Assembly (NCBI GenBank): GCA_022823085.1
Contig: JAJDXV010000016.1
Coordinates: 1 to 64,000, forward strand
Reading direction: 5' to 3'
Origin: Candidatus Poribacteria bacterium
GTDB lineage: Bacteria > Poribacteria > WGA-4E > WGA-3G
Length of the DNA: 64,000 nt
The notes beneath the pieces were generated by a model. That model saw nothing but the letters and a program-made list of their open reading frames with translations, did no database searches and had not been told where the DNA came from. How positions within the stretch are numbered: position 1 is the stretch's first letter; the number at the start of each line of letters is the position of its first letter. The translations under genes were made by a program, and so were the position numbers. Below, in pieces: positions 1 to 64,000 of the stretch.

Positions 1-88
1 CTATTATCGTTTCTAAGAGTGTTGAGATGGTTAATGCCACGATCGCTTTATTTGCGAGGTTTCGCGTCAATGGAGACGTTTCTGACAT
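1..88 (-). CDS. Partial N-terminal ORF running off the left edge
   Basis: An open frame starts at an ATG at 86-88 and stays open to base 1. It begins MSETSPLTRNLANKAIVALT and continues with hydrophobic residues, which could be a start of a membrane or exported protein. No good ribosome binding site is visible in front of the ATG and only 29 codons can be seen, so it may equally be non-coding. No family is recognised. Confidence 0.25.
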   Translation of the reverse strand, partial: MSETSPLTRNLANKAIVALTISTLLETII

Positions 89-124
89 CCTAAAAATCGG
101 GCAAACTCAACTCAATATCATTAT

Positions 125-286
125 TTAGGCGAAAACCCTCGTGTAATAGAACTGCGCGCCCACAATCTTATCCGCGGCAACGAATACCTCTTTGAATTTA
201 AGGAAGTTTTCAAGGTCTTCGGCAATCAGTTTCAACGCCCGATGCGTCTCTTTATGTTTAAGGGTCTGTTCAATAATAAGGCTCAT
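125..286 (-). CDS. Small hypothetical ORF, 53 aa
   Basis: A complete ORF runs from an ATG at 284-286 to a TAA at 125-127. The peptide starts MSLIIEQTLKHKETHRALKL and is rich in Leu, Lys and Glu, so it would be largely helical, ending in an aromatic stretch (QFYYTRVFA). No ribosome binding site stands out and no family is recognised. It lies 36 bases upstream of the edge ORF on the same strand. It may be a small gene or the remnant of a larger one next to the IS fragment. Confidence 0.3.
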   Translation of the reverse strand: MSLIIEQTLKHKETHRALKLIAEDLENFLKFKEVFVAADKIVGAQFYYTRVFA

Positions 287-417
287 ATAAATGCTTTGAT
301 TAACTCCTTAAATTGTTTTTTGAAAATGTCTGTGGAAACATTTGCCAACGCCCACTCCCGCGACGCTTGAAAATAAGACGCATTTGATTTAGCGTGAGTT
401 TGAAAAAAGTTTATCCG

Positions 418-726
418 TTAGAGAGTCACGGGTAAGTCGTTGTTTCCCGGAAGTTCACAGAGATGCACCGAGGGTTTATTCTCTAAAAGCTGATACGCAA
501 TCAACGCAGAAACAATATTCACACGGAAGTTGACGAAACTTCTATGACGACTGTGTCCAAGCACTGTCTGTGTTTTCAGTTCCTTGATCACCGATTCAAT
601 AATGACATGCTTTTTCAGCAGCACCCCATCAGAAACTGATAGGTCTAACGGTTTCATGTTTTTACGAACTTTATAATGTGAGTTTGAAATAAGGTCTGGG
701 TTCCTGTAGGTTGGGCTGAACTGCAA
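418..726 (-). pseudogene. IS982-family transposase, C-terminal remnant
   Basis: The 102-residue frame matches the end of IS982-type DDE transposases as I recall them. It has the block LLKKHVIIESVIKELKTQ followed by GHSRHRSFVNFRVNIVSALIAYQ and a KPSV tail. In intact members this block carries the last catalytic glutamate (IIE) and the H-SRHRS motif. The remaining roughly 180 N-terminal residues are absent upstream (727-882 has no continuing frame). No terminal inverted repeats were found. It is a decayed insertion sequence and cannot be active by itself. Confidence 0.75.
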
Positions 727-882
727 TAAAAGGTAGAAGTTGATGAATCATAGCTTATTGCTTAGCAGTGAACTGGTGTCAGAAACACACCGAGTGAAAC
801 CCAACAAGTTTTCACATTTACAGCATTCGGATTTTTTGGTTTTCAGTTATCAGAGGAGGCTTTAGATAGACAGAAACACCTT

Positions 883-920
883 CTACTGACTGCCGATTGC
901 CGACTGCCGATTGCTAACTG
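883..920. repeat. Short interspersed repeat (GACTGCCGATTGC type)
   Basis: The unit GACTGCCGATTGC occurs here twice in tandem and continues into CTAACTGC. The same string, GACTGCCGATTGCTAACT, recurs at 21000-21018. Here it forms the stop codon and the C-terminal codons of the TrpD-like gene. Confidence 0.6.
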
Positions 921-2376
921 CAACATACGCTTGCAAACGTTCCAGCGCACGGCCATTGTCCATCACCGAGCGCGCCCGCGCGAGTGCTTCTTCGGGTTCC
1001 GGACAGATCCCTAATAGGGAATCCACTATTGCCGTGTTCAATAGAATCCTGTCGTAAATAACCCCTTTTTCACCCGATAGTGCCGCCACACCCAATTCCG
1101 CAAACGCTTCAGCACTCACAATCTCTGGACGCGGACTGTGCACATAGTCGAATCCGTAAATCTTCGGGTCTATATCCAGCGCGAAGTCTTCGCGCGTATC
1201 ATGCACACGGCGGAAACCCTGCGAGTAGTTGACCGCCATCCTATCACTCGTAGAAGGTTTACCGAGACGGAGCGAATAATGACTCGTCCCCTCCTCGCCT
1301 TTGATAGCAACAGCAGCATCAACCCCACGTTCCCACGCCAATTGCAGAAGCGGCTTCTCATAACCGATATGGTAATACCCAAGCACCATATAGTTCGCCT
1401 CCCGCGCCGAGAAAAACTGCTGCGCCTTCTCCGTCGCGGCCCAAGGCGGACGCTTCATAATATGCACCCGCAACTCCCGCAAATCGTAAGCAGCGCGACA
1501 ATATTCACGCTGACTGATATACCCAAATCCAACCGATGCATCTGTAATCAAGGAAGCCGTCTCCGCAAGTGATAAGTGTGTATTCGCACCGAGCACTTTT
1601 AAGATATTCTCCTCTGTCACACCGTTCTTCGGCGGCATTGCGTCTACACTATGGAGAAGTGATGCCTCCCCAAGCGCGGCACGCACCGCAGCGACAAACA
1701 GCGTCGGACGGAAATAGCGCGTCGCACCGTCATAAGGCTGTCCAAAATGTGTTAACGTCGGCACATCGATCGGTTGAACCGCTTCCGGTCCATAAAACGC
1801 ATCAAGATAACCTCTCACCTCTTCGTAGGTCTCACGGTTCATCCGTTGTCCGATAAGGGCGGCACCCTTAAGTGCGGGGCTGACAGCATCGCTCAAAATC
1901 GCTTCACACATCTCGCGAGTCTCGGCGTAACTGAGATGTTTTGCCCGTAAAATCTTCTCTAACGCCTTCACGACAACCGCCTCTGTCGGGTTCGCAGGCA
2001 CATAACCGCGCTCTGGCACCATGAGATATTGGATTTCTGATGGGAGTTGCTCCATTAGTGCGGAACGGTATTTGTGAAACGCCGCTTTTTCTGCCGGACT
2101 CCACTGTGTCGCTTCTGGAAAATAAGCACGGAGCGTCATCGCCGCGAAAAACGCGCCCATCTGTGCCGCCGATGCCGCATCCGATGCCGGTAACTCGCCT
2201 GTCACAGATTTTAGGAGTGTTTCAAGAATCGGCTCCGGTTGCGGAAAATCCGAGGGATTCACACCCAACGGGCGCGTCTGATGTGGACCCGTGCAAACCC
2301 GCGCCTGTGCCTCAAGCACATCATCATTCGGCCCCGGATATATCGGTGTATATGAAAAGGTATCAAAATTTGCCAT
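883..2376 (-). CDS. Anthranilate phosphoribosyltransferase-like (glycosyltransferase family 3) protein
   Basis: The protein is about 497 residues and looks like the TrpD/GT3 fold: a small helical domain (around 130-215, with AEAREMCEAILSDAVSP-like helices) followed by a catalytic-like a/b domain opening with FGQPYDGATRYFRPTLFVAAVRAAL. The glycine-rich PRPP-binding loop and the KHGN block of true TrpD are replaced by LLHSVDAMPPKNGVTEENIL, so the substrate may differ. It is not beside other trp genes. The ATG at 2374-2376 (MANFDTF) is preferred because GGAGGG lies ten bases upstream; a TTG at 2394 is also in frame. The last eleven codons (SNRQSAIGSQ) are made from a short interspersed repeat. 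Confidence 0.7.
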   Translation of the reverse strand: MANFDTFSYTPIYPGPNDDVLEAQARVCTGPHQTRPLGVNPSDFPQPEPILETLLKSVTGELPASDAASAAQMGAFFAAMTLRAYFPEATQWSPAEKAAFHKYRSALMEQLPSEIQYLMVPERGYVPANPTEAVVVKALEKILRAKHLSYAETREMCEAILSDAVSPALKGAALIGQRMNRETYEEVRGYLDAFYGPEAVQPIDVPTLTHFGQPYDGATRYFRPTLFVAAVRAALGEASLLHSVDAMPPKNGVTEENILKVLGANTHLSLAETASLITDASVGFGYISQREYCRAAYDLRELRVHIMKRPPWAATEKAQQFFSAREANYMVLGYYHIGYEKPLLQLAWERGVDAAVAIKGEEGTSHYSLRLGKPSTSDRMAVNYSQGFRRVHDTREDFALDIDPKIYGFDYVHSPRPEIVSAEAFAELGVAALSGEKGVIYDRILLNTAIVDSLLGICPEPEEALARARSVMDNGRALERLQAYVAVSNRQSAIGSQ

Positions 2377-2510
2377 TTTTATCATGCCCTCCAAAGATGG
2401 TTTTAATTACGTTTTGTGGCGCAGAACGCTATAAGATATGGACGAGTCCTATTATACCGCTTTTTGAGAGATAAAACAAATTTACTACATTCACTTCACG
2501 AAAAAAGGAC

Positions 2511-2548
2511 TTGACACCCGCCCGAAAATATAGTATACTTATACTATA
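2511..2548 (+). promoter_or_regulatory. Strong sigma70-type promoter with a palindrome over the -10, upstream of hen1
   Basis: A perfect TTGACA (2511-2516) is followed after 17 bases by TATACT (2534-2539). The -10 lies inside an inverted repeat with arms TATAGTATA (2529-2537) and TATACTATA (2540-2548) separated by CT, which is the layout expected for a repressor operator. It faces the hen1-pnkp pair. The TrpD-like gene diverges to the left. Confidence 0.7.
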
Positions 2549-2705
2549 CGAAAAATAAGTTAGACGTTTATTTTTCTCAGGGATGCAGTGCCGAAAATGT
2601 CACCACAAAATTATTTTTTTCAATTATGAATTAGATAAAAAACCGCCCACAAACCCATACGATGCCTGGGTTCACGATACAAATCAGAAAGATACCAAAA
2701 AACGA

Positions 2706-2731
2706 AAAAAGATACCATTTGGTATCTTTTT
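2706..2731. terminator. A/T-flanked hairpin upstream of hen1 (terminator-like or regulatory)
   Basis: Arms AAAAAGATACCA (2706-2717) and TGGTATCTTTTT (2720-2731) are perfect reverse complements with a two-base centre. The stem has GATACC at its core and A and T runs outside, so it would resemble an intrinsic terminator on either strand. It sits between the promoter at 2511 and hen1 at 2787, so it could attenuate transcription into hen1. The rest of 2377-2786 holds only the promoter and a doubtful 65-codon frame. Confidence 0.5.
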
Positions 2732-2786
2732 GGCACCAAAAATCTGTTTATTCATCGCTGATAGGCATTTTTCTTCATAAATTGCT

Positions 2787-4193
2787 ATGCTATTGAAAAT
2801 ATCAACCACATACTCTCCAGCAACAGACCTCGGTTATCTGTTACATAAACACCCTGCAAGGATTCAATCCTTTGAACTCGCTTTTGGGCAAGCACACGTC
2901 TTCTACCCAGACGCACGTCCCGAAAAATGCACAGCCGCACTGCTCCTTGATGTCGATCCGGTCGCCCTTGTCCGCCGTCCGCATGGGCGATTCGCTGAAA
3001 ATTTCGCCCTCGCGCAATACGTTAGCGACCGTCCTTACGTCGCTTCGTCCTTCTTGAGCGTCGCAATCGCGCGCGTCTTTAGCAGCGCATTGTCCGGCAA
3101 GTGCAAAGAGCGACCACAACTCGTTGATACGCCGATCCCTTTAAAGGCAGAATTATCCATCTTACCCTGTCGCGGCGGAGAGAAACTGTTACGACAACTT
3201 TTCGAGCCGCTCGGTTATACAGTAACAGCAGAACAACAGGTGTTAAACCCACACTTCCCAGATTGGGGACAAAGCCGTTATTTTTCTGTGGCACTCGAAA
3301 ATACATGTCGCTTGAGCGACCTCCTCACGCATCTTTACATTTTGATGCCTGTACTCGACGACGAAAAGCACTACTGGGTCGGCGAGGCGGAGATCGAAAA
3401 ACTCTTAAAACGTGGCGAGGATTGGCTCGCCGATCACCCAGAACAAGAAGCCATTGCCCGTCGCTACTTGAAGCATCAACGACACCTTACACACGAAGCA
3501 CTCGCCCAATTGCGCGAAGAAGATGCACAAGAGAATGATGAAGCAACGCAAGCCGAAAAAGAGACAGAAGTTGAAGGACAGATCGGTCTAAACAATATCC
3601 GTTTAACTACGGTGACTGAGACGCTCAAGCAGGCCGGCGCGAAACGCGTTCTTGATTTGGGGTGCGGCGAAGGGAAATTACTTCGTCAATTATTAGCCGA
3701 AAAGCAGTTTGAAGAAATCGTCGGAATGGACGTTTCACATCGCGCCCTGAAGATCGCACAAGAACGACTCCATTACGACAGGTTACCAGAGAAACAGAAA
3801 AAACGGATTCGCTTGTTCCAAGGATCACTCGGGTACCGAGATAAACGCTTAACCGGATACGATGCCGCCGCTGTGGTAGAAGTCATTGAACACTTAGAGT
3901 TACCACGACTCGCGGCTTTTGAGCGAATCCTGTTTGAGTTCGCAGGTCCAAAAACCGTTGTCCTGACAACACCAAACATAGAATACAACGTCCAATTTGA
4001 GAACCTGAAGGCTGGAAACTTTCGACATAAAGACCACCGTTTCGAGTGGACACGCGACGAATTTCAATCTTGGGCAGCAGGTATCACCAAACGCTTCGGC
4101 TACACCGTTGTGTTCCATCCAATCGGACCAGAAGCTGAAAACGTCGGATCCCCAACACAGATGGCAATCTTTACCCGAAAAATTGATAAATAA
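2787..4193 (+). CDS. hen1: Hen1: 3'-terminal RNA ribose 2'-O-methyltransferase
   Basis: At 468 residues it has the size and order of bacterial Hen1. The N-terminal region (1-240) carries the family pattern ATDLGYLLHKHP, RPYVASSFLSVAIARVF and GGEKLLRQLFEPLGY. The C-terminal SAM methyltransferase has VLDLGCGEGKL near residue 286, the metal-binding EVIEHLE block, and RHKDHRFEWTRDEF. Bacterial Hen1 methylates the 2'-OH at the repair junction of ribotoxin-cleaved RNA, working with Pnkp, whose gene follows 180 bases downstream. The gene order here is hen1 then pnkp. The start is the first ATG after the hairpin; no strong ribosome binding site is seen. Confidence 0.92.
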   Translation: MLLKISTTYSPATDLGYLLHKHPARIQSFELAFGQAHVFYPDARPEKCTAALLLDVDPVALVRRPHGRFAENFALAQYVSDRPYVASSFLSVAIARVFSSALSGKCKERPQLVDTPIPLKAELSILPCRGGEKLLRQLFEPLGYTVTAEQQVLNPHFPDWGQSRYFSVALENTCRLSDLLTHLYILMPVLDDEKHYWVGEAEIEKLLKRGEDWLADHPEQEAIARRYLKHQRHLTHEALAQLREEDAQENDEATQAEKETEVEGQIGLNNIRLTTVTETLKQAGAKRVLDLGCGEGKLLRQLLAEKQFEEIVGMDVSHRALKIAQERLHYDRLPEKQKKRIRLFQGSLGYRDKRLTGYDAAAVVEVIEHLELPRLAAFERILFEFAGPKTVVLTTPNIEYNVQFENLKAGNFRHKDHRFEWTRDEFQSWAAGITKRFGYTVVFHPIGPEAENVGSPTQMAIFTRKIDK

Positions 4194-4230
4194 GACAGAT
4201 ATCCCAGGCAACAAACCGTAAGAAAAAATA

Positions 4231-4490
4231 AAAAATGTCCAATACTTCCCAAAACTCAGAAACGCAAGCCCGAAATGAAATGGAGGGGTTTTTGCTTGGG
4301 TGTTTCTTCAACTCTAAGGAAAGGAACGTCTCTCACAAAGCCAACCTAAACGAACCGCAAGGAAATAGAAAAAATGTCCAATACTTCTCAAAACTCAGAA
4401 ACGCAAGCCCGAAATGAAATGGAGAGCAACTCTAAGGAAAGGAACGTCTCTCACAAAGCCAACACTAACGAACCGCAAGGAAAATTTAAA
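4231..4490 (+). repeat. Tandem duplicated leader element between hen1 and pnkp
   Basis: Two copies of a leader (4231-4369 and 4370-4490) share long nearly identical stretches: both contain ATGTCCAATACTT, GCAAGCCCGAAATGAAATGG, CTCTAAGGAAAGGAACG and AACGAACCGCAAGGAAA. The ATGs at 4235 and 4374 are 139 bases apart. Copy 1 carries an extra block (about 4286-4310) containing TTTTTGCTTGGG that copy 2 lacks. Related leaders precede the start codons at 8171, 25418, 31415 and 39176. In copy 1 the ATG opens a 60-codon frame with the same N-terminus as the annotated Pnkp. Confidence 0.8.
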
Positions 4491-7043
4491 ATCCCTGAAC
4501 CTTCGCTTATACTTCTTATTGGACCTTCAGGTTCAGGCAAATCCACTTTTGCACATAAGCATTTCAAACCGACTGAGATTCTTTCATCCGACTTCTGTCG
4601 AGGGCTTGTCTCTGACGACGAGACCGACCAGACCGCAACCAACGACGCGTTTGAAGTGCTACATTTCATCACCACAAAACGGCTCGCTGCCGGAAAATTG
4701 ACCGTCATTGACGCAACGAATGTTCAGGTCGAAGCACGGAAACCTTTGATCGCACTGGCGCGCGAATACCACTACTTAACCGTTGCCATCGTGTTCAATA
4801 TACCTACGAAACTCTGTCAAGAAAGAAACGAGGCACGCCCAGACCGCAATTTTAAACCGCATGTTGTCCGCCAGCAGAACCAACAACTTCGCCGTTCACT
4901 GCGCAGCCTCAAACGCGAAGGTTTCCGAAACTTCCTTTATGTAATGTCGACACCCGAAGCCGTTGATGCCATCCGTATCGAACGCCAACCGTTGTGGGTG
5001 AACCGCACGGACGAACACGGACCGTTTGACATCATTGGTGATATTCACGGCTGTTTCGATGAACTCATCGAATTGCTCAAAACCCTCGGTTATGAAATCT
5101 CAACGCAGTCAGACGGGAACACCGTCGTTGAACCACCACAGGGCAGAAAGGCGATCTTCGTTGGGGATTTCGTTGACCGGGGTCCAAAGGTCGCCGAAGT
5201 ACTACGCTTGGTCATGCAGATGCAAAGAACAGGCGCAGCGATCTGTATACCGGGGAATCACGACGTGAAACTTGTGCGTGCACTTCAGGGCAGAAACGTA
5301 AAGCCGACACACGGGTTAGCGGAATCGCTCGCGCAATTGGAAAACGAATCAACCGAATTCAAGACGCAAGCCGCAGAATTCTTAGATAATTTAGTGAGCC
5401 ACTACGTCCTTGATAGTGGAAAACTCGTCGTCGCGCATGCCGGAATGAAGGCAGAACTACAAGGTAGGGCATCCGGGCGCGTACGCGAATTCGCACTCTA
5501 TGGCGAAACCACAGGAGAAACCGATGAATTCGGCTTTCCGATTCGCGTCAATTGGGCAGACGAATATCGCGGTGCCGCAACGGTCGTTTATGGGCACACA
5601 CCAGTTACCGAACCGCAATGGATAAACCGAACAATCAACATCGATACGGGATGTGTCTTCGGCGGCAAACTCACAGCACTACGATACCCTGAAAGAGAAC
5701 TCGTATCTATCGCCGCACACCAAACGTATTATCAACCCATCAAACCACTTCTTGATAAAGCGAACGAACGATCCGCTGCCGAAACACACGCGTCCGACGA
5801 TGTCCTAAACATCGATGATGTACTCGGAAAACGCGTTATCAACACACGCTTACATCACAATGTGACAATCCGTGAAGAGAATACAATAAACGCATTGGAA
5901 GTGATGAGCCGTTTTGCTGTAAATCCCAAGTGGCTTATATACCTACCCCCAACAATGTCACCAACCGAAACGACAAACAGACAAGGGATGCTTGAACACC
6001 CAACCGAGGCATTCACTTATTATCGTAAACAAGGCGTATCCAAACTCATTTGGGAAGAAAAACACATGGGCTCCCGCGCTGTCGTTATTGTTTGCAGAGA
6101 ACCAGAAACCGCAAAAAAACGATTTGGTATCCCAGACGATACGCTCGGCATCTGTTACACACGGACAGGTAGACGTTTCTTTGAAGATAACGCAATTGAA
6201 ACCGAGGTGTTGAAACAGGTGAAACAAGCAATAGATAAAGCCAATTATTGGGAAACCCTCAATACAGATTGGGTCTGTCTCGACTGTGAACTCATGCCTT
6301 GGTCAGTTAAGGCACAGGAGTTGTTAAAACAGCAGTACGCCCCAGTAGGGACATCCGCGAGTGTCGCCCTCGGAGAAGCAGTCGCATCCTTAGAAACTGC
6401 TGCCGAACGCGGTATTGAGGTAGGCATCATATTAAATGACTATCGCCAACGTGCAGCAGCAGTAACCGAGTATATCAAAGCTTATCAGCAATACTGTTGG
6501 AACGTCCAATCTGTCGGCGATCTAAAACTCGCACCATTTCACCTACTCGCAACCGAAGGCACAGTGTACTTCGACAAAGACCATCTGTGGCACATGGAAA
6601 TCCTTAGCAAACTCTGTCAAAATTCTGACAACAACCTATTGTTCGCAACCGCCTACGGCGTAGTTGATGTGACTGACGACAAAAGCCAAACTGAGGCGAT
6701 CCACCGATGGGATGAACTCACCGAGCAAGGAGGTGAAGGCACGGTCATCAAACCCCTGGATTTTATTGTTCAAGGCAAGCGAGGATTGGTACAACCCGCA
6801 GTGAAGTGCCGAGGACGTGAGTACCTCCGGATAATCTACGGACCCGAATATACATTGCCTCAAAACTTAGCACGTCTCCGTTCCCGCGGACTCTCTCACA
6901 AACGCTCCCTCGCACTTCGAGAGTTTGCATTAGGTGTTGAAGCACTTCAGCGTTTCGTGCATCGTGAACCCCTATCCCGTGTTCATGAATGTGTTTTCGG
7001 AATTTTGGCACTCGAAAGCGAAGCCGTCGATCCCAGACTCTGA
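4374..7043 (+). CDS. pnkp: Pnkp: polynucleotide kinase-phosphatase-ligase for RNA repair
   Basis: The 889-residue protein has the three Pnkp domains in order. The kinase has the P-loop GPSGSGKST at residues 50-58. The binuclear-metal phosphatase has GDIHGCFDE near 222, GDFVDRGP near 263, PGNHD near 292 and YGHTP near 405. The ligase-like adenylyltransferase has the nucleotidyl-lysine motif EEKHMGSRA near 560. With Hen1 it heals and seals broken RNA ends. The first 36 or so residues are encoded by the repeated leader and are not expected in the family, where the protein usually begins a few residues before the kinase beta-strand. The ATG at 4374 is the only in-frame ATG upstream of the kinase, although an ATC at 4491 sits where the leader normally places the start. 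Confidence 0.93.
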   Translation: MSNTSQNSETQARNEMESNSKERNVSHKANTNEPQGKFKIPEPSLILLIGPSGSGKSTFAHKHFKPTEILSSDFCRGLVSDDETDQTATNDAFEVLHFITTKRLAAGKLTVIDATNVQVEARKPLIALAREYHYLTVAIVFNIPTKLCQERNEARPDRNFKPHVVRQQNQQLRRSLRSLKREGFRNFLYVMSTPEAVDAIRIERQPLWVNRTDEHGPFDIIGDIHGCFDELIELLKTLGYEISTQSDGNTVVEPPQGRKAIFVGDFVDRGPKVAEVLRLVMQMQRTGAAICIPGNHDVKLVRALQGRNVKPTHGLAESLAQLENESTEFKTQAAEFLDNLVSHYVLDSGKLVVAHAGMKAELQGRASGRVREFALYGETTGETDEFGFPIRVNWADEYRGAATVVYGHTPVTEPQWINRTINIDTGCVFGGKLTALRYPERELVSIAAHQTYYQPIKPLLDKANERSAAETHASDDVLNIDDVLGKRVINTRLHHNVTIREENTINALEVMSRFAVNPKWLIYLPPTMSPTETTNRQGMLEHPTEAFTYYRKQGVSKLIWEEKHMGSRAVVIVCREPETAKKRFGIPDDTLGICYTRTGRRFFEDNAIETEVLKQVKQAIDKANYWETLNTDWVCLDCELMPWSVKAQELLKQQYAPVGTSASVALGEAVASLETAAERGIEVGIILNDYRQRAAAVTEYIKAYQQYCWNVQSVGDLKLAPFHLLATEGTVYFDKDHLWHMEILSKLCQNSDNNLLFATAYGVVDVTDDKSQTEAIHRWDELTEQGGEGTVIKPLDFIVQGKRGLVQPAVKCRGREYLRIIYGPEYTLPQNLARLRSRGLSHKRSLALREFALGVEALQRFVHREPLSRVHECVFGILALESEAVDPRL

Positions 7044-7134
7044 AGTTTTTTAATGAAAATCACCGAAAATTGCAACGAACCTTACGAAATCCCTCTTTTG
7101 TAGAATAAACTGTAACGCATTTAGACATACCAAC

Positions 7135-8049
7135 ATGAAAATTCACTTAATACAATACCTCTTATTTCTTTCTATCGGTTTAATAATAGGCACAGGTTGT
7201 ACAACGCCAGATACCATCAATCATCTCCCATCCGAAGATGACACCGAGATCGTCCTTGAAGACTACCAACTCACCGAAAATGAAACATGGGAACCCGAGA
7301 AAACGTACATTATAAACGGGACTTTAGAAATCCCACAAGATACAACCCTCAATATTTCACCGGGGACCACCGTTAAATTTCGGAGAGACGCACGCCTCAC
7401 CGTCCAAGGTATCCTAAAGATTGGAACACCTTTAGCACAAGAACAGGTAACCCAACTCGTACATCTCACATCCGACAATATCGGACCGGCACCCGGTGAT
7501 TGGAACGGTGTTTTTTTTGATCACACACACGATCTCGAGAGTTTTATCAGAGGTGCTATTATAGAATACGCGACAGTCGCTTTGGATGTTAAAACAACCT
7601 CACCGACTATAGAAGAGTGTACGCTTCGGTTCAATGAGACCGCCATCGCTTTGGATGGGAGTGACGCGCACATCCATCACAACGATATTCTTGACAACAA
7701 TATCGGGATTAGCACAATCGGCCGTCAAACACGCCCGAGGATTGAAAAGAACAATATTGCTAAGAATGAAACCGGTATCCATTGTGAAAATGTTCAGTCT
7801 ACCATTGAACACAACAACCTGTACGCGAATATCTTCGCCCTCCGTCTGAATGTAAAGTTCGACCTAACGGTAGCCAACAATTGGTGGGGGAGTCCAGATC
7901 CTGTTGGAATAGCCAATGTCATTATAGATGGCGCTGACCCCGGATTAATTGCTAAACAAGTGGGCACAGTTCATTATGAACCGTTTGTGGAGACCCGAAT
8001 CGCCGACGCGGGTTTTCCATATCCGACGCTTCTCGATAGATTAAAGTAA
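7135..8049 (+). CDS. Lipoprotein with right-handed beta-helix repeats
   Basis: The N-terminus has a short charged part, a hydrophobic segment and a lipobox ending IGTGC, so Cys22 would be lipidated. After an acidic linker, residues 50-290 show the spacing of parallel beta-helix proteins with repeated turns (NDILDNNIGI, NNIAKNETGI, NNLYANIFAL) and the closing NNWWGSPDP motif common in NosD-like and surface carbohydrate-active proteins. No catalytic residues can be assigned. It is probably anchored in the outer membrane and may bind or act on polysaccharide, which fits the neighbouring glycan genes. Confidence 0.75.
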   Translation: MKIHLIQYLLFLSIGLIIGTGCTTPDTINHLPSEDDTEIVLEDYQLTENETWEPEKTYIINGTLEIPQDTTLNISPGTTVKFRRDARLTVQGILKIGTPLAQEQVTQLVHLTSDNIGPAPGDWNGVFFDHTHDLESFIRGAIIEYATVALDVKTTSPTIEECTLRFNETAIALDGSDAHIHHNDILDNNIGISTIGRQTRPRIEKNNIAKNETGIHCENVQSTIEHNNLYANIFALRLNVKFDLTVANNWWGSPDPVGIANVIIDGADPGLIAKQVGTVHYEPFVETRIADAGFPYPTLLDRLK

Positions 8050-8083
8050 TAGTCACATGCCGTAGGCTGTTCACAAGAGCCGC

Positions 8084-8170
8084 AAGCCCGTAATCGAATG
8101 GAGGGCGATTCTACGGAAAGGCACGTTTTTTTCACCAGCCTCCCTTATCGAACCGCAAGGAAATATAAAA
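8084..8170 (+). repeat. Leader element, copy before the polysaccharide deacetylase
   Basis: This stretch contains CGCAAGCCCGTAATCGAATGG, CTACGGAAAGGCACG and CGAACCGCAAGGAAATATAA, matching the leader upstream of pnkp and those at 25281 and 31318. AAGG lies ten bases before codon ATT at 8171, the position that carries ATG in other copies. Confidence 0.65.
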
Positions 8171-9052
8171 ATTCTTAAAAATATCATCGCAGTCCTCATC
8201 TGTTTGTCAGGCATACACATTCTTATTCGCGAATTCTTTTGCCGGAATCGAGTCGCCATCCTTATGTATCACGACGCAAAACCGGAGGTTTTCGCCAAAC
8301 ATCTCGACTATCTCTCGCTCCATTGGACGGTTATTTCACTCGATACTTTAGTTGCTGCCATCTACCAGAAGGATTTCTCACGAATGCCTGCAAAAAGCGT
8401 TGTAATTACAATCGACGATGGCCACGCCGGGAATATCGAACTTTTACCCGTTTTTAAACAACACCGTATCCGTCCGACGCTTTTTGTCTGCACACAGATT
8501 ATCAACACACATCGGCACTTTTGGTTCAAAATAGATGGGCAGTCCAAGGCGGAAAAAGAAAGACTGAAGCGGATCCCGAATAGAGAACGATTAGCATACC
8601 TGAAGCGGACGACTGATTTTGAACCTGAACACGTTTATCCAGACAGACAGGCACTAAGTATCACTGAAATGAAAGAGATGGAAGAGAATGTTGACTTTCA
8701 ACCCCATACACAGTTCCATCCGATACTGCCACACTGCACGGAAGCCGAATGTAAGCAAGAGATTATCGGAGGCAAGGTGGATTTAGAGAAACTTTTGGGG
8801 ATTGAATGCTGTCATTTCAGCTATCCGAACGGTAATTATACAGAACGCGAAATTGAAATCCTGAAAGCAAGTGGATTCCGATCGGCGCGCACGACGGTTA
8901 TAGGCTGGAATACACTTGAGACTGACCCCTATCAACTCAAGACGATTCCGATTAACGATGATGCCGGGTTCGCGTTGTTCCGCGCCCAACTTACAACAAT
9001 ACCCCAACGGCTTAATCAAGTACTGAATTCTTTATTCCGAAATGGTTTTTGA
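8171..9052 (+). CDS. Polysaccharide deacetylase (NodB-like), membrane-anchored
   Basis: The protein has the carbohydrate esterase 4 pattern: VAILMYHD near residue 34, the metal-binding TIDDGHAG near 80, FQPHTQFHP for the second metal-binding strand, and FSYPNGNY further on. The first Asp of TFDDG is conserved as TIDDG. It would remove N-acetyl groups from a glycan in the periplasm. Placing the start at ATT 8171 gives a good N-terminal membrane anchor (ILKNIIAVLICLSGIHIL) and the leader's ribosome binding site at the usual distance; the first conventional alternative is TTG at 8204, which would cut the hydrophobic segment in half. The start is therefore uncertain but the family is clear. Confidence 0.82.
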   Translation: MLKNIIAVLICLSGIHILIREFFCRNRVAILMYHDAKPEVFAKHLDYLSLHWTVISLDTLVAAIYQKDFSRMPAKSVVITIDDGHAGNIELLPVFKQHRIRPTLFVCTQIINTHRHFWFKIDGQSKAEKERLKRIPNRERLAYLKRTTDFEPEHVYPDRQALSITEMKEMEENVDFQPHTQFHPILPHCTEAECKQEIIGGKVDLEKLLGIECCHFSYPNGNYTEREIEILKASGFRSARTTVIGWNTLETDPYQLKTIPINDDAGFALFRAQLTTIPQRLNQVLNSLFRNGF

Positions 9053-9105
9053 GGGATTATTCCCCCGTATATGAGAACCCAAACAACATTACCGGAGGTA
9101 ACAGA

Positions 9106-10308
9106 ATGCACACTATTCTGAACGTATCACAAAACCACTATATCCGCGGCGGTTCTGATCGATACTTTTTTACCCTTGCCGAAATGTTAAAGAAACACGG
9201 GCACCGAGTCATTCCGTTTACAGCGGCGAGTCCTAAAAACGAACCTTCTGAATGGAAACACTATTTCCCACGCGGCGCAGATTTTGAACGCCCTGGGATG
9301 GGCGACTTACTTCGCTTTTTATATTCCCGCGATGCCGTTAAATCGGCGCGACGGTTGCTAAATGACGCAAACATTGACCTCGCGCATTTTCACATCTATT
9401 ACGGTAAACTCACCGCCTCAATTTTGGGCGTGCTCCAAGAAGCAGGCATCCCCCTCATCCAAACCTTACACGAGTATAAGTTGACCTGTCCAGTCTACAA
9501 CCACCTCTCGAATGATCAGATTTGTGAGGCATGTGCAGGCAAACATTTTTGGCGAGCACTCCCGAAACGATGCAATAGAGGTTCACTCGCGCGCACAGCA
9601 TTGAGCGTTACCGAGGCTTATGTCTCTAAAACGCTGGGTGCCGTCAAGAAATTTGACCATTTCATCTCGGTCTCTCACTTCCTGAGAAAAAAGATGATCT
9701 CACACGGCATTCCGGAAGAGCAAATCTCAACGGTTCACAACTTTGTCGATGTCTCTGAGATCACTCCCAATTTCTCTGGGGGGGACTATGTGCTTTATTT
9801 TGGTAGGGTACATCAGAGCAAAGGAATTTTGACGTTGATAAAAGCGGCAGCACCACTTAAAAACGTACCGCTCTATATTGTTGGTGATGGCGAGGCGATG
9901 CCTGAAGTCCAACGGATCATCGAACAAAACGGATGTGAGCATATTCGCCTCCTCGGTTTTAAACAGGGTGATGAACTCCGGGATCTGATCCTGAATAGCA
10001 TCTGCACAGTCTTGCCTTCAGAGTGGTATGAAAACTGTCCGATGTCTGTTTTAGAATCCTATGCTTACGGTAAACCCGTTATCGGTGCCGATATTGGAGG
10101 GATTCCGGAACTCATCGTAGATGGTGTTGATGGGTTCCTCGTGCCGTCAGGTGGACAGGCGGCACTCAGAGACCGTCTGCTATGGATGTCCGAACACAAA
10201 AATGAGGCTGTAGAAATGGGGCGCATCGGGCGCCGCAAAATGGAAACAGAGTTTAATGCCGACATTCATTATGAAAGGATTATGAACGTCTATCAACAAT
10301 TTTTGTAA
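9106..10308 (+). CDS. Glycosyltransferase family 4
   Basis: A 400-residue GT-B enzyme. The N-terminal half has the acceptor-side fold with LNVSQNHYIRGGSDRYFFTL, and a Cys cluster (LTCPVYN, ICEACAG, RCNRG) often seen in GT4 proteins of polysaccharide loci. The C-terminal half has YFGRVHQSKGILTLIKA and the nucleotide-sugar binding E-x7-E-like block CPMSVLESYAYGKPVIGADIGGIPELI. The ATG at 9106 is chosen because GGAGG lies seven bases upstream; a longer TTG start at 9049 overlaps the deacetylase. It probably adds a sugar during capsule or exopolysaccharide repeat assembly. Confidence 0.9.
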   Translation: MHTILNVSQNHYIRGGSDRYFFTLAEMLKKHGHRVIPFTAASPKNEPSEWKHYFPRGADFERPGMGDLLRFLYSRDAVKSARRLLNDANIDLAHFHIYYGKLTASILGVLQEAGIPLIQTLHEYKLTCPVYNHLSNDQICEACAGKHFWRALPKRCNRGSLARTALSVTEAYVSKTLGAVKKFDHFISVSHFLRKKMISHGIPEEQISTVHNFVDVSEITPNFSGGDYVLYFGRVHQSKGILTLIKAAAPLKNVPLYIVGDGEAMPEVQRIIEQNGCEHIRLLGFKQGDELRDLILNSICTVLPSEWYENCPMSVLESYAYGKPVIGADIGGIPELIVDGVDGFLVPSGGQAALRDRLLWMSEHKNEAVEMGRIGRRKMETEFNADIHYERIMNVYQQFL

Positions 10309-10334
10309 GGGTTCCCGTAAATCAGATTTTATTA

Positions 10335-10456
10335 TAGGACTTACGCATATCGCTCTTTATGTACCACAATCTGTTAGATTGTGACGCAAAAACGCTGTGT
10401 TTTCAGAAGAATTTCATCTAACAGAGCCACCTATAGCCAAAAGTGCGTAAGTCCTG
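10335..10456. mobile_element. MITE-like element (TAGGACTTACGCA ends), copy 1
   Basis: The 122-base element begins TAGGACTTACGCA and ends TGCGTAAGTCCTG, which are near-perfect terminal inverted repeats. The seven bases TTTATTA flank it on both sides (10328-10334 and 10457-10463), a convincing target-site duplication. It has no coding capacity. Internal parts such as CTCTTTATGTACCACAATCTG and AACGCTGTGTTTTCAGA are shared with the copies at 30920, 40419 and 59351. Confidence 0.85.
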
Positions 10457-10514
10457 TTTATTAGATGTTATCTCTATACCTGAGCTCAGTAAACCATCTA
10501 TGACCACGATTTTT

Positions 10515-10543
10515 TTGAAAATTGAGAACAAGTATGGTATAAT
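10515..10543 (+). promoter_or_regulatory. Sigma70-type promoter upstream of the LTD lipoprotein
   Basis: TTGAAA (10515-10520) and TATAAT (10538-10543) are separated by 17 bases. It points to the gene at 10662, leaving a leader of about 110 bases. It lies just downstream of the MITE, which with this promoter accounts for the 353-base gene-free stretch. Confidence 0.65.
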
Positions 10544-10661
10544 TTATACTGATGGAGTATCGCCAAAAGTGAACGAATTTTGTCGCTTTGGTGTTTAGGA
10601 ACAAATATCCAACCTTTCACCAATTCTTTAAAATTTACTCCTAAAATAAGGAGCATTAAGT

Positions 10662-11342
10662 ATGCTAAAATTCCAAATATTTCTGGTTGCTATTTTGATG
10701 AGTTGTGTCGCCTTTATATCTTGCGAACGGGCAGGGCAAATGGCAGTGCCAATGATGCCAGAGGCAGACACAACCGCGCCTGATGATACCGGACAGCCCG
10801 GCGGCATGATGGAGACCACTGACATGGTGGTGCCAGAGGATATGACAGAACCCACTGGCGTAGTGGATATGACAGATATGGACGACACCTCTGAGGCTGT
10901 GCCTTCTGTCGTCATTAACGAACTGATGGCAGACAACGACAATGTCATCGCTGACCCGCAGGGTGACTATGACGACTGGCTTGAGTTGTATAACCTCTCC
11001 GATACTGCCGTGCTGCTCACTGGAATGTATCTTTCTGACAAAGAGGACGAACTCACACAATGGGAATTTCCCGAAAATACCGAGATCCCTGCGAATGGAT
11101 ATTTGGTTGTGTGGTTAGATGATGACGTAGATGCGGCTGAGGGGCTGCATGCCAACTTCAAACTGTCTAAGGATGGTGAAACTGTCATCCTCGTCGGGAC
11201 AGACGCACACGGCAATCGAGTATTGGATAAGGTTACATTTGAAGCGCAGGAAACTGATGTCGCGCTCGGACGCTTACCAAACGGCACCGGCGAATTCCAA
11301 ATTGTAGCGGCAACACCAGGCAAGGCAAATACAGCAGAATAG
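10662..11342 (+). CDS. Lamin-tail-domain (LTD) lipoprotein
   Basis: The start ATG has AAGGAG nine bases upstream. The N-terminus is a lipoprotein signal ending FISC, so Cys21 is the lipidation site. Residues 25-80 are a low-complexity Met, Asp, Thr and Pro linker with repeated TDM/EDM units. Residues 84-220 fit the LTD fold: VVINELMADN, DDWLELYNLSD, LTGMYLSD, NGYLVVWLDDD, and a final LGRLPNGTGEF with TPGKAN. LTD modules occur in surface and secreted proteins and probably mediate attachment; no enzymatic residues are seen. Confidence 0.82.
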   Translation: MLKFQIFLVAILMSCVAFISCERAGQMAVPMMPEADTTAPDDTGQPGGMMETTDMVVPEDMTEPTGVVDMTDMDDTSEAVPSVVINELMADNDNVIADPQGDYDDWLELYNLSDTAVLLTGMYLSDKEDELTQWEFPENTEIPANGYLVVWLDDDVDAAEGLHANFKLSKDGETVILVGTDAHGNRVLDKVTFEAQETDVALGRLPNGTGEFQIVAATPGKANTAE

Positions 11343-11362
11343 CAACTATGTTTAAAAGTTGT

Positions 11363-11424
11363 AAGACTGGTGAGCAGGAAAGGAACAAATTTGCTATTTT
11401 TCCTCCTTTCTTTCCAGTCTTTTT
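11363..11424 (+). terminator. Two-part stem terminator after the LTD gene
   Basis: The outer arms AAGACTGG (11363-11370) and CCAGTCTT (11414-11421) pair, and inner arms GAAAGGA (11378-11384) and TCCTTTC (11404-11410) extend the stem. A run of five T follows at 11420-11424. It separates the LTD gene from the LRR gene. Confidence 0.6.
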
Positions 11425-11473
11425 CAAATATAGGATAGCGGGTCTAAAATTTGCTTAAAGGAGTATCGATCAC

Positions 11474-13783
11474 TTGAAATTTTCCTTATTTACTGAATTG
11501 CTACATATTCGATTTGAGAGGCAGAATCTGAAACTTGCCACAGTGATTGGCCTGATTTTTATCGTGTGTGCTTTTTTAGCACCGTTTCAAATAGCATCTG
11601 CGCAGACCGCCCATGTTCCGGATGTCGGTCTCCGTGATGCTATTCAGCTTGTATTAGATAAAGATGAAGGTGAAAACGTTAGTCAGACGGATATTGCAAG
11701 TTTGGAGGTCCTTCAAGCCAGCAAATGCCGATTTATACCGTGGACTGAGAATGGAGCTTGGTGGAAAGAAAGGTGGGCATGTTTATATGCTGATGATACT
11801 AATATTCGAGATCTAACTGGGCTTGAGCTTGCTACGAATCTTTCAGTGCTGTATCTTGCCGCGAATAAGATTTCCAATATCTCTCCGCTCAAAAACTTGA
11901 CCAATTTGACCTACCTTGACCTTGGTCGTAACCGTCAGTTATTTGATGTATCCCCTCTCAACAATTTGACGAACTTGACATTTTTAAATCTTAGAGGGGA
12001 CAGGGTATTTGATTTAGTTCCACTCAGCACTTTGACAAAATTGATTGAATTAGACCTTCGTTACAATTTGATATCGGATTTGTCTCCGCTCCGTACTTTG
12101 ATGAGTTTGAGATTCTTGGATCTCTATGCCAATGTTATATCAGATGTGTCTCCACTTGAAAATTTGACAACTTTGACGCATCTGAATCTTAAACTAAATC
12201 AGATATCGGATATCTCTCCGCTCAATAGCTTGACAAACTTAACACATCTAAATTTACAATCTAACAGGATAATGGATGTATCCGCCCTCAATACTATGAC
12301 AGAAATGATTTTATTGGATTTTGACTCTAATCAAGTTGCGGATATATCTTCACTCAAAAACTTGACAAAAATGAAATATCTGGATCTTTCCGACAACAAG
12401 ATATCAGATGTATCCGCCCTCAAAGATTTGATAACGCTACAACGCTTAGATATTGACGACAATCCATTATCGGACCTGTCTCCACTTAGAGGTTTGCGAA
12501 ACTTAACTTGGCTGGATGTTGACGATAATCAGATATCAGATATATCTCCAGTTAGGGGGATGATAAGACTGAAAGAACTGGATGTTGACGATAATCAGAT
12601 ATCAGATATATCTCCAGTTAGCGAGTTGATAAGACTCATAATTCTTGATCTTGATGGAAATGAAATATCAGATATATCTCCACTCAGCGGTTTGATAAGA
12701 CTTGAGGAGCTAGATCTTGATGGTAATCAAGTATCGGATGTATCCCCACTAAACGCTTTGAGAAATTTGAAGTTACTTGATCTTCACAACAACAAGATAT
12801 CAGATATATCTCCACTCAGGAACTTGACAAAACTAACGGAATTGGATCTTGACGACAACGAGATAGCAGATGTATCCGCACTGCAAAATATGACGCATCT
12901 AACAGTATTGGATCTTGACGGTAACAAGATAGTAGATGTATCCCCCCTCAGCAGCCTGATAAACCTGACGGAATTGGATCTTCATGACAATAAAATCTCG
13001 GATTTGTCTCCACTCAGTGGTCTCATAAATCTTAGGGTGTTAGATTTGCGTGGCAACCCAATATCGGATTTCTCACCGATCGCTGGACTGATAGAGAACC
13101 TGGAAGAATATTATGCGGATGCTCCTGTCAAAGGGGCCGATGTCAACCGCGATAGCATTGTAAATATAATAGACCTTGCTTTAGTGGCTTCTTACTATCA
13201 AGATGCTGACTTTACGGATGCCGCCAGTTTTGGCGTTTATCCAGATGTCAACGGTGATGGTGTCATTGACATAAGAGATTTGGTCGTTATTGCTGGGGAG
13301 ATAGATGTCGCTGCGGCTGCGCCTACATTGAGAAAAAGCCCAACTGAAACATCTCACCTCACTGCTGAGAATCTCGCAGAATGGGTTCAGCTCGCCAAGC
13401 AGCTTGATACACAAGACCTGAATACAAAAAGAGGGATTATCGTTTTGGAGGCACTCTTAGCAGCTCTAACCGACACAGAAAGCCTACCGAAAGAGACGGT
13501 GCTACTGGCGAACTATCCAAATCCGTTCAATCCTGAGACGTGGATTCCGTATGCGTTATCAAAGTCAGCAGAGGTGAGTATTTCGATTCATTCTTTGGAT
13601 GGTAAAGTTGTGCGGTTGTTAGAGTTGGGTGTATTGCCTGCGGGTATGTATCGCAGCAAGTCGCGTGCGGCGTATTGGAATGGTCGTAATGGATACGGTG
13701 AATCTGTTGCAAGTGGAATTTATTTTTATACTTTTACTGCGGGAGATTTCACGGCTACCGGCAAAATGATCATCCGCAAATAA
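11474..13783 (+). CDS. Secreted leucine-rich-repeat protein with dockerin-like pair and C-terminal sorting domain
   Basis: The 769-residue protein starts at TTG with AAGGAG upstream. A signal segment (around 20-43, LATVIGLIFIVCAFLAPF) is followed by nineteen 22-residue leucine-rich repeats of the internalin/SDS22 style, each close to L-xx-L-xx-L-xx-LDL-xx-N-x-ISDISP, covering about residues 110-540. Then come two EF-hand-like dockerin motifs (DVNRDSIVNIIDL and DVNGDGVIDIRDL). The end carries NYPNPFNPETWIPY with AAYWNGRNGYGESVASGIYFYTF, the same domain found at the ends of the proteins at 13870 and 27115. The repeats suggest protein or glycan binding at the surface. The domain resembles FlgD/type-IX-like sorting modules. 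Confidence 0.9.
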   Translation: MKFSLFTELLHIRFERQNLKLATVIGLIFIVCAFLAPFQIASAQTAHVPDVGLRDAIQLVLDKDEGENVSQTDIASLEVLQASKCRFIPWTENGAWWKERWACLYADDTNIRDLTGLELATNLSVLYLAANKISNISPLKNLTNLTYLDLGRNRQLFDVSPLNNLTNLTFLNLRGDRVFDLVPLSTLTKLIELDLRYNLISDLSPLRTLMSLRFLDLYANVISDVSPLENLTTLTHLNLKLNQISDISPLNSLTNLTHLNLQSNRIMDVSALNTMTEMILLDFDSNQVADISSLKNLTKMKYLDLSDNKISDVSALKDLITLQRLDIDDNPLSDLSPLRGLRNLTWLDVDDNQISDISPVRGMIRLKELDVDDNQISDISPVSELIRLIILDLDGNEISDISPLSGLIRLEELDLDGNQVSDVSPLNALRNLKLLDLHNNKISDISPLRNLTKLTELDLDDNEIADVSALQNMTHLTVLDLDGNKIVDVSPLSSLINLTELDLHDNKISDLSPLSGLINLRVLDLRGNPISDFSPIAGLIENLEEYYADAPVKGADVNRDSIVNIIDLALVASYYQDADFTDAASFGVYPDVNGDGVIDIRDLVVIAGEIDVAAAAPTLRKSPTETSHLTAENLAEWVQLAKQLDTQDLNTKRGIIVLEALLAALTDTESLPKETVLLANYPNPFNPETWIPYALSKSAEVSISIHSLDGKVVRLLELGVLPAGMYRSKSRAAYWNGRNGYGESVASGIYFYTFTAGDFTATGKMIIRK

Positions 13784-13869
13784 GCCTAAATTTAGGACAA
13801 TTGAATCGTTTTAGTGGAAAACTGCTGGCTTTTGAATCTATGCTTTTCAGGCACACATCAGGAGGGAAA

Positions 13870-16563
13870 ATGCGAAATTTAGTGCTATTGTTGGTTTTTT
13901 GCCTCTTGCCTACCGCGTGGAGTGACATCCAATTTAAAGAAGTGTCACAATCAGCAGGGATTACCCGCATCGGTGAAAGTTGGGGCAATGCTTGGGGTGA
14001 TTTCGATGGCGACGGCTATCTTGATTTATGGGCTACCAATCATAAACATAAACCGAGCCTGTATCGGAACAACGGTGATGGCACTTTTACAGACATCATT
14101 GACGAGGTTTGGGACGCGAGTCCATACACAGACACACACGGTGTCGCTTGGGCAGATTTTGATAATGATGGGGACCAAGATTTGATTGTCCTTTCAGGCG
14201 GTGGAGGCGGGACCAACACAATAAATCCTTTACACAACAATCATTTCTACGTGAATGAAAACGGTATTCTTAATGAGCGCGCCGCTGAATTTGGTGTCGC
14301 TTTTCCGCTTTTGCGCGGCAGAGCCCCGCTCTGGTTGGATTGGAATCGCGATGGCCGGCTTGATCTTATTCTCACCGGAAGAGCTCGACCAGATAAAACT
14401 GGCAATTGGGTCGCATCCTCCCTATTTGAACAAACTTTGTCCGGTTTTCAAATTGTGCATAGTTGCTCTGAATTCCACATTGAAAAAGATGCCTCATTAG
14501 CGCAGCTTTCTGATAGAGCCGGTGAGAGTTGCTCTGGATTCCACATTGAAAAAGATGCCTCATTAGCGCAGCTTTCTGATATAACCGGTGATGGAAACAT
14601 GGACCTTATTGTTGATGTTAGCCCTTATCCAGGAAAAGTATACGACATATCAGTTATGCCATTTAAGGAATTAACAACAACGCTTAACATTTCAAAACAC
14701 CACAGTGTACGAGATGTCGCTTTCGTGGATTTCAACGGTGACCTATTTACTGACGCTTTTCTCGCACGCGGAGTCACCCGTAATTATATTGACACACGAA
14801 ATGAACACCAAATAAGAGCATATATTCAAGTTAACGTTGGTGAGAAGGGGTTCAGCTTTAAAACAGATGCGGAAGTACGTTTTGAAATTCATTCCGTTTG
14901 GGCAACACGTTTACACCACTTATCTATCGGTGAAGCAGGGCATCCCTTGACAGCATTTGATGGAGAATTTACCCCGAACGACCGTGTTCGAAACGTTGCC
15001 TCCTTCCTATTTGTGTTAAATCCGAATGATCCAAGAGTCGTCGGGCTCAAGCCGCGGCTGCCAGATGAACGCTGGGGAATGTACCTTGGATACGATCCAA
15101 GTTCAAGTCGGTGGACATTGTTGTACCATACAAACCCCGGTATTACAACGAATTGGACAGGATTTGAAGCACTTATAGAAGCAGATCAGCCAATAGTAGC
15201 CGTAGAACCCGTTAACTTTTCTACGTATGAACTCAACTATCAACCCCGCTCAGTTCTTTTAAACAGTCAGGAAAATAAGTTTGCTTCCATGCCTACTTTT
15301 TTTGACGCGATCAGTGGACGTTCCGTTGTCGCCGGCGATTTTGATAACGATATGGACGTTGATCTCTACGTTGTCCGATCAAGTAGTATTAGCAATTTTC
15401 CAAATCACCTTTATAAAAATCAAGGTGACGGAACTTTTGTTCAATTAGCGGGCGCAGGTGGAGCGGAGGGGAGCACACAAGGTCGCGGGCAAAGCGTTAC
15501 TATGGCTGACTATGACAGAGATGGCTACCTTGACCTTTTTGTTACCAACGGTAGAGGCGCGTATCCGTTTAACGAGGGACCAGATCAACTTTTTCGCAAC
15601 ATCGGTAGTGGCAACAATTGGCTTCAGATTGATTTAGAAGGAACCGTCTCTAACAGGGATGGCATCGGGGCAAGGCTTTTTGCAACAACACCTGATGGAA
15701 AAACCCAACTCCGAGAAAATGGAGGCGGTATCCATTGGGCACAGCAGGACCAAAAACGCATCCATTTTGGGCTCGCTCAAAATGAAAAAATTACCGAGCT
15801 AACCATCCACTGGCCAAGCGGTATCGTCCAAAAGTTGATGGATATACCGGTGAACCAAGTATTGCATGTAATTGAAGATGGTGTTCAAACATCAATCCCC
15901 GGCGATGTTAACCGAGACGGGCAAGTGGATATACTTGACTTCCTTCTCATCGTAGTCCACTTCGGAGAAAATCCTCCTACAGACATCCGCGTTGATACCA
16001 ACAAAGATGGAAAAGTAAACCTTGAAGACCTGGTTTGGATTATCAAGGTTATTGAAGAAAATCAGAACATTGCTGGGGCACCAATTCAGAAAAATCAAAC
16101 CCTACGAATGCCGAATGCTATATCAAATGGGACGATCCCGTTGTCAGATGCCGCTATCGCCTATCTCCGCTCTTTTTATCAAAAAATTGAAGAAATCCCA
16201 GCAGACATTACACAAATAGCATTGGTAAAGCGTTTCTTAAAGCAACTGTTGATGCCTGTTCAGGGTCCATTGGAAACAAAACTCTATACCAACTATCCGA
16301 ACCCCTTTAATCCTGAGACCTGGATTCCGTACCAACTCGCGGAGGATGCTGAAATTACCATACGCATTCACGACACATCGGGAAAAATTGTGAGAACGCT
16401 TTTCTCTGGGCATCAAGTGTCGGGGTATTATCTTAATCGGGGTCAAGCCGCACATTGGAATGGCAAGAACGAATTCGGCGAGCAAGTAGCGAGCGGTATC
16501 TATATCTGTGAGTTGACGACTCCGAAATTCAAACGGACAAAACGGCTCGTAGTCGTAAAGTAA
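13870..16563 (+). CDS. Secreted FG-GAP/VCBS and ASPIC-UnbV protein with dockerin-like pair and sorting domain
   Basis: The ATG at 13870 is preferred because GGAGGG lies just upstream and it yields a clean signal peptide (MRNLVLLLVFCLLPTAWS); a TTG at 13801 is in frame. Several calcium-binding FG-GAP motifs follow (DFDGDGYLDLW, DFDNDGDQDLI, DWNRDGRLDLI, DFDNDMDVDLY, DYDRDGYLDLF), typical of seven-bladed propellers. An ASPIC/UnbV region follows (GIGARLFATTPDG, IHWAQQDQKRIHFGL, ITIHWPSG-like). Then come two EF-hand-like motifs (DVNRDGQVDILDF, DTNKDGKVNLEDL) and the NYPNPFNPETWIPYQL C-terminal domain. It is probably a surface adhesion or glycan-associated protein. Confidence 0.9.
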   Translation: MRNLVLLLVFCLLPTAWSDIQFKEVSQSAGITRIGESWGNAWGDFDGDGYLDLWATNHKHKPSLYRNNGDGTFTDIIDEVWDASPYTDTHGVAWADFDNDGDQDLIVLSGGGGGTNTINPLHNNHFYVNENGILNERAAEFGVAFPLLRGRAPLWLDWNRDGRLDLILTGRARPDKTGNWVASSLFEQTLSGFQIVHSCSEFHIEKDASLAQLSDRAGESCSGFHIEKDASLAQLSDITGDGNMDLIVDVSPYPGKVYDISVMPFKELTTTLNISKHHSVRDVAFVDFNGDLFTDAFLARGVTRNYIDTRNEHQIRAYIQVNVGEKGFSFKTDAEVRFEIHSVWATRLHHLSIGEAGHPLTAFDGEFTPNDRVRNVASFLFVLNPNDPRVVGLKPRLPDERWGMYLGYDPSSSRWTLLYHTNPGITTNWTGFEALIEADQPIVAVEPVNFSTYELNYQPRSVLLNSQENKFASMPTFFDAISGRSVVAGDFDNDMDVDLYVVRSSSISNFPNHLYKNQGDGTFVQLAGAGGAEGSTQGRGQSVTMADYDRDGYLDLFVTNGRGAYPFNEGPDQLFRNIGSGNNWLQIDLEGTVSNRDGIGARLFATTPDGKTQLRENGGGIHWAQQDQKRIHFGLAQNEKITELTIHWPSGIVQKLMDIPVNQVLHVIEDGVQTSIPGDVNRDGQVDILDFLLIVVHFGENPPTDIRVDTNKDGKVNLEDLVWIIKVIEENQNIAGAPIQKNQTLRMPNAISNGTIPLSDAAIAYLRSFYQKIEEIPADITQIALVKRFLKQLLMPVQGPLETKLYTNYPNPFNPETWIPYQLAEDAEITIRIHDTSGKIVRTLFSGHQVSGYYLNRGQAAHWNGKNEFGEQVASGIYICELTTPKFKRTKRLVVVK
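14461..14592 (+). repeat. In-frame 66-base tandem duplication inside the FG-GAP gene
   Basis: Two 66-base units (14461-14526 and 14527-14592) are almost identical and encode CSEFHIEKDASLAQLSD and CSGFHIEKDASLAQLSD. The near-identity indicates a recent duplication that keeps the frame and inserts 22 residues between propeller motifs. Confidence 0.85.
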
Positions 16564-16573
16564 AAAGGCAAAC

Positions 16574-17569
16574 ATGAAAAAAAAAGCATTAGTCACAGGC
16601 GGCGCAGGCTTTATGGGCGCGCATGTCGTTGACGAACTTCTTCGTAATGGCAATACAGATGTTGTCGCACTTGACGACCTCAGCGGCGGTTTCCGTGAAA
16701 ACCTCGATCCCGATATACCCTTCATCGAAGGAAGCATCCTTGATGTTTCCCTGATAGACCAACTCTGTGAACAGTACCAATTCGACTATATCTATCACCT
16801 CGCTGCCTATGCAGCGGAGGGGCTGAGTCATTTTATCAAACGCTTTAACTACCAGAACAATCTCATCGGAAGTGTAAACCTCATCAATGCAGCAATAAAC
16901 TACAATGTCAAGCGATTTGTGTTCACCTCTTCCATCGCCGTTTATGGAGAAAATCAACTCCCGATGCACGAGAAACTCACACCAATGCCTGAAGACTCCT
17001 ACGGTATTGCTAAGTATGCCGTGGAACAGGAACTCGCCGTCTCTAAACGGCTCTTCGGTTTGGAGTATACGATTTTCCGCCCCCACAACGTCTATGGCGA
17101 ACTCCAGAATATCAGTGACAAGTATCGAAATGTTATTGGTATCTTCATGAACAATATCATGCAGGATAAGCCGCTACGCATTTTTGGCGATGGTGAGCAG
17201 ACGCGCGCCTTCACCCATATCGCAGATGTCGCGCCACACATCGCCCGTGCAGTGGACATACCGGAAGCATCGGGGCAAATCTTTAACCTCGGTTCAGATG
17301 AACATGTCTCAGTCAACGAGCTAGCAGATTTAGTGATGACCGCTATGAATAAAGAAGTACCTGTCATTAATGTTCACGCCAGGGAGGAGGTTAAACACGC
17401 CTATTGCTCCCATGAGAGGTTTCAGCAGGTTTTCGGAAAAACATCGCAAGTTGCATTAGACGACGGGCTTCGTCGCATGGCAGTATGGGCTAAATCGGTT
17501 GGACCACGTCCAGCTACCGAATTTAGTGATATTGAAATTCGCAAAAATCTACCCGATGGTTGGAAATAA
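16574..17569 (+). CDS. NAD-dependent sugar epimerase/dehydratase (extended SDR)
   Basis: The 331-residue protein has the Rossmann motif GGAGFMG at residues 9-15, the conserved LAAYAAE block, and the catalytic triad Ser (FTSSIAVYG) with Tyr and Lys in YGIAK near 147. RPHNVYG and DGEQTRAFTHIADV are typical of UDP-glucose 4-epimerase-like enzymes. It would make or convert a nucleotide sugar for the glycan pathway. It follows the FG-GAP gene by ten bases and overlaps or abuts the flippase gene. Confidence 0.88.
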   Translation: MKKKALVTGGAGFMGAHVVDELLRNGNTDVVALDDLSGGFRENLDPDIPFIEGSILDVSLIDQLCEQYQFDYIYHLAAYAAEGLSHFIKRFNYQNNLIGSVNLINAAINYNVKRFVFTSSIAVYGENQLPMHEKLTPMPEDSYGIAKYAVEQELAVSKRLFGLEYTIFRPHNVYGELQNISDKYRNVIGIFMNNIMQDKPLRIFGDGEQTRAFTHIADVAPHIARAVDIPEASGQIFNLGSDEHVSVNELADLVMTAMNKEVPVINVHAREEVKHAYCSHERFQQVFGKTSQVALDDGLRRMAVWAKSVGPRPATEFSDIEIRKNLPDGWK

Positions 17570-17598
17570 GTCTGGCCATCCTTAACTCGAAAATCGCT

Positions 17599-18915
17599 AT
17601 GTTCAAAAAACTCCTGCAGCATAAAACCTTTGCCGTCATGGTGATTACCTGTGCTGGAATGGGGTTGAGCCTCCTCGTTCGCGCCTTCTTGATCCCAACG
17701 CGGTTCGGTTTCAGCGGTAAAGCGGATGAACTTACAACCGCGTTGACGATTGTATTAGTCGTTGATACAATCGTCCGTGAAGGTGCTAAATTTAGTCTCG
17801 TGCCGCTTTTTGTTACACGCGAAAAGGAGTTGACGCACACAGAATACAGGCGTTTCACAAATAATCTCCTCTTTTTTTTACTCGGTGTTGGCTTTACTAT
17901 CTGTGTTCTCATTGAACTTCTCGCACCATGGATAACCGCTGGGTTGTTACGGAAACTAACTATCGATTTTCAGAGGGCAGCAGGACTGTTACGACGCTTG
18001 GCACCACTAATCATATTCGGATGTGGTAGCACGGTACTCGGAGCGTTCCTGAACAGTCAGCAGCGTTTTAAAACCGTTGCCCTCCGAAACGCATTACCCA
18101 CGGGTGCCGCAGCAGTTGTATTTTTCCTACTATGGGATACACAAAACCTCGAAAACTATGTGGCAGTCGCTTATACAGGAGGTTTCATAGCATACTTCGG
18201 TTGGTTATGTATCGGAGTATATCAGACCGGACACCGGTACGAGGTTACAGGCATCTCCCTCGATACACTACACGCCTTGAAAAACAGTGTTACCTTACCA
18301 ACACTCGGTTTCGCGATTAGACAAATCACGAACCGTTTATTGATTGAAGTCTATCTCGTCTCGCAATTCGGACAAGGCGTTATTACACTTTATAAATCCG
18401 CCTTTCAGATATTTTCGGCGTTACAGACACTCATCGGTATCAGTATTGCCACAACAGGTTTACCCGATATGGCAGCCGACGATGCAGAAAAGAATAAACG
18501 AAAATTAGGACAGACCCTTAACCGAAACGCGCGCACGACTATAATTATCGGGTTTTTAGCAACCTTGTTCATGTTGATTTTCCACGAGAAAATTAGTTGG
18601 TTCATATACGGACGTAGCGAACGGAGTAGTGCCGTAGTAGAACTGATAGGACAACTCCTCTTTTGGCTCAGTGCTGGTATGCTATTCTCTTGCCTTATAC
18701 CTGTGCTAAATGCAGGGCTTTACGCACAAAAGGCCTACCGGTCTATTTTCGCAAATATGGTAACAATGGCACTGCTTAATTTTCTGATTGCGTACGGACT
18801 AATCAAAACATGGTGGATCCTCGGTGTTTCACTGTCCGTATCAATTACCGCACTCCTTGCTGTCGGAAACCTGACGTACCTTCTCCGAAGGACACGCGTC
18901 TCTTGGTTTTATTAG
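17599..18915 (+). CDS. MurJ/MATE-like lipid-linked glycan flippase
   Basis: A polytopic membrane protein of about 438 residues with some 12 or more hydrophobic segments and almost no soluble part. The pattern LLVRAFLIPTRFGFSGKADELTTAL, VREGAKFSLVPLF and LPTLGFAIRQITNRLLIEVYL is that of the MviN/MurJ and polysaccharide exporter superfamily. The ATG at 17599 is used; an upstream TTG at 17560 would overlap the epimerase stop. Next to a polymerase and glycosyltransferases it more likely flips a capsule or O-unit lipid intermediate than lipid II, but the sequence alone does not decide. Confidence 0.78.
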   Translation: MFKKLLQHKTFAVMVITCAGMGLSLLVRAFLIPTRFGFSGKADELTTALTIVLVVDTIVREGAKFSLVPLFVTREKELTHTEYRRFTNNLLFFLLGVGFTICVLIELLAPWITAGLLRKLTIDFQRAAGLLRRLAPLIIFGCGSTVLGAFLNSQQRFKTVALRNALPTGAAAVVFFLLWDTQNLENYVAVAYTGGFIAYFGWLCIGVYQTGHRYEVTGISLDTLHALKNSVTLPTLGFAIRQITNRLLIEVYLVSQFGQGVITLYKSAFQIFSALQTLIGISIATTGLPDMAADDAEKNKRKLGQTLNRNARTTIIIGFLATLFMLIFHEKISWFIYGRSERSSAVVELIGQLLFWLSAGMLFSCLIPVLNAGLYAQKAYRSIFANMVTMALLNFLIAYGLIKTWWILGVSLSVSITALLAVGNLTYLLRRTRVSWFY

Positions 18916-18923
18916 TTTCCGAT

Positions 18924-19050
18924 GTCTCTTACGTAGCATAGGAAACCGTTGGTCTCCTGTGCCTCTTACGTAGCATAGGAAACCGTTGGTCTCCTGTGCC
19001 TCTTATGTAGAATATGCTGTTGGTCTCCTGTGCCTCTTCTATAGAATATG
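18924..19050. repeat. Tandem repeat of 37/37/34-base units
   Basis: Four units start with CTCTT at 18926, 18963, 19000 and 19034. The first two are almost identical (CTCTTACGTAGCATAGGAAA then CCGTTGGTCTCCTGTGC) and the later two are shortened or diverged. The start of the unit resembles the inner arm of the MITE family (CTCTTTTGTAGCATAGGCTG). It fills the gap between the flippase and sulfotransferase genes. Confidence 0.85.
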
Positions 19051-19083
19051 TACCTCACAAATAAACCACTCAGGTGAAGATTG

Positions 19084-20022
19084 ATGAAAAGCGTAGCGGA
19101 TTACAACTATCTCATCGTAGGCGGCACAACAAAAGCCGCAACAACATCGCTTTTTGCCTATCTGACTGACCATCCCGCTATTTGTGCCGCCACCTATAAG
19201 GAGACACGCTTCTTTCTCAGCAGCGACTACCCACTCCCTTCAAAATATCGATACACAGGTGATATTGAAGCGTATGCTTCCTTGTTTCCTAACTGCAGAG
19301 AAAAACAGTTACGGATGGAATCAACGCCTGATTATCTCTATTGTGAAAAGGCACGTGAGAGAATCGCTGAGTTCTTGCCACAGGCAAAGTTAGTCTTCAG
19401 TTTGCGTGAACCGATTTCGAGGTTAATCTCGTGGTACCGGTTTGCAAAGCAGATCGGTAAATTGCCACAAACGCTAAGCTTTGATGCTTATGTCGAACGA
19501 CTATTCGCCGCCTCAGAACACAACGCAGCAGAAGAACAGCACTTGCAAACACTTCAGCAAGGATGTTATACTATCTATCTGAAACCATACCTCAGCCGAT
19601 TAGGTACAACGCGTATTCACATACTCTTTTACGAAGAATTAGCAACGCAACCCGCGAAAGTCATGGTGAATTTATGCGACTTCGCCGGTATAGATGCCGG
19701 TTTTTACAGTACCTATACTTTTAAAATAACAAACCGCACCGAAAAGATGCGCAACTCCGAACTGCATAAAAAATATAGAGACTTCCGATTCCGATTGCGA
19801 CAGTGGACACACGACAAACCGATTATTCATAATCCGTTACGCATGATCAGACGAACAATAGAACCCCTCTATCTCCATCTGAACACACAGCCAGACGAGA
19901 ATATCCTGATGTCGGAAGAAACTCAACATCGCTTAGTGAATTATTATCAACATGATACCGATGCGCTCTCTGCATTAATAGGAAAACCACTACCATGGAA
20001 ACCGCCAGAAATATCCAATTAA
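19084..20022 (+). CDS. Sulfotransferase 1 (PAPS-dependent)
   Basis: A 312-residue protein with the 5'-phosphosulfate loop VGGTTKAATTSLFAYL near residue 12 and the 3'-phosphate block LVFSLREPISRLISWYRF near residue 104. These two motifs define heparan-sulfate-type and related sulfotransferases that move sulfate from PAPS to a carbohydrate hydroxyl or amine. The ATG at 19084 is preferred over the TTG three bases earlier because AGGTGA lies at good distance. It overlaps the next sulfotransferase by 28 bases, so the two are probably co-translated. Confidence 0.88.
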   Translation: MKSVADYNYLIVGGTTKAATTSLFAYLTDHPAICAATYKETRFFLSSDYPLPSKYRYTGDIEAYASLFPNCREKQLRMESTPDYLYCEKARERIAEFLPQAKLVFSLREPISRLISWYRFAKQIGKLPQTLSFDAYVERLFAASEHNAAEEQHLQTLQQGCYTIYLKPYLSRLGTTRIHILFYEELATQPAKVMVNLCDFAGIDAGFYSTYTFKITNRTEKMRNSELHKKYRDFRFRLRQWTHDKPIIHNPLRMIRRTIEPLYLHLNTQPDENILMSEETQHRLVNYYQHDTDALSALIGKPLPWKPPEISN

Positions 20023-20972
20023 TGATCGTCGGCGCGCAAAAATCAGGAACATCTTCTCTGCTCCGCTACTTGGCGCAACACCCCGATATCCATACACATC
20101 CGCAGCCAGAGATGACGTTTTTCCTCCAGGCGCGAGAATACACGCGCGGATATGAATGGGCTTTCAACAAGTACTTTGCCAGTGAACACACCGACAATGA
20201 AATCGGGGATAAACAACTGATCGCGAAAAATGTAATGGTGATGCATTCGCCGGAGGTCATGCAACGGATTTACGAACACAACCCTGAAATCCATCTTGTT
20301 GTCCTCCTGCGGGAACCTGTAGCACGTGCCTATTCCGCCTATTGGTGGGCGCGACGGAGAGGGTGGGAAAATATTAAAACTTATGAAGAAGCACTCGCCG
20401 CTGAAGAGGCACGTATCAATGAAGACTGGTTTAAATGGCGACAGTGCGCCTATCAGTCCAACGGTGTCTATTACCCACACGTCAAGAATCTGATAACCCA
20501 ATTCGGTGCCAGTCGTGTACATTGTATTTTAACCGACGATCTGAAAGCAGATGCCGCAGCTGTCTGCCACCAACTCTTTGATTATATCGGTGTCAACACT
20601 GATTTTAGAGCTGTCATCGGCGAGCGGCATAACCAAGCGGCTATGCCGCGTTCCGAGCGGTTCAACTTTCTGTTTACGCAATTTCTGGCATCTCATAATC
20701 CTTTGAGAAAAATCATTCGCAAACTCGTCCCTGATGCCACGGCTTACAAGTTGAGAAAAGCCGTTTTGGATTGGAACGACAAACCCCAGAAAGATACGGA
20801 ATCGGTTACACCACCGCTCAATCCAGAGACACGCGAACGCCAGATGGCATATTTTAAGCCGTTTAACGAACAATTAGCCGATCTATTAAACAGAGACCTT
20901 TCGTCTTGGAATAGCACTCAGCCCTTGGCTGTCAGCAGTCAGGAACTGCTCTCGCCTAAAGAAAACTGTTAA
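19995..20972 (+). CDS. Sulfotransferase 2 (PAPS-dependent)
   Basis: A 325-residue protein with VGAQKSGTSSLLRYL near residue 12 as phosphosulfate loop, KNVMVMHSPEVMQRIY, and LVVLLREPVARAYSAYWW as the 3'-phosphate block near 104. This is a Sulfotransfer_1/heparan-type pattern. It overlaps the previous gene by 28 bases. Its last residues (LAVSSQELLSPKENC) fall in a stretch with repeat-like CTGTCAGCAGTCAG, so the natural C-terminus may have been altered by repeat insertion. Confidence 0.88.
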   Translation: METARNIQLMIVGAQKSGTSSLLRYLAQHPDIHTHPQPEMTFFLQAREYTRGYEWAFNKYFASEHTDNEIGDKQLIAKNVMVMHSPEVMQRIYEHNPEIHLVVLLREPVARAYSAYWWARRRGWENIKTYEEALAAEEARINEDWFKWRQCAYQSNGVYYPHVKNLITQFGASRVHCILTDDLKADAAAVCHQLFDYIGVNTDFRAVIGERHNQAAMPRSERFNFLFTQFLASHNPLRKIIRKLVPDATAYKLRKAVLDWNDKPQKDTESVTPPLNPETRERQMAYFKPFNEQLADLLNRDLSSWNSTQPLAVSSQELLSPKENC

Positions 20973-20998
20973 TACATAGCGCGAAATGTTGAGGATTT

Positions 20999-21025
20999 CT
21001 GACTGCCGATTGCTAACTACTGATA
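20999..21025. repeat. Short interspersed repeat (second GACTGCCGATTGC site)
   Basis: GACTGCCGATTGCTAACTAC here matches the repeat at 883-920. It lies between sulfotransferase 2 and the polymerase gene, directly before the polymerase start region. Confidence 0.6.
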
Positions 21026-21035
21026 GCCATAAAAT

Positions 21036-22415
21036 ATGATTTACTTTCTAACAGGATACGTCGCTTTTGAAGAGTTTATACTGAAATTTTTGCCGGTGAG
21101 CGATACCCTCTACTCCTATTTAAGGTTCCTCGGTGAAATCCTAATATATGTTGCCTTCGGAAAACTCGTCATCCACAAACTTCATAGAGGTATCCCCTTC
21201 GTCAAAACAGCGATTGATTTACCAATTATCGGCTTTTATGTTGTCGCTCTCCTCTCAATATTGGTAAACGGTTCCCCTTTGATAGGAAGTATTTATAACA
21301 TCCGACCCTTTGCGCGGTATATCGTGCTTTTCTATCTTGTCGCAAACTCTTCCCTATCGGATAGACGCATTACAATGCTTTTGCGCATAATTCTCGGTGT
21401 AGGCATCTTCCAACTCGCCGCTGGCGTTATTCAGTGGGTAGGCGGCCCCGCTGCTTTCGATTTCTTTCTACCACGAGAATCAACGCTCAGCATCGGTGGG
21501 TTTACCAAAGAGTATAGATTGCTTGAACTCGGCAGGGAAATTGGCAGTGTCTACGGAACTTTAGGCGACACCGTGATTTACGGTGTCTTTATGATCCTTG
21601 TACTCATTATCTATCTATCGCGTATCCGGCGATTAGAATATCTGAACCTACTCGGTGCAGCGGTGCTATTTTTTTTCATTGCACGTTCATATTCGCGTGC
21701 CGCCACATTCTCCGCCCTGCTCGCTGGTGGCGCGTGGTATTATTTTTATTATGGATGGAAAAAAACACTCCAACTGGCATGCGTGACAGGCGTAGCCTTC
21801 GGGCTCTTGTTAGCCGTCGCAAACCCGTTCAACCTTGAATACATAAACCCCCGTAAATCAAAGGTTGGACTTGTCGGCAACGTGACAGGTGTATTTTCTG
21901 GAGATTATGTTCGTATCGCCCAAAAACAGAGACTCGGCGCATTAATCGGTAATGTCCCCACTGTCCTCGTCAACAAACCGATCTTAGGCTACGGCGCAGA
22001 CCAAAACACTACGATTGAAAAACTCAATATGAGTCAACGTTCGTTCCTTCTGAAAGTACTCAGTAAGAACGGGTTCAAAGATGTGTATTGGGTAGCGATC
22101 CTCTGTTTCTATGGTATATTGGGGCTCAGTTTTTTCGCTCTAATATTTTATCAACTCTTTCGTGCCGCTCTAAAACTTTACAGAAAGTCTGTCAGTACAT
22201 CGTTGACTACGGCGCGAGATGTAGTTGCGTCGCGCCTGACACAGCGGATCGCAATCATCATGCTTTGTCTGGTCGCTGTTACTGTATTCCTGCTTTTCTT
22301 CAATCGAACGCTTGAATTTCGGGGTTATGGCTTCTATTTCTGGCTCTGTGCAGGTCTCATGTTCGCAAGCGATAGATCGCTTCCAACGTATAGACCTTTG
22401 AAGATAACATTATGA
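21036..22415 (+). CDS. O-antigen ligase/Wzy-like polymerase
   Basis: A 459-residue integral membrane protein with about 11 hydrophobic segments. The central loop contains REIGSVYGTLGD and the downstream IARSYSRAATFSALLAGG, matching the conserved arginine-rich part of the O-antigen ligase/Wzy_C family. Such proteins polymerise or ligate lipid-linked oligosaccharide at the periplasmic face. Its stop overlaps the start of the glycosidase gene (ATGA), so the two are translationally coupled. Confidence 0.82.
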   Translation: MIYFLTGYVAFEEFILKFLPVSDTLYSYLRFLGEILIYVAFGKLVIHKLHRGIPFVKTAIDLPIIGFYVVALLSILVNGSPLIGSIYNIRPFARYIVLFYLVANSSLSDRRITMLLRIILGVGIFQLAAGVIQWVGGPAAFDFFLPRESTLSIGGFTKEYRLLELGREIGSVYGTLGDTVIYGVFMILVLIIYLSRIRRLEYLNLLGAAVLFFFIARSYSRAATFSALLAGGAWYYFYYGWKKTLQLACVTGVAFGLLLAVANPFNLEYINPRKSKVGLVGNVTGVFSGDYVRIAQKQRLGALIGNVPTVLVNKPILGYGADQNTTIEKLNMSQRSFLLKVLSKNGFKDVYWVAILCFYGILGLSFFALIFYQLFRAALKLYRKSVSTSLTTARDVVASRLTQRIAIIMLCLVAVTVFLLFFNRTLEFRGYGFYFWLCAGLMFASDRSLPTYRPLKITL

Positions 22416-24046
22416 AGTTTACGCTTATGCTAATTGTAGATACACGTTTCCAGTTTGCTAATCTTTATATTTTTGCTAACGGGTTTTGTCGGAAATTCTG
22501 TGTCATCTGGTTAGTGGGAATGATGCTGTTTCTGAACATCGGATGTGAAAAGGAAAAACCGTCGCCGGATGCCCTATCTTTAAAAATTAACACACGCATC
22601 ACACAACCGCTTCGTCAGGCACTCCACGGTTTCAACACAAACATGATGAGCGGCGACTATGGATACCTGGACCTCGATTTTGTTGAATTAACAAAGACAC
22701 TTGCACCCAAGACCTTACGCTTTCCGGGTGGTACCGTCGGAAACTTTTACCACTGGGAAATTGGCGGTTTTCTTGAAGATGAAATGGCATCAACCCTCAA
22801 CACAAAACTGAATCAACGAAATAAAGGAAATTACGTCAAACTTCAAAAACGACAGGATGGAAAAATTCTTTTCGACGATTTTATGCAGTTGTGTAATACG
22901 TTGGAGATAACGCCAGTTGTCGTCCTGAATTTGTGGACAGGCAGCCCAGAGGAGAGCGCAGCCTGGGTCCGTTATACGAAAGACAAGGGGTATGACATCG
23001 AGCATTGGGAACTCGGTAACGAGTACTATCTCCCACACTACCTCAACAAATACCCAACCGCCGGGACCTATGTCAAGGAAGCGAAAAAACATGCAGCCGC
23101 AATGAAAGCTGTTAACCCGAATATAAAACTATCTGTCTGTGCAACACCCATCGCATTCCATAAAGAGGGATGGTTGATAAAAATACCGCAGCGCAAATGG
23201 GATGAAGGACTCGCAGCGGATACCAGTTTTTTTGATGCTTACTCCGTACATGTCTATGCATACAAAGCCGTCAGGAAAAAAGAGATGGAGGAGATGCGAG
23301 GCTATCTCCTCGGATGGATCCACTTTGCTATTCCAGAAGCACTTGAATATTATCAAAAATTATTTCCAAATAAGGAGATGTGGATAACCGAGTGGAACAT
23401 CGCCAATCCCGCAAACCGCGTCGCAAACACGCAACTCCACGCACTGTACGCAGGCGACTTTTTTATAAAAATGTTAGCGTTACCGAATATCACGCAGGCG
23501 AACTTTCATGTCATCGCCGGTGTCGGAAAAGGGTTTCCAGTATTTTCACCAATAACGCCTATGAACCCCCGCTCTTTTTGGAAATATGGCGGTGAACCCG
23601 AATCGGATTACGGAAACACGATTCGACGCGCTGTCTATCCTACTTTTCAACTGATTGGTGAAGCATTCGCGCAAGCGGATACGCAGTTCACCACCTCAAT
23701 CCAAAACCAACCCGCACTTTTGGGGGCCATAGAATACGCCGGAAAAGAGATGTCCGGTCTTCAAGCGCAAACCGTCGGAAAGAAAAATGCTAAAAACCTC
23801 GTTATCCTCGTCAGTAATCGCACAAATGAAGACCATACGCCACAAATCTTCATTGACGGTAAACATTACAAAGGCAGTGTCACTTATCGGTATGTTGCCA
23901 ATGAGAGGCTCAACGCCACGAATGGGGGCAATGCCGAAATGGAGGGATCCGGTGAAATCGAGGTCCGTATCCAAGAATGGACAGGAAAGGCAACAACGTT
24001 AACTATCCCTAAGAACAGTTTCGGGATAGTAAAGATAATGAAGTAG
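22412..24046 (+). CDS. Lipoprotein glycoside hydrolase, clan A type (arabinofuranosidase-like)
   Basis: The 544-residue protein has a hydrophobic N-terminus ending in the lipobox LNIGC near residue 45. The body reads as a TIM-barrel glycosidase: LRFPGGTVGNFYHW near 105, the acid/base motif HWELGNEYY near 200 and the nucleophile motif MWITEWNI near 325, in the spacing of clan GH-A families such as GH51/GH39/GH30. A beta-sandwich-like tail follows. It overlaps the polymerase gene by four bases, so it probably trims or edits the same polysaccharide. The exact GH family is not certain. The signal region is unusually long; a start further in may be used. Confidence 0.75.
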   Translation: MKFTLMLIVDTRFQFANLYIFANGFCRKFCVIWLVGMMLFLNIGCEKEKPSPDALSLKINTRITQPLRQALHGFNTNMMSGDYGYLDLDFVELTKTLAPKTLRFPGGTVGNFYHWEIGGFLEDEMASTLNTKLNQRNKGNYVKLQKRQDGKILFDDFMQLCNTLEITPVVVLNLWTGSPEESAAWVRYTKDKGYDIEHWELGNEYYLPHYLNKYPTAGTYVKEAKKHAAAMKAVNPNIKLSVCATPIAFHKEGWLIKIPQRKWDEGLAADTSFFDAYSVHVYAYKAVRKKEMEEMRGYLLGWIHFAIPEALEYYQKLFPNKEMWITEWNIANPANRVANTQLHALYAGDFFIKMLALPNITQANFHVIAGVGKGFPVFSPITPMNPRSFWKYGGEPESDYGNTIRRAVYPTFQLIGEAFAQADTQFTTSIQNQPALLGAIEYAGKEMSGLQAQTVGKKNAKNLVILVSNRTNEDHTPQIFIDGKHYKGSVTYRYVANERLNATNGGNAEMEGSGEIEVRIQEWTGKATTLTIPKNSFGIVKIMK

Positions 24047-24113
24047 ATGCTGGATTCCCCAGCGCGTAGCAGCTTATAGTAAAATCGGAAAATATGTTTA
24101 CACTTCGCACCTT

Positions 24114-24145
24114 CGTAGGGGTTGGGTTACCCAGCTTCCTCTACG
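24114..24145. repeat. Imperfect hairpin in the gap before sulfotransferase 3
   Basis: CGTAGGGG and CCTCTACG form the outer arms and TGGGT/ACCCA the inner ones. It lacks a T run, so it is probably a repetitive palindrome. The remainder of 24047-24272 has only a weak similarity near 24226 (GCGAAACGTAGTGGAGCAGTG) to the leader element at 31318. Confidence 0.4.
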
Positions 24146-24272
24146 AACTACCGTGTGTGCAAATAACTACGGGATTTAGTATAAAAATCAGACATATTTC
24201 TCTCCATTGGAATTAACCGAAAACCACTGCGAAACGTAGTGGAGCAGTGATCAGAGGCCCATAGTTAAAAGA

Positions 24273-25274
24273 ATGATATTTATTGTAGGGAATAGTCGCA
24301 GCGGCACAACGATGATGGGACGTATATTAGGGAAACACCCAAGTGTCTACACCTTTGGCGAACTCCATTTCTTTGGTCAACTGTGTGCACCACCCTTTTC
24401 ATCAGAATTACCTGAAGAGGAGATCAAAAAACTCGCTGCACAGTTATATTGTATTCAACGAGAAGGTTATCGCACATACAGAAATCCACATCGTTTCTTG
24501 GAGGAAGCACAAGTGTTTCTCGCGGGTTTAACCGCATATCCTGAGACATCAACCGCTCTCTTTGAAGCTTTTCTCTGTCATGAAGCGTCTGAAAACGACA
24601 GACTGATCCCGTGTGATCAAACGCCTCGCAATGTTTTTTACATTATGGATATCCTTGAACTTTATCCCGAAGCAAAGGTTATTAACATGATTCGCGACCC
24701 GCGCGATGTCCTGTTATCTCAAAAAAGAAAGTGGAAACGCCGATTTCTCGGTGGCAGTGATCTGCCTATAAAAGAAATGCTTCGTGATTGGATGAACTAT
24801 CATCCGATAACCATCAGCCATATCTGGTGCACCGCTATCAATGCCGCCGAGCAGTTTCGGCATCACGATCGAGTGACCTCTGTCTACTTTGAGGAACTCC
24901 TCACGCACCCTGAAAAGATCATCAAGCATCTCTGTAATTTTGTAGGGATTACCTACACTGATGAGATGCTCCAAGTACCACAAATCGGCTCTTCTGTCGC
25001 AGCAGATCAGCCTCAGCAACTCGGCATCAATCCGCAACGCGCACACAGTTGGCAAGACAGTGAACTCAGTTCCGCTGAAATTTACCTCAACCAGATGATA
25101 ACTGCATCCCTTATGAAAAAGCATAACTATACACCAGTATCAATAAAACCGAATATCGCAAGTTTAGGACTTCATTTACTCTCGTTTCCCGTGAAATTAG
25201 CGGGAGCATTTTTCTTTAATCTTGACCGGATGAAAAACATCCGTGAAACCCTAAAAAGACGTGTTTTTAAATAG
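24273..25274 (+). CDS. Sulfotransferase 3 (PAPS-dependent)
   Basis: A 333-residue protein opening directly with IFIVGNSRSGTTMMGRIL (phosphosulfate loop at residues 6-13), then CDQTPRN and VINMIRDPRDVLLSQKRKW (3'-phosphate block near 136), VYFEELLTHPEK and LCNFVGI. This is the Sulfotransfer_3 style, distinct from sulfotransferases 1 and 2. It probably modifies the glycan made by the surrounding genes. Confidence 0.88.
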   Translation: MIFIVGNSRSGTTMMGRILGKHPSVYTFGELHFFGQLCAPPFSSELPEEEIKKLAAQLYCIQREGYRTYRNPHRFLEEAQVFLAGLTAYPETSTALFEAFLCHEASENDRLIPCDQTPRNVFYIMDILELYPEAKVINMIRDPRDVLLSQKRKWKRRFLGGSDLPIKEMLRDWMNYHPITISHIWCTAINAAEQFRHHDRVTSVYFEELLTHPEKIIKHLCNFVGITYTDEMLQVPQIGSSVAADQPQQLGINPQRAHSWQDSELSSAEIYLNQMITASLMKKHNYTPVSIKPNIASLGLHLLSFPVKLAGAFFFNLDRMKNIRETLKRRVFK

Positions 25275-25280
25275 ACACAG

Positions 25281-25417
25281 CTCGTAATGAAGCAGGTCGC
25301 TTATGGGGTTTTTGCTTGGGCGTTTCTTCAAGTACACCGCAAAATGGAGAGCGGATATACGGCGAAGTGCGTCAAGTTTCAAAACTGCCTAACCGAACCG
25401 CAAAGTAATATAAAAAT
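25281..25417 (+). repeat. Leader element, copy before sulfotransferase 4
   Basis: The stretch contains GCTCGTAATGAAGCAGG, the TTTTTGCTTGGGCGTTTCTTC block, AAATGGAGAGCGGATATACGG and CTAACCGAACCGCAAAGTAA, then the ATG at 25418. It combines all parts found separately in the other leader copies and is the longest version in the window. Confidence 0.65.
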
Positions 25418-26419
25418 ATGATTGCCCAAATTAATCCGAATTATATCAAAACGCGTCCGATGAAAGCCTTGACGCGCCTCATGAGTTATGCCTTTTTTGA
25501 AGGGCGTCCCGTGACAACAAAAGGTCGCTGGATAAACCCACTCGTATTTTCTATTTTGAAGGCTGCTACTAAAAATAATAGCCGATATAAGCCTGTTGAA
25601 AAACCGATCTTCATTTTAGGCACCGGACGCAGCGGTACGACAATACTCGGTATTGTCCTCTCTATGCACAGAGAAGTCGGTTACCTCAACGAACCAAAAG
25701 CGATATGGCATCTCATCCATCCACATGAAGACATCATCGGGAACTACAGTCAAACCGACGCAAAGTATCGGCTCACTGCCCAAGAGGCAACAGACGAAAT
25801 GCGTCAACGGGCTCTCCAAATGTTTGGTGCTTATTTGACAGTGACCCGTTCACAACGCCTCGTTGATAAATACCCCGAACTCATTTTCAGAGTCGATTTC
25901 GTACGTGCCTTGTTTCCCGATGCACGCTTTATCTTCCTTGTGCGAAATGGTTGGGATACCTGCCATTCAATTGCAAACTGGTCAAAGCGACTCGGGGGTG
26001 AGGTCAATAACGAAACACACGACTGGTGGGGCGTGAATGATCGGAAATGGGAATTTTTAGTTGAACAACTTGTTAAAACGGATTCAATTTTTGCTGGAAT
26101 CGTTGATGAAATCAAACAGTTTGAACGGCATCTTGACCGAGCGGCCGTAGAGTGGATAATTACCATGCAAGAAGGGCTACGTTTAATGCAGACCGCATCT
26201 GATTGTATTCATCTCGTCCGTTTTGAGGATTTGACATTAGCGCCAGACGAGACCATCGATGCACTATGCGATTTCTGCGAATTACCGACAGACGATACAT
26301 TTCTTAGGTATGCTCGGCAGACCTTGCATCCTGTACCCGCCAGAGAAGCGTTTGATGTTCGTCCGAAAATCGCTCCGATTTTCCATGACATAATGGGAAA
26401 ACTAAGGTATGATAGTTAG
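25418..26419 (+). CDS. Sulfotransferase 4 (PAPS-dependent)
   Basis: A 333-residue protein with a 65-residue N-terminal extension before FILGTGRSGTTILGIVL (phosphosulfate loop). The 3'-phosphate block is FIFLVRNGWDTCHSIANW, followed by VRFEDLTLAPDETI and LCDFCELP. It is of the Sulfotransfer_3 type. The gene has its own leader element, unlike its neighbour, which suggests separate translational control. Confidence 0.86.
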   Translation: MIAQINPNYIKTRPMKALTRLMSYAFFEGRPVTTKGRWINPLVFSILKAATKNNSRYKPVEKPIFILGTGRSGTTILGIVLSMHREVGYLNEPKAIWHLIHPHEDIIGNYSQTDAKYRLTAQEATDEMRQRALQMFGAYLTVTRSQRLVDKYPELIFRVDFVRALFPDARFIFLVRNGWDTCHSIANWSKRLGGEVNNETHDWWGVNDRKWEFLVEQLVKTDSIFAGIVDEIKQFERHLDRAAVEWIITMQEGLRLMQTASDCIHLVRFEDLTLAPDETIDALCDFCELPTDDTFLRYARQTLHPVPAREAFDVRPKIAPIFHDIMGKLRYDS

Positions 26420-26489
26420 GTGCACTTTTTAATGTAAGTGGACAGTTAAAACGAATAACCGTATAAATTCACAATTTATTTCAAAGGAG

Positions 26490-26532
26490 CGGTGTTTCCT
26501 CTCCGCGCTAAAGCGTGGGAGTCTCCACACCG
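26490..26532 (+). repeat. Hairpin resembling an IS200/IS605 end, between RBS and start codon
   Basis: Outer arms CGGTGT (26490-26495) and ACACCG (26527-26532) enclose TTTCCTCTCCGCGCT, a TAAA-type loop and GCGTGGGAGTCTCC. From memory this TTTCCTCTCC...GGGAGTCTCC arrangement is typical of IS200/IS605 right ends. No TnpA or TnpB gene is near. It sits exactly between AAAGGAG (26483-26489) and AATACATTG-ATG (ATG at 26542). Confidence 0.65.
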
Positions 26533-26541
26533 AATACATTG

Positions 26542-27099
26542 ATGAAATTACGAACACTGTTGATTGTGTTAATACTTTGTGCATCCGTATCACTTATCGG
26601 ATGCGATCAAGGGATGACACAACCAATCACAGAGATTATTACGCTTCCAGATGCGGAGATTGTTACACCTACACAGAGTTCCTCAGAAAAAGCACAAGCA
26701 GCAATAGAAAAAGTCAATGGGAGACGCACAGAGGTCCACCAAATGGCAGAAGAAACTGGTGATTTTTCTATGGTATTCACTGCTTCTGAAGATATCTTCA
26801 GAGAAGAACTCGGTTTTAGAAAAGGGTTTTGGGTTGATTTAGTGGATATATACCGCCAAGAGAACCTTGAAAATCCTGAGCTGCTGCAAGGCCTTGAAAA
26901 TCTTGAAGATGCCTTTGTTGAGAAACTCAAAGCGGATACGTTCGGGATGTTTTACTTTGAGTATATCAGAACCTTTGATCCACTCATCGTTGAATATCTC
27001 CGTCTATCGTATGAATTCCCTGAAAAGAATGAGGACGAACTCTTTGCCTTATTCAGAGAATCTGTGAGGACTGGAGAAATAGCCATAATATTTCCGTAG
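26542..27099 (+). CDS. Hypothetical lipoprotein
   Basis: The ATG at 26542 gives a textbook lipoprotein signal, MKLRTLLIVLILCASVSLIGC, with Cys21 lipidated. The mature 165 residues are acidic and helical (EKAQAAIEKVNGRRTEVHQMAEETGD, then FVEKLKADTFGMFYFEYIRTF), with no family I recognise. The only ribosome binding site, AAAGGAG, is 52 bases upstream because of the intervening hairpin; without the hairpin the spacing would be nine bases. A longer GTG start at 26515 lies inside the hairpin and would spoil the signal peptide. The sulfatase follows 15 bases downstream. Confidence 0.7.
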   Translation: MKLRTLLIVLILCASVSLIGCDQGMTQPITEIITLPDAEIVTPTQSSSEKAQAAIEKVNGRRTEVHQMAEETGDFSMVFTASEDIFREELGFRKGFWVDLVDIYRQENLENPELLQGLENLEDAFVEKLKADTFGMFYFEYIRTFDPLIVEYLRLSYEFPEKNEDELFALFRESVRTGEIAIIFP

Positions 27100-27114
27100 G
27101 AGTCGTTACACATT

Positions 27115-29217
27115 ATGCCGAAAATGTCAGTGCCCCAAAAGTCTGAACACCTATCAATGAAACGTTCTCTGACTCGGCGAGATTTCCTCTCAACTGGTTT
27201 AAAGGCAGGTGCAGCAGCCGCTTTCACAACAGGTTTGTTACCAAATCTTGATGCCAGGACAACGCAACGATACAATGTATTGTTCATTATTGTTGATGAT
27301 TTGCGACCGATGCTGGGGTGTTATGGGCATCCAGAGATGCACACACCTAACATTGATAGAATCGCTGAACGAGGGACACTTTTCAACAGCGCATATTGTC
27401 AATACCCCCTCTGTAGCCCATCTCGGACTTCAATGATAACCGGGTTGCGTCCAGAAACGACAAATGTACGAAATAATTCAACGGATTTTCGACAGAGATT
27501 GCCTAACGCTGTGACGCTTCCCCAGCATTTCAAAGCACACGGCTATCATACGCAATCTGTCGGTAGAGTGTTTCACCTTCCAACACTCCAAGATGACGAA
27601 AACTCATGGAGTGTTCCTTCATGGAGACCTGTGTGGACACCCTTTGATAAACAGACAACACCATCTTGGCAGGCACTTGATGTCGGAGATGACGAATTCA
27701 GAGATGGTAAGACTGCCAGGCGAGCCGTTCAAGTATTGGAACAAATTGAACAACAACAATTCTTTTTAACTGTCGGATTTTACAAACCCCATTTACCATT
27801 AAAAGCACCGCGAAAATACTTTGACTTGTATAATACGCAAGACTTCAACTTACCCGCTTCTTCTAAACCACCTCTGGATGCCCCCGCAAGAGCTCTCACT
27901 AATTGGAGTGCGATCAGAGCCTTTCAAGATCTACCTTCTGGAACCGAACCCCTTTCTGATGAAAAAACCTTAGAGTTAATTCGGGCGTACGCCGCAGCTA
28001 CAAGTTACATAGACGCACAGATTGGACGCGTATTAAACCAATTGGATGCTCTCGGACTCACTGAAAATACTGTCATCGCCTTTTGTGGAGACCATGGACA
28101 TCATCTTGGTGAACACGGAATATGGGGAAAGCAAACTCTTTTTGAAGTTTCTCTCCGTTCACCGCTGATAGTTAGTGTCCCAAGGCAAGCTCATCCTAAA
28201 GCTACGACGGATGCCTTAGCAGAACTTGTTGACATCTATCCGACACTGTGTGATGCTTGTCAACTTCCAATACCACAGCAGTTAGAAGGCACAAGTCTGA
28301 TGCCCCTCATTGAACAGCCAACGCACCCATGGAAGACCGCCACTTTTAGTCGATTCGGAGGGACTGTATCTCGTGGAAACTCTATACGGACAGATCGGTA
28401 CCGATACACTGAGTGGGGAGAAAATGGTGAAAGTGGTATAGAACTTTATGATTACGACGTTGATCCAAATGAAACTGTCAACATAGCAAATCTCCCAGAA
28501 AACGCAGAACTCATCACTCAGCTCAGCGAGCAGCTGCATGCCGGATGGCAAGCGGCTTTGCCTGAAATGCAGGAGCAGGTGCCTATTCCACAAACGTTAC
28601 CATGGGATATAAACAACGACGGTATTGTTGATATTCAAGACCTTATTCTTGTTTCAACCAACTTTGGTGGGGAGGCTCCAAAACATTTAAAAGTCGATGT
28701 GAACGGAGATGGTCATGTGGACATCGTTGACTTACTGCTCGTTGCGGCACACTTTGGTGAGTCCAGCAATTCGTCGGCACCGTCAACGTCTACGTCGCTT
28801 CTCTCTGAACACACTGCACTTGTAAATGAATGGCTTACGGAGGCACGTTTAGCCGATGACGGTTCTGATGTTTTTCAACAAGGAATTGCTGCTTTAAAGC
28901 ATCTAATCTATACAACAGCTCCAACGGAAACCGTGCTCTTGCCGAATTATCCGAACCCTTTCAACCCGGAGACGTGGATACCTTACGATTTGGCAGAAGA
29001 CGCGGATGTCCATATTGATATTTATAATCTCAAAGGCGAATCCGTTCGGCAGTTATCCCTCGGTTTCCAAACGGCTGGCACCTATCGCACGCCGTCTCGC
29101 GCCGCATATTGGGACGGTCGAAATGCTGTCGGTGAACCCGTGGCAAGCGGAATTTATTTCTACACATTTCAGGCGGGACAACTCAAATCCACACGCCAAA
29201 TGGTAATTCTCAAATAG
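27115..29217 (+). CDS. Tat-exported sulfatase (iduronate-2-sulfatase-like) with dockerin-like pair and sorting domain
   Basis: The 700-residue protein carries a twin-arginine signal (TRRDFLSTGLKAGAAAAF, around residues 19-36). The sulfatase domain has FIIVDDLRPMLGCYG (metal binding), the formylglycine motif CSPSRTSMITG near residue 101, FYKPHLPLKAP and FCGDHGHHLGEHGIWGKQ, the iduronate-2-sulfatase style. The Cys would need an FGE or anSME maturase, which is not in the window. After residue 490 come two EF-hand-like motifs (DINNDGIVDIQDL, DVNGDGHVDIVDL) and the NYPNPFNPETWIPYDL C-terminal domain. It probably removes sulfate from polysaccharides at the cell surface. A second Met at residue 15 is an alternative start. 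Confidence 0.92.
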   Translation: MPKMSVPQKSEHLSMKRSLTRRDFLSTGLKAGAAAAFTTGLLPNLDARTTQRYNVLFIIVDDLRPMLGCYGHPEMHTPNIDRIAERGTLFNSAYCQYPLCSPSRTSMITGLRPETTNVRNNSTDFRQRLPNAVTLPQHFKAHGYHTQSVGRVFHLPTLQDDENSWSVPSWRPVWTPFDKQTTPSWQALDVGDDEFRDGKTARRAVQVLEQIEQQQFFLTVGFYKPHLPLKAPRKYFDLYNTQDFNLPASSKPPLDAPARALTNWSAIRAFQDLPSGTEPLSDEKTLELIRAYAAATSYIDAQIGRVLNQLDALGLTENTVIAFCGDHGHHLGEHGIWGKQTLFEVSLRSPLIVSVPRQAHPKATTDALAELVDIYPTLCDACQLPIPQQLEGTSLMPLIEQPTHPWKTATFSRFGGTVSRGNSIRTDRYRYTEWGENGESGIELYDYDVDPNETVNIANLPENAELITQLSEQLHAGWQAALPEMQEQVPIPQTLPWDINNDGIVDIQDLILVSTNFGGEAPKHLKVDVNGDGHVDIVDLLLVAAHFGESSNSSAPSTSTSLLSEHTALVNEWLTEARLADDGSDVFQQGIAALKHLIYTTAPTETVLLPNYPNPFNPETWIPYDLAEDADVHIDIYNLKGESVRQLSLGFQTAGTYRTPSRAAYWDGRNAVGEPVASGIYFYTFQAGQLKSTRQMVILK

Positions 29218-29232
29218 GAAAAAAAATAAAAT

Positions 29233-30909
29233 ATGAGCGTTTTACGGAATCTATTAATTTTTTGCCTGACAATATTGGTCCTCATTTGTCCGTTGGCAAA
29301 TGCCGATTCACTCATCAATGTGCCACTTAATCCGAACCTTTCCGACTTTAATCGTGAAACCTATCGCTTTATTCATCGTTTACTTAATAGGCGAGTGATA
29401 CCCGGCATACGGCGCGGTTCGTTACCGCTCACCCGAAAGCAGGTCGTATCCTATCTACTCGAAGCACATCGGAAACAGCAAAACGGCGAAATCGACTTGA
29501 GTGTTATTGATCAAGCACGGTTAAACGCCTTGTTAACATTCTACCGAGAAGCCCGCGCGGTTCCGAAAACCGCTGTAAAGAACGGCAGTGGAACCACACC
29601 TGAAAACCCGTCGGACGGGCGATTGCACGTGATGACAACGGCAAGCGAAAACTATCGCCTCTCTTTTGATATGAGAGTCTCACAACAGGCGATCACTCAC
29701 CTCGTCGATAATCTGTCGGATGAGCAACCCGTCGAAGGGAACATGTTTGTTACCACCATCTATCCACACGCTTATGGACAAGTCGGAGAAACGTTCGCTT
29801 TTACAACCGATGTAGCACACAGATTCGTATACGGTGAGATTTTTGAAGATCTCTTTCCTGATGAGACGAAAATTAGACAGTTGGAGGGAGACCTCAAAAA
29901 TCGGACAGCCATTAACGGTTATATGAAATTTGATTTACCATGGTTTGAGCTGCAACTCGGACAAGAGACACTCCAGTGGGGACCCGGCTATCATGATAGT
30001 CTACTCATCTCTAAGAATCCGCTCGCCATGGACATGATCAAATTACAAGCCACCTACGAATCCATTACCTTCACTGCATTCACCGGCATATTAGAAGATA
30101 TGTCCCAGGACATCAACGAGAAGTATATTTCCGGACATAGGGCGGAGGGGTATTTCTGGAACAGATTCGGCTTTGGGCTTTCCGAAGTCGTCGTCTACGG
30201 CAACCGTTTTGAACCGGGGTACCTCAATCCTGTCAATATCTATCTGATTAACGAACAACCAATTTCCCGGGCTGATGGACGCGTCTCCGGCAGTGGCGAC
30301 AACGTTATGATGAGCGTTGATATGCGCCTTCGGCCCATAGACAACTTCGAAATTTATGGTGAACTCATGGTCGACGACGGAAATCCCGCTGTGAGTTTCA
30401 AGCATTGGGATACCAAGTTCGGAATCTTAGGTGGGATATACCTGACAGATCCATTCGGGATTAAAGATACCGACTTCCACGCCGAGTACGCCTTTATCAA
30501 TCAATACGCATATACACACATAAACCCTGTAAACGTTTATAAACATTTTACCACACCTATCGGGCATAAGATCGGCTCTGATGCAGATAACCTCTGGTTA
30601 GAACTACGGCGTCGGTGGACAGACAAACTTGAGACAGTTTTCGGATATGAATTAGAACGTCATGGGACAGGCAATATTGATAAGGAACACCCGCCTGACG
30701 CACCAAAAGATGACGTATGGACACCCCTATCTGGGATCACGCAAAGCGAGCATCGTCTTTTGGTCGCAGCGAACTGGGTCGTTATAGGACGTTATTCAAT
30801 CTATGTGGAGTGGGCGCGTGTATGGCGACAAAACTTAGGAAACCGTCCAGATGTACACGAAAACGCAAATGAAATCGAAGCCAAGTTCCTCTCCCGAATT
30901 CCATGGTAA
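29233..30909 (+). CDS. Wzi-like capsule assembly outer-membrane protein
   Basis: The 558-residue protein has a signal peptide (cleavage near LANA-DS), a helical N-terminal domain of about 90 residues, and then alternating strands typical of a beta-barrel, including LQLGQETLQWGPGYHDSLLISKNP (the WGPG motif of the Caps_assemb_Wzi family). Wzi binds surface polysaccharide and holds capsule at the outer membrane. The final aromatic residue (FLSRIPW) suits outer-membrane insertion. It is 16 bases downstream of the sulfatase, probably in the same operon. Confidence 0.8.
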   Translation: MSVLRNLLIFCLTILVLICPLANADSLINVPLNPNLSDFNRETYRFIHRLLNRRVIPGIRRGSLPLTRKQVVSYLLEAHRKQQNGEIDLSVIDQARLNALLTFYREARAVPKTAVKNGSGTTPENPSDGRLHVMTTASENYRLSFDMRVSQQAITHLVDNLSDEQPVEGNMFVTTIYPHAYGQVGETFAFTTDVAHRFVYGEIFEDLFPDETKIRQLEGDLKNRTAINGYMKFDLPWFELQLGQETLQWGPGYHDSLLISKNPLAMDMIKLQATYESITFTAFTGILEDMSQDINEKYISGHRAEGYFWNRFGFGLSEVVVYGNRFEPGYLNPVNIYLINEQPISRADGRVSGSGDNVMMSVDMRLRPIDNFEIYGELMVDDGNPAVSFKHWDTKFGILGGIYLTDPFGIKDTDFHAEYAFINQYAYTHINPVNVYKHFTTPIGHKIGSDADNLWLELRRRWTDKLETVFGYELERHGTGNIDKEHPPDAPKDDVWTPLSGITQSEHRLLVAANWVVIGRYSIYVEWARVWRQNLGNRPDVHENANEIEAKFLSRIPW

Positions 30910-30919
30910 AAAAAGCCAT

Positions 30920-31072
30920 TAGGACTTACGCAGGATGCTCTTTTGTACCACGATGCACTTCGCATCTGGGCGAGTACGCCGCAAATCTGTTAGATTGTGT
31001 CACAGGAACGCTGTGTTTTAAGAAAACTTTCATCTCACAGAACAGTTTACATCCAAAAATGCGTAAGTCCTA
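30920..31072. mobile_element. MITE-like element, copy 2 (with an internal insertion)
   Basis: It begins TAGGACTTACGCA and ends TGCGTAAGTCCTA. Relative to copy 1 it has about 33 extra bases including the small hairpin GATGCACTTCGCATC. Flanking bases do not give a clean target duplication, so it is older or was rearranged. It occupies the first part of the 505-base gene-free stretch 30910-31414; the rest has a promoter and a leader element. Confidence 0.75.
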
Positions 31073-31155
31073 ATCATAAAAAATGAAGATTTAGGGCTCT
31101 CTACTCATCAAAGATTACAAAGCAGCACTTCTCGATACCGGGCGCGCAAAACAAA

Positions 31156-31185
31156 TTGGACTTTTACGGCTAAAACGGGTATAAT
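31156..31185 (+). promoter_or_regulatory. Sigma70-type promoter upstream of the DUF1972 glycosyltransferase
   Basis: TTGGAC (31156-31161) and TATAAT (31180-31185) are 18 bases apart. It would start a transcript with an untranslated leader of about 220 bases containing the leader element, and read into the genes at 31415, 32602 and 33323. Confidence 0.5.
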
Positions 31186-31317
31186 ATATATGTAGAACCC
31201 AGTCTAAAACAGAAACGAGCTGTGTTTTAATAGCACAATTTGATCTTTCTAATTTATCTTCAGGCCGACCAGAGCGTTCTCTAAAAAAGTTTTCTGTCGT
31301 GCCCGTCCGGTTTTAAC

Positions 31318-31414
31318 CAGAGCGCATAGCTTGAAACGAAGTGGAAAGCGGATATACGGAATAGAACATGAATTCACAGATTCACCTCTCCGAACCGCAA
31401 GGAAAACGACGAAA
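31318..31414 (+). repeat. Leader element, copy before the DUF1972 glycosyltransferase
   Basis: It contains GCTTGAAACGAAGTGGAAAG, GCGGATATACGGAATAG and CTCCGAACCGCAAGGAAAAC, directly before the ATG at 31415. GCGGATATACGG is shared with the copy at 25281 and CCGCAAGGAAA with all copies. Confidence 0.65.
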
Positions 31415-32527
31415 ATGAGAATTCGGGTACTGGGTATACGCGGGCTTCCCGCCACTTATAGTGGATTGGAAACGATCATGGGGGAACTCGCCCCACGGTG
31501 GGTTGACGCTGGACATGAAGTCATCGTTTATTGCCGAAAAGCACTGTTTAAAGAGAAACCGACAGAATGGAAAGGCATCAAGCTCGTTTACTTACCGAGC
31601 ATAGAACATAAGTTCTTTAGCACCCTCAGTCACAGTTTTCTCGCAACATTACACGCTTCAGTTACCGCATCCGATGTCATTCTGACGTGGAACGCTGGCA
31701 ACGGCCCGTTCGGATGGTTCTTCCGCATCGCAGGTAAAACCGCCGTTATCAATGTTGATGGAATGGAGTGGTTACGACCGAAATGGAAAGGAATCGGCGC
31801 AGCCTACTTCAAATGGGCAGCAAGGATGGCAACGGCAGCATTCCCGATTGTCATTACCGATGCTTCCGAAATGAAACGGTTATACCTTGAGGAACTGGGC
31901 GCAGAAACAACCTATATCGCTTACGGTGCCAATATCGAACCTTCAGAACATCCAGAAATCTTGGAGAATTATGGGCTCGAATCCCGGAATTATTATCTTA
32001 TCGCCAGCAGACTTGTCCCTGATAACAATGCAGACCTCATTTTAGAGGCGTTCGTCGCATCAAACAGTCAGAAACAACTCGCTATCGCTGGCGGTGCTGA
32101 CTACAAAGGGAATAAACTCGAAAACGAATTTTTGGCAAAATTAAAAAATATCGCCAACGAGAAAGTCAAATTTCTCGGACATATCGACAATTCTGAACAT
32201 ATTAAAGAACTTCACCATCACTGTTTCGCCTATGTCCACGGACATCAATTCGGCGGCATCAATCCCTCGATCCTGAAAGCGTTAGGGTTTTCTAATTGCA
32301 TTCTTGCATTGAATACGCCGTTCAACGATGAGGTTTTAGAGAGTGGACGTTATGGCGTACTTTTCGATAAAAATGTCGCATCGCTTACAGAAAAGATAAT
32401 GATGTTGGAACAAAATGTGGAGATGGTTGAAGATTTCCGGCGACGCGCGCCAGAACAAATCCGAAACCGATTCAATTGGGATATCATCGCACAGCAATAT
32501 CTTGATGTTTTTGAGAAACTCCAATAG
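31415..32527 (+). CDS. Glycosyltransferase with DUF1972 N-terminus (rhamnosyltransferase-like)
   Basis: The 370-residue protein starts RIRVLGIRGLPATYSGLET, the hallmark of the DUF1972 glycosyltransferase group found in O-antigen and capsule loci. The C-terminal GT-B half has YYLIASRLVPDNNADLILEAF and HGHQFGGINPSILKALGFSN. The in-frame GTG/ATG codons upstream belong to the leader element, and the ATG at 31415 has AAGGA at correct distance. It probably transfers the second or third sugar of the repeat unit onto the lipid carrier. Confidence 0.88.
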   Translation: MRIRVLGIRGLPATYSGLETIMGELAPRWVDAGHEVIVYCRKALFKEKPTEWKGIKLVYLPSIEHKFFSTLSHSFLATLHASVTASDVILTWNAGNGPFGWFFRIAGKTAVINVDGMEWLRPKWKGIGAAYFKWAARMATAAFPIVITDASEMKRLYLEELGAETTYIAYGANIEPSEHPEILENYGLESRNYYLIASRLVPDNNADLILEAFVASNSQKQLAIAGGADYKGNKLENEFLAKLKNIANEKVKFLGHIDNSEHIKELHHHCFAYVHGHQFGGINPSILKALGFSNCILALNTPFNDEVLESGRYGVLFDKNVASLTEKIMMLEQNVEMVEDFRRRAPEQIRNRFNWDIIAQQYLDVFEKLQ

Positions 32528-32601
32528 AACTAATGACGTTACAGTTGTAAATACTGTGTAAACTTACGTCTAAAATTGGAGTGCGATTAGAGGAATTAAC
32601 C

Positions 32602-33318
32602 ATGCCATTCCTATCAAGAAGCATAAACCAGATAGGAAAAGATGTAAATGAGACAGGCGCGCAGCGCGATGAAAGTTTAACGACAAGTTTTGACTTGCAA
32701 ACTTCACTAAAAACACCGAAAACAGGAACTCTCGTGGAACGACTCTCCTCTTTCTACGCAAAGCGTGGCAAACATCTCTTTGATACTGTCGCTGCATTTT
32801 TCCTTATCCTTATTTTTGCCCCGCTGATGGCACTGATTGCCGTACTTATTAAACTGACCTCGCGCGGTTCTGTCTTTTTCTCTCATAAGCGCGTCGGATT
32901 AAACAACGAACTGTTTGTTATACACAAATTCCGCAGCCTTCATGTCGATACGCCAACCTATTCTGAAAAACCCGATTCGACAGAAGACAGACGTATCACG
33001 TCCATCGGAAAATGGCTCCGTAAAACAAGTTTAGATGAATTGCCGCAACTCTTCAATGTCCTGAAGGGCGAAATGAGTCTCGTAGGCCCGAGACCCGAGA
33101 TGCCGTTCCTCGCAAAGGATTATGAATCCTGGGAAAATCAACGCCACCTCGTTCGGCCCGGAATGACCGGACTCTGGCAGCTCAGTCCTCGTAGGCGCGG
33201 AACAATCCGAGAAGGTATCCCTGTCGACCTGGAGTACATCGAAAACTTATCGTTCTGGAACGACTTCAAAATACTCCTCCGCACCTTCAAAGTCTTTTGG
33301 GATAACAACACCTATTAA
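32602..33318 (+). CDS. WcaJ-like initiating sugar-phosphate transferase
   Basis: The 238-residue protein has one membrane segment ([27 protein letters not shown]) and then the cytosolic bacterial sugar transferase domain: [48 protein letters not shown] and [11 protein letters not shown]. Members load a sugar phosphate on undecaprenyl phosphate to begin repeat-unit synthesis. The long form's extra N-terminal membrane domain is absent, so it is a minimal monotopic version. The ATG at 32602 follows GAGG; a TTG/GTG at 32581 is possible. Confidence 0.9.
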
Positions 33319-33322
33319 ACTG

Positions 33323-33679
33323 ATGAAATTAACGTTTGGAGATCTCAGTAAAATTCTGCGACGCGGCTTCCGACTGAAGTGCCCGCGATGCAATGAAGGC
33401 GCACTGTTTCAAACGACTTTTACGATGTTTAAGCATTGTTCGACATGCAACTTGAAGTTCGAACGCGAGTCAGGCTATTTCATCGGTGCCATGTACCTCA
33501 ACTATGGTGCAACCGTCCTCATCGCTTTTCCCGGGTATTTCTTGCTTCAAACCTTCACCGCGATCCCTTTTCTTGTAAACCTGGGCACGTGGACCCTCTT
33601 TTCCGCTATCTTCCCCGTTATCTTCTACCGCTATTCAAAGAGTCTATGGCTCAACTTCGATTATATCTTTTCATCTTAG
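33323..33679 (+). CDS. DUF983 zinc-ribbon membrane protein
   Basis: The 118-residue protein has a zinc-ribbon with two Cys pairs (LKCPRCNEGALF and HCSTCNLKFERESGYF), then two or three hydrophobic segments, the DUF983 pattern. It starts five bases after the sugar transferase stop, so it is in that operon. Its biochemical role is not known. Confidence 0.82.
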   Translation: MKLTFGDLSKILRRGFRLKCPRCNEGALFQTTFTMFKHCSTCNLKFERESGYFIGAMYLNYGATVLIAFPGYFLLQTFTAIPFLVNLGTWTLFSAIFPVIFYRYSKSLWLNFDYIFSS

Positions 33680-33759
33680 TAATAACGATGGCGTTCAAAT
33701 TCACCTAAAACCCGATTCTGACAACGGAAGAATCGGAGCAAAACCCAATAGTTAAAATA

Positions 33760-34512
33760 TTACCTTGTAAAGATCTGACCGCGCATGTATGAACCGGCAT
33801 CAGAAACGAGGAACGTCAGGACCCGTGCCACCCCTGCTGGATCACCGAGCGAATTACGGGCATTCGCAACAGCAGCATCCGGATCTTGACCACCACGCTT
33901 CGCCGATTCCGCAATCTGACCGAGTTTAAGTGGCGTAGCAAGCCCGCCCGGACAGATCGTATGCATACGGATATTCATCGATGAAACCTGGTTCTCCACT
34001 GTCATGACGAGTCCATTGACCCCACCCTTGCTCGAAGCATAAGCGACCGAGGAACTTCCACCACGAACCCCGGCTCCCGAGGCAATACACAGAATCACAC
34101 CACCGCCGCCGCTTTGCATTATCGGAACAGCGTATTTTAGTGCAAAAAAAGTGCCTTTCAGATTTACATCAATCACCGTATCAAAGGTCACCGCTTCAAA
34201 ATCGTCAATACGGACGCTCGGCCCCAGCAGCACACCCGCTGCAGTTACCAAGACATCAATACCACCAAACTCGGTGTTAGCCGTCTCCATCAAAGCTGCG
34301 ACTTCGGATTCGATAGTGACATCTGTGCGTAGAAACTTGGCGACACCACCATTTTCAGCAATCGCATTGAGCGTTTTCTGCGCATCTGCTTCATTAATAT
34401 CACCGAAGACAACTTTCGCACCCGCTTTAGCGTATTCGATCGCCGTTGCTGCACCAATCCCTGTTGAACCACCAGTGATTACAGCCACTTTGTTATCAAG
34501 TCGAACATCCAT
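33760..34512 (-). CDS. Short-chain dehydrogenase/reductase (3-oxoacyl-ACP reductase-like)
   Basis: The 250-residue classical SDR has GGSTGIGAA near residue 15, GDIN as the cofactor-specificity loop (Asp favours NAD), VLVTAAGV, and the catalytic Ser with YASSK. An AAGGAG sits seven bases before the ATG. It lacks neighbours of a fatty-acid pathway, so the substrate may be a sugar alcohol or other small hydroxy compound. It is the first gene of the minus-strand block that converges on DUF983. Confidence 0.87.
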   Translation of the reverse strand: MDVRLDNKVAVITGGSTGIGAATAIEYAKAGAKVVFGDINEADAQKTLNAIAENGGVAKFLRTDVTIESEVAALMETANTEFGGIDVLVTAAGVLLGPSVRIDDFEAVTFDTVIDVNLKGTFFALKYAVPIMQSGGGGVILCIASGAGVRGGSSSVAYASSKGGVNGLVMTVENQVSSMNIRMHTICPGGLATPLKLGQIAESAKRGGQDPDAAVANARNSLGDPAGVARVLTFLVSDAGSYMRGQIFTR

Positions 34513-34566
34513 ATTATTCGCTCCTTATTCCGTTGAGAAATGGTTTCTAAGACGCTATGCCTATAT

Positions 34567-34653
34567 TAGAACTTACACCTTTTGCAGGCGGGGTTTGCAA
34601 CCCCGCCTGACGTACGTATTATGCAGAATCTGATAAAAAATACGTAAGTCCTA
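34567..34653. mobile_element. Degenerate MITE-like element with a GC-rich palindrome inside
   Basis: The ends TAGAACTTACACC and ATACGTAAGTCCTA are decayed forms of the TAGGACTTACGCA termini. The 87-base body contains the palindrome AGGCGGGGTT-TGC-AACCCCGCCT (34586-34608), which also occurs at 45370-45392. It lies between the tonB and SDR genes. Confidence 0.6.
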
Positions 34654-34766
34654 TATATGTTCAATAAAGGAAATTATATGCGGAATGCCGTGATAGTGCA
34701 AGCCTTTTACCTCGGCACTGGAAAGAAGGACAGGGACACAACACGTGGGAGAGAAGGGATACGGAA

Positions 34767-35579
34767 TTACTCGGATTTGAATTGAAAACGATACGGGATA
34801 CGGAGGCGTTGGCTGACAAAAACTTTACCCTGTTTCGCTGGAACGAACTGGGACGCTTTAAGTGCCGCAATCGCCGCTTCCGCACACCCCAAACCACTCA
34901 CTTCAACAACTTTGATGACTTCGATATTTCTCGCTATGCCGTCCACACCTATTGTCGCTTCAAGCACAACAATCCCCTGTTTGTGAACAAGACGAGCAGA
35001 CTCCGGATATATCGGATCAATTCTGCGAGAAAACCGAGCATTTTCAATCGGTTCGTCGAAAAGTGAAGGAATCGGCGGAAGTTCCGCAGCTTGCGCGCTC
35101 GCAATAACAGGCGGTGTGGATGTCCACTCAGGACGTGGCATCTGGCTCGGTGTAAAATGAACCGGTTGTGAAGTGCCATTTCTCAGGCGAAGCGGCAAAT
35201 CGGATTGAAGCGTCTGTTTATCTGTTATACCGGTTCCCGCCAACACTGGCTGATGCGTCGTAGAGACAGCGAGCGTATCAACAATGAATTGCAGCTCGTT
35301 TTGTGGAACGTGGGTGACTTCCATCAGGGTCTGCACACGCGAAGGTTGTAGACGGAGTTTTTCTGGTTGCGTCGGCTCAAGCAGCGCAATTTGACGTGGT
35401 GTTCTGGCTATTTGTTTCCGAGCTTTAGGGGCTTGGACCGAGACAAACTCCGCGACGATCGCATCGCCGTATTTGTCCGGTGTTCCAACAATAGCCAACG
35501 ATGCTATTCCCACACCTATCAGATGAAGGCAGATAGATAAAAAAACAAATTTGTTCAGAAATTGGATAGCATTGTTCAT
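34767..35579 (-). CDS. tonB: TonB-family energy transducer
   Basis: The 270-residue protein has an N-terminal membrane anchor (FVFLSICLHLIGVGIASLAIV), a long proline- and glutamine-rich periplasmic linker, and a C-terminal TonB domain with IDPIYPESARLVHKQGIVVLEATIGVDG, then CAEAAIAALKASQFVPAK and RIPYRF. The PIYP...A box and the YRF end are typical. It would couple the proton-motive force to outer-membrane receptors. No exbB, exbD or receptor genes are adjacent. AGGTG lies upstream of the ATG. Confidence 0.87.
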   Translation of the reverse strand: MNNAIQFLNKFVFLSICLHLIGVGIASLAIVGTPDKYGDAIVAEFVSVQAPKARKQIARTPRQIALLEPTQPEKLRLQPSRVQTLMEVTHVPQNELQFIVDTLAVSTTHQPVLAGTGITDKQTLQSDLPLRLRNGTSQPVHFTPSQMPRPEWTSTPPVIASAQAAELPPIPSLFDEPIENARFSRRIDPIYPESARLVHKQGIVVLEATIGVDGIARNIEVIKVVEVSGLGCAEAAIAALKASQFVPAKQGKVFVSQRLRIPYRFQFKSE

Positions 35580-35741
35580 AATTTAAACACCTGTCTACGA
35601 ACTCTACATCCGTAATCGTTCTAAAACCCTGTTTCGATGTCCCTTTGCGTCTAAAACGTGTATCATACTAAATATATTGTAGCAAGATTCATGCCAATCC
35701 TTTGCGATGTCCACATATTTTTCATAACGGCGCGAAAAAAC

Positions 35742-35770
35742 TTGCAATTACACAGTATTAATGGTAAAAT
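35742..35770 (+). promoter_or_regulatory. Sigma70-type promoter of the Rdx selenoprotein gene
   Basis: TTGCAA (35742-35747) and TAAAAT (35765-35770) are 17 bases apart, about 50 bases upstream of the ATG at 35824. A strong ribosome binding site GAGGAGG (35808-35814) follows, nine bases before the start. Confidence 0.6.
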
Positions 35771-35823
35771 TTTGTAGTCAATAGTCAAATTCACCGACAA
35801 TTTGTATGAGGAGGAATAAAACC

Positions 35824-36054
35824 ATGGAAGTGAGAATTGAATATTGCACCTCTTGAAACTATCAACCACGGGCAGCCAGTTTGGCAGATGCCTTAAAAGA
35901 GAAGTATGGTGCAGAAGTTGCGAATGTTGATCTCATTCCGGGCAGTGGCGGGGCTTTTGAAGTCTCATTAAACGGTACACTGCTCTACTCGAAATTAGAA
36001 ACTCGGCAGTTTCCAACAACAGAGCAGATCACAGCTGCAATAGACGCAGCGTAG
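35824..36054 (+). CDS. Rdx/SelW-like selenoprotein with a CxxU motif
   Basis: The frame is open from ATG 35824 to TAG 36052-36054 except for a TGA at 35854-35856. Reading TGA as selenocysteine gives 76 residues starting MEVRIEYCTSU and continuing NYQPRAASLADALKEKYG, then VDLIPGSGGAFEV and LLYSKLETRQFP. These are the conserved blocks of the Rdx (SelW/SelT/SelH) thioredoxin-fold family, where the redox site is CxxC or CxxU; Sec is residue 11, exactly at the second position of the motif. A hairpin fitting a bacterial SECIS lies just after the TGA. The gene has its own promoter, a strong ribosome binding site and an intrinsic terminator, so it is monocistronic. Conventional gene finders would miss it. 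Confidence 0.9.
35871..35892 (+). promoter_or_regulatory. Candidate bacterial SECIS hairpin of the Rdx selenoprotein
   Basis: GGCAGCCA (35871-35878) pairs with TGGC (35882-35885) and TGCC (35889-35892), with a GTT apical loop and an AGA bulge. The loop starts 22 bases after the UGA and begins with G, matching the published bacterial SECIS consensus of a loop 16-37 bases downstream with G in its first two positions. Confidence 0.65.
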
Positions 36055-36077
36055 TTTGGAAAACGTTTTTGAGATAG

Positions 36078-36108
36078 CGGAGGCTGCTATTGCATTGCCT
36101 CCGTTTTT
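36078..36108 (+). terminator. Rho-independent terminator of the Rdx selenoprotein gene
   Basis: CGGAGGC (36078-36084) and GCCTCCG (36097-36103) form a perfect seven-pair stem with a 12-base loop followed by TTTTT. It ends the selenoprotein transcript before the convergent lpxI gene. Confidence 0.85.
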
Positions 36109-36134
36109 CTCTTTAAACGTGAAAATGTGGAATA

Positions 36135-36938
36135 TTACTCGACAGCGACGACAGCGATCTTCCATTGATCTGCCTGCTGGATAAGTATTTCTGGATTCAT
36201 AACGAAGGTACGACGGGCTTCTACTGCCAACACACCCGCTTTAACTTGATGCAACGCCGATAGCGTCTGTTGTCCTACAGTCGGGACATCAACCCGAAAA
36301 TCGTGATTCGCAGCGGCGGCTTTCGCAACAACGCTTCCCTTCCTTCCAAGGTTACCACCTCTCTTAATCGTCGCATCTGTTCCCTCAATCGCTTCAACAG
36401 CAAGGACAATCTGATTTTTAACAACGACAGTCTGTCCAATATCCATATTCGCGATCTGGCGCGCAGTCGCGATACCGAGTTCAATGTCTCGCCATTGACT
36501 TTCGGTCGGTTGCCGCTTTGTTAAAACACCCGGATACGGAAGCAGGTCCTGGAGATACCGATCTTGCGGGAGGATAGTGAGACCAGTGGATTCGAGGTAG
36601 TTGAGGGCTGCATTGACAATTGTGGCAGGTTTTTCACGGCGGTTCTGAACCAAAATTTTAAGGGTCGTCGTATCAATTTGGAAGGGACGAAGTAGAATAC
36701 CTTTCTCGACTTTACCGATAATCACGACTTCTTCTACACCAGAGTCGAGAAGCGTCCGAGCAATCTTTTGAATCTGTCCAACACTGTATGTATGGACTTC
36801 GTGCGCGATGTCAGCAAAACGTCCGGTATCAGACTTCGTAATCTCGATGACAACCGGTTCGCGATTATGGGCGATAGCGGCACGTGCCAACAATACTGGC
36901 AACTCACCCGCTCCAGCAATAATCCCTAATTTTTCCAC
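36135..36938 (-). CDS. lpxI: LpxI: UDP-2,3-diacylglucosamine pyrophosphatase
   Basis: The 267-residue protein matches the LpxI (DUF1009) pattern: LGIIAGAGELPVLLA at the N-terminus, VVIIGKVEKG, LPQDRYLQDLLPYPGVLTKRQP, VVVKNQIVLAVEAIEGTDATIKRGG and DVPTVGQQT. It hydrolyses UDP-2,3-diacylglucosamine to lipid X in lipid A synthesis, replacing LpxH. A GTG start with GGAG eight bases upstream is used. It follows lpxA by 65 bases in a lipid A cluster. Confidence 0.93.
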   Translation of the reverse strand: MEKLGIIAGAGELPVLLARAAIAHNREPVVIEITKSDTGRFADIAHEVHTYSVGQIQKIARTLLDSGVEEVVIIGKVEKGILLRPFQIDTTTLKILVQNRREKPATIVNAALNYLESTGLTILPQDRYLQDLLPYPGVLTKRQPTESQWRDIELGIATARQIANMDIGQTVVVKNQIVLAVEAIEGTDATIKRGGNLGRKGSVVAKAAAANHDFRVDVPTVGQQTLSALHQVKAGVLAVEARRTFVMNPEILIQQADQWKIAVVAVE

Positions 36939-37003
36939 CGCTTTCGCTCCAAATATCGTTTATAGGGCAGCGAATCTTTGGACACCGAATCCCAAAAGAA
37001 ATA

Positions 37004-37828
37004 TTAACCACTCTGGATACGATTGGGTTGGCTGAATCCAATACCACGTTTAGAAGTCGCAATGAATTCGAGGAGATATTCGACTTCAGCGGTCATTTCG
37101 AGTTCTGCCCTGACTCTCGCGACAGCGTGTTTGAGCGGTAAACCTGAACGGAACAAAATTCGGAACGCCTTCTTTAGCACTGAAAGCACTTCAGGGGTCA
37201 ACTGCGACAGAGGATTGATCCGCGATGTTCGGATACCAATGCGATTAAGGTCTCGGACACGCGCCGGTTGACCCGCCGACAACGCAAACGGTGGAATATC
37301 TTGGACAATCTTTGAGAAACCGCCAGCCATCGCCATTTTGCCGACGCGTACATATTGATGAAGCGCAGCATGCGCACCCAGTCGGACATCATCTTCAATC
37401 ACAACATGTCCCGCAAGCGACACAAAATTTGCCATGATTGTTCTGTTACCCACTATGCTATCATGTGCAATATTGACCCAATTCATCAGCAGGTTGTTGT
37501 CACCTACGATCGTTGAACCCTCTTCAAATGTTGATCTTGAGATAGAAACGTACTCTCGTAATATATTGCGATTACCGATCTTAACATAACTCCGCCAGCC
37601 ACCGTACTTCAAGTCTTTAGATTCGTTACCAATGGTTGCACCGAAGAAAATCTTGCATTCTTCACCGATGATTGTCCATTTCTCGATTTGAACATGCGGA
37701 CCTATCACAGTGCCTCGACCAATATGAACGTCTTCGGCAATAAGACTATAAGGCCCGACCTGGACACCCTTTTCCAGTGTCGCCTTTGGAGAGATAATAG
37801 CCGTCGGATGAATGTTCGTTTCTAACAT
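37004..37828 (-). CDS. lpxA: LpxA: UDP-N-acetylglucosamine acyltransferase
   Basis: The 274-residue protein is built of left-handed beta-helix hexapeptides (IHPTAIISPKATLEKGVQVGPYSLIAEDVHIG) followed by a helical C-terminal domain. It shows the LpxA signature ATIGNESKDLKYGG and NNLLMNWVNIAHDSIVGN, where the His of AHD is the catalytic base. It transfers a 3-hydroxyacyl chain to the 3-OH of UDP-GlcNAc. It lies between lpxC-fabZ and lpxI, transcribed together. Confidence 0.94.
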   Translation of the reverse strand: MLETNIHPTAIISPKATLEKGVQVGPYSLIAEDVHIGRGTVIGPHVQIEKWTIIGEECKIFFGATIGNESKDLKYGGWRSYVKIGNRNILREYVSISRSTFEEGSTIVGDNNLLMNWVNIAHDSIVGNRTIMANFVSLAGHVVIEDDVRLGAHAALHQYVRVGKMAMAGGFSKIVQDIPPFALSAGQPARVRDLNRIGIRTSRINPLSQLTPEVLSVLKKAFRILFRSGLPLKHAVARVRAELEMTAEVEYLLEFIATSKRGIGFSQPNRIQSG

Positions 37829-37889
37829 AGATGCCTCTCTCTAATCCTGAAAATCCCGCCAGTAATGTATCGTGGTAGCACACCGTCAC

Positions 37890-39176
37890 TTAGACAGATG
37901 CCAATACGATTGACAATTCCGCTTCTGTGGCGAGTTCGTTTCCAACATAAACACGGCCTTCAATACGTGCAAGTCTACTCCGCAGTTGTGCAACCTCTAT
38001 TTCCAATCGAAGTTGATCCCCAGGGATGACGGCGCGTCGGAAAGTCGCCTTACTTATAGAGCGAAAATAACCGAGTTCTCCCTCTTTACCAATATCCCGA
38101 AGGACAAGCCAAGCGGCAAGTTGTGCTAACGCTTCAATCTGTAGCACGCCCGGCATGACTGGACGCGTCGGAAAATGGCCCTCAAAAATGGGTTCGTTGT
38201 AGGTCACATTCTTGATACCAACTGCTCGCTTTTTACTCTCATATTCAATGACTCTATCTACCATGCACATCGGATGTCGGTGCGGTAACACTTCGTAGAT
38301 GTCCATGACCTCAATAGGTTCTTGGACAGATGCACGTTCGAGGTGTCCCGCTTCAGCGAGTGCTTGCACAAACTCGGCGTGGAACGTATGTCCCGTCCGC
38401 ATCGCGATCACACGCGCCTTCGGTAGATGGCCAGCCAAATAGAGATCACCAATCAAATCCAAGATTTTGTGTCGCGCAAATTCATCATCAAATCGGAGCG
38501 GTGTACTCGGTTCACCCGCTGCATCAATAACAAGCACATTATCGTAATTCGCGCCTTTCCCGATACCGAGCGCCTTCAGGGCTTCGATCTCATTCTCGAA
38601 ACAGAAACTCCTCGCTGGCGCGATGTCGCTGGCATACAATTCCGGTGTTATCTCAAACGTCACTATTTGCGGTGTCGTTTGTGGGTGCGCGTAAACGAAC
38701 GTCACCTCTAAAACATCAGCCGGCAATAAAACAAGCTGCCTGTCGCCTGATGCGAGTGAAAACGGTTCCGTTACCTCAATCACGTGTCGCGGCGCGTCTT
38801 GCGAAACAAGACCTACCGTTTGAATATTTTCGACATAAGGTAGCGCACTCCCGTCAAGTCCAGGCGGTTCTGGCGCATCTAATTCCACTATGGCGTTATC
38901 GACACCGAGACCGCCTAAAGCGGAAAGGATATGTTCAACGCTACTAACCGTTGTGTCGCCACTACGTAAACTGGTACATCGTGGTAAAATGTCCGCCCAG
39001 CTCTCTGGGGAGACTTTCACTTCGGGCACGCCATCTATATCTACACGTCGAAAGACGATCCCCGAATCTTCAGGTGCCGGTTTCAAGGTTAATGTCACAG
39101 GTTGTCCTAACATTAACCCAGTTCCAGTCATTGTTATCTCGTCTCGAATTGTTTGCTGTGAATCTGCCTTTGCCAT
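37890..39176 (-). CDS. lpxC/fabZ: Bifunctional LpxC deacetylase - FabZ dehydratase fusion
   Basis: The 428-residue protein fuses two enzymes. Residues 1-280 are LpxC, with SVEHILSALGGLGVDNA, DGSALPYV and the zinc-site HKILDLIGD. Residues 285-428 are FabZ, with LPHRHPMCMVDRV containing the catalytic His, EGHFPTRPVMPGVLQIEALAQ containing the catalytic Glu, and FRRAVIPGDQL. LpxC commits lipid A synthesis while FabZ dehydrates 3-hydroxyacyl-ACP, the same substrate pool. The fusion is known from Bacteroidetes-type bacteria. A short version of the leader element precedes the ATG. The downstream genes are lpxA and lpxI. Confidence 0.95.
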   Translation of the reverse strand: MAKADSQQTIRDEITMTGTGLMLGQPVTLTLKPAPEDSGIVFRRVDIDGVPEVKVSPESWADILPRCTSLRSGDTTVSSVEHILSALGGLGVDNAIVELDAPEPPGLDGSALPYVENIQTVGLVSQDAPRHVIEVTEPFSLASGDRQLVLLPADVLEVTFVYAHPQTTPQIVTFEITPELYASDIAPARSFCFENEIEALKALGIGKGANYDNVLVIDAAGEPSTPLRFDDEFARHKILDLIGDLYLAGHLPKARVIAMRTGHTFHAEFVQALAEAGHLERASVQEPIEVMDIYEVLPHRHPMCMVDRVIEYESKKRAVGIKNVTYNEPIFEGHFPTRPVMPGVLQIEALAQLAAWLVLRDIGKEGELGYFRSISKATFRRAVIPGDQLRLEIEVAQLRSRLARIEGRVYVGNELATEAELSIVLASV

Positions 39177-39205
39177 TCGTTTTTTTAATTTTCCTTGCGG
39201 TTAAT
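39177..39205 (-). repeat. Short leader element before lpxC-fabZ
   Basis: Read on the minus strand, TTAACCGCAAGGAAAATTAA precedes the ATG of lpxC-fabZ. This is the 3' part of the leader family seen before pnkp and other genes (ACCGCAAGGAAA), supplying AAGGA as ribosome binding site. Confidence 0.55.
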
Positions 39206-39363
39206 CAGAGTGGGTTACTATTTCAATGTCCCTCTCTTCAACCTCTTCCACTACGTTTCAGAGGCGTTTTTTGTATTAATTTCGGATTAATCAGTTATCA
39301 AAAAAATCATTACAAGAAAAGAGAGGTTCGCGCCAGAGGCATCTCTTTCGTAAAAGTCAACTG

Positions 39364-40383
39364 CTATTTTGAGGAACGCCGAATTTTTCGTATCATTCTA
39401 TTATGTTCTGAAAGCGTCCTCGAAAAATGGTGTTTTCCCTCACCTACCGCCACGAAATAAAAATAGTCTGTTTTTTCGGGACGCAGGGCCGCTTTGATTG
39501 AATCAATACCAGGACTGGCAATGGGACCCGGTGGCAGTCCCCGATGTCTGTATGTATTATACGGTGAATCCACGCGTAAATCCGTTTTCGTCAGAAGCCG
39601 TTTTGGATTCCCCAAAGCGTATAGCACGGTTGGATCCGCCTGGAGCCGCCACCTCTTTTTAAGTCGATTATGAAAAACACTCGCGATCCGAGGACGTTCC
39701 GATTTAACTTGTGCCTCTTTCTCAATCACGGACGCAAGCGTCACAACCTCGTGCTGGGTCAGACCTAAATTTCGCGCCGCCTCGTCAAACGTTTCAGTCC
39801 AACGCTCTTTAAACGCTTTGAGCATCATCTCAACGACCTGCTCAGCCGTTGTCCCTTTCGCAAACTTGTACGTATTTGGGAACAGGTACCCCTCTACAGA
39901 TGTGTCTTGAAGCCCAAACTGCTCCAATAGGCACTCCGATGCGGTCGCCTCCCGAAATGCCTCAACCGTACCGTAACCTGTCGTTTCCCAAAGGTCAGCG
40001 ATCTTGGATACTGTTAAACCCTCCGGAACTGTCCAACGAACTAAATTAACCTGCCCCTTTTCAAATTCGTCAACGATGTGCCACAACGTCATGTTCCGTT
40101 GCAACGTATAAGTTCCCGCACGCAAGCGTTTACCACTGCCTCTGTGTTTAACAATCAGACGGAAGGCATATTCGCTCCGAATCAAGTTTTGCGCGACAAG
40201 CCGCTTCGCAATTGTCTGCGAACTGCTTCCAACCGGCACCTCGAAATTGACTTCCTCTTTTGAAGAAGTCGGCGGTAACACTAAAAACACCGCAACCGAT
40301 AAGGCAATGAGGCAAAGCACGCCAATACCACAGAATGCCAAGAGACCTATTTTAATGACTCGTCTTTTTTGTTTTGACCTCAT
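39364..40383 (-). CDS. mltG: MltG: endolytic murein transglycosylase
   Basis: The 339-residue protein has one N-terminal membrane segment (GLLAFCGIGVLCLIALSVAVFLVL), a LysM-like region (VPVGSSSQTIAKRLVAQNLI), and the YceG catalytic domain with VEGYLFPNTYKFAKG, VTLASVIEKEAQVKSERP (catalytic Glu of IEKEA), FHNRLKKRWRLQADPTVLYALG, SPYNTYRHRGLPPGPIASPG and a YFYFVAVGEGKHHFS end. It cleaves nascent glycan strands to terminate peptidoglycan elongation. It usually neighbours ruvX, and here ruvX lies upstream on the same strand with a MITE between. Confidence 0.95.
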   Translation of the reverse strand: MRSKQKRRVIKIGLLAFCGIGVLCLIALSVAVFLVLPPTSSKEEVNFEVPVGSSSQTIAKRLVAQNLIRSEYAFRLIVKHRGSGKRLRAGTYTLQRNMTLWHIVDEFEKGQVNLVRWTVPEGLTVSKIADLWETTGYGTVEAFREATASECLLEQFGLQDTSVEGYLFPNTYKFAKGTTAEQVVEMMLKAFKERWTETFDEAARNLGLTQHEVVTLASVIEKEAQVKSERPRIASVFHNRLKKRWRLQADPTVLYALGNPKRLLTKTDLRVDSPYNTYRHRGLPPGPIASPGIDSIKAALRPEKTDYFYFVAVGEGKHHFSRTLSEHNRMIRKIRRSSK

Positions 40384-40418
40384 ACGCTTTAATGACGGTT
40401 ATTGCTGGAAAACTAATT

Positions 40419-40541
40419 TAGGACTTACGCAGGTTGCTCTTTTGTAGCATAGGCTGTTAGCCTGTGCACTAAGAACGTCTCTGTCTTTTCAGAGTTCACC
40501 CGCTAACAAAGCACCATATCGTCAAAATTGCGTAAGTCCTG
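40419..40541. mobile_element. MITE-like element, copy 3
   Basis: The 123-base element begins TAGGACTTACGCA and ends TGCGTAAGTCCTG. CTAATT flanks both ends (40413-40418 and 40542-40547). It lies between mltG and ruvX and so may have split an operon. Its interior (CTCTTTTGTAGCATAGGCTG) is close to copy 4. Confidence 0.85.
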
Positions 40542-40579
40542 CTAATTGTAATAGGGCTTACGAAAGAACTATTTAGGAA

Positions 40580-40996
40580 CTACTCCTTGTTCTGATTCAG
40601 ATAGTCAGTAAGAATAATAACCGCTGCAACCTCATCAATTAACTCTTTCTGCTCTTTTGTGTCTTTGTTAAGCTCCCTTAAAAGGTCTTCTGCCTCAGCA
40701 GTTGTAAAACGTTCGTCCTGAAACTCGATCGGGATATCAATGACGTGCGCCAAACGTTTTGCGAAATTCTGAATCTTTTCCGCTTGTGGACCGATGGAAC
40801 CATCCAGTGAAATGGGTAACCCGATAACAACGCGTTCCACTTTATGGATAGAGACAAGGTCTGAGATAGCAATCAGGTCAACTTTCCTATTTTTTCGAGT
40901 GAGCGTACATAGCGGATGGGCTGCAACACCGAGTTCATCGCTGAGTGCAACACCGATTCTTATATCGCCGATATCTAATCCGAGTAAAACTTCCAT
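40580..40996 (-). CDS. ruvX: RuvX/YqgF: putative Holliday junction resolvase / pre-16S rRNA nuclease
   Basis: The 138-residue protein has the RNase H-like YqgF motifs: LGLDIGDIRIGVALSD at the start (catalytic Asp), VVIGLPISLDGSIGPQAEK, IEFQDERFTTAEAEDLL (catalytic Glu) and IDEVAAVIILTDYL (last Asp). In this family it acts in 16S rRNA 5'-end maturation and was proposed as a resolvase. GGGAG lies upstream of the ATG. Confidence 0.94.
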   Translation of the reverse strand: MEVLLGLDIGDIRIGVALSDELGVAAHPLCTLTRKNRKVDLIAISDLVSIHKVERVVIGLPISLDGSIGPQAEKIQNFAKRLAHVIDIPIEFQDERFTTAEAEDLLRELNKDTKEQKELIDEVAAVIILTDYLNQNKE

Positions 40997-41102
40997 AACG
41001 GCTCCCTGTTTTAATACGTTTTGCGATTCACTTTAAAATTTTACACGAAAAACTGTGTGGAGTCAAGGAAAATCTTATGAAGGCAAAAATTTCGATAGAT
41101 GC

Positions 41103-41132
41103 TTGATAAATAACGCTAACTTGTGCTATAAT
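41103..41132 (+). promoter_or_regulatory. Sigma70-type promoter of the orphan DNA methyltransferase
   Basis: TTGATA (41103-41108) and TATAAT (41127-41132) are separated by 18 bases, 38 bases before the GTG start. It lies in the divergent region between ruvX and the methyltransferase gene. Confidence 0.6.
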
Positions 41133-41170
41133 TTCGCAAAGTAAATTAAAGGAAAGGAAGGTATCAAACG

Positions 41171-42088
41171 GTGCAATTGTCCATTGAGGTTAAAGAAGAT
41201 AATCAAACTTCTAACCATCAACTTTACTATGGCGATAACCTCTCAGTCCTTCAGCAGTATATTGAGGATGAGAGCGTCAATCTGATTTACATTGATCCAC
41301 CGTTTAATACCGGAAAACTTCAGAAACGCACAGAGATTGAGGTAGAATTGGATGCTCAAGGTGACCGGATCGGTTTTCAAGGGAGGACATACCGAACCCA
41401 CAAAGTTAAAACCACACACTACACCGATAAGTTTGAGAGTTCAGATGCTTACTTAAAGTTTTTACGTCCTCGTTTTGAGGAGGCGTACCGGGTGCTGCAT
41501 CCACACGGTAGTTTTTTCCTCCATATTGATTATCGGGAGGTGCATTATTGTAAGGTGATGCTTGATGAGATCTTCGGACGAGAATCGTTTATGAACGAGA
41601 TTATCTGGGCTTACGATTACGGCGGACGCGCCAAATCGCGGTGGCCCGCAAAGCACGATAATATTTTATGGTACGCTAAAACACCGAAGCATTACACCTT
41701 TAATTTTGATGAGATGGATAGGATTCCCTATATGGCCCCAGGTTTAGTTGGAAAAGAGAAGGCAGCACGAGGCAAGACTCCAACCGATGTTTGGTGGCAT
41801 ACCATCGTCAGCACCAATGGTAGCGAAAAAACCGGTTATCCGACCCAGAAGCCACTTGGTATTCTGAATCGCATCGTTAAAGTACATTCGGCACCAGGCG
41901 ATATTCTTTTAGATTTTTTTGCTGGTAGTGGTACGCTTGGAGCGGCAGCAGCAAGTCACAATCGTTCTTCTATTTTGATTGATGACAATATTCCTGCAAT
42001 CAAGATTATTATGGATAGGTTAAAACTTCACGGTATTGAACTCGTTAATGCCGATTACACCGCACTTCAGACACACAAAATAGAATAG
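41171..42088 (+). CDS. Orphan beta-class DNA adenine/cytosine-N4 methyltransferase
   Basis: The 305-residue protein has the catalytic motif IDPPFNTGK near residue 40 and the SAM-binding LDFFAGSGTLGAAA near residue 255, the order of beta-class N6-adenine or N4-cytosine methylases. The middle contains FFLHIDYREVHYCKVMLDEIFG and GYPTQKP, both typical. It starts at GTG preceded by GGAAGG. No restriction gene is adjacent, so it is an orphan, possibly regulatory. It is far smaller than, and unrelated in architecture to, the Mod protein at 54113. Confidence 0.87.
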   Translation: MQLSIEVKEDNQTSNHQLYYGDNLSVLQQYIEDESVNLIYIDPPFNTGKLQKRTEIEVELDAQGDRIGFQGRTYRTHKVKTTHYTDKFESSDAYLKFLRPRFEEAYRVLHPHGSFFLHIDYREVHYCKVMLDEIFGRESFMNEIIWAYDYGGRAKSRWPAKHDNILWYAKTPKHYTFNFDEMDRIPYMAPGLVGKEKAARGKTPTDVWWHTIVSTNGSEKTGYPTQKPLGILNRIVKVHSAPGDILLDFFAGSGTLGAAAASHNRSSILIDDNIPAIKIIMDRLKLHGIELVNADYTALQTHKIE

Positions 42089-42232
42089 AGATACTTAATT
42101 CTGGATTTCACATAAGAACGAACTCCTTTTTAGACTCTCTTTTTTCAGAACAGATGTTTCTAATAGATAAGATAAAACGTTCACTGATTTTTGATAGAAC
42201 GGTTCGTCAAATAGACAACGGAGGAATAGACG

Positions 42233-42904
42233 GTGAAAGGATTTAAAGAAATTTCAGAACAGATTCGAGACGGCATAACCCGATTTATAGAAACAGTAGA
42301 CGATACCGAATCAGCACTCGATAAAACCGTCGTCAACATGAAAGCGCGGCTCGCCGAGGCAAAAGATCTCGTCGCTACAGCAATCGCAGAAGAACAACGG
42401 CTTAAACGCGCCTATCAAGAGGCTATGGATTCCGCCGAAATATGGGCTGAAAAAGCAGATGCTGCTTCGCAAGTAGAGGACCTTGACCGCGCGCATGATG
42501 CACGCCAACGTCAGCAACAACATCTATCACGCGCAGCCGACTATAAACGCCAGATTAATGTCCAAGAGGCAGTTGTTGACCGTCTCAAAACTGCACTCCA
42601 CGATTTTTATCGCCGGTTCCGAGATGCAGTGAAACGTGCTGAGACGCTCTGCTATCGTCAGAAACAGACCGAAACGCGCGCAAAACTCTATAAATTACTG
42701 TTTGATGAAATAGACAACGACGTGTCTAAAGCCTTTGAACAAGCAGAACAAAAGTTGAAAGCGACAGAAGCTGAAGCCGACCTTTGGGAGCAAAAGCGTC
42801 ACCCCACAACAACCGAAACGGAAACGACAGGAGAAAAGACCGATTTGGATCAAGCACTCACAGACCTCAAAAATGACATCTTAGGCAGTCGTCGAAATGA
42901 TTAA
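42233..42904 (+). CDS. PspA/IM30-like coiled-coil protein
   Basis: The 223-residue protein is almost wholly helical with long heptad-rich stretches (LAEAKDLVATAIAEEQRLKR, AADYKRQINVQEAVVDRLK). It has the size and layout of the PspA/Vipp1 family, with an amphipathic start MKGFKEISEQIRDGITRFI. It starts at GTG with GGAGG eight bases upstream and overlaps the next gene by eight bases, so it is co-translated with an ABC transporter. A membrane-stress or transporter-associated scaffold role is an inference. Confidence 0.6.
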   Translation: MKGFKEISEQIRDGITRFIETVDDTESALDKTVVNMKARLAEAKDLVATAIAEEQRLKRAYQEAMDSAEIWAEKADAASQVEDLDRAHDARQRQQQHLSRAADYKRQINVQEAVVDRLKTALHDFYRRFRDAVKRAETLCYRQKQTETRAKLYKLLFDEIDNDVSKAFEQAEQKLKATEAEADLWEQKRHPTTTETETTGEKTDLDQALTDLKNDILGSRRND

Positions 42905-43655
42905 ACTCTCGGAGTTGACAAAATACTTTGGTAAGTTATGTGCCGTTGATGCGCTCACGTTGGACGTAGATGCGGGTGAGATATTTGGGTTTCTCGGACC
43001 CAATGGCGCAGGAAAGACGACAACCATCAATATGCTTACGGGCTTACTCCGTCCAACATCTGGCACAGCAACGCTCGCCGGATATGACATTCAGAAACAG
43101 AGCCTCCAAGCAAAGGCTATTCTTGGACTGATGCCGGATACGCCGCAGCTCTATGAAGCGTTGACCGGTAGGCAATTTGTACGTATGATTGCCGATCTAT
43201 ATGAGGTGCCACCGAAACAAGCCGAAAATGAGATGGATATCCTACTTGGACTCCTTGAACTTAACGATGCCGCGGATGATCAGATTAAAGGATATTCCTA
43301 CGGTATGCAGAAAAAGATTCTGCTTATCTCACTCCTCGTGCATCACCCGAAGATACTCTTCCTTGATGAACCCACCAGCGGCTTGGATCCGAGAAGTGCG
43401 CGTACCGTCCGAGAAATCTTGCGTGAACGTTGTGAGCAGGGATGCACGGTCTTCATGACAACGCATATCCTCGAAATCGCCGAACGGATATGCGACCGCG
43501 TCGGTATTATTAGTAAGGGACGACTTATCGCTGTCGGAACGCTCGCGGAGCTACAGCAGAGAAAGCGTGAAAGCCATGCAGACCCCACAGATGATAACCC
43601 GCAGCAGACCGAAACGTTGGAGGATATTTTCCTTGATCTAACGGCGGATGCCTAA
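42897..43655 (+). CDS. ABC transporter ATP-binding protein
   Basis: The 252-residue ATPase has Walker A GPNGAGKTT near residue 38, the signature YSYGMQKK, Walker B ILFLDEPTSGLDP and the switch His in MTTHILEIAERI. It is of the drug/polysaccharide-type ABC-2 exporter class (DRA/CcmA). Its start overlaps the PspA-like gene and the permease gene lies 58 bases downstream. Confidence 0.93.
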   Translation: MIKLSELTKYFGKLCAVDALTLDVDAGEIFGFLGPNGAGKTTTINMLTGLLRPTSGTATLAGYDIQKQSLQAKAILGLMPDTPQLYEALTGRQFVRMIADLYEVPPKQAENEMDILLGLLELNDAADDQIKGYSYGMQKKILLISLLVHHPKILFLDEPTSGLDPRSARTVREILRERCEQGCTVFMTTHILEIAERICDRVGIISKGRLIAVGTLAELQQRKRESHADPTDDNPQQTETLEDIFLDLTADA

Positions 43656-43713
43656 AACTCAGCAGCTCGCTGCGAACGGTTCTTGCTGATAGGCGAAAGC
43701 CGAAGCCATTCTC

Positions 43714-45342
43714 ATGTTAAAAAATATTACGGTTCTATTAAAAGCCGATTATCAAGGATGGGTGAATAACCTTAAATACAGCGGAGAGACATGGCGGAAA
43801 GGCGTTTTAAAGGGAATCGCCTATCTCGTTCTCATTATCGCTTTGTCGGTGTTAGGCAACTCCCTTTTTACTCATTTACGTCTTACCGAAGCAGCACCTA
43901 CGCTTCTATTAGGCGTAATTAACGGATTCGTAGCATTTGGTATCATTGTCGTCGCCAAGGAGTTGATGGAAGGTTCACTAAAAATTTTATATGAGGCACC
44001 GGACACCGCCCTCTTACACGCGACACCGATGCCTCCAGTGACGATTTTCGGATATAAGTTCGTCCACCTTACGATCACGCGCTTTCTGAGCATCTTCTGT
44101 TTTCTGGGACCGCCGTGGGTGATGTTCGGGTTAATCTTTGAATTGCCGTGGCATTTTTACGTAGGGTTAGTTCCGACGTGCATGTGTCTTCTCATCGTCA
44201 TCGCGAGTTATGTTACCATCAGTATGATGTTCATTGCGCGCTTCTTCGTATCGGCAGGACTCATTGCAACACTCAAGGTGATCGGTACGGCAGTCAGCGT
44301 GACGGTGGGTTTCCTTTTGCCACTAACACTGTTTACATCGTTTGATGCGATACCGGTGAAACAGTTTTTGCTTAATTGGGCAACGCCAGAAACGACAGAT
44401 GCAGCCGCTAAATGGTACCCACACGAATGGATCGGGCAACTCCTATTGATCTGGACAACTGAATCTACAATACAAGACCGATGGGGATGGGTACTCGCAG
44501 GTATCGGCGGAAGTGCTGTGTCTGTGGCGATGGCAACACTCGTCGCGCAACTGATTTATCAGCGGAGTTGGGAAAATATCCGCCTGTTGAAAGCCAAACG
44601 TAGACCTATACGGCACAACGGTCGTTCCAAAGCATCGTGGCTAAAAGGTATTGCTGTGGCACTCGGACGGGGGCCGATAAAAGCCATGATGTTAAAAGAT
44701 TTTCTGATCTACGTCAGGCATAGTGGACGGCTAATCGCGGTACTAATGCTTACGCTTTTTCTCGCAGTTCACATCGGTGTTTTGCTTATACAAGGCGGTG
44801 GTGTGAACGCTGCCGAGAGTCTTACCGTACAGATTGTACTTTACAGCGTTTTTATTACTTTCGGTATTAGTTGTAACGGTTTTCGGGATGAAGCAAAAAC
44901 ATGGTGGATGCTGAAATCTGCCCCTGTCACACAGCGATTGGTATTCACAGGAAAATTCCTAACCGCACTCCTCTGCGCGTTGGTCTACGCTGAATTCTGG
45001 TCGGTGGTCGCTGTTTATCTACTGCCAATCCCAAGGCACAATTGGATGTCGGTGCTGCTGACACCTGTAATAACACTGCCAGCAGGATGTGCATTGAATA
45101 CAGCGATTGGAACGCTGCCCTGGATGGCGGAATTAACACAACAACCTAAACCGCTTTTTCGGGTTATGACCTTTACGGTAATATTCATTGTTAATGTTGG
45201 ACTCATCATTGTGCCAGTGATCGCGTGGCACACAGAAAATCTTGTTCTCTTTACGGGGTTAATGCTCGTCCTCGCTATTGTGTTCATAGTGTCCTATAGA
45301 TGGGGCATAAGCAACCTTCGCAAGTTGTTAGTCGCACAATAG
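43714..45342 (+). CDS. ABC-2-type exporter permease
   Basis: The 542-residue protein has about twelve hydrophobic segments, as in large one-chain ABC-2 permeases. It contains KELMEGSLKILYEAPDTALLHATP near residue 90 and KAMMLKDFLIYVRHSGRLIAV near 325, features typical of membrane parts of exporters like the YhaP or bacitracin type. With the preceding ATPase it forms an exporter of unknown substrate. Confidence 0.8.
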   Translation: MLKNITVLLKADYQGWVNNLKYSGETWRKGVLKGIAYLVLIIALSVLGNSLFTHLRLTEAAPTLLLGVINGFVAFGIIVVAKELMEGSLKILYEAPDTALLHATPMPPVTIFGYKFVHLTITRFLSIFCFLGPPWVMFGLIFELPWHFYVGLVPTCMCLLIVIASYVTISMMFIARFFVSAGLIATLKVIGTAVSVTVGFLLPLTLFTSFDAIPVKQFLLNWATPETTDAAAKWYPHEWIGQLLLIWTTESTIQDRWGWVLAGIGGSAVSVAMATLVAQLIYQRSWENIRLLKAKRRPIRHNGRSKASWLKGIAVALGRGPIKAMMLKDFLIYVRHSGRLIAVLMLTLFLAVHIGVLLIQGGGVNAAESLTVQIVLYSVFITFGISCNGFRDEAKTWWMLKSAPVTQRLVFTGKFLTALLCALVYAEFWSVVAVYLLPIPRHNWMSVLLTPVITLPAGCALNTAIGTLPWMAELTQQPKPLFRVMTFTVIFIVNVGLIIVPVIAWHTENLVLFTGLMLVLAIVFIVSYRWGISNLRKLLVAQ

Positions 45343-45369
45343 TACAGGAACCCGACATAATAACACTGC

Positions 45370-45392
45370 AGGTGGGGTTTGCAACCCCGCCT
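45370..45392. repeat. GC-rich palindrome (second copy)
   Basis: AGGTGGGGTT-TGC-AACCCCGCCT forms a ten-pair hairpin with one G-U pair. It differs from the palindrome at 34586-34608 by one base. It lies between the permease and carbonic anhydrase-like genes and may end or stabilise a transcript. Confidence 0.65.
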
Positions 45393-45428
45393 CCAAAGAA
45401 GTTTATAACTGCTCAGAAAGAAGGAAAA

Positions 45429-45929
45429 ATGTTGATAGAATATGAGGGTATAACACCGAACATACACGCCTCTGTCTTCGTCGCACCGGGTGCAATGATC
45501 ATTGGCGATGTAACCATTGGTGAAGAATCAAACATCTGGTTTAACAGTGTCCTCCGCGGCGATTTAGAACCGATCCGCATCGGGTGCCGCACGAACATAC
45601 AGGACGGATCGGTTATACACATGGACAAAGATATCCCCTGCCTTATCGGAGATGATGTCACAATCGGACACGGTGCGATTCTCCATAGCTGCACAATCGG
45701 CAACGAAGCCCTGATCGGTATGGGCGCGATCCTCTTAACAGGTTCCGTCATCGGTGAACAGGCGATTGTCGCCGCTGGTGCCCTTATTCGTGAGGGACAG
45801 GAGATCCCACCAAGAAGCCTTGCAGTGGGAGTCCCCGCAAAAGTGCTTCGTGAAGTTACAGAAGCTGAACTCGAACGCGTCCGACGCGGCAAGAACGATT
45901 ATGTTGAACGCGGCAAACGCATGCTTTAA
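45429..45929 (+). CDS. Gamma-carbonic anhydrase-like hexapeptide protein
   Basis: The 166-residue protein is a left-handed beta-helix with repeated I-G-D and V-T-I-G hexapeptides: VFVAPGAMIIGDVTIGEESNIWFNSVLRGD, NIQDGSVIHMD and IGDDVTIGHGAILHSCTIG. The three His (HMD, GHG, LHS) match the metal ligands of the YrdA/PaaY/Cam group. The ATG at 45429 follows AAGGA; longer upstream frames have no ribosome binding site. It may have carbonic anhydrase activity or be an acyltransferase-like scaffold. Confidence 0.88.
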   Translation: MLIEYEGITPNIHASVFVAPGAMIIGDVTIGEESNIWFNSVLRGDLEPIRIGCRTNIQDGSVIHMDKDIPCLIGDDVTIGHGAILHSCTIGNEALIGMGAILLTGSVIGEQAIVAAGALIREGQEIPPRSLAVGVPAKVLREVTEAELERVRRGKNDYVERGKRML

Positions 45930-46068
45930 TTGGTTATCAATGGTCATGTTTCGCAGCAAAAACAGTTACAAGAGGCACTGATACTCTCACTGTGAAACAA
46001 ATATAGAACTTTAAAATGAGGAGGCGGTTGAGATTTATCAGTCGGTTTGGCGGTTAACGAAAACTACA

Positions 46069-46098
46069 CTGATAACTGACAACTGATAACTGACAACT
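46069..46098. repeat. Tandem CTGATAACTGACAA repeats
   Basis: Two 14-base units, CTGATAACTGACAA, are followed by CT just before the ATG at 46101. Related strings occur at 57710-57726 (CTGACAACTGACAACTG). No ribosome binding site is left between the repeat and the start codon. Confidence 0.7.
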
Positions 46099-46100
46099 AT

Positions 46101-47138
46101 ATGAAACGAACATGTTTGATGATTGGCGGCAGTGGTATGGCTGGCGGCTGGATCCACAACTTCACGACTAATTTCAGCGACCGGATTGAGATTATCGGTC
46201 TGGCGGACGTAAACACAGACGTTCTCGCAGCACAAGGCGAGGCGTTAGGACTCAGCACCTCACAACGCTTCACGGACTTTAACGAGGCGTGTGCATCCAT
46301 CAAAGCAGACTTTTGTGGGATCGCTGTCCCACCCCAATTCCACAGCCCCGCCGCAATCGCTGCTATGGAAAACGGGATGCCTGTTATCTGTGAAAAACCG
46401 ATCGCGGATACCTTGGACGCAGCAAAAGCGATGGTGCACACCGCACAGAAAACCGGACTACCGTGCGCCATTATCCAGAACTATCGTTACGCGAACAATA
46501 AACAGGAACTCATCCGTATACGCGATGAAGGTAGATTGGGACGACTCCAACATATCGTAGGCAGATACGCCTGCGATTATCGTCGCTATCTCTCTTGGGG
46601 AAAAGCGTGGCGACACGATATGGATTTCGCACTCCTCTTTGAAGGCTCCGTTCATCATTTAGATATGCTCCGGTTCCTCTCCGGCGGCGATTGTGAAACC
46701 TTGATCGGATTCGGATGGAACCCGGAATGGTCGAGTTTCCAGCACTATTCCAGTGGTCTCTATATGATGCGTATGGATAACGGCGTTCATACCTCTTATG
46801 AAGGGAACAGTTCCTCCGCAGGCATTATTAATTGTTGGAATTCTGAACACTACCGAGCAGAATTTGAGCAAGGTGCCGTTGAGATCGCAGGCGGAAACCA
46901 GATGACGATCCATCGCGTCGGCGGCGAAACAGAGGTCTACGAGGCACCACCGATCCCCTATCACGCACATACGCATCTCTTCGATGAATTCCTGAATTGG
47001 CTTGATGGCGGCGAACCTTCGGATACACGTATTGAGGACAACATCAAAAGTTTTGTACTCGTCATCGCCGCAATGGAGACCACTATTGACGGACAACCGA
47101 AACAAATTGCTGACTATCTCAGCGACTTGGACCTCTAA
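46101..47138 (+). CDS. Gfo/Idh/MocA-family oxidoreductase
   Basis: The 345-residue protein has an N-terminal Rossmann fold (CLMIGGSGMAGGW, IIGLADVNTDVL) and the conserved VICEKPIADTLDAAK motif with the catalytic Lys-Pro near residue 97, followed by QNYRYANN and a mixed alpha/beta C-terminal domain with GSVHHLDMLRFLSGG. Members oxidise or reduce sugars and inositols with NAD(P). The substrate cannot be told. The start sits directly after short tandem repeats, so translation initiation may have been changed. Confidence 0.9.
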   Translation: MKRTCLMIGGSGMAGGWIHNFTTNFSDRIEIIGLADVNTDVLAAQGEALGLSTSQRFTDFNEACASIKADFCGIAVPPQFHSPAAIAAMENGMPVICEKPIADTLDAAKAMVHTAQKTGLPCAIIQNYRYANNKQELIRIRDEGRLGRLQHIVGRYACDYRRYLSWGKAWRHDMDFALLFEGSVHHLDMLRFLSGGDCETLIGFGWNPEWSSFQHYSSGLYMMRMDNGVHTSYEGNSSSAGIINCWNSEHYRAEFEQGAVEIAGGNQMTIHRVGGETEVYEAPPIPYHAHTHLFDEFLNWLDGGEPSDTRIEDNIKSFVLVIAAMETTIDGQPKQIADYLSDLDL

Positions 47139-47184
47139 GGCAAACTCACGTGCGTAAGCGATGCGTGTTGGACAGGTGCAAACT

Positions 47185-47493
47185 ATGCTCAATCCAAACG
47201 ACGAACTGAACAACAAAATACCGACTGTCCTTGAGGACATTCCAGAATCGGAGCAGCGCGCGCTACTTGAAAAAGCCGCGATGTGGATCGTCCGGCGAGG
47301 TCTCACCGCACCAGCAATTATCGCCTTGGAGACCTGCAAGCCCCTAAACTTTTTGGGGAGTCAATTCCTGATCGCCTTCAGTCCTTTTGTTCAGGCAATT
47401 TTCAAAGGCGAAGAATACCACAAATTCGCGCTCATCTTGGAAAAAGATGCGAATGTTGAGCTGCTGATTGAATTGATTGAAACACAGTCATGA
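47185..47493 (+). CDS. Conserved small hypothetical protein
   Basis: A protein of about 102 residues (110 if the ATG at 47161 is used) with the sequence ALLEKAAMWIVRRGLTAPA, ALETCKPLNFLGSQFLIAFSPFVQ and a helical end. I recall small proteins of this type with an IVRRG-x-APA and KPL-FLGSQ pattern in other bacteria, but no function. It lies between the oxidoreductase and the E2 gene on the same strand and may be cotranscribed with them. The hydrophobic centre could associate with membrane. Confidence 0.6.
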   Translation: MLNPNDELNNKIPTVLEDIPESEQRALLEKAAMWIVRRGLTAPAIIALETCKPLNFLGSQFLIAFSPFVQAIFKGEEYHKFALILEKDANVELLIELIETQS

Positions 47494-47523
47494 TCGTCTT
47501 ACTGAAAAAGGAAAATTAAAAAT

Positions 47524-48870
47524 ATGGCAGTAGAATTAAAAATGCTTCAGATGGACCAGACGATGACCAAAGGCAAAATCGGGAAATGGCTCGTTAAAGA
47601 AGGCGATACCGTCACCGAGGGACAACCTTTGCTCGAGATTGAGACCGATAAGGTCGTTCATGAACAAGAAGCCCCTACCGACGGCATTATTGCCCAGATC
47701 CTTGCTGAAGAAGGCACCAATGTCCCTGTCAACGCTATACTCGCTGTTATCGGTGCCCCCGGTGAAGAGGTTGCGCGCATTGAAGCCGACACCGCACCAG
47801 AACAACCCGTACAAGCGAAACCCGAACAACCGAAACCGACACCATCACCTACCGGGGACGCACCGAAAGCCTCCCCAGCAGCGCGTCAACTCGCGGAGAA
47901 ACTCGCTATCAACCTGACCGAAGTTAAACCCTCCGGACCCGGTGGACGCATCCTTGAAAGCGATGTCCAACGGTATATCGACTTAAGGGAACCAGCACCT
48001 TCAGCTGAAACGACGCGCCTTAAGGCATCTCCGCTCGCAAGACGGCTGGCGAAAGAGCACGGTGTCGATCTCACTTCAATTGCAGGTTCTGGACCCGACA
48101 GTAGAATCGTCCGAGACGATGTGTTACAAGTCGCCAGCACAATACCTGAAGTGCCTACTGTGGAAACACCAGCGATTCAACAGACTGCGGAAGTCATCGC
48201 GATGGACGGTATCCGCGGAATTATCGCAGAACGAATGACTTTGAGCCTTCAGACGAACGCCAGCGTCACGCTCCATACCGAGGTGGACGCAACAGCACTC
48301 GTTGAATTGCGTGGGATGCTCAATGAGAAACTACAAGCAAGAGAGGTCAGCCTCACCTACACCGATCTGCTCGTGAAAGTCGTGGCAAACGCTTTAAGCG
48401 AACATCCGAGACTTAATGCAACGCTCACGGATGAAGGGATCCATCTATTACCAGAAATTAACATCGGGGTTGCGGTTGCACTGGAAGACGGACTCGTTGT
48501 GCCAGTGGTTCGGAATGCCGACAAAGAGCGATTATCGGAGATTTCAGGACAGGTAAAAGATTTTGCTGAACGCGCACGGAGTAATCAGCTGACACCCAGT
48601 GAACTTCAAGGTGGGACTTTTACGATTACGAATCTCGGAAATTTCGGGATTGATACGTTCACGCCGATCATCAATCCGCCGGAGAGCGCTATTCTTGGGG
48701 TGGGTCGGATTCTGAAGAAGCCGGTCGTTCATAAAGACGAGATTGCTATCCGGAGTATGCTGACGTTGAGTCTAACGTTTGACCATCGTGTGGTAGACGG
48801 CGCGCCTGCAGCACAGTTCCTACAGACGGTCTCTAACTATATTCAAGACCCGTATCTGTTGTTGGTGTAG
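47524..48870 (+). CDS. 2-oxo acid dehydrogenase E2 component (dihydrolipoyl acyltransferase)
   Basis: The 448-residue protein has a lipoyl domain with the lipoylated Lys in EIETDKVVHE (residue 43), two peripheral-subunit-binding domains (SPAARQLAEKLAINLTEVKPSG and SPLARRLAKEHGVDLTSIAGSG), and the catalytic CAT domain ending FDHRVVDGAPAAQFL with the active-site His. It forms the core of a pyruvate, 2-oxoglutarate or branched-chain complex. Genes for E1 and E3 are not adjacent. Two binding domains are unusual for this length. AAGGAAAATT is the ribosome binding region. Convergent to the PIN gene with a three-base gap. Confidence 0.93.
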   Translation: MAVELKMLQMDQTMTKGKIGKWLVKEGDTVTEGQPLLEIETDKVVHEQEAPTDGIIAQILAEEGTNVPVNAILAVIGAPGEEVARIEADTAPEQPVQAKPEQPKPTPSPTGDAPKASPAARQLAEKLAINLTEVKPSGPGGRILESDVQRYIDLREPAPSAETTRLKASPLARRLAKEHGVDLTSIAGSGPDSRIVRDDVLQVASTIPEVPTVETPAIQQTAEVIAMDGIRGIIAERMTLSLQTNASVTLHTEVDATALVELRGMLNEKLQAREVSLTYTDLLVKVVANALSEHPRLNATLTDEGIHLLPEINIGVAVALEDGLVVPVVRNADKERLSEISGQVKDFAERARSNQLTPSELQGGTFTITNLGNFGIDTFTPIINPPESAILGVGRILKKPVVHKDEIAIRSMLTLSLTFDHRVVDGAPAAQFLQTVSNYIQDPYLLLV

Positions 48871-48873
48871 TGT

Positions 48874-49269
48874 CTACCAACGTTCTGTCTGTAGCGATTC
48901 AACTTCATCAAAATGTGAATCGCGCGTGACGAGGATCAAATCGTGTTGCATGGCAAGTGCTGCAATCCAAATATCATTGTTAGGGATAGGACGACCTTTC
49001 CTCCGCAGCTGGTTCTTGATAATACCATACCACTGTGCCGTTTCCAGATCACAAGAGAGCAAAATATGATTTTCTACGAATGTGTTGGTTCTGTGAAGAT
49101 TCTCCGCAACTTTGCCAGATTTTTGTGCACCGTAGTAGAGCTCACCAATTGCGGGCGAAGGCAAGAATAGGTTATCGCCATTTAACATTTTCTTTTGGAT
49201 CGCCGAATCCCCAGTAAACAGCCGGATAATGATGTTGGTGTCCAAAAGGTAGTTACCATTCTGAAGCAT
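48874..49269 (-). CDS. PIN-domain toxin (VapC-like)
   Basis: The 131-residue protein has the PIN catalytic acids: LLDTNIIIRLF at the start, SPAIGELYYGAQKS, and NDIWIAALAMQHDLILVTRD with the final Asp residues. PIN toxins are Mg-dependent RNases. The start ATG at 49267-49269 overlaps the last 17 bases of the upstream antitoxin gene, the usual arrangement of coupled toxin-antitoxin pairs. A longer start at 49293 is possible but would overlap further. Confidence 0.88.
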   Translation of the reverse strand: MLQNGNYLLDTNIIIRLFTGDSAIQKKMLNGDNLFLPSPAIGELYYGAQKSGKVAENLHRTNTFVENHILLSCDLETAQWYGIIKNQLRRKGRPIPNNDIWIAALAMQHDLILVTRDSHFDEVESLQTERW

Positions 49270-49483
49270 CGACGTGTCCACAGTCTTCCTCAATTGCTTT
49301 TTTTATTTCCTCAAGGTCTTCAGGCGGGAACAAACCTATAAATTTAAGCAGTTCCTTTCCGGGTGTGCCTCTTATGGGTTCGCCTAAAAAAGATAGGACA
49401 GAATTCAAAATCTGTTTTTGTTGCCAGGGCGTGAGTTTATCTAATCGTTGTACAATTTCTTGGATAGTCGTTGGGTCTTCCAT
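49253..49483 (-). CDS. Cognate antitoxin of the PIN toxin
   Basis: The 76-residue protein starts at ATG 49481-49483 with AAGGAGG eight bases upstream. It is acidic and helical, with TIQEIVQRLDKLTPWQQKQIL, RGTPGKELLKFIGLFPPEDL and a GHVDASEW end. From memory, small proteins with this RGTPGK-x-L and EAIEEGCE-like end are encoded next to PIN toxins in cyanobacteria. No DNA-binding motif of the AbrB or RHH type is obvious. The toxin gene overlaps it by 17 bases. Confidence 0.75.
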   Translation of the reverse strand: MEDPTTIQEIVQRLDKLTPWQQKQILNSVLSFLGEPIRGTPGKELLKFIGLFPPEDLEEIKKAIEEDCGHVDASEW

Positions 49484-49511
49484 TGTGTCGCCTCCTTTTG
49501 AATGAAATTCC

Positions 49512-52500
49512 TTACTGCTGAATTCCAACTTTCTCAAACATCAAATCCAAATATGATTTTTGATCTCCCAAAAGCCGACTGGTTGAGCCATCTTCTGTTC
49601 TTTCGTGCCAGTCCAAACGGAGAATGTTATATGGTAACATATTATCTTCAACAAACGCAACGGTTTCTCCGCGACCTAACTCAGAGCTATCCCTTAACAA
49701 TAGAAACGAATTGAGACAAAATTTTCGACCCTGTTCAACCTCTAACCGATTTTCGAGTGTTGCAAGCGTCTCGTCCTCAGACTTTTGAGCGAGTTTAACT
49801 TTCGGATTGCTCTTATAATTGCCCTTTGTTCCGCCAATGATCTCGCGCTCACCCTTCGGATCAATGAAGATAATGTGTGTTATATCTCGTTTGGTATCAA
49901 GCACCCATAACACAAAGTCGGGATAATAACTCCCTGCGTCACTTTCCAAATAGATACCGATCTTCTGCGCGTTCCGCATCAGATAGAATTCGTATCTGTC
50001 ACTCCGCTGGTAATTTAATTGGATGTATTCAGTCAGATTTTCAACAAATTTCTTTTCACCTACGTTTAATCTATCAGGCGATACTTTAATATCGCGATGT
50101 TCATCTTTTACCTTTTCCGCCGGAAGCATAAGCGGTCGGTAAATATGCCGATGCCCTCGAGGCAAGGATAATTGCAGTTCGTTTTTGATTTGAGCCTGTG
50201 GGTTCTCTTGAAAAGCATCTGATTCTGCGTTTTTAACCTGCTCCAAAAAGGTGTCCAATTCATCTTGTGTCGGAAATTCTTTTGTCACCGTGTACTCGTA
50301 AATAAAATTTTCCCGCTTCAACGGTTCATAAACATAGTTTGCACGATTGATATGAGCGTTTATACGGTTCCGAAGATTGCGAGCGACATCAATGACAATC
50401 TGGCGGTTGAGTCGATCCGTCCAAGCGATTGGATCTTGACCCTGTTCCTGATAACGAATGTCCTTGATGAGTGATAGGAAATCACTGATAGTAGGTGCAT
50501 AATTTCCTTTCGTATAGAGTTGCAGCTGGTTTTTCTCCGCCTCACGATGAATAACGGTAGCAAGTTTCGCCCGATTCAAATAACAAGAATACTTTTCATT
50601 ATTTTTTCGTAGATCTTCATAGACGTTTGGCGCATCTTTCCCTTTATCTGTTCGGTAATCTAACGCCAGGGGCCGCCAGTTATTCATAACTCTCGACTCT
50701 TCAGTGCCACTATCAAAATAGGTATAATGTATTTCATCACCGTTGAACGTTACGCGCTTTATACCACTCCCTATCGTCTTGTCCTGCTTAAAAATGGGTA
50801 ATTTGCGGCGATATTCCTCAAAGTCAACTGACGTGCTACTATCTATTCTAAAAAGCATCGGATCTACTTGAATCTTAAAGACGTGCTGAAGCGAGACACC
50901 TCCTGCATGAACTTCATCAAGAAACCGCTTAAGATAACTTTGCTTCAAACTGTAGACGGTTAAAGTCTCCAGGCACCGGATATTAGATTCCACATCTTGA
51001 TAAGGAAAATGATAGTCCGACTTATGGTCAATATACCGCCGTTTTCCATCTCCACCCTTTCCTTGCAACCGAACACCGCGCCCAAAAATCTGTATAATCA
51101 GGTTACCTTTAGCACTTCCCAAGTTAATCAGATCAATTACAGAGAGGCGATAAGAGTTCCATCCCTCTGCGAATTTACGACTTCCAATCAACACATTTAT
51201 CGGACTTGTTTCGTTATCAAGGTTTTCAAAGCGAAGATTTGGATCTTCAATTTCGTCAACACGCGTTACAATGCTATTGTTTTCTATGCTACTGTAAAAA
51301 CTCGTAGCATCTCCGACGTTAATCATCCCCCACTTTTCGCCTTCTCCGTAAGACAAGAGTAGTTCGCTATTATTGTCCGGTTTGCGTGCAACGGTCAGGG
51401 GTCCGATAATGTCACCCCCAAAAATGGATCTGAATTTTTGGCGTTCCGCCTCGCTCAGTACTGCAAGATAATTGAGAACTTTTTGGATGTCAGAAACTTC
51501 ATCCCTTTTGCCTTCGTCCTTCGGGTTTTCGACAGTGTGCCCCATAAATGCCATCAAAGGACGATGTACAGTCAGATCATTGTCATATTGCTCGTCCTTT
51601 TGGACGCTATTGAAGATCTGTAACTTTTCTTCCATGATTCGGAGGCACTCGTCCAGATTATCTTTAATTTTTTCCTCGGATTCGTCAACTACCGCATCTT
51701 CTGCTATCGGTTTGAAGAAGTGATCTTTGCCGTATCCGTCGCTATAGAAGCGAGCATAATCGTATCGATAGATGGTTGCTTTATCATATTCGGGCTGCAA
51801 TTCTGTAGCGAGGTTATGGAATGTAGCAGAATATTCAAATAGGAAGGAGTTTCCCACATTAAGACGGTTTCGCCGGAGTTCTCTGAATTTACCAGATTAC
51901 TGGCTTGTCAAGCCGATGTGTGCTTCGTCCACCAAAATGAGACGACACATCTCACTATCATCTGGCAAGTGAAAATAGTCATCCTCCTTCTGCAAAAGCC
52001 CTTGGGTTGTGTCAATTATGAGTTCAATCCGGTTATGATAGATTTCATTGAGTTGACGAATGTAAGGCTCTAACTCGCGTTCATGCTGTTTGATAAGATT
52101 TGCCAAGGGCGTTGTTAGGAAGATTTGAAGCCGGGCATTGTCTTTTTGGCAGAAATGGTGCAGATACTGGAGGATATTTAAGTGCATGACGAGCGTTTTG
52201 CCGCTGCCGGTTGCCATCCAATATGCCAACATCCGTTGTGTCTCTTGTCTGCTATTTTGATCGTATCCATCCGATTGCTGGTCGGCAAAAAAGCATTCGG
52301 TGAAAAGCAATGCTAATACCTGATAATAACGAAGTTTAAAAGTCTGTCCTGTCAGACGATTGTAATCGTATAGGAAATCCTGAATCCGTTCTAACGGTTC
52401 AACAGGCAGTTGTAACGTCTGTTCCGGGTCGTATAACTCAATATCCCGCTTTGTCCCGTCATTTTGGATGTCAATCCCGTTTTCGGTTAGGATTTTTGTT

Positions 52501-52523
52501 TCGTAATCGTGATAAAGTGCCAT
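49512..52523 (-). pseudogene. res: Type III-like restriction subunit Res, interrupted by one in-frame stop
   Basis: Two frames in the same register together encode about 1003 residues. The first part (52523-51897) has the helicase Walker A MATGSGKTLVMHL near residue 100 and VDEAHIG (DEAH) near 200, then stops at TAA 51897-51899. The same frame continues through SGKFRELRRNRLN to FEYSATF, IFGRGVRLQGKG (helicase motif VI) and an endonuclease-like end with YYPDFVLW, HIIFIDPKGE and KLAQKSEDE. The PD-(D/E)xK-like core DFVLW...FIDPKG matches type III Res proteins. Either the enzyme is dead, or the stop is a sequencing error, or the two halves are made separately from the GTG at 51857. Confidence 0.85.
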
Positions 52524-52690
52524 TTGTTTTCTTAAGCCGTCCGGTTTATTTGCTTGGGTATTTCTTCAGTATGTTTATAAAGAAAATATCCTTCGCTGAA
52601 ACTGTGCGAATTCATAATCAAATACCAGCAACTATGATACCAAAATCAGAGAATTAAATCAAATACTGGACAAAGATTTGGTTGTTGTTA

Positions 52691-52962
52691 GGGTGTGTAA
52701 ATATGCTAACAGCGTTACCCTATCGGAGCGATCTAAGACATGGCACTCCGCTGGAGTGCATTTATCACTGACATCGACCACTATAGACATATCACGCCTC
52801 TGGCGTGAGGAGACCCCAACCTCTCCAAAAGACTCTTTGCTCCAGCGGAGCAATATGTCTATAGAAAGGAGAGCGTCCCTCTTGCACTCCAGCGGAGTGC
52901 TATGTCCACAAACCTGTCCGTTTTGAAAAAAATCGATATGCTGCCAAAAACTTTACACACCC
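52691..52962. mobile_element. Nested inverted-repeat element between res and its upstream neighbour
   Basis: The ends GGGTGTGTAAA (52691-52701) and TTTACACACCC (52952-52962) are perfect inverted repeats. Inside lie four 17-base palindromes with seven-base arms: GCACTCC-GCT-GGAGTGC (52743), TCACGCC-TCT-GGCGTGA (52792), TTGCTCC-AGC-GGAGCAA (52837) and GCACTCC-AGC-GGAGTGC (52884). CTATAGACATAT (52781) and ATATGTCTATAG (from 52852) invert around the inner pair, and GACAT/ATGTC around the outer pair. There is no coding capacity. It fills most of the 444-base gap 52524-52967; the remaining 52524-52690 holds a third copy of the TTTGCTTGGGTATTTCTTCA block at about 52550-52570. Confidence 0.75.
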
Positions 52963-52967
52963 CTGTT

Positions 52968-53339
52968 TTACGATTCACGGGACACACAAAAATCACGGAC
53001 GCACTCCAATATTTCGCAGCTCAACCTAAACTCGCAGTTAACCTCATAAAATGAAAAAACGTACAATTGAATGGCCCTGGCCCTATAGTAGAGTTTTTCT
53101 TGTGTATTATAGTAAAATAGCCTATCATATCGTTCGTTATCAGGATGATCTGCTTGAGGTTCTAATAGCGAATAGGTATTGCGATACTCTTGGTAAATAT
53201 CATTGTCGCAGTCCATGTGAATTTCCTCATCAAAAGGGCTTATCACTGAAATAACTATTCCATCTTTACTGGGATTATGGCTAAATTTTCCTGTCATTTT
53301 TTCGCCATACTTGTTCATATTTTCAGAAACATTTCTCAT
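52968..53339 (-). CDS. Hypothetical protein within the restriction-modification block
   Basis: The 123-residue protein starts at ATG 53337-53339 with AAGGAG eight bases upstream, a good sign of a real gene. It is soluble and mixed in character (FSHNPSKDGIVISVISPFDEEIHMDCDND, YYNTQEKLYYRARAIQLYVF), and family recognition fails. It lies on the same strand as mod and res. It may be an accessory subunit or an unrelated inserted gene; its C-terminal end meets the nested repeat element. Confidence 0.55.
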   Translation of the reverse strand: MRNVSENMNKYGEKMTGKFSHNPSKDGIVISVISPFDEEIHMDCDNDIYQEYRNTYSLLEPQADHPDNERYDRLFYYNTQEKLYYRARAIQLYVFSFYEVNCEFRLSCEILECVRDFCVSRES

Positions 53340-53648
53340 AGGTTTTCTCCTTTTTTAAGAAGTTGAATGAGATTGTTCGTAAATTCATGTATACTTTATC
53401 AGAGGCAATGGCAGAATGTAACGCAAGGGGCATTACACTGATAATCCTGCCCAAATGAACTTGTGTACTATTATCGGTTTCTGCAGTGCTGCGTCCGTTG
53501 TCCTTGCGGTTTTCGCGTTCATAGAGTGCCACGTAACGCCCAATCCATGTGCTTTTTTAGATAGTCGTGCCATGCACCGATGACTCCCAAAGCCCCCGCG
53601 CGATGCGACGCACAAAGCAATATTGTTTTATTTCAGGAGGTCTTGCAA
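53340..53648. other. Gene-free stretch, no clear feature
   Basis: Only short overlapping frames (up to 69 codons) are present, in competing registers on the minus strand. One minus-strand frame reads RAGALGVIGAWHDYLKKHMD and then stops after about 27 residues, so a decayed gene is possible. No promoter or hairpin was noticed. Confidence 0.4.
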
Positions 53649-54095
53649 TTAAATTCCTCCCAATAGCACTGCCGTATCGCCAGCGATATGTTCTTCAAGG
53701 AGCATTCGGAGTTCTTCCAAAACGAGCAGAATATCTTCGTTGTCTGCTGTGTTGTCAGAATAGAGAAGTTGTGCGGCATCTGAAAGTTTACCGCGAAGGA
53801 AAGATGAACGAATTCGGTTACGTCTCGCAGCGACAAAATTTTTGACCAACTGTCGGCGGCGTGCATCGACTCCCAATAAAGGCTTTGTTTCTGCTTCTTC
53901 GGCGCGTTGCACCTGGGGCTCAAGTTCCGTCAAAAACAAACGCAGTACTTCTTTCGCCTCAGGTATCTCTTTTGTTCTATTCGTATCGGAATGTCCTGCC
54001 ATTTCCAATTTAGTATGAATCGACAAAGTATTGATGGCAAAGAGAATTTTTTGATTTTCGTGAAAACTTTGGACAGCCCGCTCTTTTGGTTTCAT
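53649..54095 (-). CDS. Hypothetical protein downstream of mod
   Basis: The 148-residue protein starts at ATG 54093-54095 with AAGGAG eight bases upstream; a GTG nine bases earlier is in frame. It is helical and charged: RAVQSFHENQKILFAINTLS, VLRLFLTELEPQVQRAEEAE, RRRQLVKNFVAARRNRIRSS. The last 40 residues are Leu/Glu-rich (NEDILLVLEELRMLLEEHIA). No family is recognised. The gene starts 17 bases after the end of the Mod reading frame, so it is very probably in the same operon. Confidence 0.6.
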   Translation of the reverse strand: MKPKERAVQSFHENQKILFAINTLSIHTKLEMAGHSDTNRTKEIPEAKEVLRLFLTELEPQVQRAEEAETKPLLGVDARRRQLVKNFVAARRNRIRSSFLRGKLSDAAQLLYSDNTADNEDILLVLEELRMLLEEHIAGDTAVLLGGI

Positions 54096-54112
54096 GGGTT
54101 TCACTCCTTCTG

Positions 54113-57100
54113 TTATGCCTCAACAGTATCCCACACCGAACCTGAATCAAAATCTGATGTCGTGATAAGATGGACATGCCGCAGACCATCACCTTCAAGT
54201 AACTCACTCTGATTTGCATCATAGTTAACATCTAACTGCGTGACACCGGCTAATCTTTCATCTTCAAGAATTTCTAACAACTGCGGTGTATCGTCCATAT
54301 CCTCTGTTACATTGCGGAATACGACTGCCCGCGTGCCGCTCCGGACGACTCGGTAGATTCGTTCACCGAAATCAAAGCGTAGCCGCCGCTGAATAGATAA
54401 GCCCTTGAGATAGCAGTAGGTTTCCAAGACATCTACATTGTCTTTTCTGCTATCCTTGCCGTAAGCGATACGATTAGAAAATGGGGAACGCATATCCAGC
54501 AGCAATCGAATCTGCTGTTCTTCGGGACGGTAGAGGTATTTAACAGGAATATTATCCAAAGCATCAAAATACTTATCATTTAAAAAGTGGGGGGGGGGGG
54601 GGTAAATGTGATGTTGTTGAGAACATCTTCATACTGTTCCAGTCTTTGATACTTAACGATGCCGACAGTGCCATCAATTTTCTTATTTGCGTCTGGTTTA
54701 CCAGCTTTCCAATTCTGTGAGAACATGACGCGACGAATCCGCTCTTTCAAAGCACTTTGAAAATAATCACCCATCTCAACGAGGATAAATCTACGGTTAC
54801 CTTTGTCGGTTTTGTTGAGGTTGAGGATGGCATGTCCTGTTGTGCCGCTACCGGCAAAGAAATCAAGTGTAATTCCCTTGCCCTCTGGTGTAACTGCCCA
54901 GACGAGATTCTCATATAAGCCAACAGGGTGACAGAAAGGAAAGTTTAATCCCAAAGCCTCTATTTGCGGTTTGCCCTTTTCACCCGAGGATATGAGCGAT
55001 GATAATTCAACAATAATATAGTCTTTAAGATAGTTTTTTTGTCGTGGTTGAGTTTTTTCATTGGGTCCCCAATCAATGAGATTCCTTGCTAACAGCCCTT
55101 GCATAAACTCAGGTGAATTTCCCCACCCGTTTTTCGGAATCGGACAAGGTTTTTGAGTGATTGGATGAATTAAAGGCTCGAAGTACTTCGGATCGGTCCG
55201 GAGTTCTGGAGCACCCATATGAATAGTTTGAAAAACTAATCCGTCCTCATCTATTTTCGAGAAGGCCTTGTCTCCTTTACTGAATTCAGGATTTTCCTTA
55301 AGCCAATCTTTAAATTCCTTACAACACTTTGGAGTAGGACCTCCATGCTTTTTTACCAGTACAGACACTTTCTTGAGAATTGCTTCTCGATTGTGACTGT
55401 AATATTGAAGTTTTATATTCCCCTTAGAACGACAGACCACGTATTCATGCTGGGTAGCGATTCGGTTGGCACCGCTAACCGGATTCCTTTTATCCCATAC
55501 AACGGTCCCCTGATTCTTCATCTGCAAGGTATTAAACACCTTGAACAGATTTTCATATTCGTGCTCGTCAATATGGCAAAGGATGCAGCTATCCGGTGCC
55601 ATTAACTGCTCAGCAAGGGACAACCGATTTTCCATCATCGTTAGCCAACTGGAATGCTGATAGTCATTTTTGTAGAGAAAACCACTTGTATTGGTATTAT
55701 AGGGAGGATCAATGTGGACACATCTTATGGATCCTCGGTATTTTTCCATCAGTAGATCCATCGCTTGAAAGTTTTCACTGTTCAGAAGCACACCATCAAT
55801 TTGCGATTCTAAATCGTCAAATAGTGAAAGGAGTTTGTCAACAAAGGCATCATCAAAATATCGCGTGTCCAACGGTAGAGTCGGATATAACCCTTCAATC
55901 AATGGTAATTGATCTGTAACGTCAATATTGAAGGTGTCCCGCCAATCGTTGAGTTGTGCATCGTTTTCCAGAATCTGTCTGACCAATGCCTCGCGTTGCT
56001 CGGAGTCGTCTTTTGTTGCCTCCGAGATTTTACCTACAGAGATAAGATAATCAGTAGAGACTACCTTTTTCTTCATTAGAAATAGCTGCTTTTGGAAAGT
56101 TTCAACGGCAACGAGCAGGGCAATGATTTCGTTAGTAACATTGCGAAATGCTGTCGCAATGGCAAACGCTGGGTTTTCAGGACTGGGGTTCAAAAGCGTG
56201 TCTAAATCGCTGAGGATGGTGTTTTGAATATAACGGCGTTGCTCGGTTTTCAGGAATCTATCCAAATCCTTGTGAATAAAATAGTCGGAATCCATGCCGA
56301 CGAAGAAGATGTTCAGGTTTTTGTCAAAGGTATGGAATCGTACAACCCTTGGACGTTTTTCGAGTGCTGCTTGTCGCTCTGTCTTGTTTTTCCCAAGGTC
56401 ATTGAAGTCAGGATGGCTTGCTAACTTATCAGCATAGCTTTCTAAGTTGACGTACAACGCTTTGATACCCTGTAATCTTCCATCGTTTACCTTGTCATAG
56501 GTGTTGGTGAGTTCCTTAAAAATCGGTTTACCCAATTCCTCACCTTTCTTGGGATTTTCGTGGAGATAAAGGTCTACATTGTCAGTTTCACTAAAAATCT
56601 GTGCGTTCATTTGACGGTATATCTCAACTTTCGGTGTTGAAGTCTCTGCCAAATGAAGGATAACGCGCCATGTTGGCTCAGGATCATCAGATTTGGGCGG
56701 TTCAATTCTATCAAAACGATAGTGTTTAAAGTCGTCGCGGTTACTATTCTGTGCGGTGCCGGAACTCGCTTTTCCTTCTAATCGGTATTCAATCCGTTTA
56801 CCTTCAACTTCAAAGGTAACGCTATTAAAGCCCGTTGCTGTTTTGACGTAGTAACTGTCGCGACATTTCCAGTGGAAAAGGGTATCTGTTCCATCGTAAT
56901 CTGCTTCGTCTGGATAGTCTACCTTATACTGTGCAGTACTTCTGTCGTTATAGCCGAAGTCACCATCTCGGTAGTAGCCTTCAAAAAAACCGTGGATGTG
57001 GTTATAAACGCGGAAGGCGAGTTTGGATTTAAGATCCTCTGGATTGGTTTGGAGTGGAGGGATGAGTTCGTCTTGCTGTTTATATTCGAGAAAATCAATG

Positions 57101-57402
57101 AGGAGTTGAAGATTACCAGATACATCGTTAAGATAGCCCTGCTCCGTTGCTCCGCCTTCCTTCTCAACATATTTTTTTACTTCAGCAAGTTGACTATTGT
57201 AAAGTGAGTCGGTAACTTCAGCAAGTGCTTCGTCTACTATGCTGGGCAACTTTTCGTCAATGAATTGATTGACTTCATCACGCTTGATTTTGAGAATACG
57301 GAAGATACCGAAATCGAGGTCATTGTGTGAAAAATGAAACATATCGCGAAGTTTCCCGCGGAGGGTATCAAGGGCTTCGGTTGTTGGGTTCGATCCAAGC
57401 AT
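54113..57402 (-). pseudogene. mod: Type III-like Mod DNA methyltransferase, frame broken at a C14 tract (possibly phase variable)
   Basis: The first frame gives about 940 residues. A long N-terminal region (about 560 residues) starts LRGKLRDMFHFSHNDLDFGIFRILK. The methylase core has HIDPPYNTNTSGF near residue 600 and LDFFAGSGTTGHAIL near 860, the beta-class order of Mod proteins, with a target-recognition region between. At 54589-54602 a run of 14 C on the coding strand ends the frame (ITFTPPPPTF-stop). With 12 or 15 C the frame would run on through FLNDKYFDALDNIPVKYLYR to the stop at 54113, adding about 155 residues. The ATG at 57400-57402 follows AAGGA; a TTG at 57456 is also in frame. Two small genes and res follow downstream. 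Confidence 0.85.
54589..54602. repeat. G14/C14 homopolymer tract in mod
   Basis: Fourteen G on the plus strand (C on the coding strand) lie exactly at the junction between the two mod frames. Tracts of this length are hot spots of slipped-strand mispairing and also of sequencing error. Confidence 0.9.
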
Positions 57403-57761
57403 TCGTGTATTGTCCTTACGATTCTGAGGTATTAAGCTGTTCGCAGTCGCCTTCAACTTGGAGCTGCTATAGATAGTGTACCATCACTTGCCTCAAAAAT
57501 CAATTTTTTTCGTATATCAACCAGAACCGTTCAGTTTTAAGGAAATATGGAGTTTTTCGCCTTTTTTGCGAATCCGGTTCGGTTAGGAAACCACACCATA
57601 GGTGTCAATTTAGAGGTCTTTGCCAGCATTTTGTAGGCACTATTATAGATATGCCCCCGTACAGGGTTCAAGAGGTGGTCGAGGCGTTCTGGTTAATCAA
57701 TTCTTTTAACTGACAACTGACAACTGAAAGGCAACGCAGTCGCCGTACTGATAACTATTCG
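57403..57761. other. Gene-free stretch between mod and the PcfJ-like gene
   Basis: The stretch holds the upstream region of mod and a short interspersed repeat, CTGACAACTGACAACTG (57710-57726), followed by GTACTGATAACTATTC. No convincing promoter or terminator was found by eye. Confidence 0.4.
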
Positions 57762-59198
57762 CTATATGTATCCAGCGAGTTGCAACCCTTCTTGATCTGC
57801 CCATCTTCGTAAGAGTTCCTTCTCTCTTGGGGTCGGGAGCCTATTTCGTTTGCCCCGAACCTGATGGATAACTCTTTCGCGCAGCGCGACTTCAATCGTC
57901 AAAATCTTGCGTCGTCCATTCTCGTCCTCAATCTCCATACTCCAAATCGATGACCGTCCGGCATGACAGGATCTCGCATAAGTCTGTACACAGTGCTGCA
58001 GTGCTCGTCCTTCGTCGATGAGTTCGTCGCTGCTGAGGAGTTCTCGAATAGACCAAAATCTCATGTTGTGCAACTGCTCACTCCCTTCCAAGAAATGGAA
58101 TTCACCGATCTCCGAACACATCCACTCAAGTTCCCGACTTTTCGAGACTTTACCGAGTTGGTTATGCCACACCTCAACTTGGCGAAGCAGCGTCTCAGGT
58201 GTCCGCCCTCTCATACTGAAATTAGGTTGCGCCGGTCCCATTTCTCTCACAACGCCTCTCTCAACGAAAACGCGACGGTTCTCATATCTCTGGTGCCAGA
58301 TGTAGTCAACAATCGGTTGCACATGACTGACATCCAACATCGGATTCGCAATAAAGAAACGGATCACATTCAGCCAGAAATCGTCGTCGTTAAAAGTTCG
58401 GGTCAGACGTGTCTGCCGGAGCGCGTCCACCAGATACCTATCGCCACCGAGTGCATAAACTTGTGCCCAACGGAGTGCCTCTTCAACGGTGTAATGCTTC
58501 GGTGCCTTAAGAAAGTGGTGCGCCATCTTTTTCGTGAGCGATATAGGGATATCTCGTGCGGTTCGGATATTTTGACCGGTACCGATGTGTTTAAACCAGT
58601 CCTGATGGGTCGCGTTCCCGTTAAACCAGACGCTATCCATAAAGAGCGGCACCTCATAGACAGCGAGAAGGTGCCGCGCGAGTTCGGAGAATTGACGGTC
58701 ACGGTTATGTTTTCTGACTTTCCATCCCGCAAGCGGTCGAACCCAACTCCCGTGATGGTTTGCGAGTGCGGAAATGCCTTGAATATAGGACGCCTCCTTT
58801 AACAGGTCCGAGTTGGCTTCGAGGTACAGGAGAAGTTTCAAGAGGACTTTCGGAGCCATACTCCCTTCAAAAGCATTCGAGACGGTTCTGGTAACCGCAT
58901 TCTGTAGTTCATCTGCCGGCAGTTCTTGGTTATATATCTTCGGAAGAAGCCCGCTCAGGTTGCGGTCTCTCTTCTCTTTCGCCATCATTTTGGAGGCTTG
59001 CGTACGGGTTACAGCATAGAGTTCGTCTTGGCGTTGGCGCGGACTTTTATCTAACCCTTGACTAAAATTATGGGCGCGGCACCACGCCTTGTAATCCTCT
59101 ACCGAAGATATACCGAGTCGATGGATATGCACCTGCATTTTCAGTGAGCATTCCTCTATTTGCATTTTTTCCTGCGACTGTCTTCTTCTTCGCGCCAT
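57762..59198 (-). CDS. PcfJ-like protein
   Basis: The 478-residue basic protein has a C-terminal region with ALQHCVQTYARSCHAGRSSIWSM, ILTIEVALRERVIHQVRGKRNR and PTPREKELLRRWADQEGL. This is the pattern of the PcfJ family, known from conjugative plasmids and mobile elements but of unknown biochemistry. The N-terminal two thirds are helical with MAKEKRDRNLSGLLPK and HHGSWVRPLAGWKVRKHNRDRQF. No conjugation genes are near. It lies upstream of the restriction-modification block on the same strand and may be part of the same defence or mobile region. Confidence 0.7.
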   Translation of the reverse strand: MARRRRQSQEKMQIEECSLKMQVHIHRLGISSVEDYKAWCRAHNFSQGLDKSPRQRQDELYAVTRTQASKMMAKEKRDRNLSGLLPKIYNQELPADELQNAVTRTVSNAFEGSMAPKVLLKLLLYLEANSDLLKEASYIQGISALANHHGSWVRPLAGWKVRKHNRDRQFSELARHLLAVYEVPLFMDSVWFNGNATHQDWFKHIGTGQNIRTARDIPISLTKKMAHHFLKAPKHYTVEEALRWAQVYALGGDRYLVDALRQTRLTRTFNDDDFWLNVIRFFIANPMLDVSHVQPIVDYIWHQRYENRRVFVERGVVREMGPAQPNFSMRGRTPETLLRQVEVWHNQLGKVSKSRELEWMCSEIGEFHFLEGSEQLHNMRFWSIRELLSSDELIDEGRALQHCVQTYARSCHAGRSSIWSMEIEDENGRRKILTIEVALRERVIHQVRGKRNRLPTPREKELLRRWADQEGLQLAGYI

Positions 59199-59350
59199 CT
59201 GTTACTTCCTATATCACGTCTTGGATTGCGTTTCTATCCCAACGCTTCAGGTGTATCACGGTGAGTTTAATAGCTCGTAACCTTTAACCCGATGTGGCAC
59301 TATATATTTTCCAATTTTTATTCTATCTTGGGTTCACTTATATTTGGATT

Positions 59351-59471
59351 TAGGACTTACGCATGCTTCTCTTTTGTAGCATAGACTGTTAGTCTGTGCC
59401 CCAAGAACGCTGTGTTTTCCGAGAAATATCTGCCAAAAAAACTGGCTGTCGTCAAAATTGCGTAAGTCCTG
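59351..59471. mobile_element. MITE-like element, copy 4
   Basis: The 121-base element begins TAGGACTTACGCA and ends TGCGTAAGTCCTG, with a perfect seven-base duplication TTGGATT on each side (59344-59350 and 59472-59478). Its interior has AGACTGTTAGTCT and AAGAACGCTGTGTTTTCCGA, close to copies 1 and 3. It is the best preserved copy. Confidence 0.9.
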
Positions 59472-59981
59472 TTGGATTAATAAAAAATAAATTGGCATCT
59501 CTACATTATATATGTTATCATATACATACTAATCGAATTATACCAACCAAGTAAAAATATAAAAACAACCCTTCACCCACACAAAGGAGGACAAAACGTA
59601 GACGCGGTTAAAACGAAACCACTTTTGCTTAACGACGCAGCGTCGCCGCAAACGCAAATCGAAAATGTTACACCTTTCGCCTTTTTTTCAAATACGAAAC
59701 CATAACACAATCGCCTCTGAACCCTTACAGCGACTAAGCTTATCGCAATACCCTATCCATACCCAATGCTACACAAGTGTAACATTTTAAGGACAGACGC
59801 ACTGCCTCGATTTTTGCGTACAAAAAAAATTAAAGTGCCTTTAGGACAAAATCACAACAGCAGATTTTTTGATGTTGTGCTCAACCGAACGGATGTTTAC
59901 GCGAGACTTATGTTGAACAGGTTACACAGAAGATCAGAGAATGTCAAGGTGTTTTCTGCCACGGGTCTGCCACGTTTCTAT
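59472..59981. other. Gene-free stretch upstream of the LamG genes
   Basis: Apart from the MITE copy and promoter on either side, this 510-base stretch has no convincing gene. It contains TGTTACACC at about 59668 and CTACACAAGTGTAACATTTT at about 59770, which could be protein binding sites or part of a small RNA. A 74-codon frame at 59766-59990 has no ribosome binding site and an unlikely composition. Confidence 0.4.
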
Positions 59982-60011
59982 TTGACATGACAATCTCACT
60001 GATGGTATACT
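59982..60011 (+). promoter_or_regulatory. Sigma70-type promoter of the first LamG gene
   Basis: A perfect TTGACA (59982-59987) and TATACT (60006-60011) are 18 bases apart. The leader is about 80 bases, ending in TTTAAGGAGACATCGT and the ATG at 60097. Confidence 0.75.
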
Positions 60012-60096
60012 ATAGAGCAAGAGATGTTTGACAGTTGTAAGATTGAAGTGGTAACCTAAGAACGATTTTGTTCTGTATTTTTTAAGGAGACATCGT

Positions 60097-60903
60097 ATGT
60101 ACGTATCTAAGAATGTAAGCATCAGCTTTGTGGCTCTGATGGGCATCTTTTTGCTGATAACGCTCCCGAGTCTCGCCAAAATTGATCCGGCGAATATCAC
60201 CGGAATGTGGCTCTTCGACGAAGGAAATGGTGGTAGTGCTACAGACGCATCAGGAAATGGGAACGACGGTGAAATCCACGGTGCCAAGTGGGTGGATGGC
60301 AAGTTCGGTAAAGCTCTTGAATTCGATGGCGTTAGCAATTGGGTCGAAGTTCCACACTCGAATACTGTCGGGTTTAAGGCGGGTGTATCGTTCACGATCA
60401 CCTGTTATTTCAAAGGCAGCAAGGTTGGCGGTTCGCTCGTCGGCAAAAACTACGAGGATACATCGCAGGCAACGCCGTGGTATCTGCTTTGGGACAACGG
60501 ATCCAAAAATACTGTGAGTCTCTATTTACGGGATAGTGCCGGCACCAGTTTCCCTGCCCACGGTACCACAGCTATTGCCGATGAGAAGTGGCACTTCATT
60601 GCTGGACGCGCAGATGCAGATGCTGGCAAAGCCTCAATATGGGTAGATGGCAAAATGGAAGCCGAAGTCGATTTCAACAAAAAAGATGGATACGGCACCA
60701 GTGACGGCGTATTTCACGTCGGACGCCACTATGATCGCTATACTGAAGGTATCATCGATGATGTCGCCCTCTTCAATGTCGCTTTGAGTGAAGAGGATAT
60801 GGATGCACTCATGGATGACGGTGTTGAAACTGCCGCCGCCGTTGACCCCGCGAACAAACTCGCAACGACATGGAGCAGAATCAAGCAGCAAGTGAATAGG
60901 TAA
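60097..60903 (+). CDS. Secreted LamG/concanavalin-like protein, paralogue A
   Basis: The 268-residue protein has a signal peptide (ISFVALMGIFLLITLPSLA) and one LamG-like jelly-roll domain: GMWLFDEGNGGSATDASGNG, EIHGAKWVDGKFGKALEFDG, NWVEVPHSNTVGF, WHFIAGRADADAGKASIWVDG and GIIDDVALFNVALSEEDMDAL. This domain binds glycans or proteins at the surface. AAGGAGA lies eight bases before the ATG. Its neighbour at 61009 is a close paralogue. Confidence 0.9.
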   Translation: MYVSKNVSISFVALMGIFLLITLPSLAKIDPANITGMWLFDEGNGGSATDASGNGNDGEIHGAKWVDGKFGKALEFDGVSNWVEVPHSNTVGFKAGVSFTITCYFKGSKVGGSLVGKNYEDTSQATPWYLLWDNGSKNTVSLYLRDSAGTSFPAHGTTAIADEKWHFIAGRADADAGKASIWVDGKMEAEVDFNKKDGYGTSDGVFHVGRHYDRYTEGIIDDVALFNVALSEEDMDALMDDGVETAAAVDPANKLATTWSRIKQQVNR

Positions 60904-60920
60904 AACTTACAAAATTACTC

Positions 60921-60947
60921 GCTGCCGAAGTTTGAAACCTCGGCAGC
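60921..60947 (+). terminator. Hairpin between the two LamG genes
   Basis: GCTGCCGA (60921-60928) and TCGGCAGC (60940-60947) form a perfect eight-pair stem with an 11-base loop. No T run follows, so it is more probably an mRNA-stabilising or attenuating hairpin than a full terminator. Confidence 0.5.
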
Positions 60948-61008
60948 GGCAACTGATAACGCGTAGTGTTCGTGAAAAATTACATAAATCCAAAACGAAG
61001 GAGAATTA

Positions 61009-61800
61009 ATGTTGTTTCATAAAACAAAGTGGACAGCGAGTCTTATCGGCGCGTTTTTACTGATCGTGATGCCGAGTCTGGCAGACATCGCCCCTGAGAA
61101 TATTACCGGAATGTGGCTCTTTGAAGAAGGAAGCGGCACAGTCGCTAACGACTTGTCACAATACGGAAACGACGGCGCAATTCACGGTGCTACATGGGTA
61201 ACCGGAAAGTTCGGCACAGCACTTGAATTCAACGGAACTGATAATTGGGTTGAAGTCCCACACTCAGACACTGTCGGGTTTACAGCGGGAACATCCTTCA
61301 CGCTTACACTCCATTTTAAAGGAACCGTCGTCGGTGGGTCGCTTGCTGGCAAAAACTACGAAGATACATCGCAGGCACTGCCGTGGTACCTCCTCTGGAA
61401 CGGCGGTGGCGATAATCTGATAACCTTCTTCCTACGCGATAGCGCAAGTACCAGTTTCAGGGCAGCCAGTACATCGGATATAGCTGACGATACTTGGCAT
61501 TTTATTGCTGGTAGAGCGGATGCTGAAACAGGCAAGGCGACATTGTGGGTCGATGGCGTACAAGAAGGTGAGATCGATTTCAATACAGACGACGGATACG
61601 GCACCGGTGAAGGCGTGTTCCACATCGGACGGCATTTTGACCGTTACACCGAAGGCATCATTGATGAGGTAATCCTCTTTAATATCGCCTTAGATGAAGC
61701 AGATATGGAATCAATTATGAACGACGGTATTGCGTCTGTTACCCCTGTTGAACCGTTGAACAAACTTACAACAACGTGGGGCAGAATCAAACAGCAATAA
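61009..61800 (+). CDS. Secreted LamG/concanavalin-like protein, paralogue B
   Basis: The 263-residue protein shares signal, domain and end with paralogue A: GMWLFEEGSGTVANDLSQYG, WVEVPHSDTVGF, GKNYEDTSQALPWYLLWNG, WHFIAGRADAETGKATLWVDG and IDEVILFNIALDEADMESI. Both end in TTWGRIKQQ-like residues, so the pair arose by tandem duplication. AAGGAGAATTA precedes the ATG. The selenoprotein gene follows 15 bases downstream and is probably cotranscribed. Confidence 0.9.
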   Translation: MLFHKTKWTASLIGAFLLIVMPSLADIAPENITGMWLFEEGSGTVANDLSQYGNDGAIHGATWVTGKFGTALEFNGTDNWVEVPHSDTVGFTAGTSFTLTLHFKGTVVGGSLAGKNYEDTSQALPWYLLWNGGGDNLITFFLRDSASTSFRAASTSDIADDTWHFIAGRADAETGKATLWVDGVQEGEIDFNTDDGYGTGEGVFHIGRHFDRYTEGIIDEVILFNIALDEADMESIMNDGIASVTPVEPLNKLTTTWGRIKQQ

Positions 61801-61815
61801 TCAGAGGAAAAAACA

Positions 61816-62991
61816 ATGAGACAGATACTGGCCCCCTTCGCGCTTACACTCCTACTGTTCACAACATTGAGCTGCGGGACAGAAAATCCGGTTGAGGAAA
61901 CTGTGGAGGCTCTCCCGGCTGACACAGTCGCAACAGGTTCATTCTCTGGTAACATTGAATTAATCGATGGTGTAACTATCTACGTGCGTTTGTTGAAAGC
62001 CGGACAGATACTCGCGCAAGTTGAATTTGAAATGCACGGAGTGAAGGCAACAACAAGTACGAACGCGAATATCCATTCCTCTACAAAACAGGGGATTGGA
62101 CGTTATCAGCTTAAAGAAGCTGAACCCGGAGACTACACTGTCCAAATTTCGGCGAAAGGATACCAAACCACAGAACTGAACGTTGCCGTTATTCCAGAGC
62201 AGCGCGTTACACTTGACAAAGTGACGCTTGTGGCAGTGGAAACCCCTGTTTCACATCTGCGCGGTGTCTTAACGAACGAAACAACAGGTGAAGGGCTTGG
62301 GGGTGTCAGTCTCCAACTCACGGATAATGCAGGTAACATCTACGAAACACTAACAACAGCAACCGGTGTTTTCACCTTTGAAAATCTGCCAGTGCAGCAA
62401 TCCATGGCTTTGATGATCGCTCACGCCGGTTACGAAGCCAAAGAGGTGGCAGTCGATCCAATACCGGCAGATGAAACGTTAGAACTGACGGTCAAACTCA
62501 CGCCACTGCCGGAAGTGGAACAGCTGCCCCCCGGTCAAGGCTTAAGTATTGAAAGCCAAGCACCAGACTTTGCGTTACCAGATGGCAACGGCAAAGCGCA
62601 CAGCCTTGATGATTACGCGGCTGATGGAAATGTCGTCCTTATATTTTACCGCGGCGGCTGGTGACCGTTCTGCAGAACGCAACTCGGTGAGTTGCAACAG
62701 AACTATGCGAAGATTCAAGCTGCAGGCGCGGAACTCATCGCTATCAGTTCCGATAACGAAGGCGATACCAAACGGACGGTCCAAAATCATGGGCTTAAAT
62801 TTCCGGTACTTGCCGATAAGGACAGAGCCGTTATCAACACTTACAACGTCGTCGATCCTGGCAACAATCGGATAGCACGTCCTGCCGCCTATATCGTTCG
62901 CAAGAATGGAACGATCGCTTGGAAATCTTTGAATACCAAGGCTGCCCGTGTGCCGACAGCGCAAATCCTCACAGAATTGGATAAACTTTGA
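61816..62991 (+). CDS. Lipoprotein selenocysteine peroxiredoxin (UxxC) with regulatory-like beta domains
   Basis: The frame from ATG 61816 is open to TGA 62989-62991 except for a TGA at 62662-62664. Read as selenocysteine it gives 391 residues. A lipobox (LSC at residues 18-20) is followed by two carboxypeptidase-regulatory-like beta domains (about 50-120, and 150-225 with GVLTNETTGEGLGGVSLQL). A peroxiredoxin/AhpC-TSA domain starts APDFALPDGNGKAHSLDDYA; its active site reads FYRGGWUPFC, where cysteine homologues have FYRGGWCPFC. The remainder (LAQLQQNY-like helix, LIAISSDNEGD, FPVLADKD, RPAAYIVRKNG) is a complete PRX-like domain. A hairpin suiting a bacterial SECIS follows. Sec is residue 283. 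It probably reduces peroxides at the cell envelope. An alternative reading, two genes split at the TGA, is unlikely because the TGA occupies the catalytic residue. Confidence 0.9.
62679..62695 (+). promoter_or_regulatory. Candidate bacterial SECIS hairpin of the peroxiredoxin
   Basis: GCAACTC (62679-62685) and GAGTTGC (62689-62695) form a perfect seven-pair stem with the loop GGT. The loop begins 21 bases after the end of the UGA and starts with GG, which fits the bacterial SECIS consensus well. Confidence 0.75.
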
Positions 62992-64000
62992 TGAAACCTT
63001 ACGACACAGTTACAGCAAACATTATCGCTGACAGCCAAGAGATGGCACATCATCGAGACACGCTTGATCGACGGGAGTTCTTAACTCGACTCGCGACCAG
63101 CGTCGGAGGGATCGGGGGTGCCCTTAGCACGCTTCCAGCGTTCGCACAGTTAAGTAGCGGACAATTACAACCTGAGACCACACAGACAGCATCACTTACA
63201 CCGGTCGTTGAGGCTATCGGTAAACAGGTATGGGAGAACAATCAGCTCAATGAAGATGCTGTGAGTGAACTGATGGATCAGGCAATGATGAAACTGACAG
63301 GACGTTCCTCCGCAAAAGAGGCGTGGCGAGATATTGTGCTACCCGATGACATTGTCGGCATAAAAATTAATCCACTCGCGGGACCAGAACTTAGCACCCA
63401 CGCTATCATTGTCGATAAAATTGTTGAGGGGTTATACGGTGCCGGGGTGCTTCGGAAACAGATTGTCATCTGGGACCGGTTTGAGGCGCATCTCCTAAAC
63501 GCCGGCTATCCAATCAAGCAAGATGAGAGCGATGTACGAACCTTCGCCTCCGATACGGACGGAATCGGGTATGACGATGAAGTGTACTATGAGAGCGAGA
63601 AGGATAGTATTGCACGCCGTGAGAACGAAAGTACCCGTTCGCGGTACTCCCGAATCGTCACCGAGCAGGTTGATGTAATCATCAACGTTCCCGTCTTGAA
63701 ACACCACGCCATGGCAGGCGTGAGCGGATGCTTAAAAAATCTCGCGTTCGGGAGTGTCGATAACACACGTCGGTTTCACGGAAAACCGATCTATTGCAAT
63801 CCGGCTATCGGTGAGATTTTGGAGCATAAGGTGTTGAAAGATAAGTTGACCCTTAATATCGTTGATGGGCTGCTCGCTTCGTTCGATAGAGGACCGACAT
63901 ATCACGCTGAAAGCACATGGCAATACGGGAGCCTCTTTATCAGCACTGACCCCGTTATCCTCGATGTGTTGGTACTCCAGACGGTCAACCAAAAACGTGA
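62991..64000 (+). CDS. Tat-exported DUF362 protein, partial at the right edge
   Basis: The ATG at 62991-62993 shares a base with the stop of the selenoprotein (TGATG), so translation is coupled. An open frame of more than 336 codons runs off the window end. It has a twin-arginine signal (LDRREFLTRLATSVGGIGGAL, residues 25-45) and the DUF362 pattern: DDIVGIKINPLAGPELSTH, GVLRKQIVIWDR, VDVIINVPVLKHHAMAGVSGCLKNLAFGSV and ILDVLVLQTV. DUF362 proteins are found near Fe-S and redox proteins, but their reaction is unknown. Coupling to a periplasmic selenocysteine peroxiredoxin hints at a redox role. The C-terminus and any metal site lie outside the window. Confidence 0.85.
   Translation, partial: MKPYDTVTANIIADSQEMAHHRDTLDRREFLTRLATSVGGIGGALSTLPAFAQLSSGQLQPETTQTASLTPVVEAIGKQVWENNQLNEDAVSELMDQAMMKLTGRSSAKEAWRDIVLPDDIVGIKINPLAGPELSTHAIIVDKIVEGLYGAGVLRKQIVIWDRFEAHLLNAGYPIKQDESDVRTFASDTDGIGYDDEVYYESEKDSIARRENESTRSRYSRIVTEQVDVIINVPVLKHHAMAGVSGCLKNLAFGSVDNTRRFHGKPIYCNPAIGEILEHKVLKDKLTLNIVDGLLASFDRGPTYHAESTWQYGSLFISTDPVILDVLVLQTVNQKR

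Follow-up and report, generated by a model that had tools for sequence, protein, structure and literature searches.

Does the short reading frame at 35824-36054 of the 64,000-nucleotide stretch of Candidatus Poribacteria DNA analysed here (the window) encode a selenoprotein, given that it is broken by an in-frame TGA? On the plus strand the frame runs from an ATG at 35824 to a TAG at 36052-36054 and, if the TGA is taken as selenocysteine (Sec), gives 76 residues, MEVRIEYCTSU(11)NYQPRAASLADALKEKYGAEVANVDLIPGSGGAFEVSLNGTLLYSKLETRQFPTTEQITAAIDAA*, with codon 11 as the sole internal TGA, as the earlier note had read it. We are close to certain, from the sequence comparisons described here, that this is a genuine selenoprotein gene, whose UGA at codon 11 would be read as Sec by the Sec machinery of the cell to yield an Rdx redox protein. 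The interpretation that the earlier note had given to this segment is supported, and the predicted decoding of the UGA is strongly supported by comparison. The features of the locus are the following:

35809-35814, plus strand: ribosome-binding site AGGAGG, 9 nt upstream of the ATG (read directly from the sequence).
35824-36054, plus strand: predicted SelW-like (Rdx) selenoprotein gene, 76 aa, Sec at residue 11 (translation, PF10262, TIGR02174, NF041051, AlphaFold model).
35845-35856, plus strand: CxxU redox motif C8-T9-S10-U11 (translation; C8 and residue 11 invariant in the relatives aligned).
35854-35856, plus strand: putative UGA selenocysteine codon (TGA in 78/78 Poribacteria genes and in all of the best 80 of 454 relatives).
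35870-35893, plus strand: candidate bacterial SECIS-type hairpin with a GUU triloop at 35879-35881 (folds, covariation, AGT codon constraint).
36076-36108, plus strand: intrinsic-terminator-like hairpin followed by TTTTT, 3' of the stop codon (z-score -5.1).

With the standard code, no plus-strand ORF of at least 60 aa was listed at these positions. Reading through a stop codon keeps the gene out of standard ORF lists, which agrees with the earlier claim that ordinary gene callers drop it. Of the expression signals that had been proposed around the gene, the ribosome-binding site is in place. The terminator is supported in part, by the hairpin and its run of T; a simple terminator scan reported none around the gene. 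The proposed promoter did not hold up: the consensus scan returned 4 promoter-like sites, counting both strands, where 1.5 +/- 1.1 were expected, just one of them upstream of the gene on the plus strand, and since this is chance level we claim no promoter. A search of the window against Rfam at the gathering threshold matched no family.

The family assignment was evaluated on the protein with the TGA read as Sec. PF10262 (Rdx) matched residues 2-74, across the TGA (E 1.1e-25; 90 bits against a cut-off of 22.6), covering positions 1-73 of the 74 in the profile; against the six-frame genome the same profile gave 1.9e-22 in an alignment containing one TGA. This agrees with the earlier reading that the TGA occupies the second redox position of the Rdx motif, which is the second position of CxxC/CxxU in PF10262, and that the residues past it follow the family pattern to the stop. 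The NCBIfam models TIGR02174 and NF041051 also matched above their cut-offs. A profile built from the Poribacteria members found the SelW-related protein 2fa8 at 8.9e-19 and mouse SelW (2npb) at 1.5e-9, and in the profile alignment the column of residue 11 holds Cys in 2fa8 and 3dex. The AlphaFold model (pLDDT 91) superposes on bacterial SelW-related crystal structures with a TM of about 0.9, its best PDB matches are SelW-related proteins, and it places the C8/U11 pair between a strand (residues 2-8) and a helix (14-31). Judged on this model, the product has the thioredoxin-like Rdx fold.

The product would be a 76-residue Rdx protein of thioredoxin-like fold with CxxU as its redox centre, in which Sec11 most likely attacks and Cys8 resolves, and a Sec11-Cys8 selenenylsulfide may be formed, with thioredoxin or a small thiol as its reductant. 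Family, motif and fold together suggest a role as a thiol-dependent oxidoreductase in peroxide or protein-thiol defence. We consider it unlikely, though more probable than the other alternatives weighed below, that the Sec gene is real and its protein acts instead as a selenium carrier, a sensor or a partner-binding protein: the survey of 2005 called the function of bacterial SelW-like proteins unclear, mentioning a reported glutathione interaction (PMC1088965), but redox chemistry is what a strict CxxU pair within a thioredoxin-like fold usually signals.

The neighbourhood was also considered as a source of functional partners. The gene lies between a gene with a TonB C-terminal domain, in diverged orientation, and lpxI, which converges on it. 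These neighbours persist within the genus and in sister genera, lpxI also in a few more distant genomes, and they are not found beside the gene in genus g4. This pattern suggests that what is shared is position, not function, and the neighbours were rejected as partners. In the same region, at 37890-39176 on the minus strand and adjoining lpxA and lpxI, LpxC and FabZ-type (FabA-like) domains are fused in one protein.

We then turn to whether the TGA marks a living gene or a damaged one. The SelW-like gene was found in 78 of 85 Candidatus Poribacteria genomes; all 78 were read individually, and each carries exactly one internal TGA within the matched domain, at the CxxU position, with Cys there in none. 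The nearest relatives belong to Candidatus Poribacteria as well, with 95% protein identity and the gene order kept. A survey of the contigs of prokaryote species gave 454 confirmed relatives, the best 80 of which all have TGA at this codon and span Poribacteria, Bacillaceae, Actinomarina, Deltaproteobacteria, Planctomycetes and others. This search was not biased to TGA, since one of its two patterns had been back-translated with Cys at residue 11, and Cys forms do occur among more distant relatives, namely those with solved structures. A search of viral contigs yielded no relative, and all relatives on plasmids share less than 60% identity. Past the TGA, the median dN/dS was 0.09 and the maximum 0.23 in 42 comparisons (kinship uncorrected), values indicative of purifying selection on the downstream sequence. 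Homologues with a stop followed by an unconserved tail, which would have spoken against the gene, were not what we observed. A former Cys gene broken by a stop, whether as pseudogene or through sequencing error, is therefore highly improbable: under the standard code the frame is indeed interrupted, but the same TGA recurs in 78/78 genomes, several of them single-contig assemblies, and dN/dS after it is low.

If the gene is a genuine selenoprotein gene, as we hold, the cell should possess the means to insert Sec, and all four of the genes whose presence had been suggested as a check were found in the same genome. On contig C89, selC, with anticodon UCA, lies at 6463-6552 and selB at 6598-8493, about 45 nt away on the same strand, so the absence of selB and selC that would have refuted the reading is not observed; selA and selD lie on contigs other than C89. 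The selD gene (locus L093, contig C43, 1500-3600) is itself a selenoprotein gene with an in-frame TGA, its product starting MTHKKIRLTATVKCAGU, with the CAGU motif near the N terminus. SelA and SelD would make Sec-tRNA(Sec), and SelB, presumably bound to the hairpin just past the UGA, would deliver it to that codon. When selB was called at a cut-off of E 1e-80, 74 of the 85 genomes had both selB and the SelW-like gene, 5 neither, 4 the gene only and 2 selB only (Fisher p 7e-5, relatedness uncorrected). The four gene-positive genomes with no selB match at that cut-off are all 80-81% complete, and the one good-quality genome without selB, G004 (95% complete), has no SelW-like gene either. Two genomes, G019 and G007, keep selB with no SelW-like match; the loss in G019 may be real, because that genome is 95% complete.

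The hairpin just past the UGA had been described as fitting a bacterial SECIS. In the window, 22 nt separate the UGA from the GUU loop, and the conserved core consists of the four pairs that close this loop (35875-35878 with 35882-35885), while the outer stem varies between clades. Taken by itself this hairpin is not unusually stable against shuffled sequences (z -0.84), and synonymous recoding gave p about 0.09; since stability in a single sequence is not significant, the case for the element rests on comparison, and there the earlier description stands. The 42 nt past the TGA fold into a hairpin with G within the first two bases of the loop in 75/75 distinct Poribacteria sequences, and the same hairpin with the loop G was obtained in 33/37 sequences from outside Poribacteria. 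Compensatory changes from C-G to T-A occur in 7 Poribacteria sequences and from C-G to G-C in 5 of the wider set, and core pairing reaches 0.78 against 0.13-0.49 for controls with slid partners. Where the loop is formed by a serine codon, that codon is AGT in 74/74 Poribacteria sequences, compared with 90/264 of the other serines in these genes; outside Poribacteria the corresponding figures are 25/25 and 2/115. Common descent is uncorrected in these hairpin and codon tests.

Other genes of this genome show the same use of TGA. A scan of the window for TGA-interrupted frames with redox motifs gave 33 candidates, of which the gene at 61816-62991 (plus strand) alone has family support; the others listed were judged by eye to be chance frames or 5' extensions and were set aside. 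The gene at 61816-62991 encodes a putative lipoprotein that combines CarboxypepD_reg domains with an AhpC/TSA domain at the C terminus (PF00578, E 1e-33). Its motif is GGWUPFC, with the putative Sec TGA at 62662-62664, and past this codon there is a perfect hairpin, GCAACUC-GGU-GAGUUGC. Across the genome there are 16 AhpC/TSA family matches, 7 with an internal TGA in the active-site region (WUPFC, TUGFC, WUPNS, TUPYC, GGUTTE, RGUTAQ and WUGCR), several of these genes having clear hairpins past the TGA. The six AhpC/TSA-type Sec genes outside the window (two at L182 and one each at L183, L184, L185 and L186) carry one active-site TGA each. Together with the SelW-like gene and selD, the genome has at least nine selenoprotein genes, a lower bound because the count was drawn from a few chosen families. 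Reassignment of TGA, or its reading as some other amino acid (e.g. Trp, Cys or Gly), is no more probable than a broken Cys gene, for while an in-frame TGA by itself leaves the residue unnamed, the SelW-like genes of genomes G011, G013 and G015 reach a TGA used as stop just past the family domain, the gene at 61816-62991 likewise stops at TGA (62989-62991), tRNA-Sec, selA, selB and selD are all in the genome, and TGA occupies redox-active positions in nine of its genes.

SelA and SelB have been reported as enriched in sponge symbionts, most symbiont bins carrying them and most reference genomes lacking them (PMC5649159); with the codon at 35854-35856 read as Sec, the SelW-like gene would be a near-phylum-wide client for that machinery. 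A genome with at least nine selenoprotein genes also bears on how symbionts handle oxidative stress. Going further, we tentatively propose, at somewhat less than even chances, that Poribacteria rely phylum-wide on a thiol and peroxide defence built on Sec, in which Cys forms seldom or never take over. This defence would comprise the Sec-only SelW-like protein, the Sec form of SelD and a set of Sec AhpC/TSA-type proteins. If true, this set would supply clients for the SelA and SelB enriched in sponge symbionts (PMC5649159).

As regards novelty, an open-access full-text search for Poribacteria together with selenoprotein found no paper, an absence that is not proof of novelty; with selenocysteine it found two, among them the one on SelA and SelB in symbiont bins (PMC5649159). 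SelW-like Sec proteins had been described in bacteria by 2005 at the latest. They were the most abundant selenoprotein family in the Sargasso Sea set (48 genes; PMC1088965) and in GOS (427 genes; PMC2398784), and a review of 2026 lists them with PF10262 and CxxU (PMC13188914). Given how long Sec-containing SelW-like proteins have been on record as a bacterial family, the novelty is below what the earlier note implied: the finding leaves knowledge of Sec insertion and of the nature of SelW-like proteins unchanged, and it amounts to a sound correction of the annotation, with nothing new in kind. The new part may be the phylum-wide record in Poribacteria.

Compared with the bacterial SelW-like selenoproteins already described (PF10262, TIGR02174), the Poribacteria gene belongs to the same family and has the same length and CxxU motif, and in both a bacterial SECIS, its small apical loop containing G, comes immediately after the UGA. 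What differs from that literature (PMC1088965, PMC2398784, PMC13188914) is the host phylum, Poribacteria being unnamed in the papers whose text was searched. NF041051 (SelTWH_Campy, SelT/SelW/SelH family (seleno)protein) gives a near full-length match at 91.2 bits, barely above its cut-off of 88, and its name suggests members from Campylobacterota. Mouse selenoprotein W (2npb) shares the Rdx fold and the family profile (E 1.5e-9; TM 0.72), but in eukaryotes the SECIS is located in the 3' UTR, whereas the Poribacteria hairpin is inside the coding region just past the UGA. Finally, the proteins 2fa8 of Agrobacterium and 3dex of Streptomyces have the same fold (TM about 0.9, rmsd about 1 A) and carry CxxC at the same alignment columns, with Cys at the position of residue 11, whereas the Sec form is the sole form found in Poribacteria.
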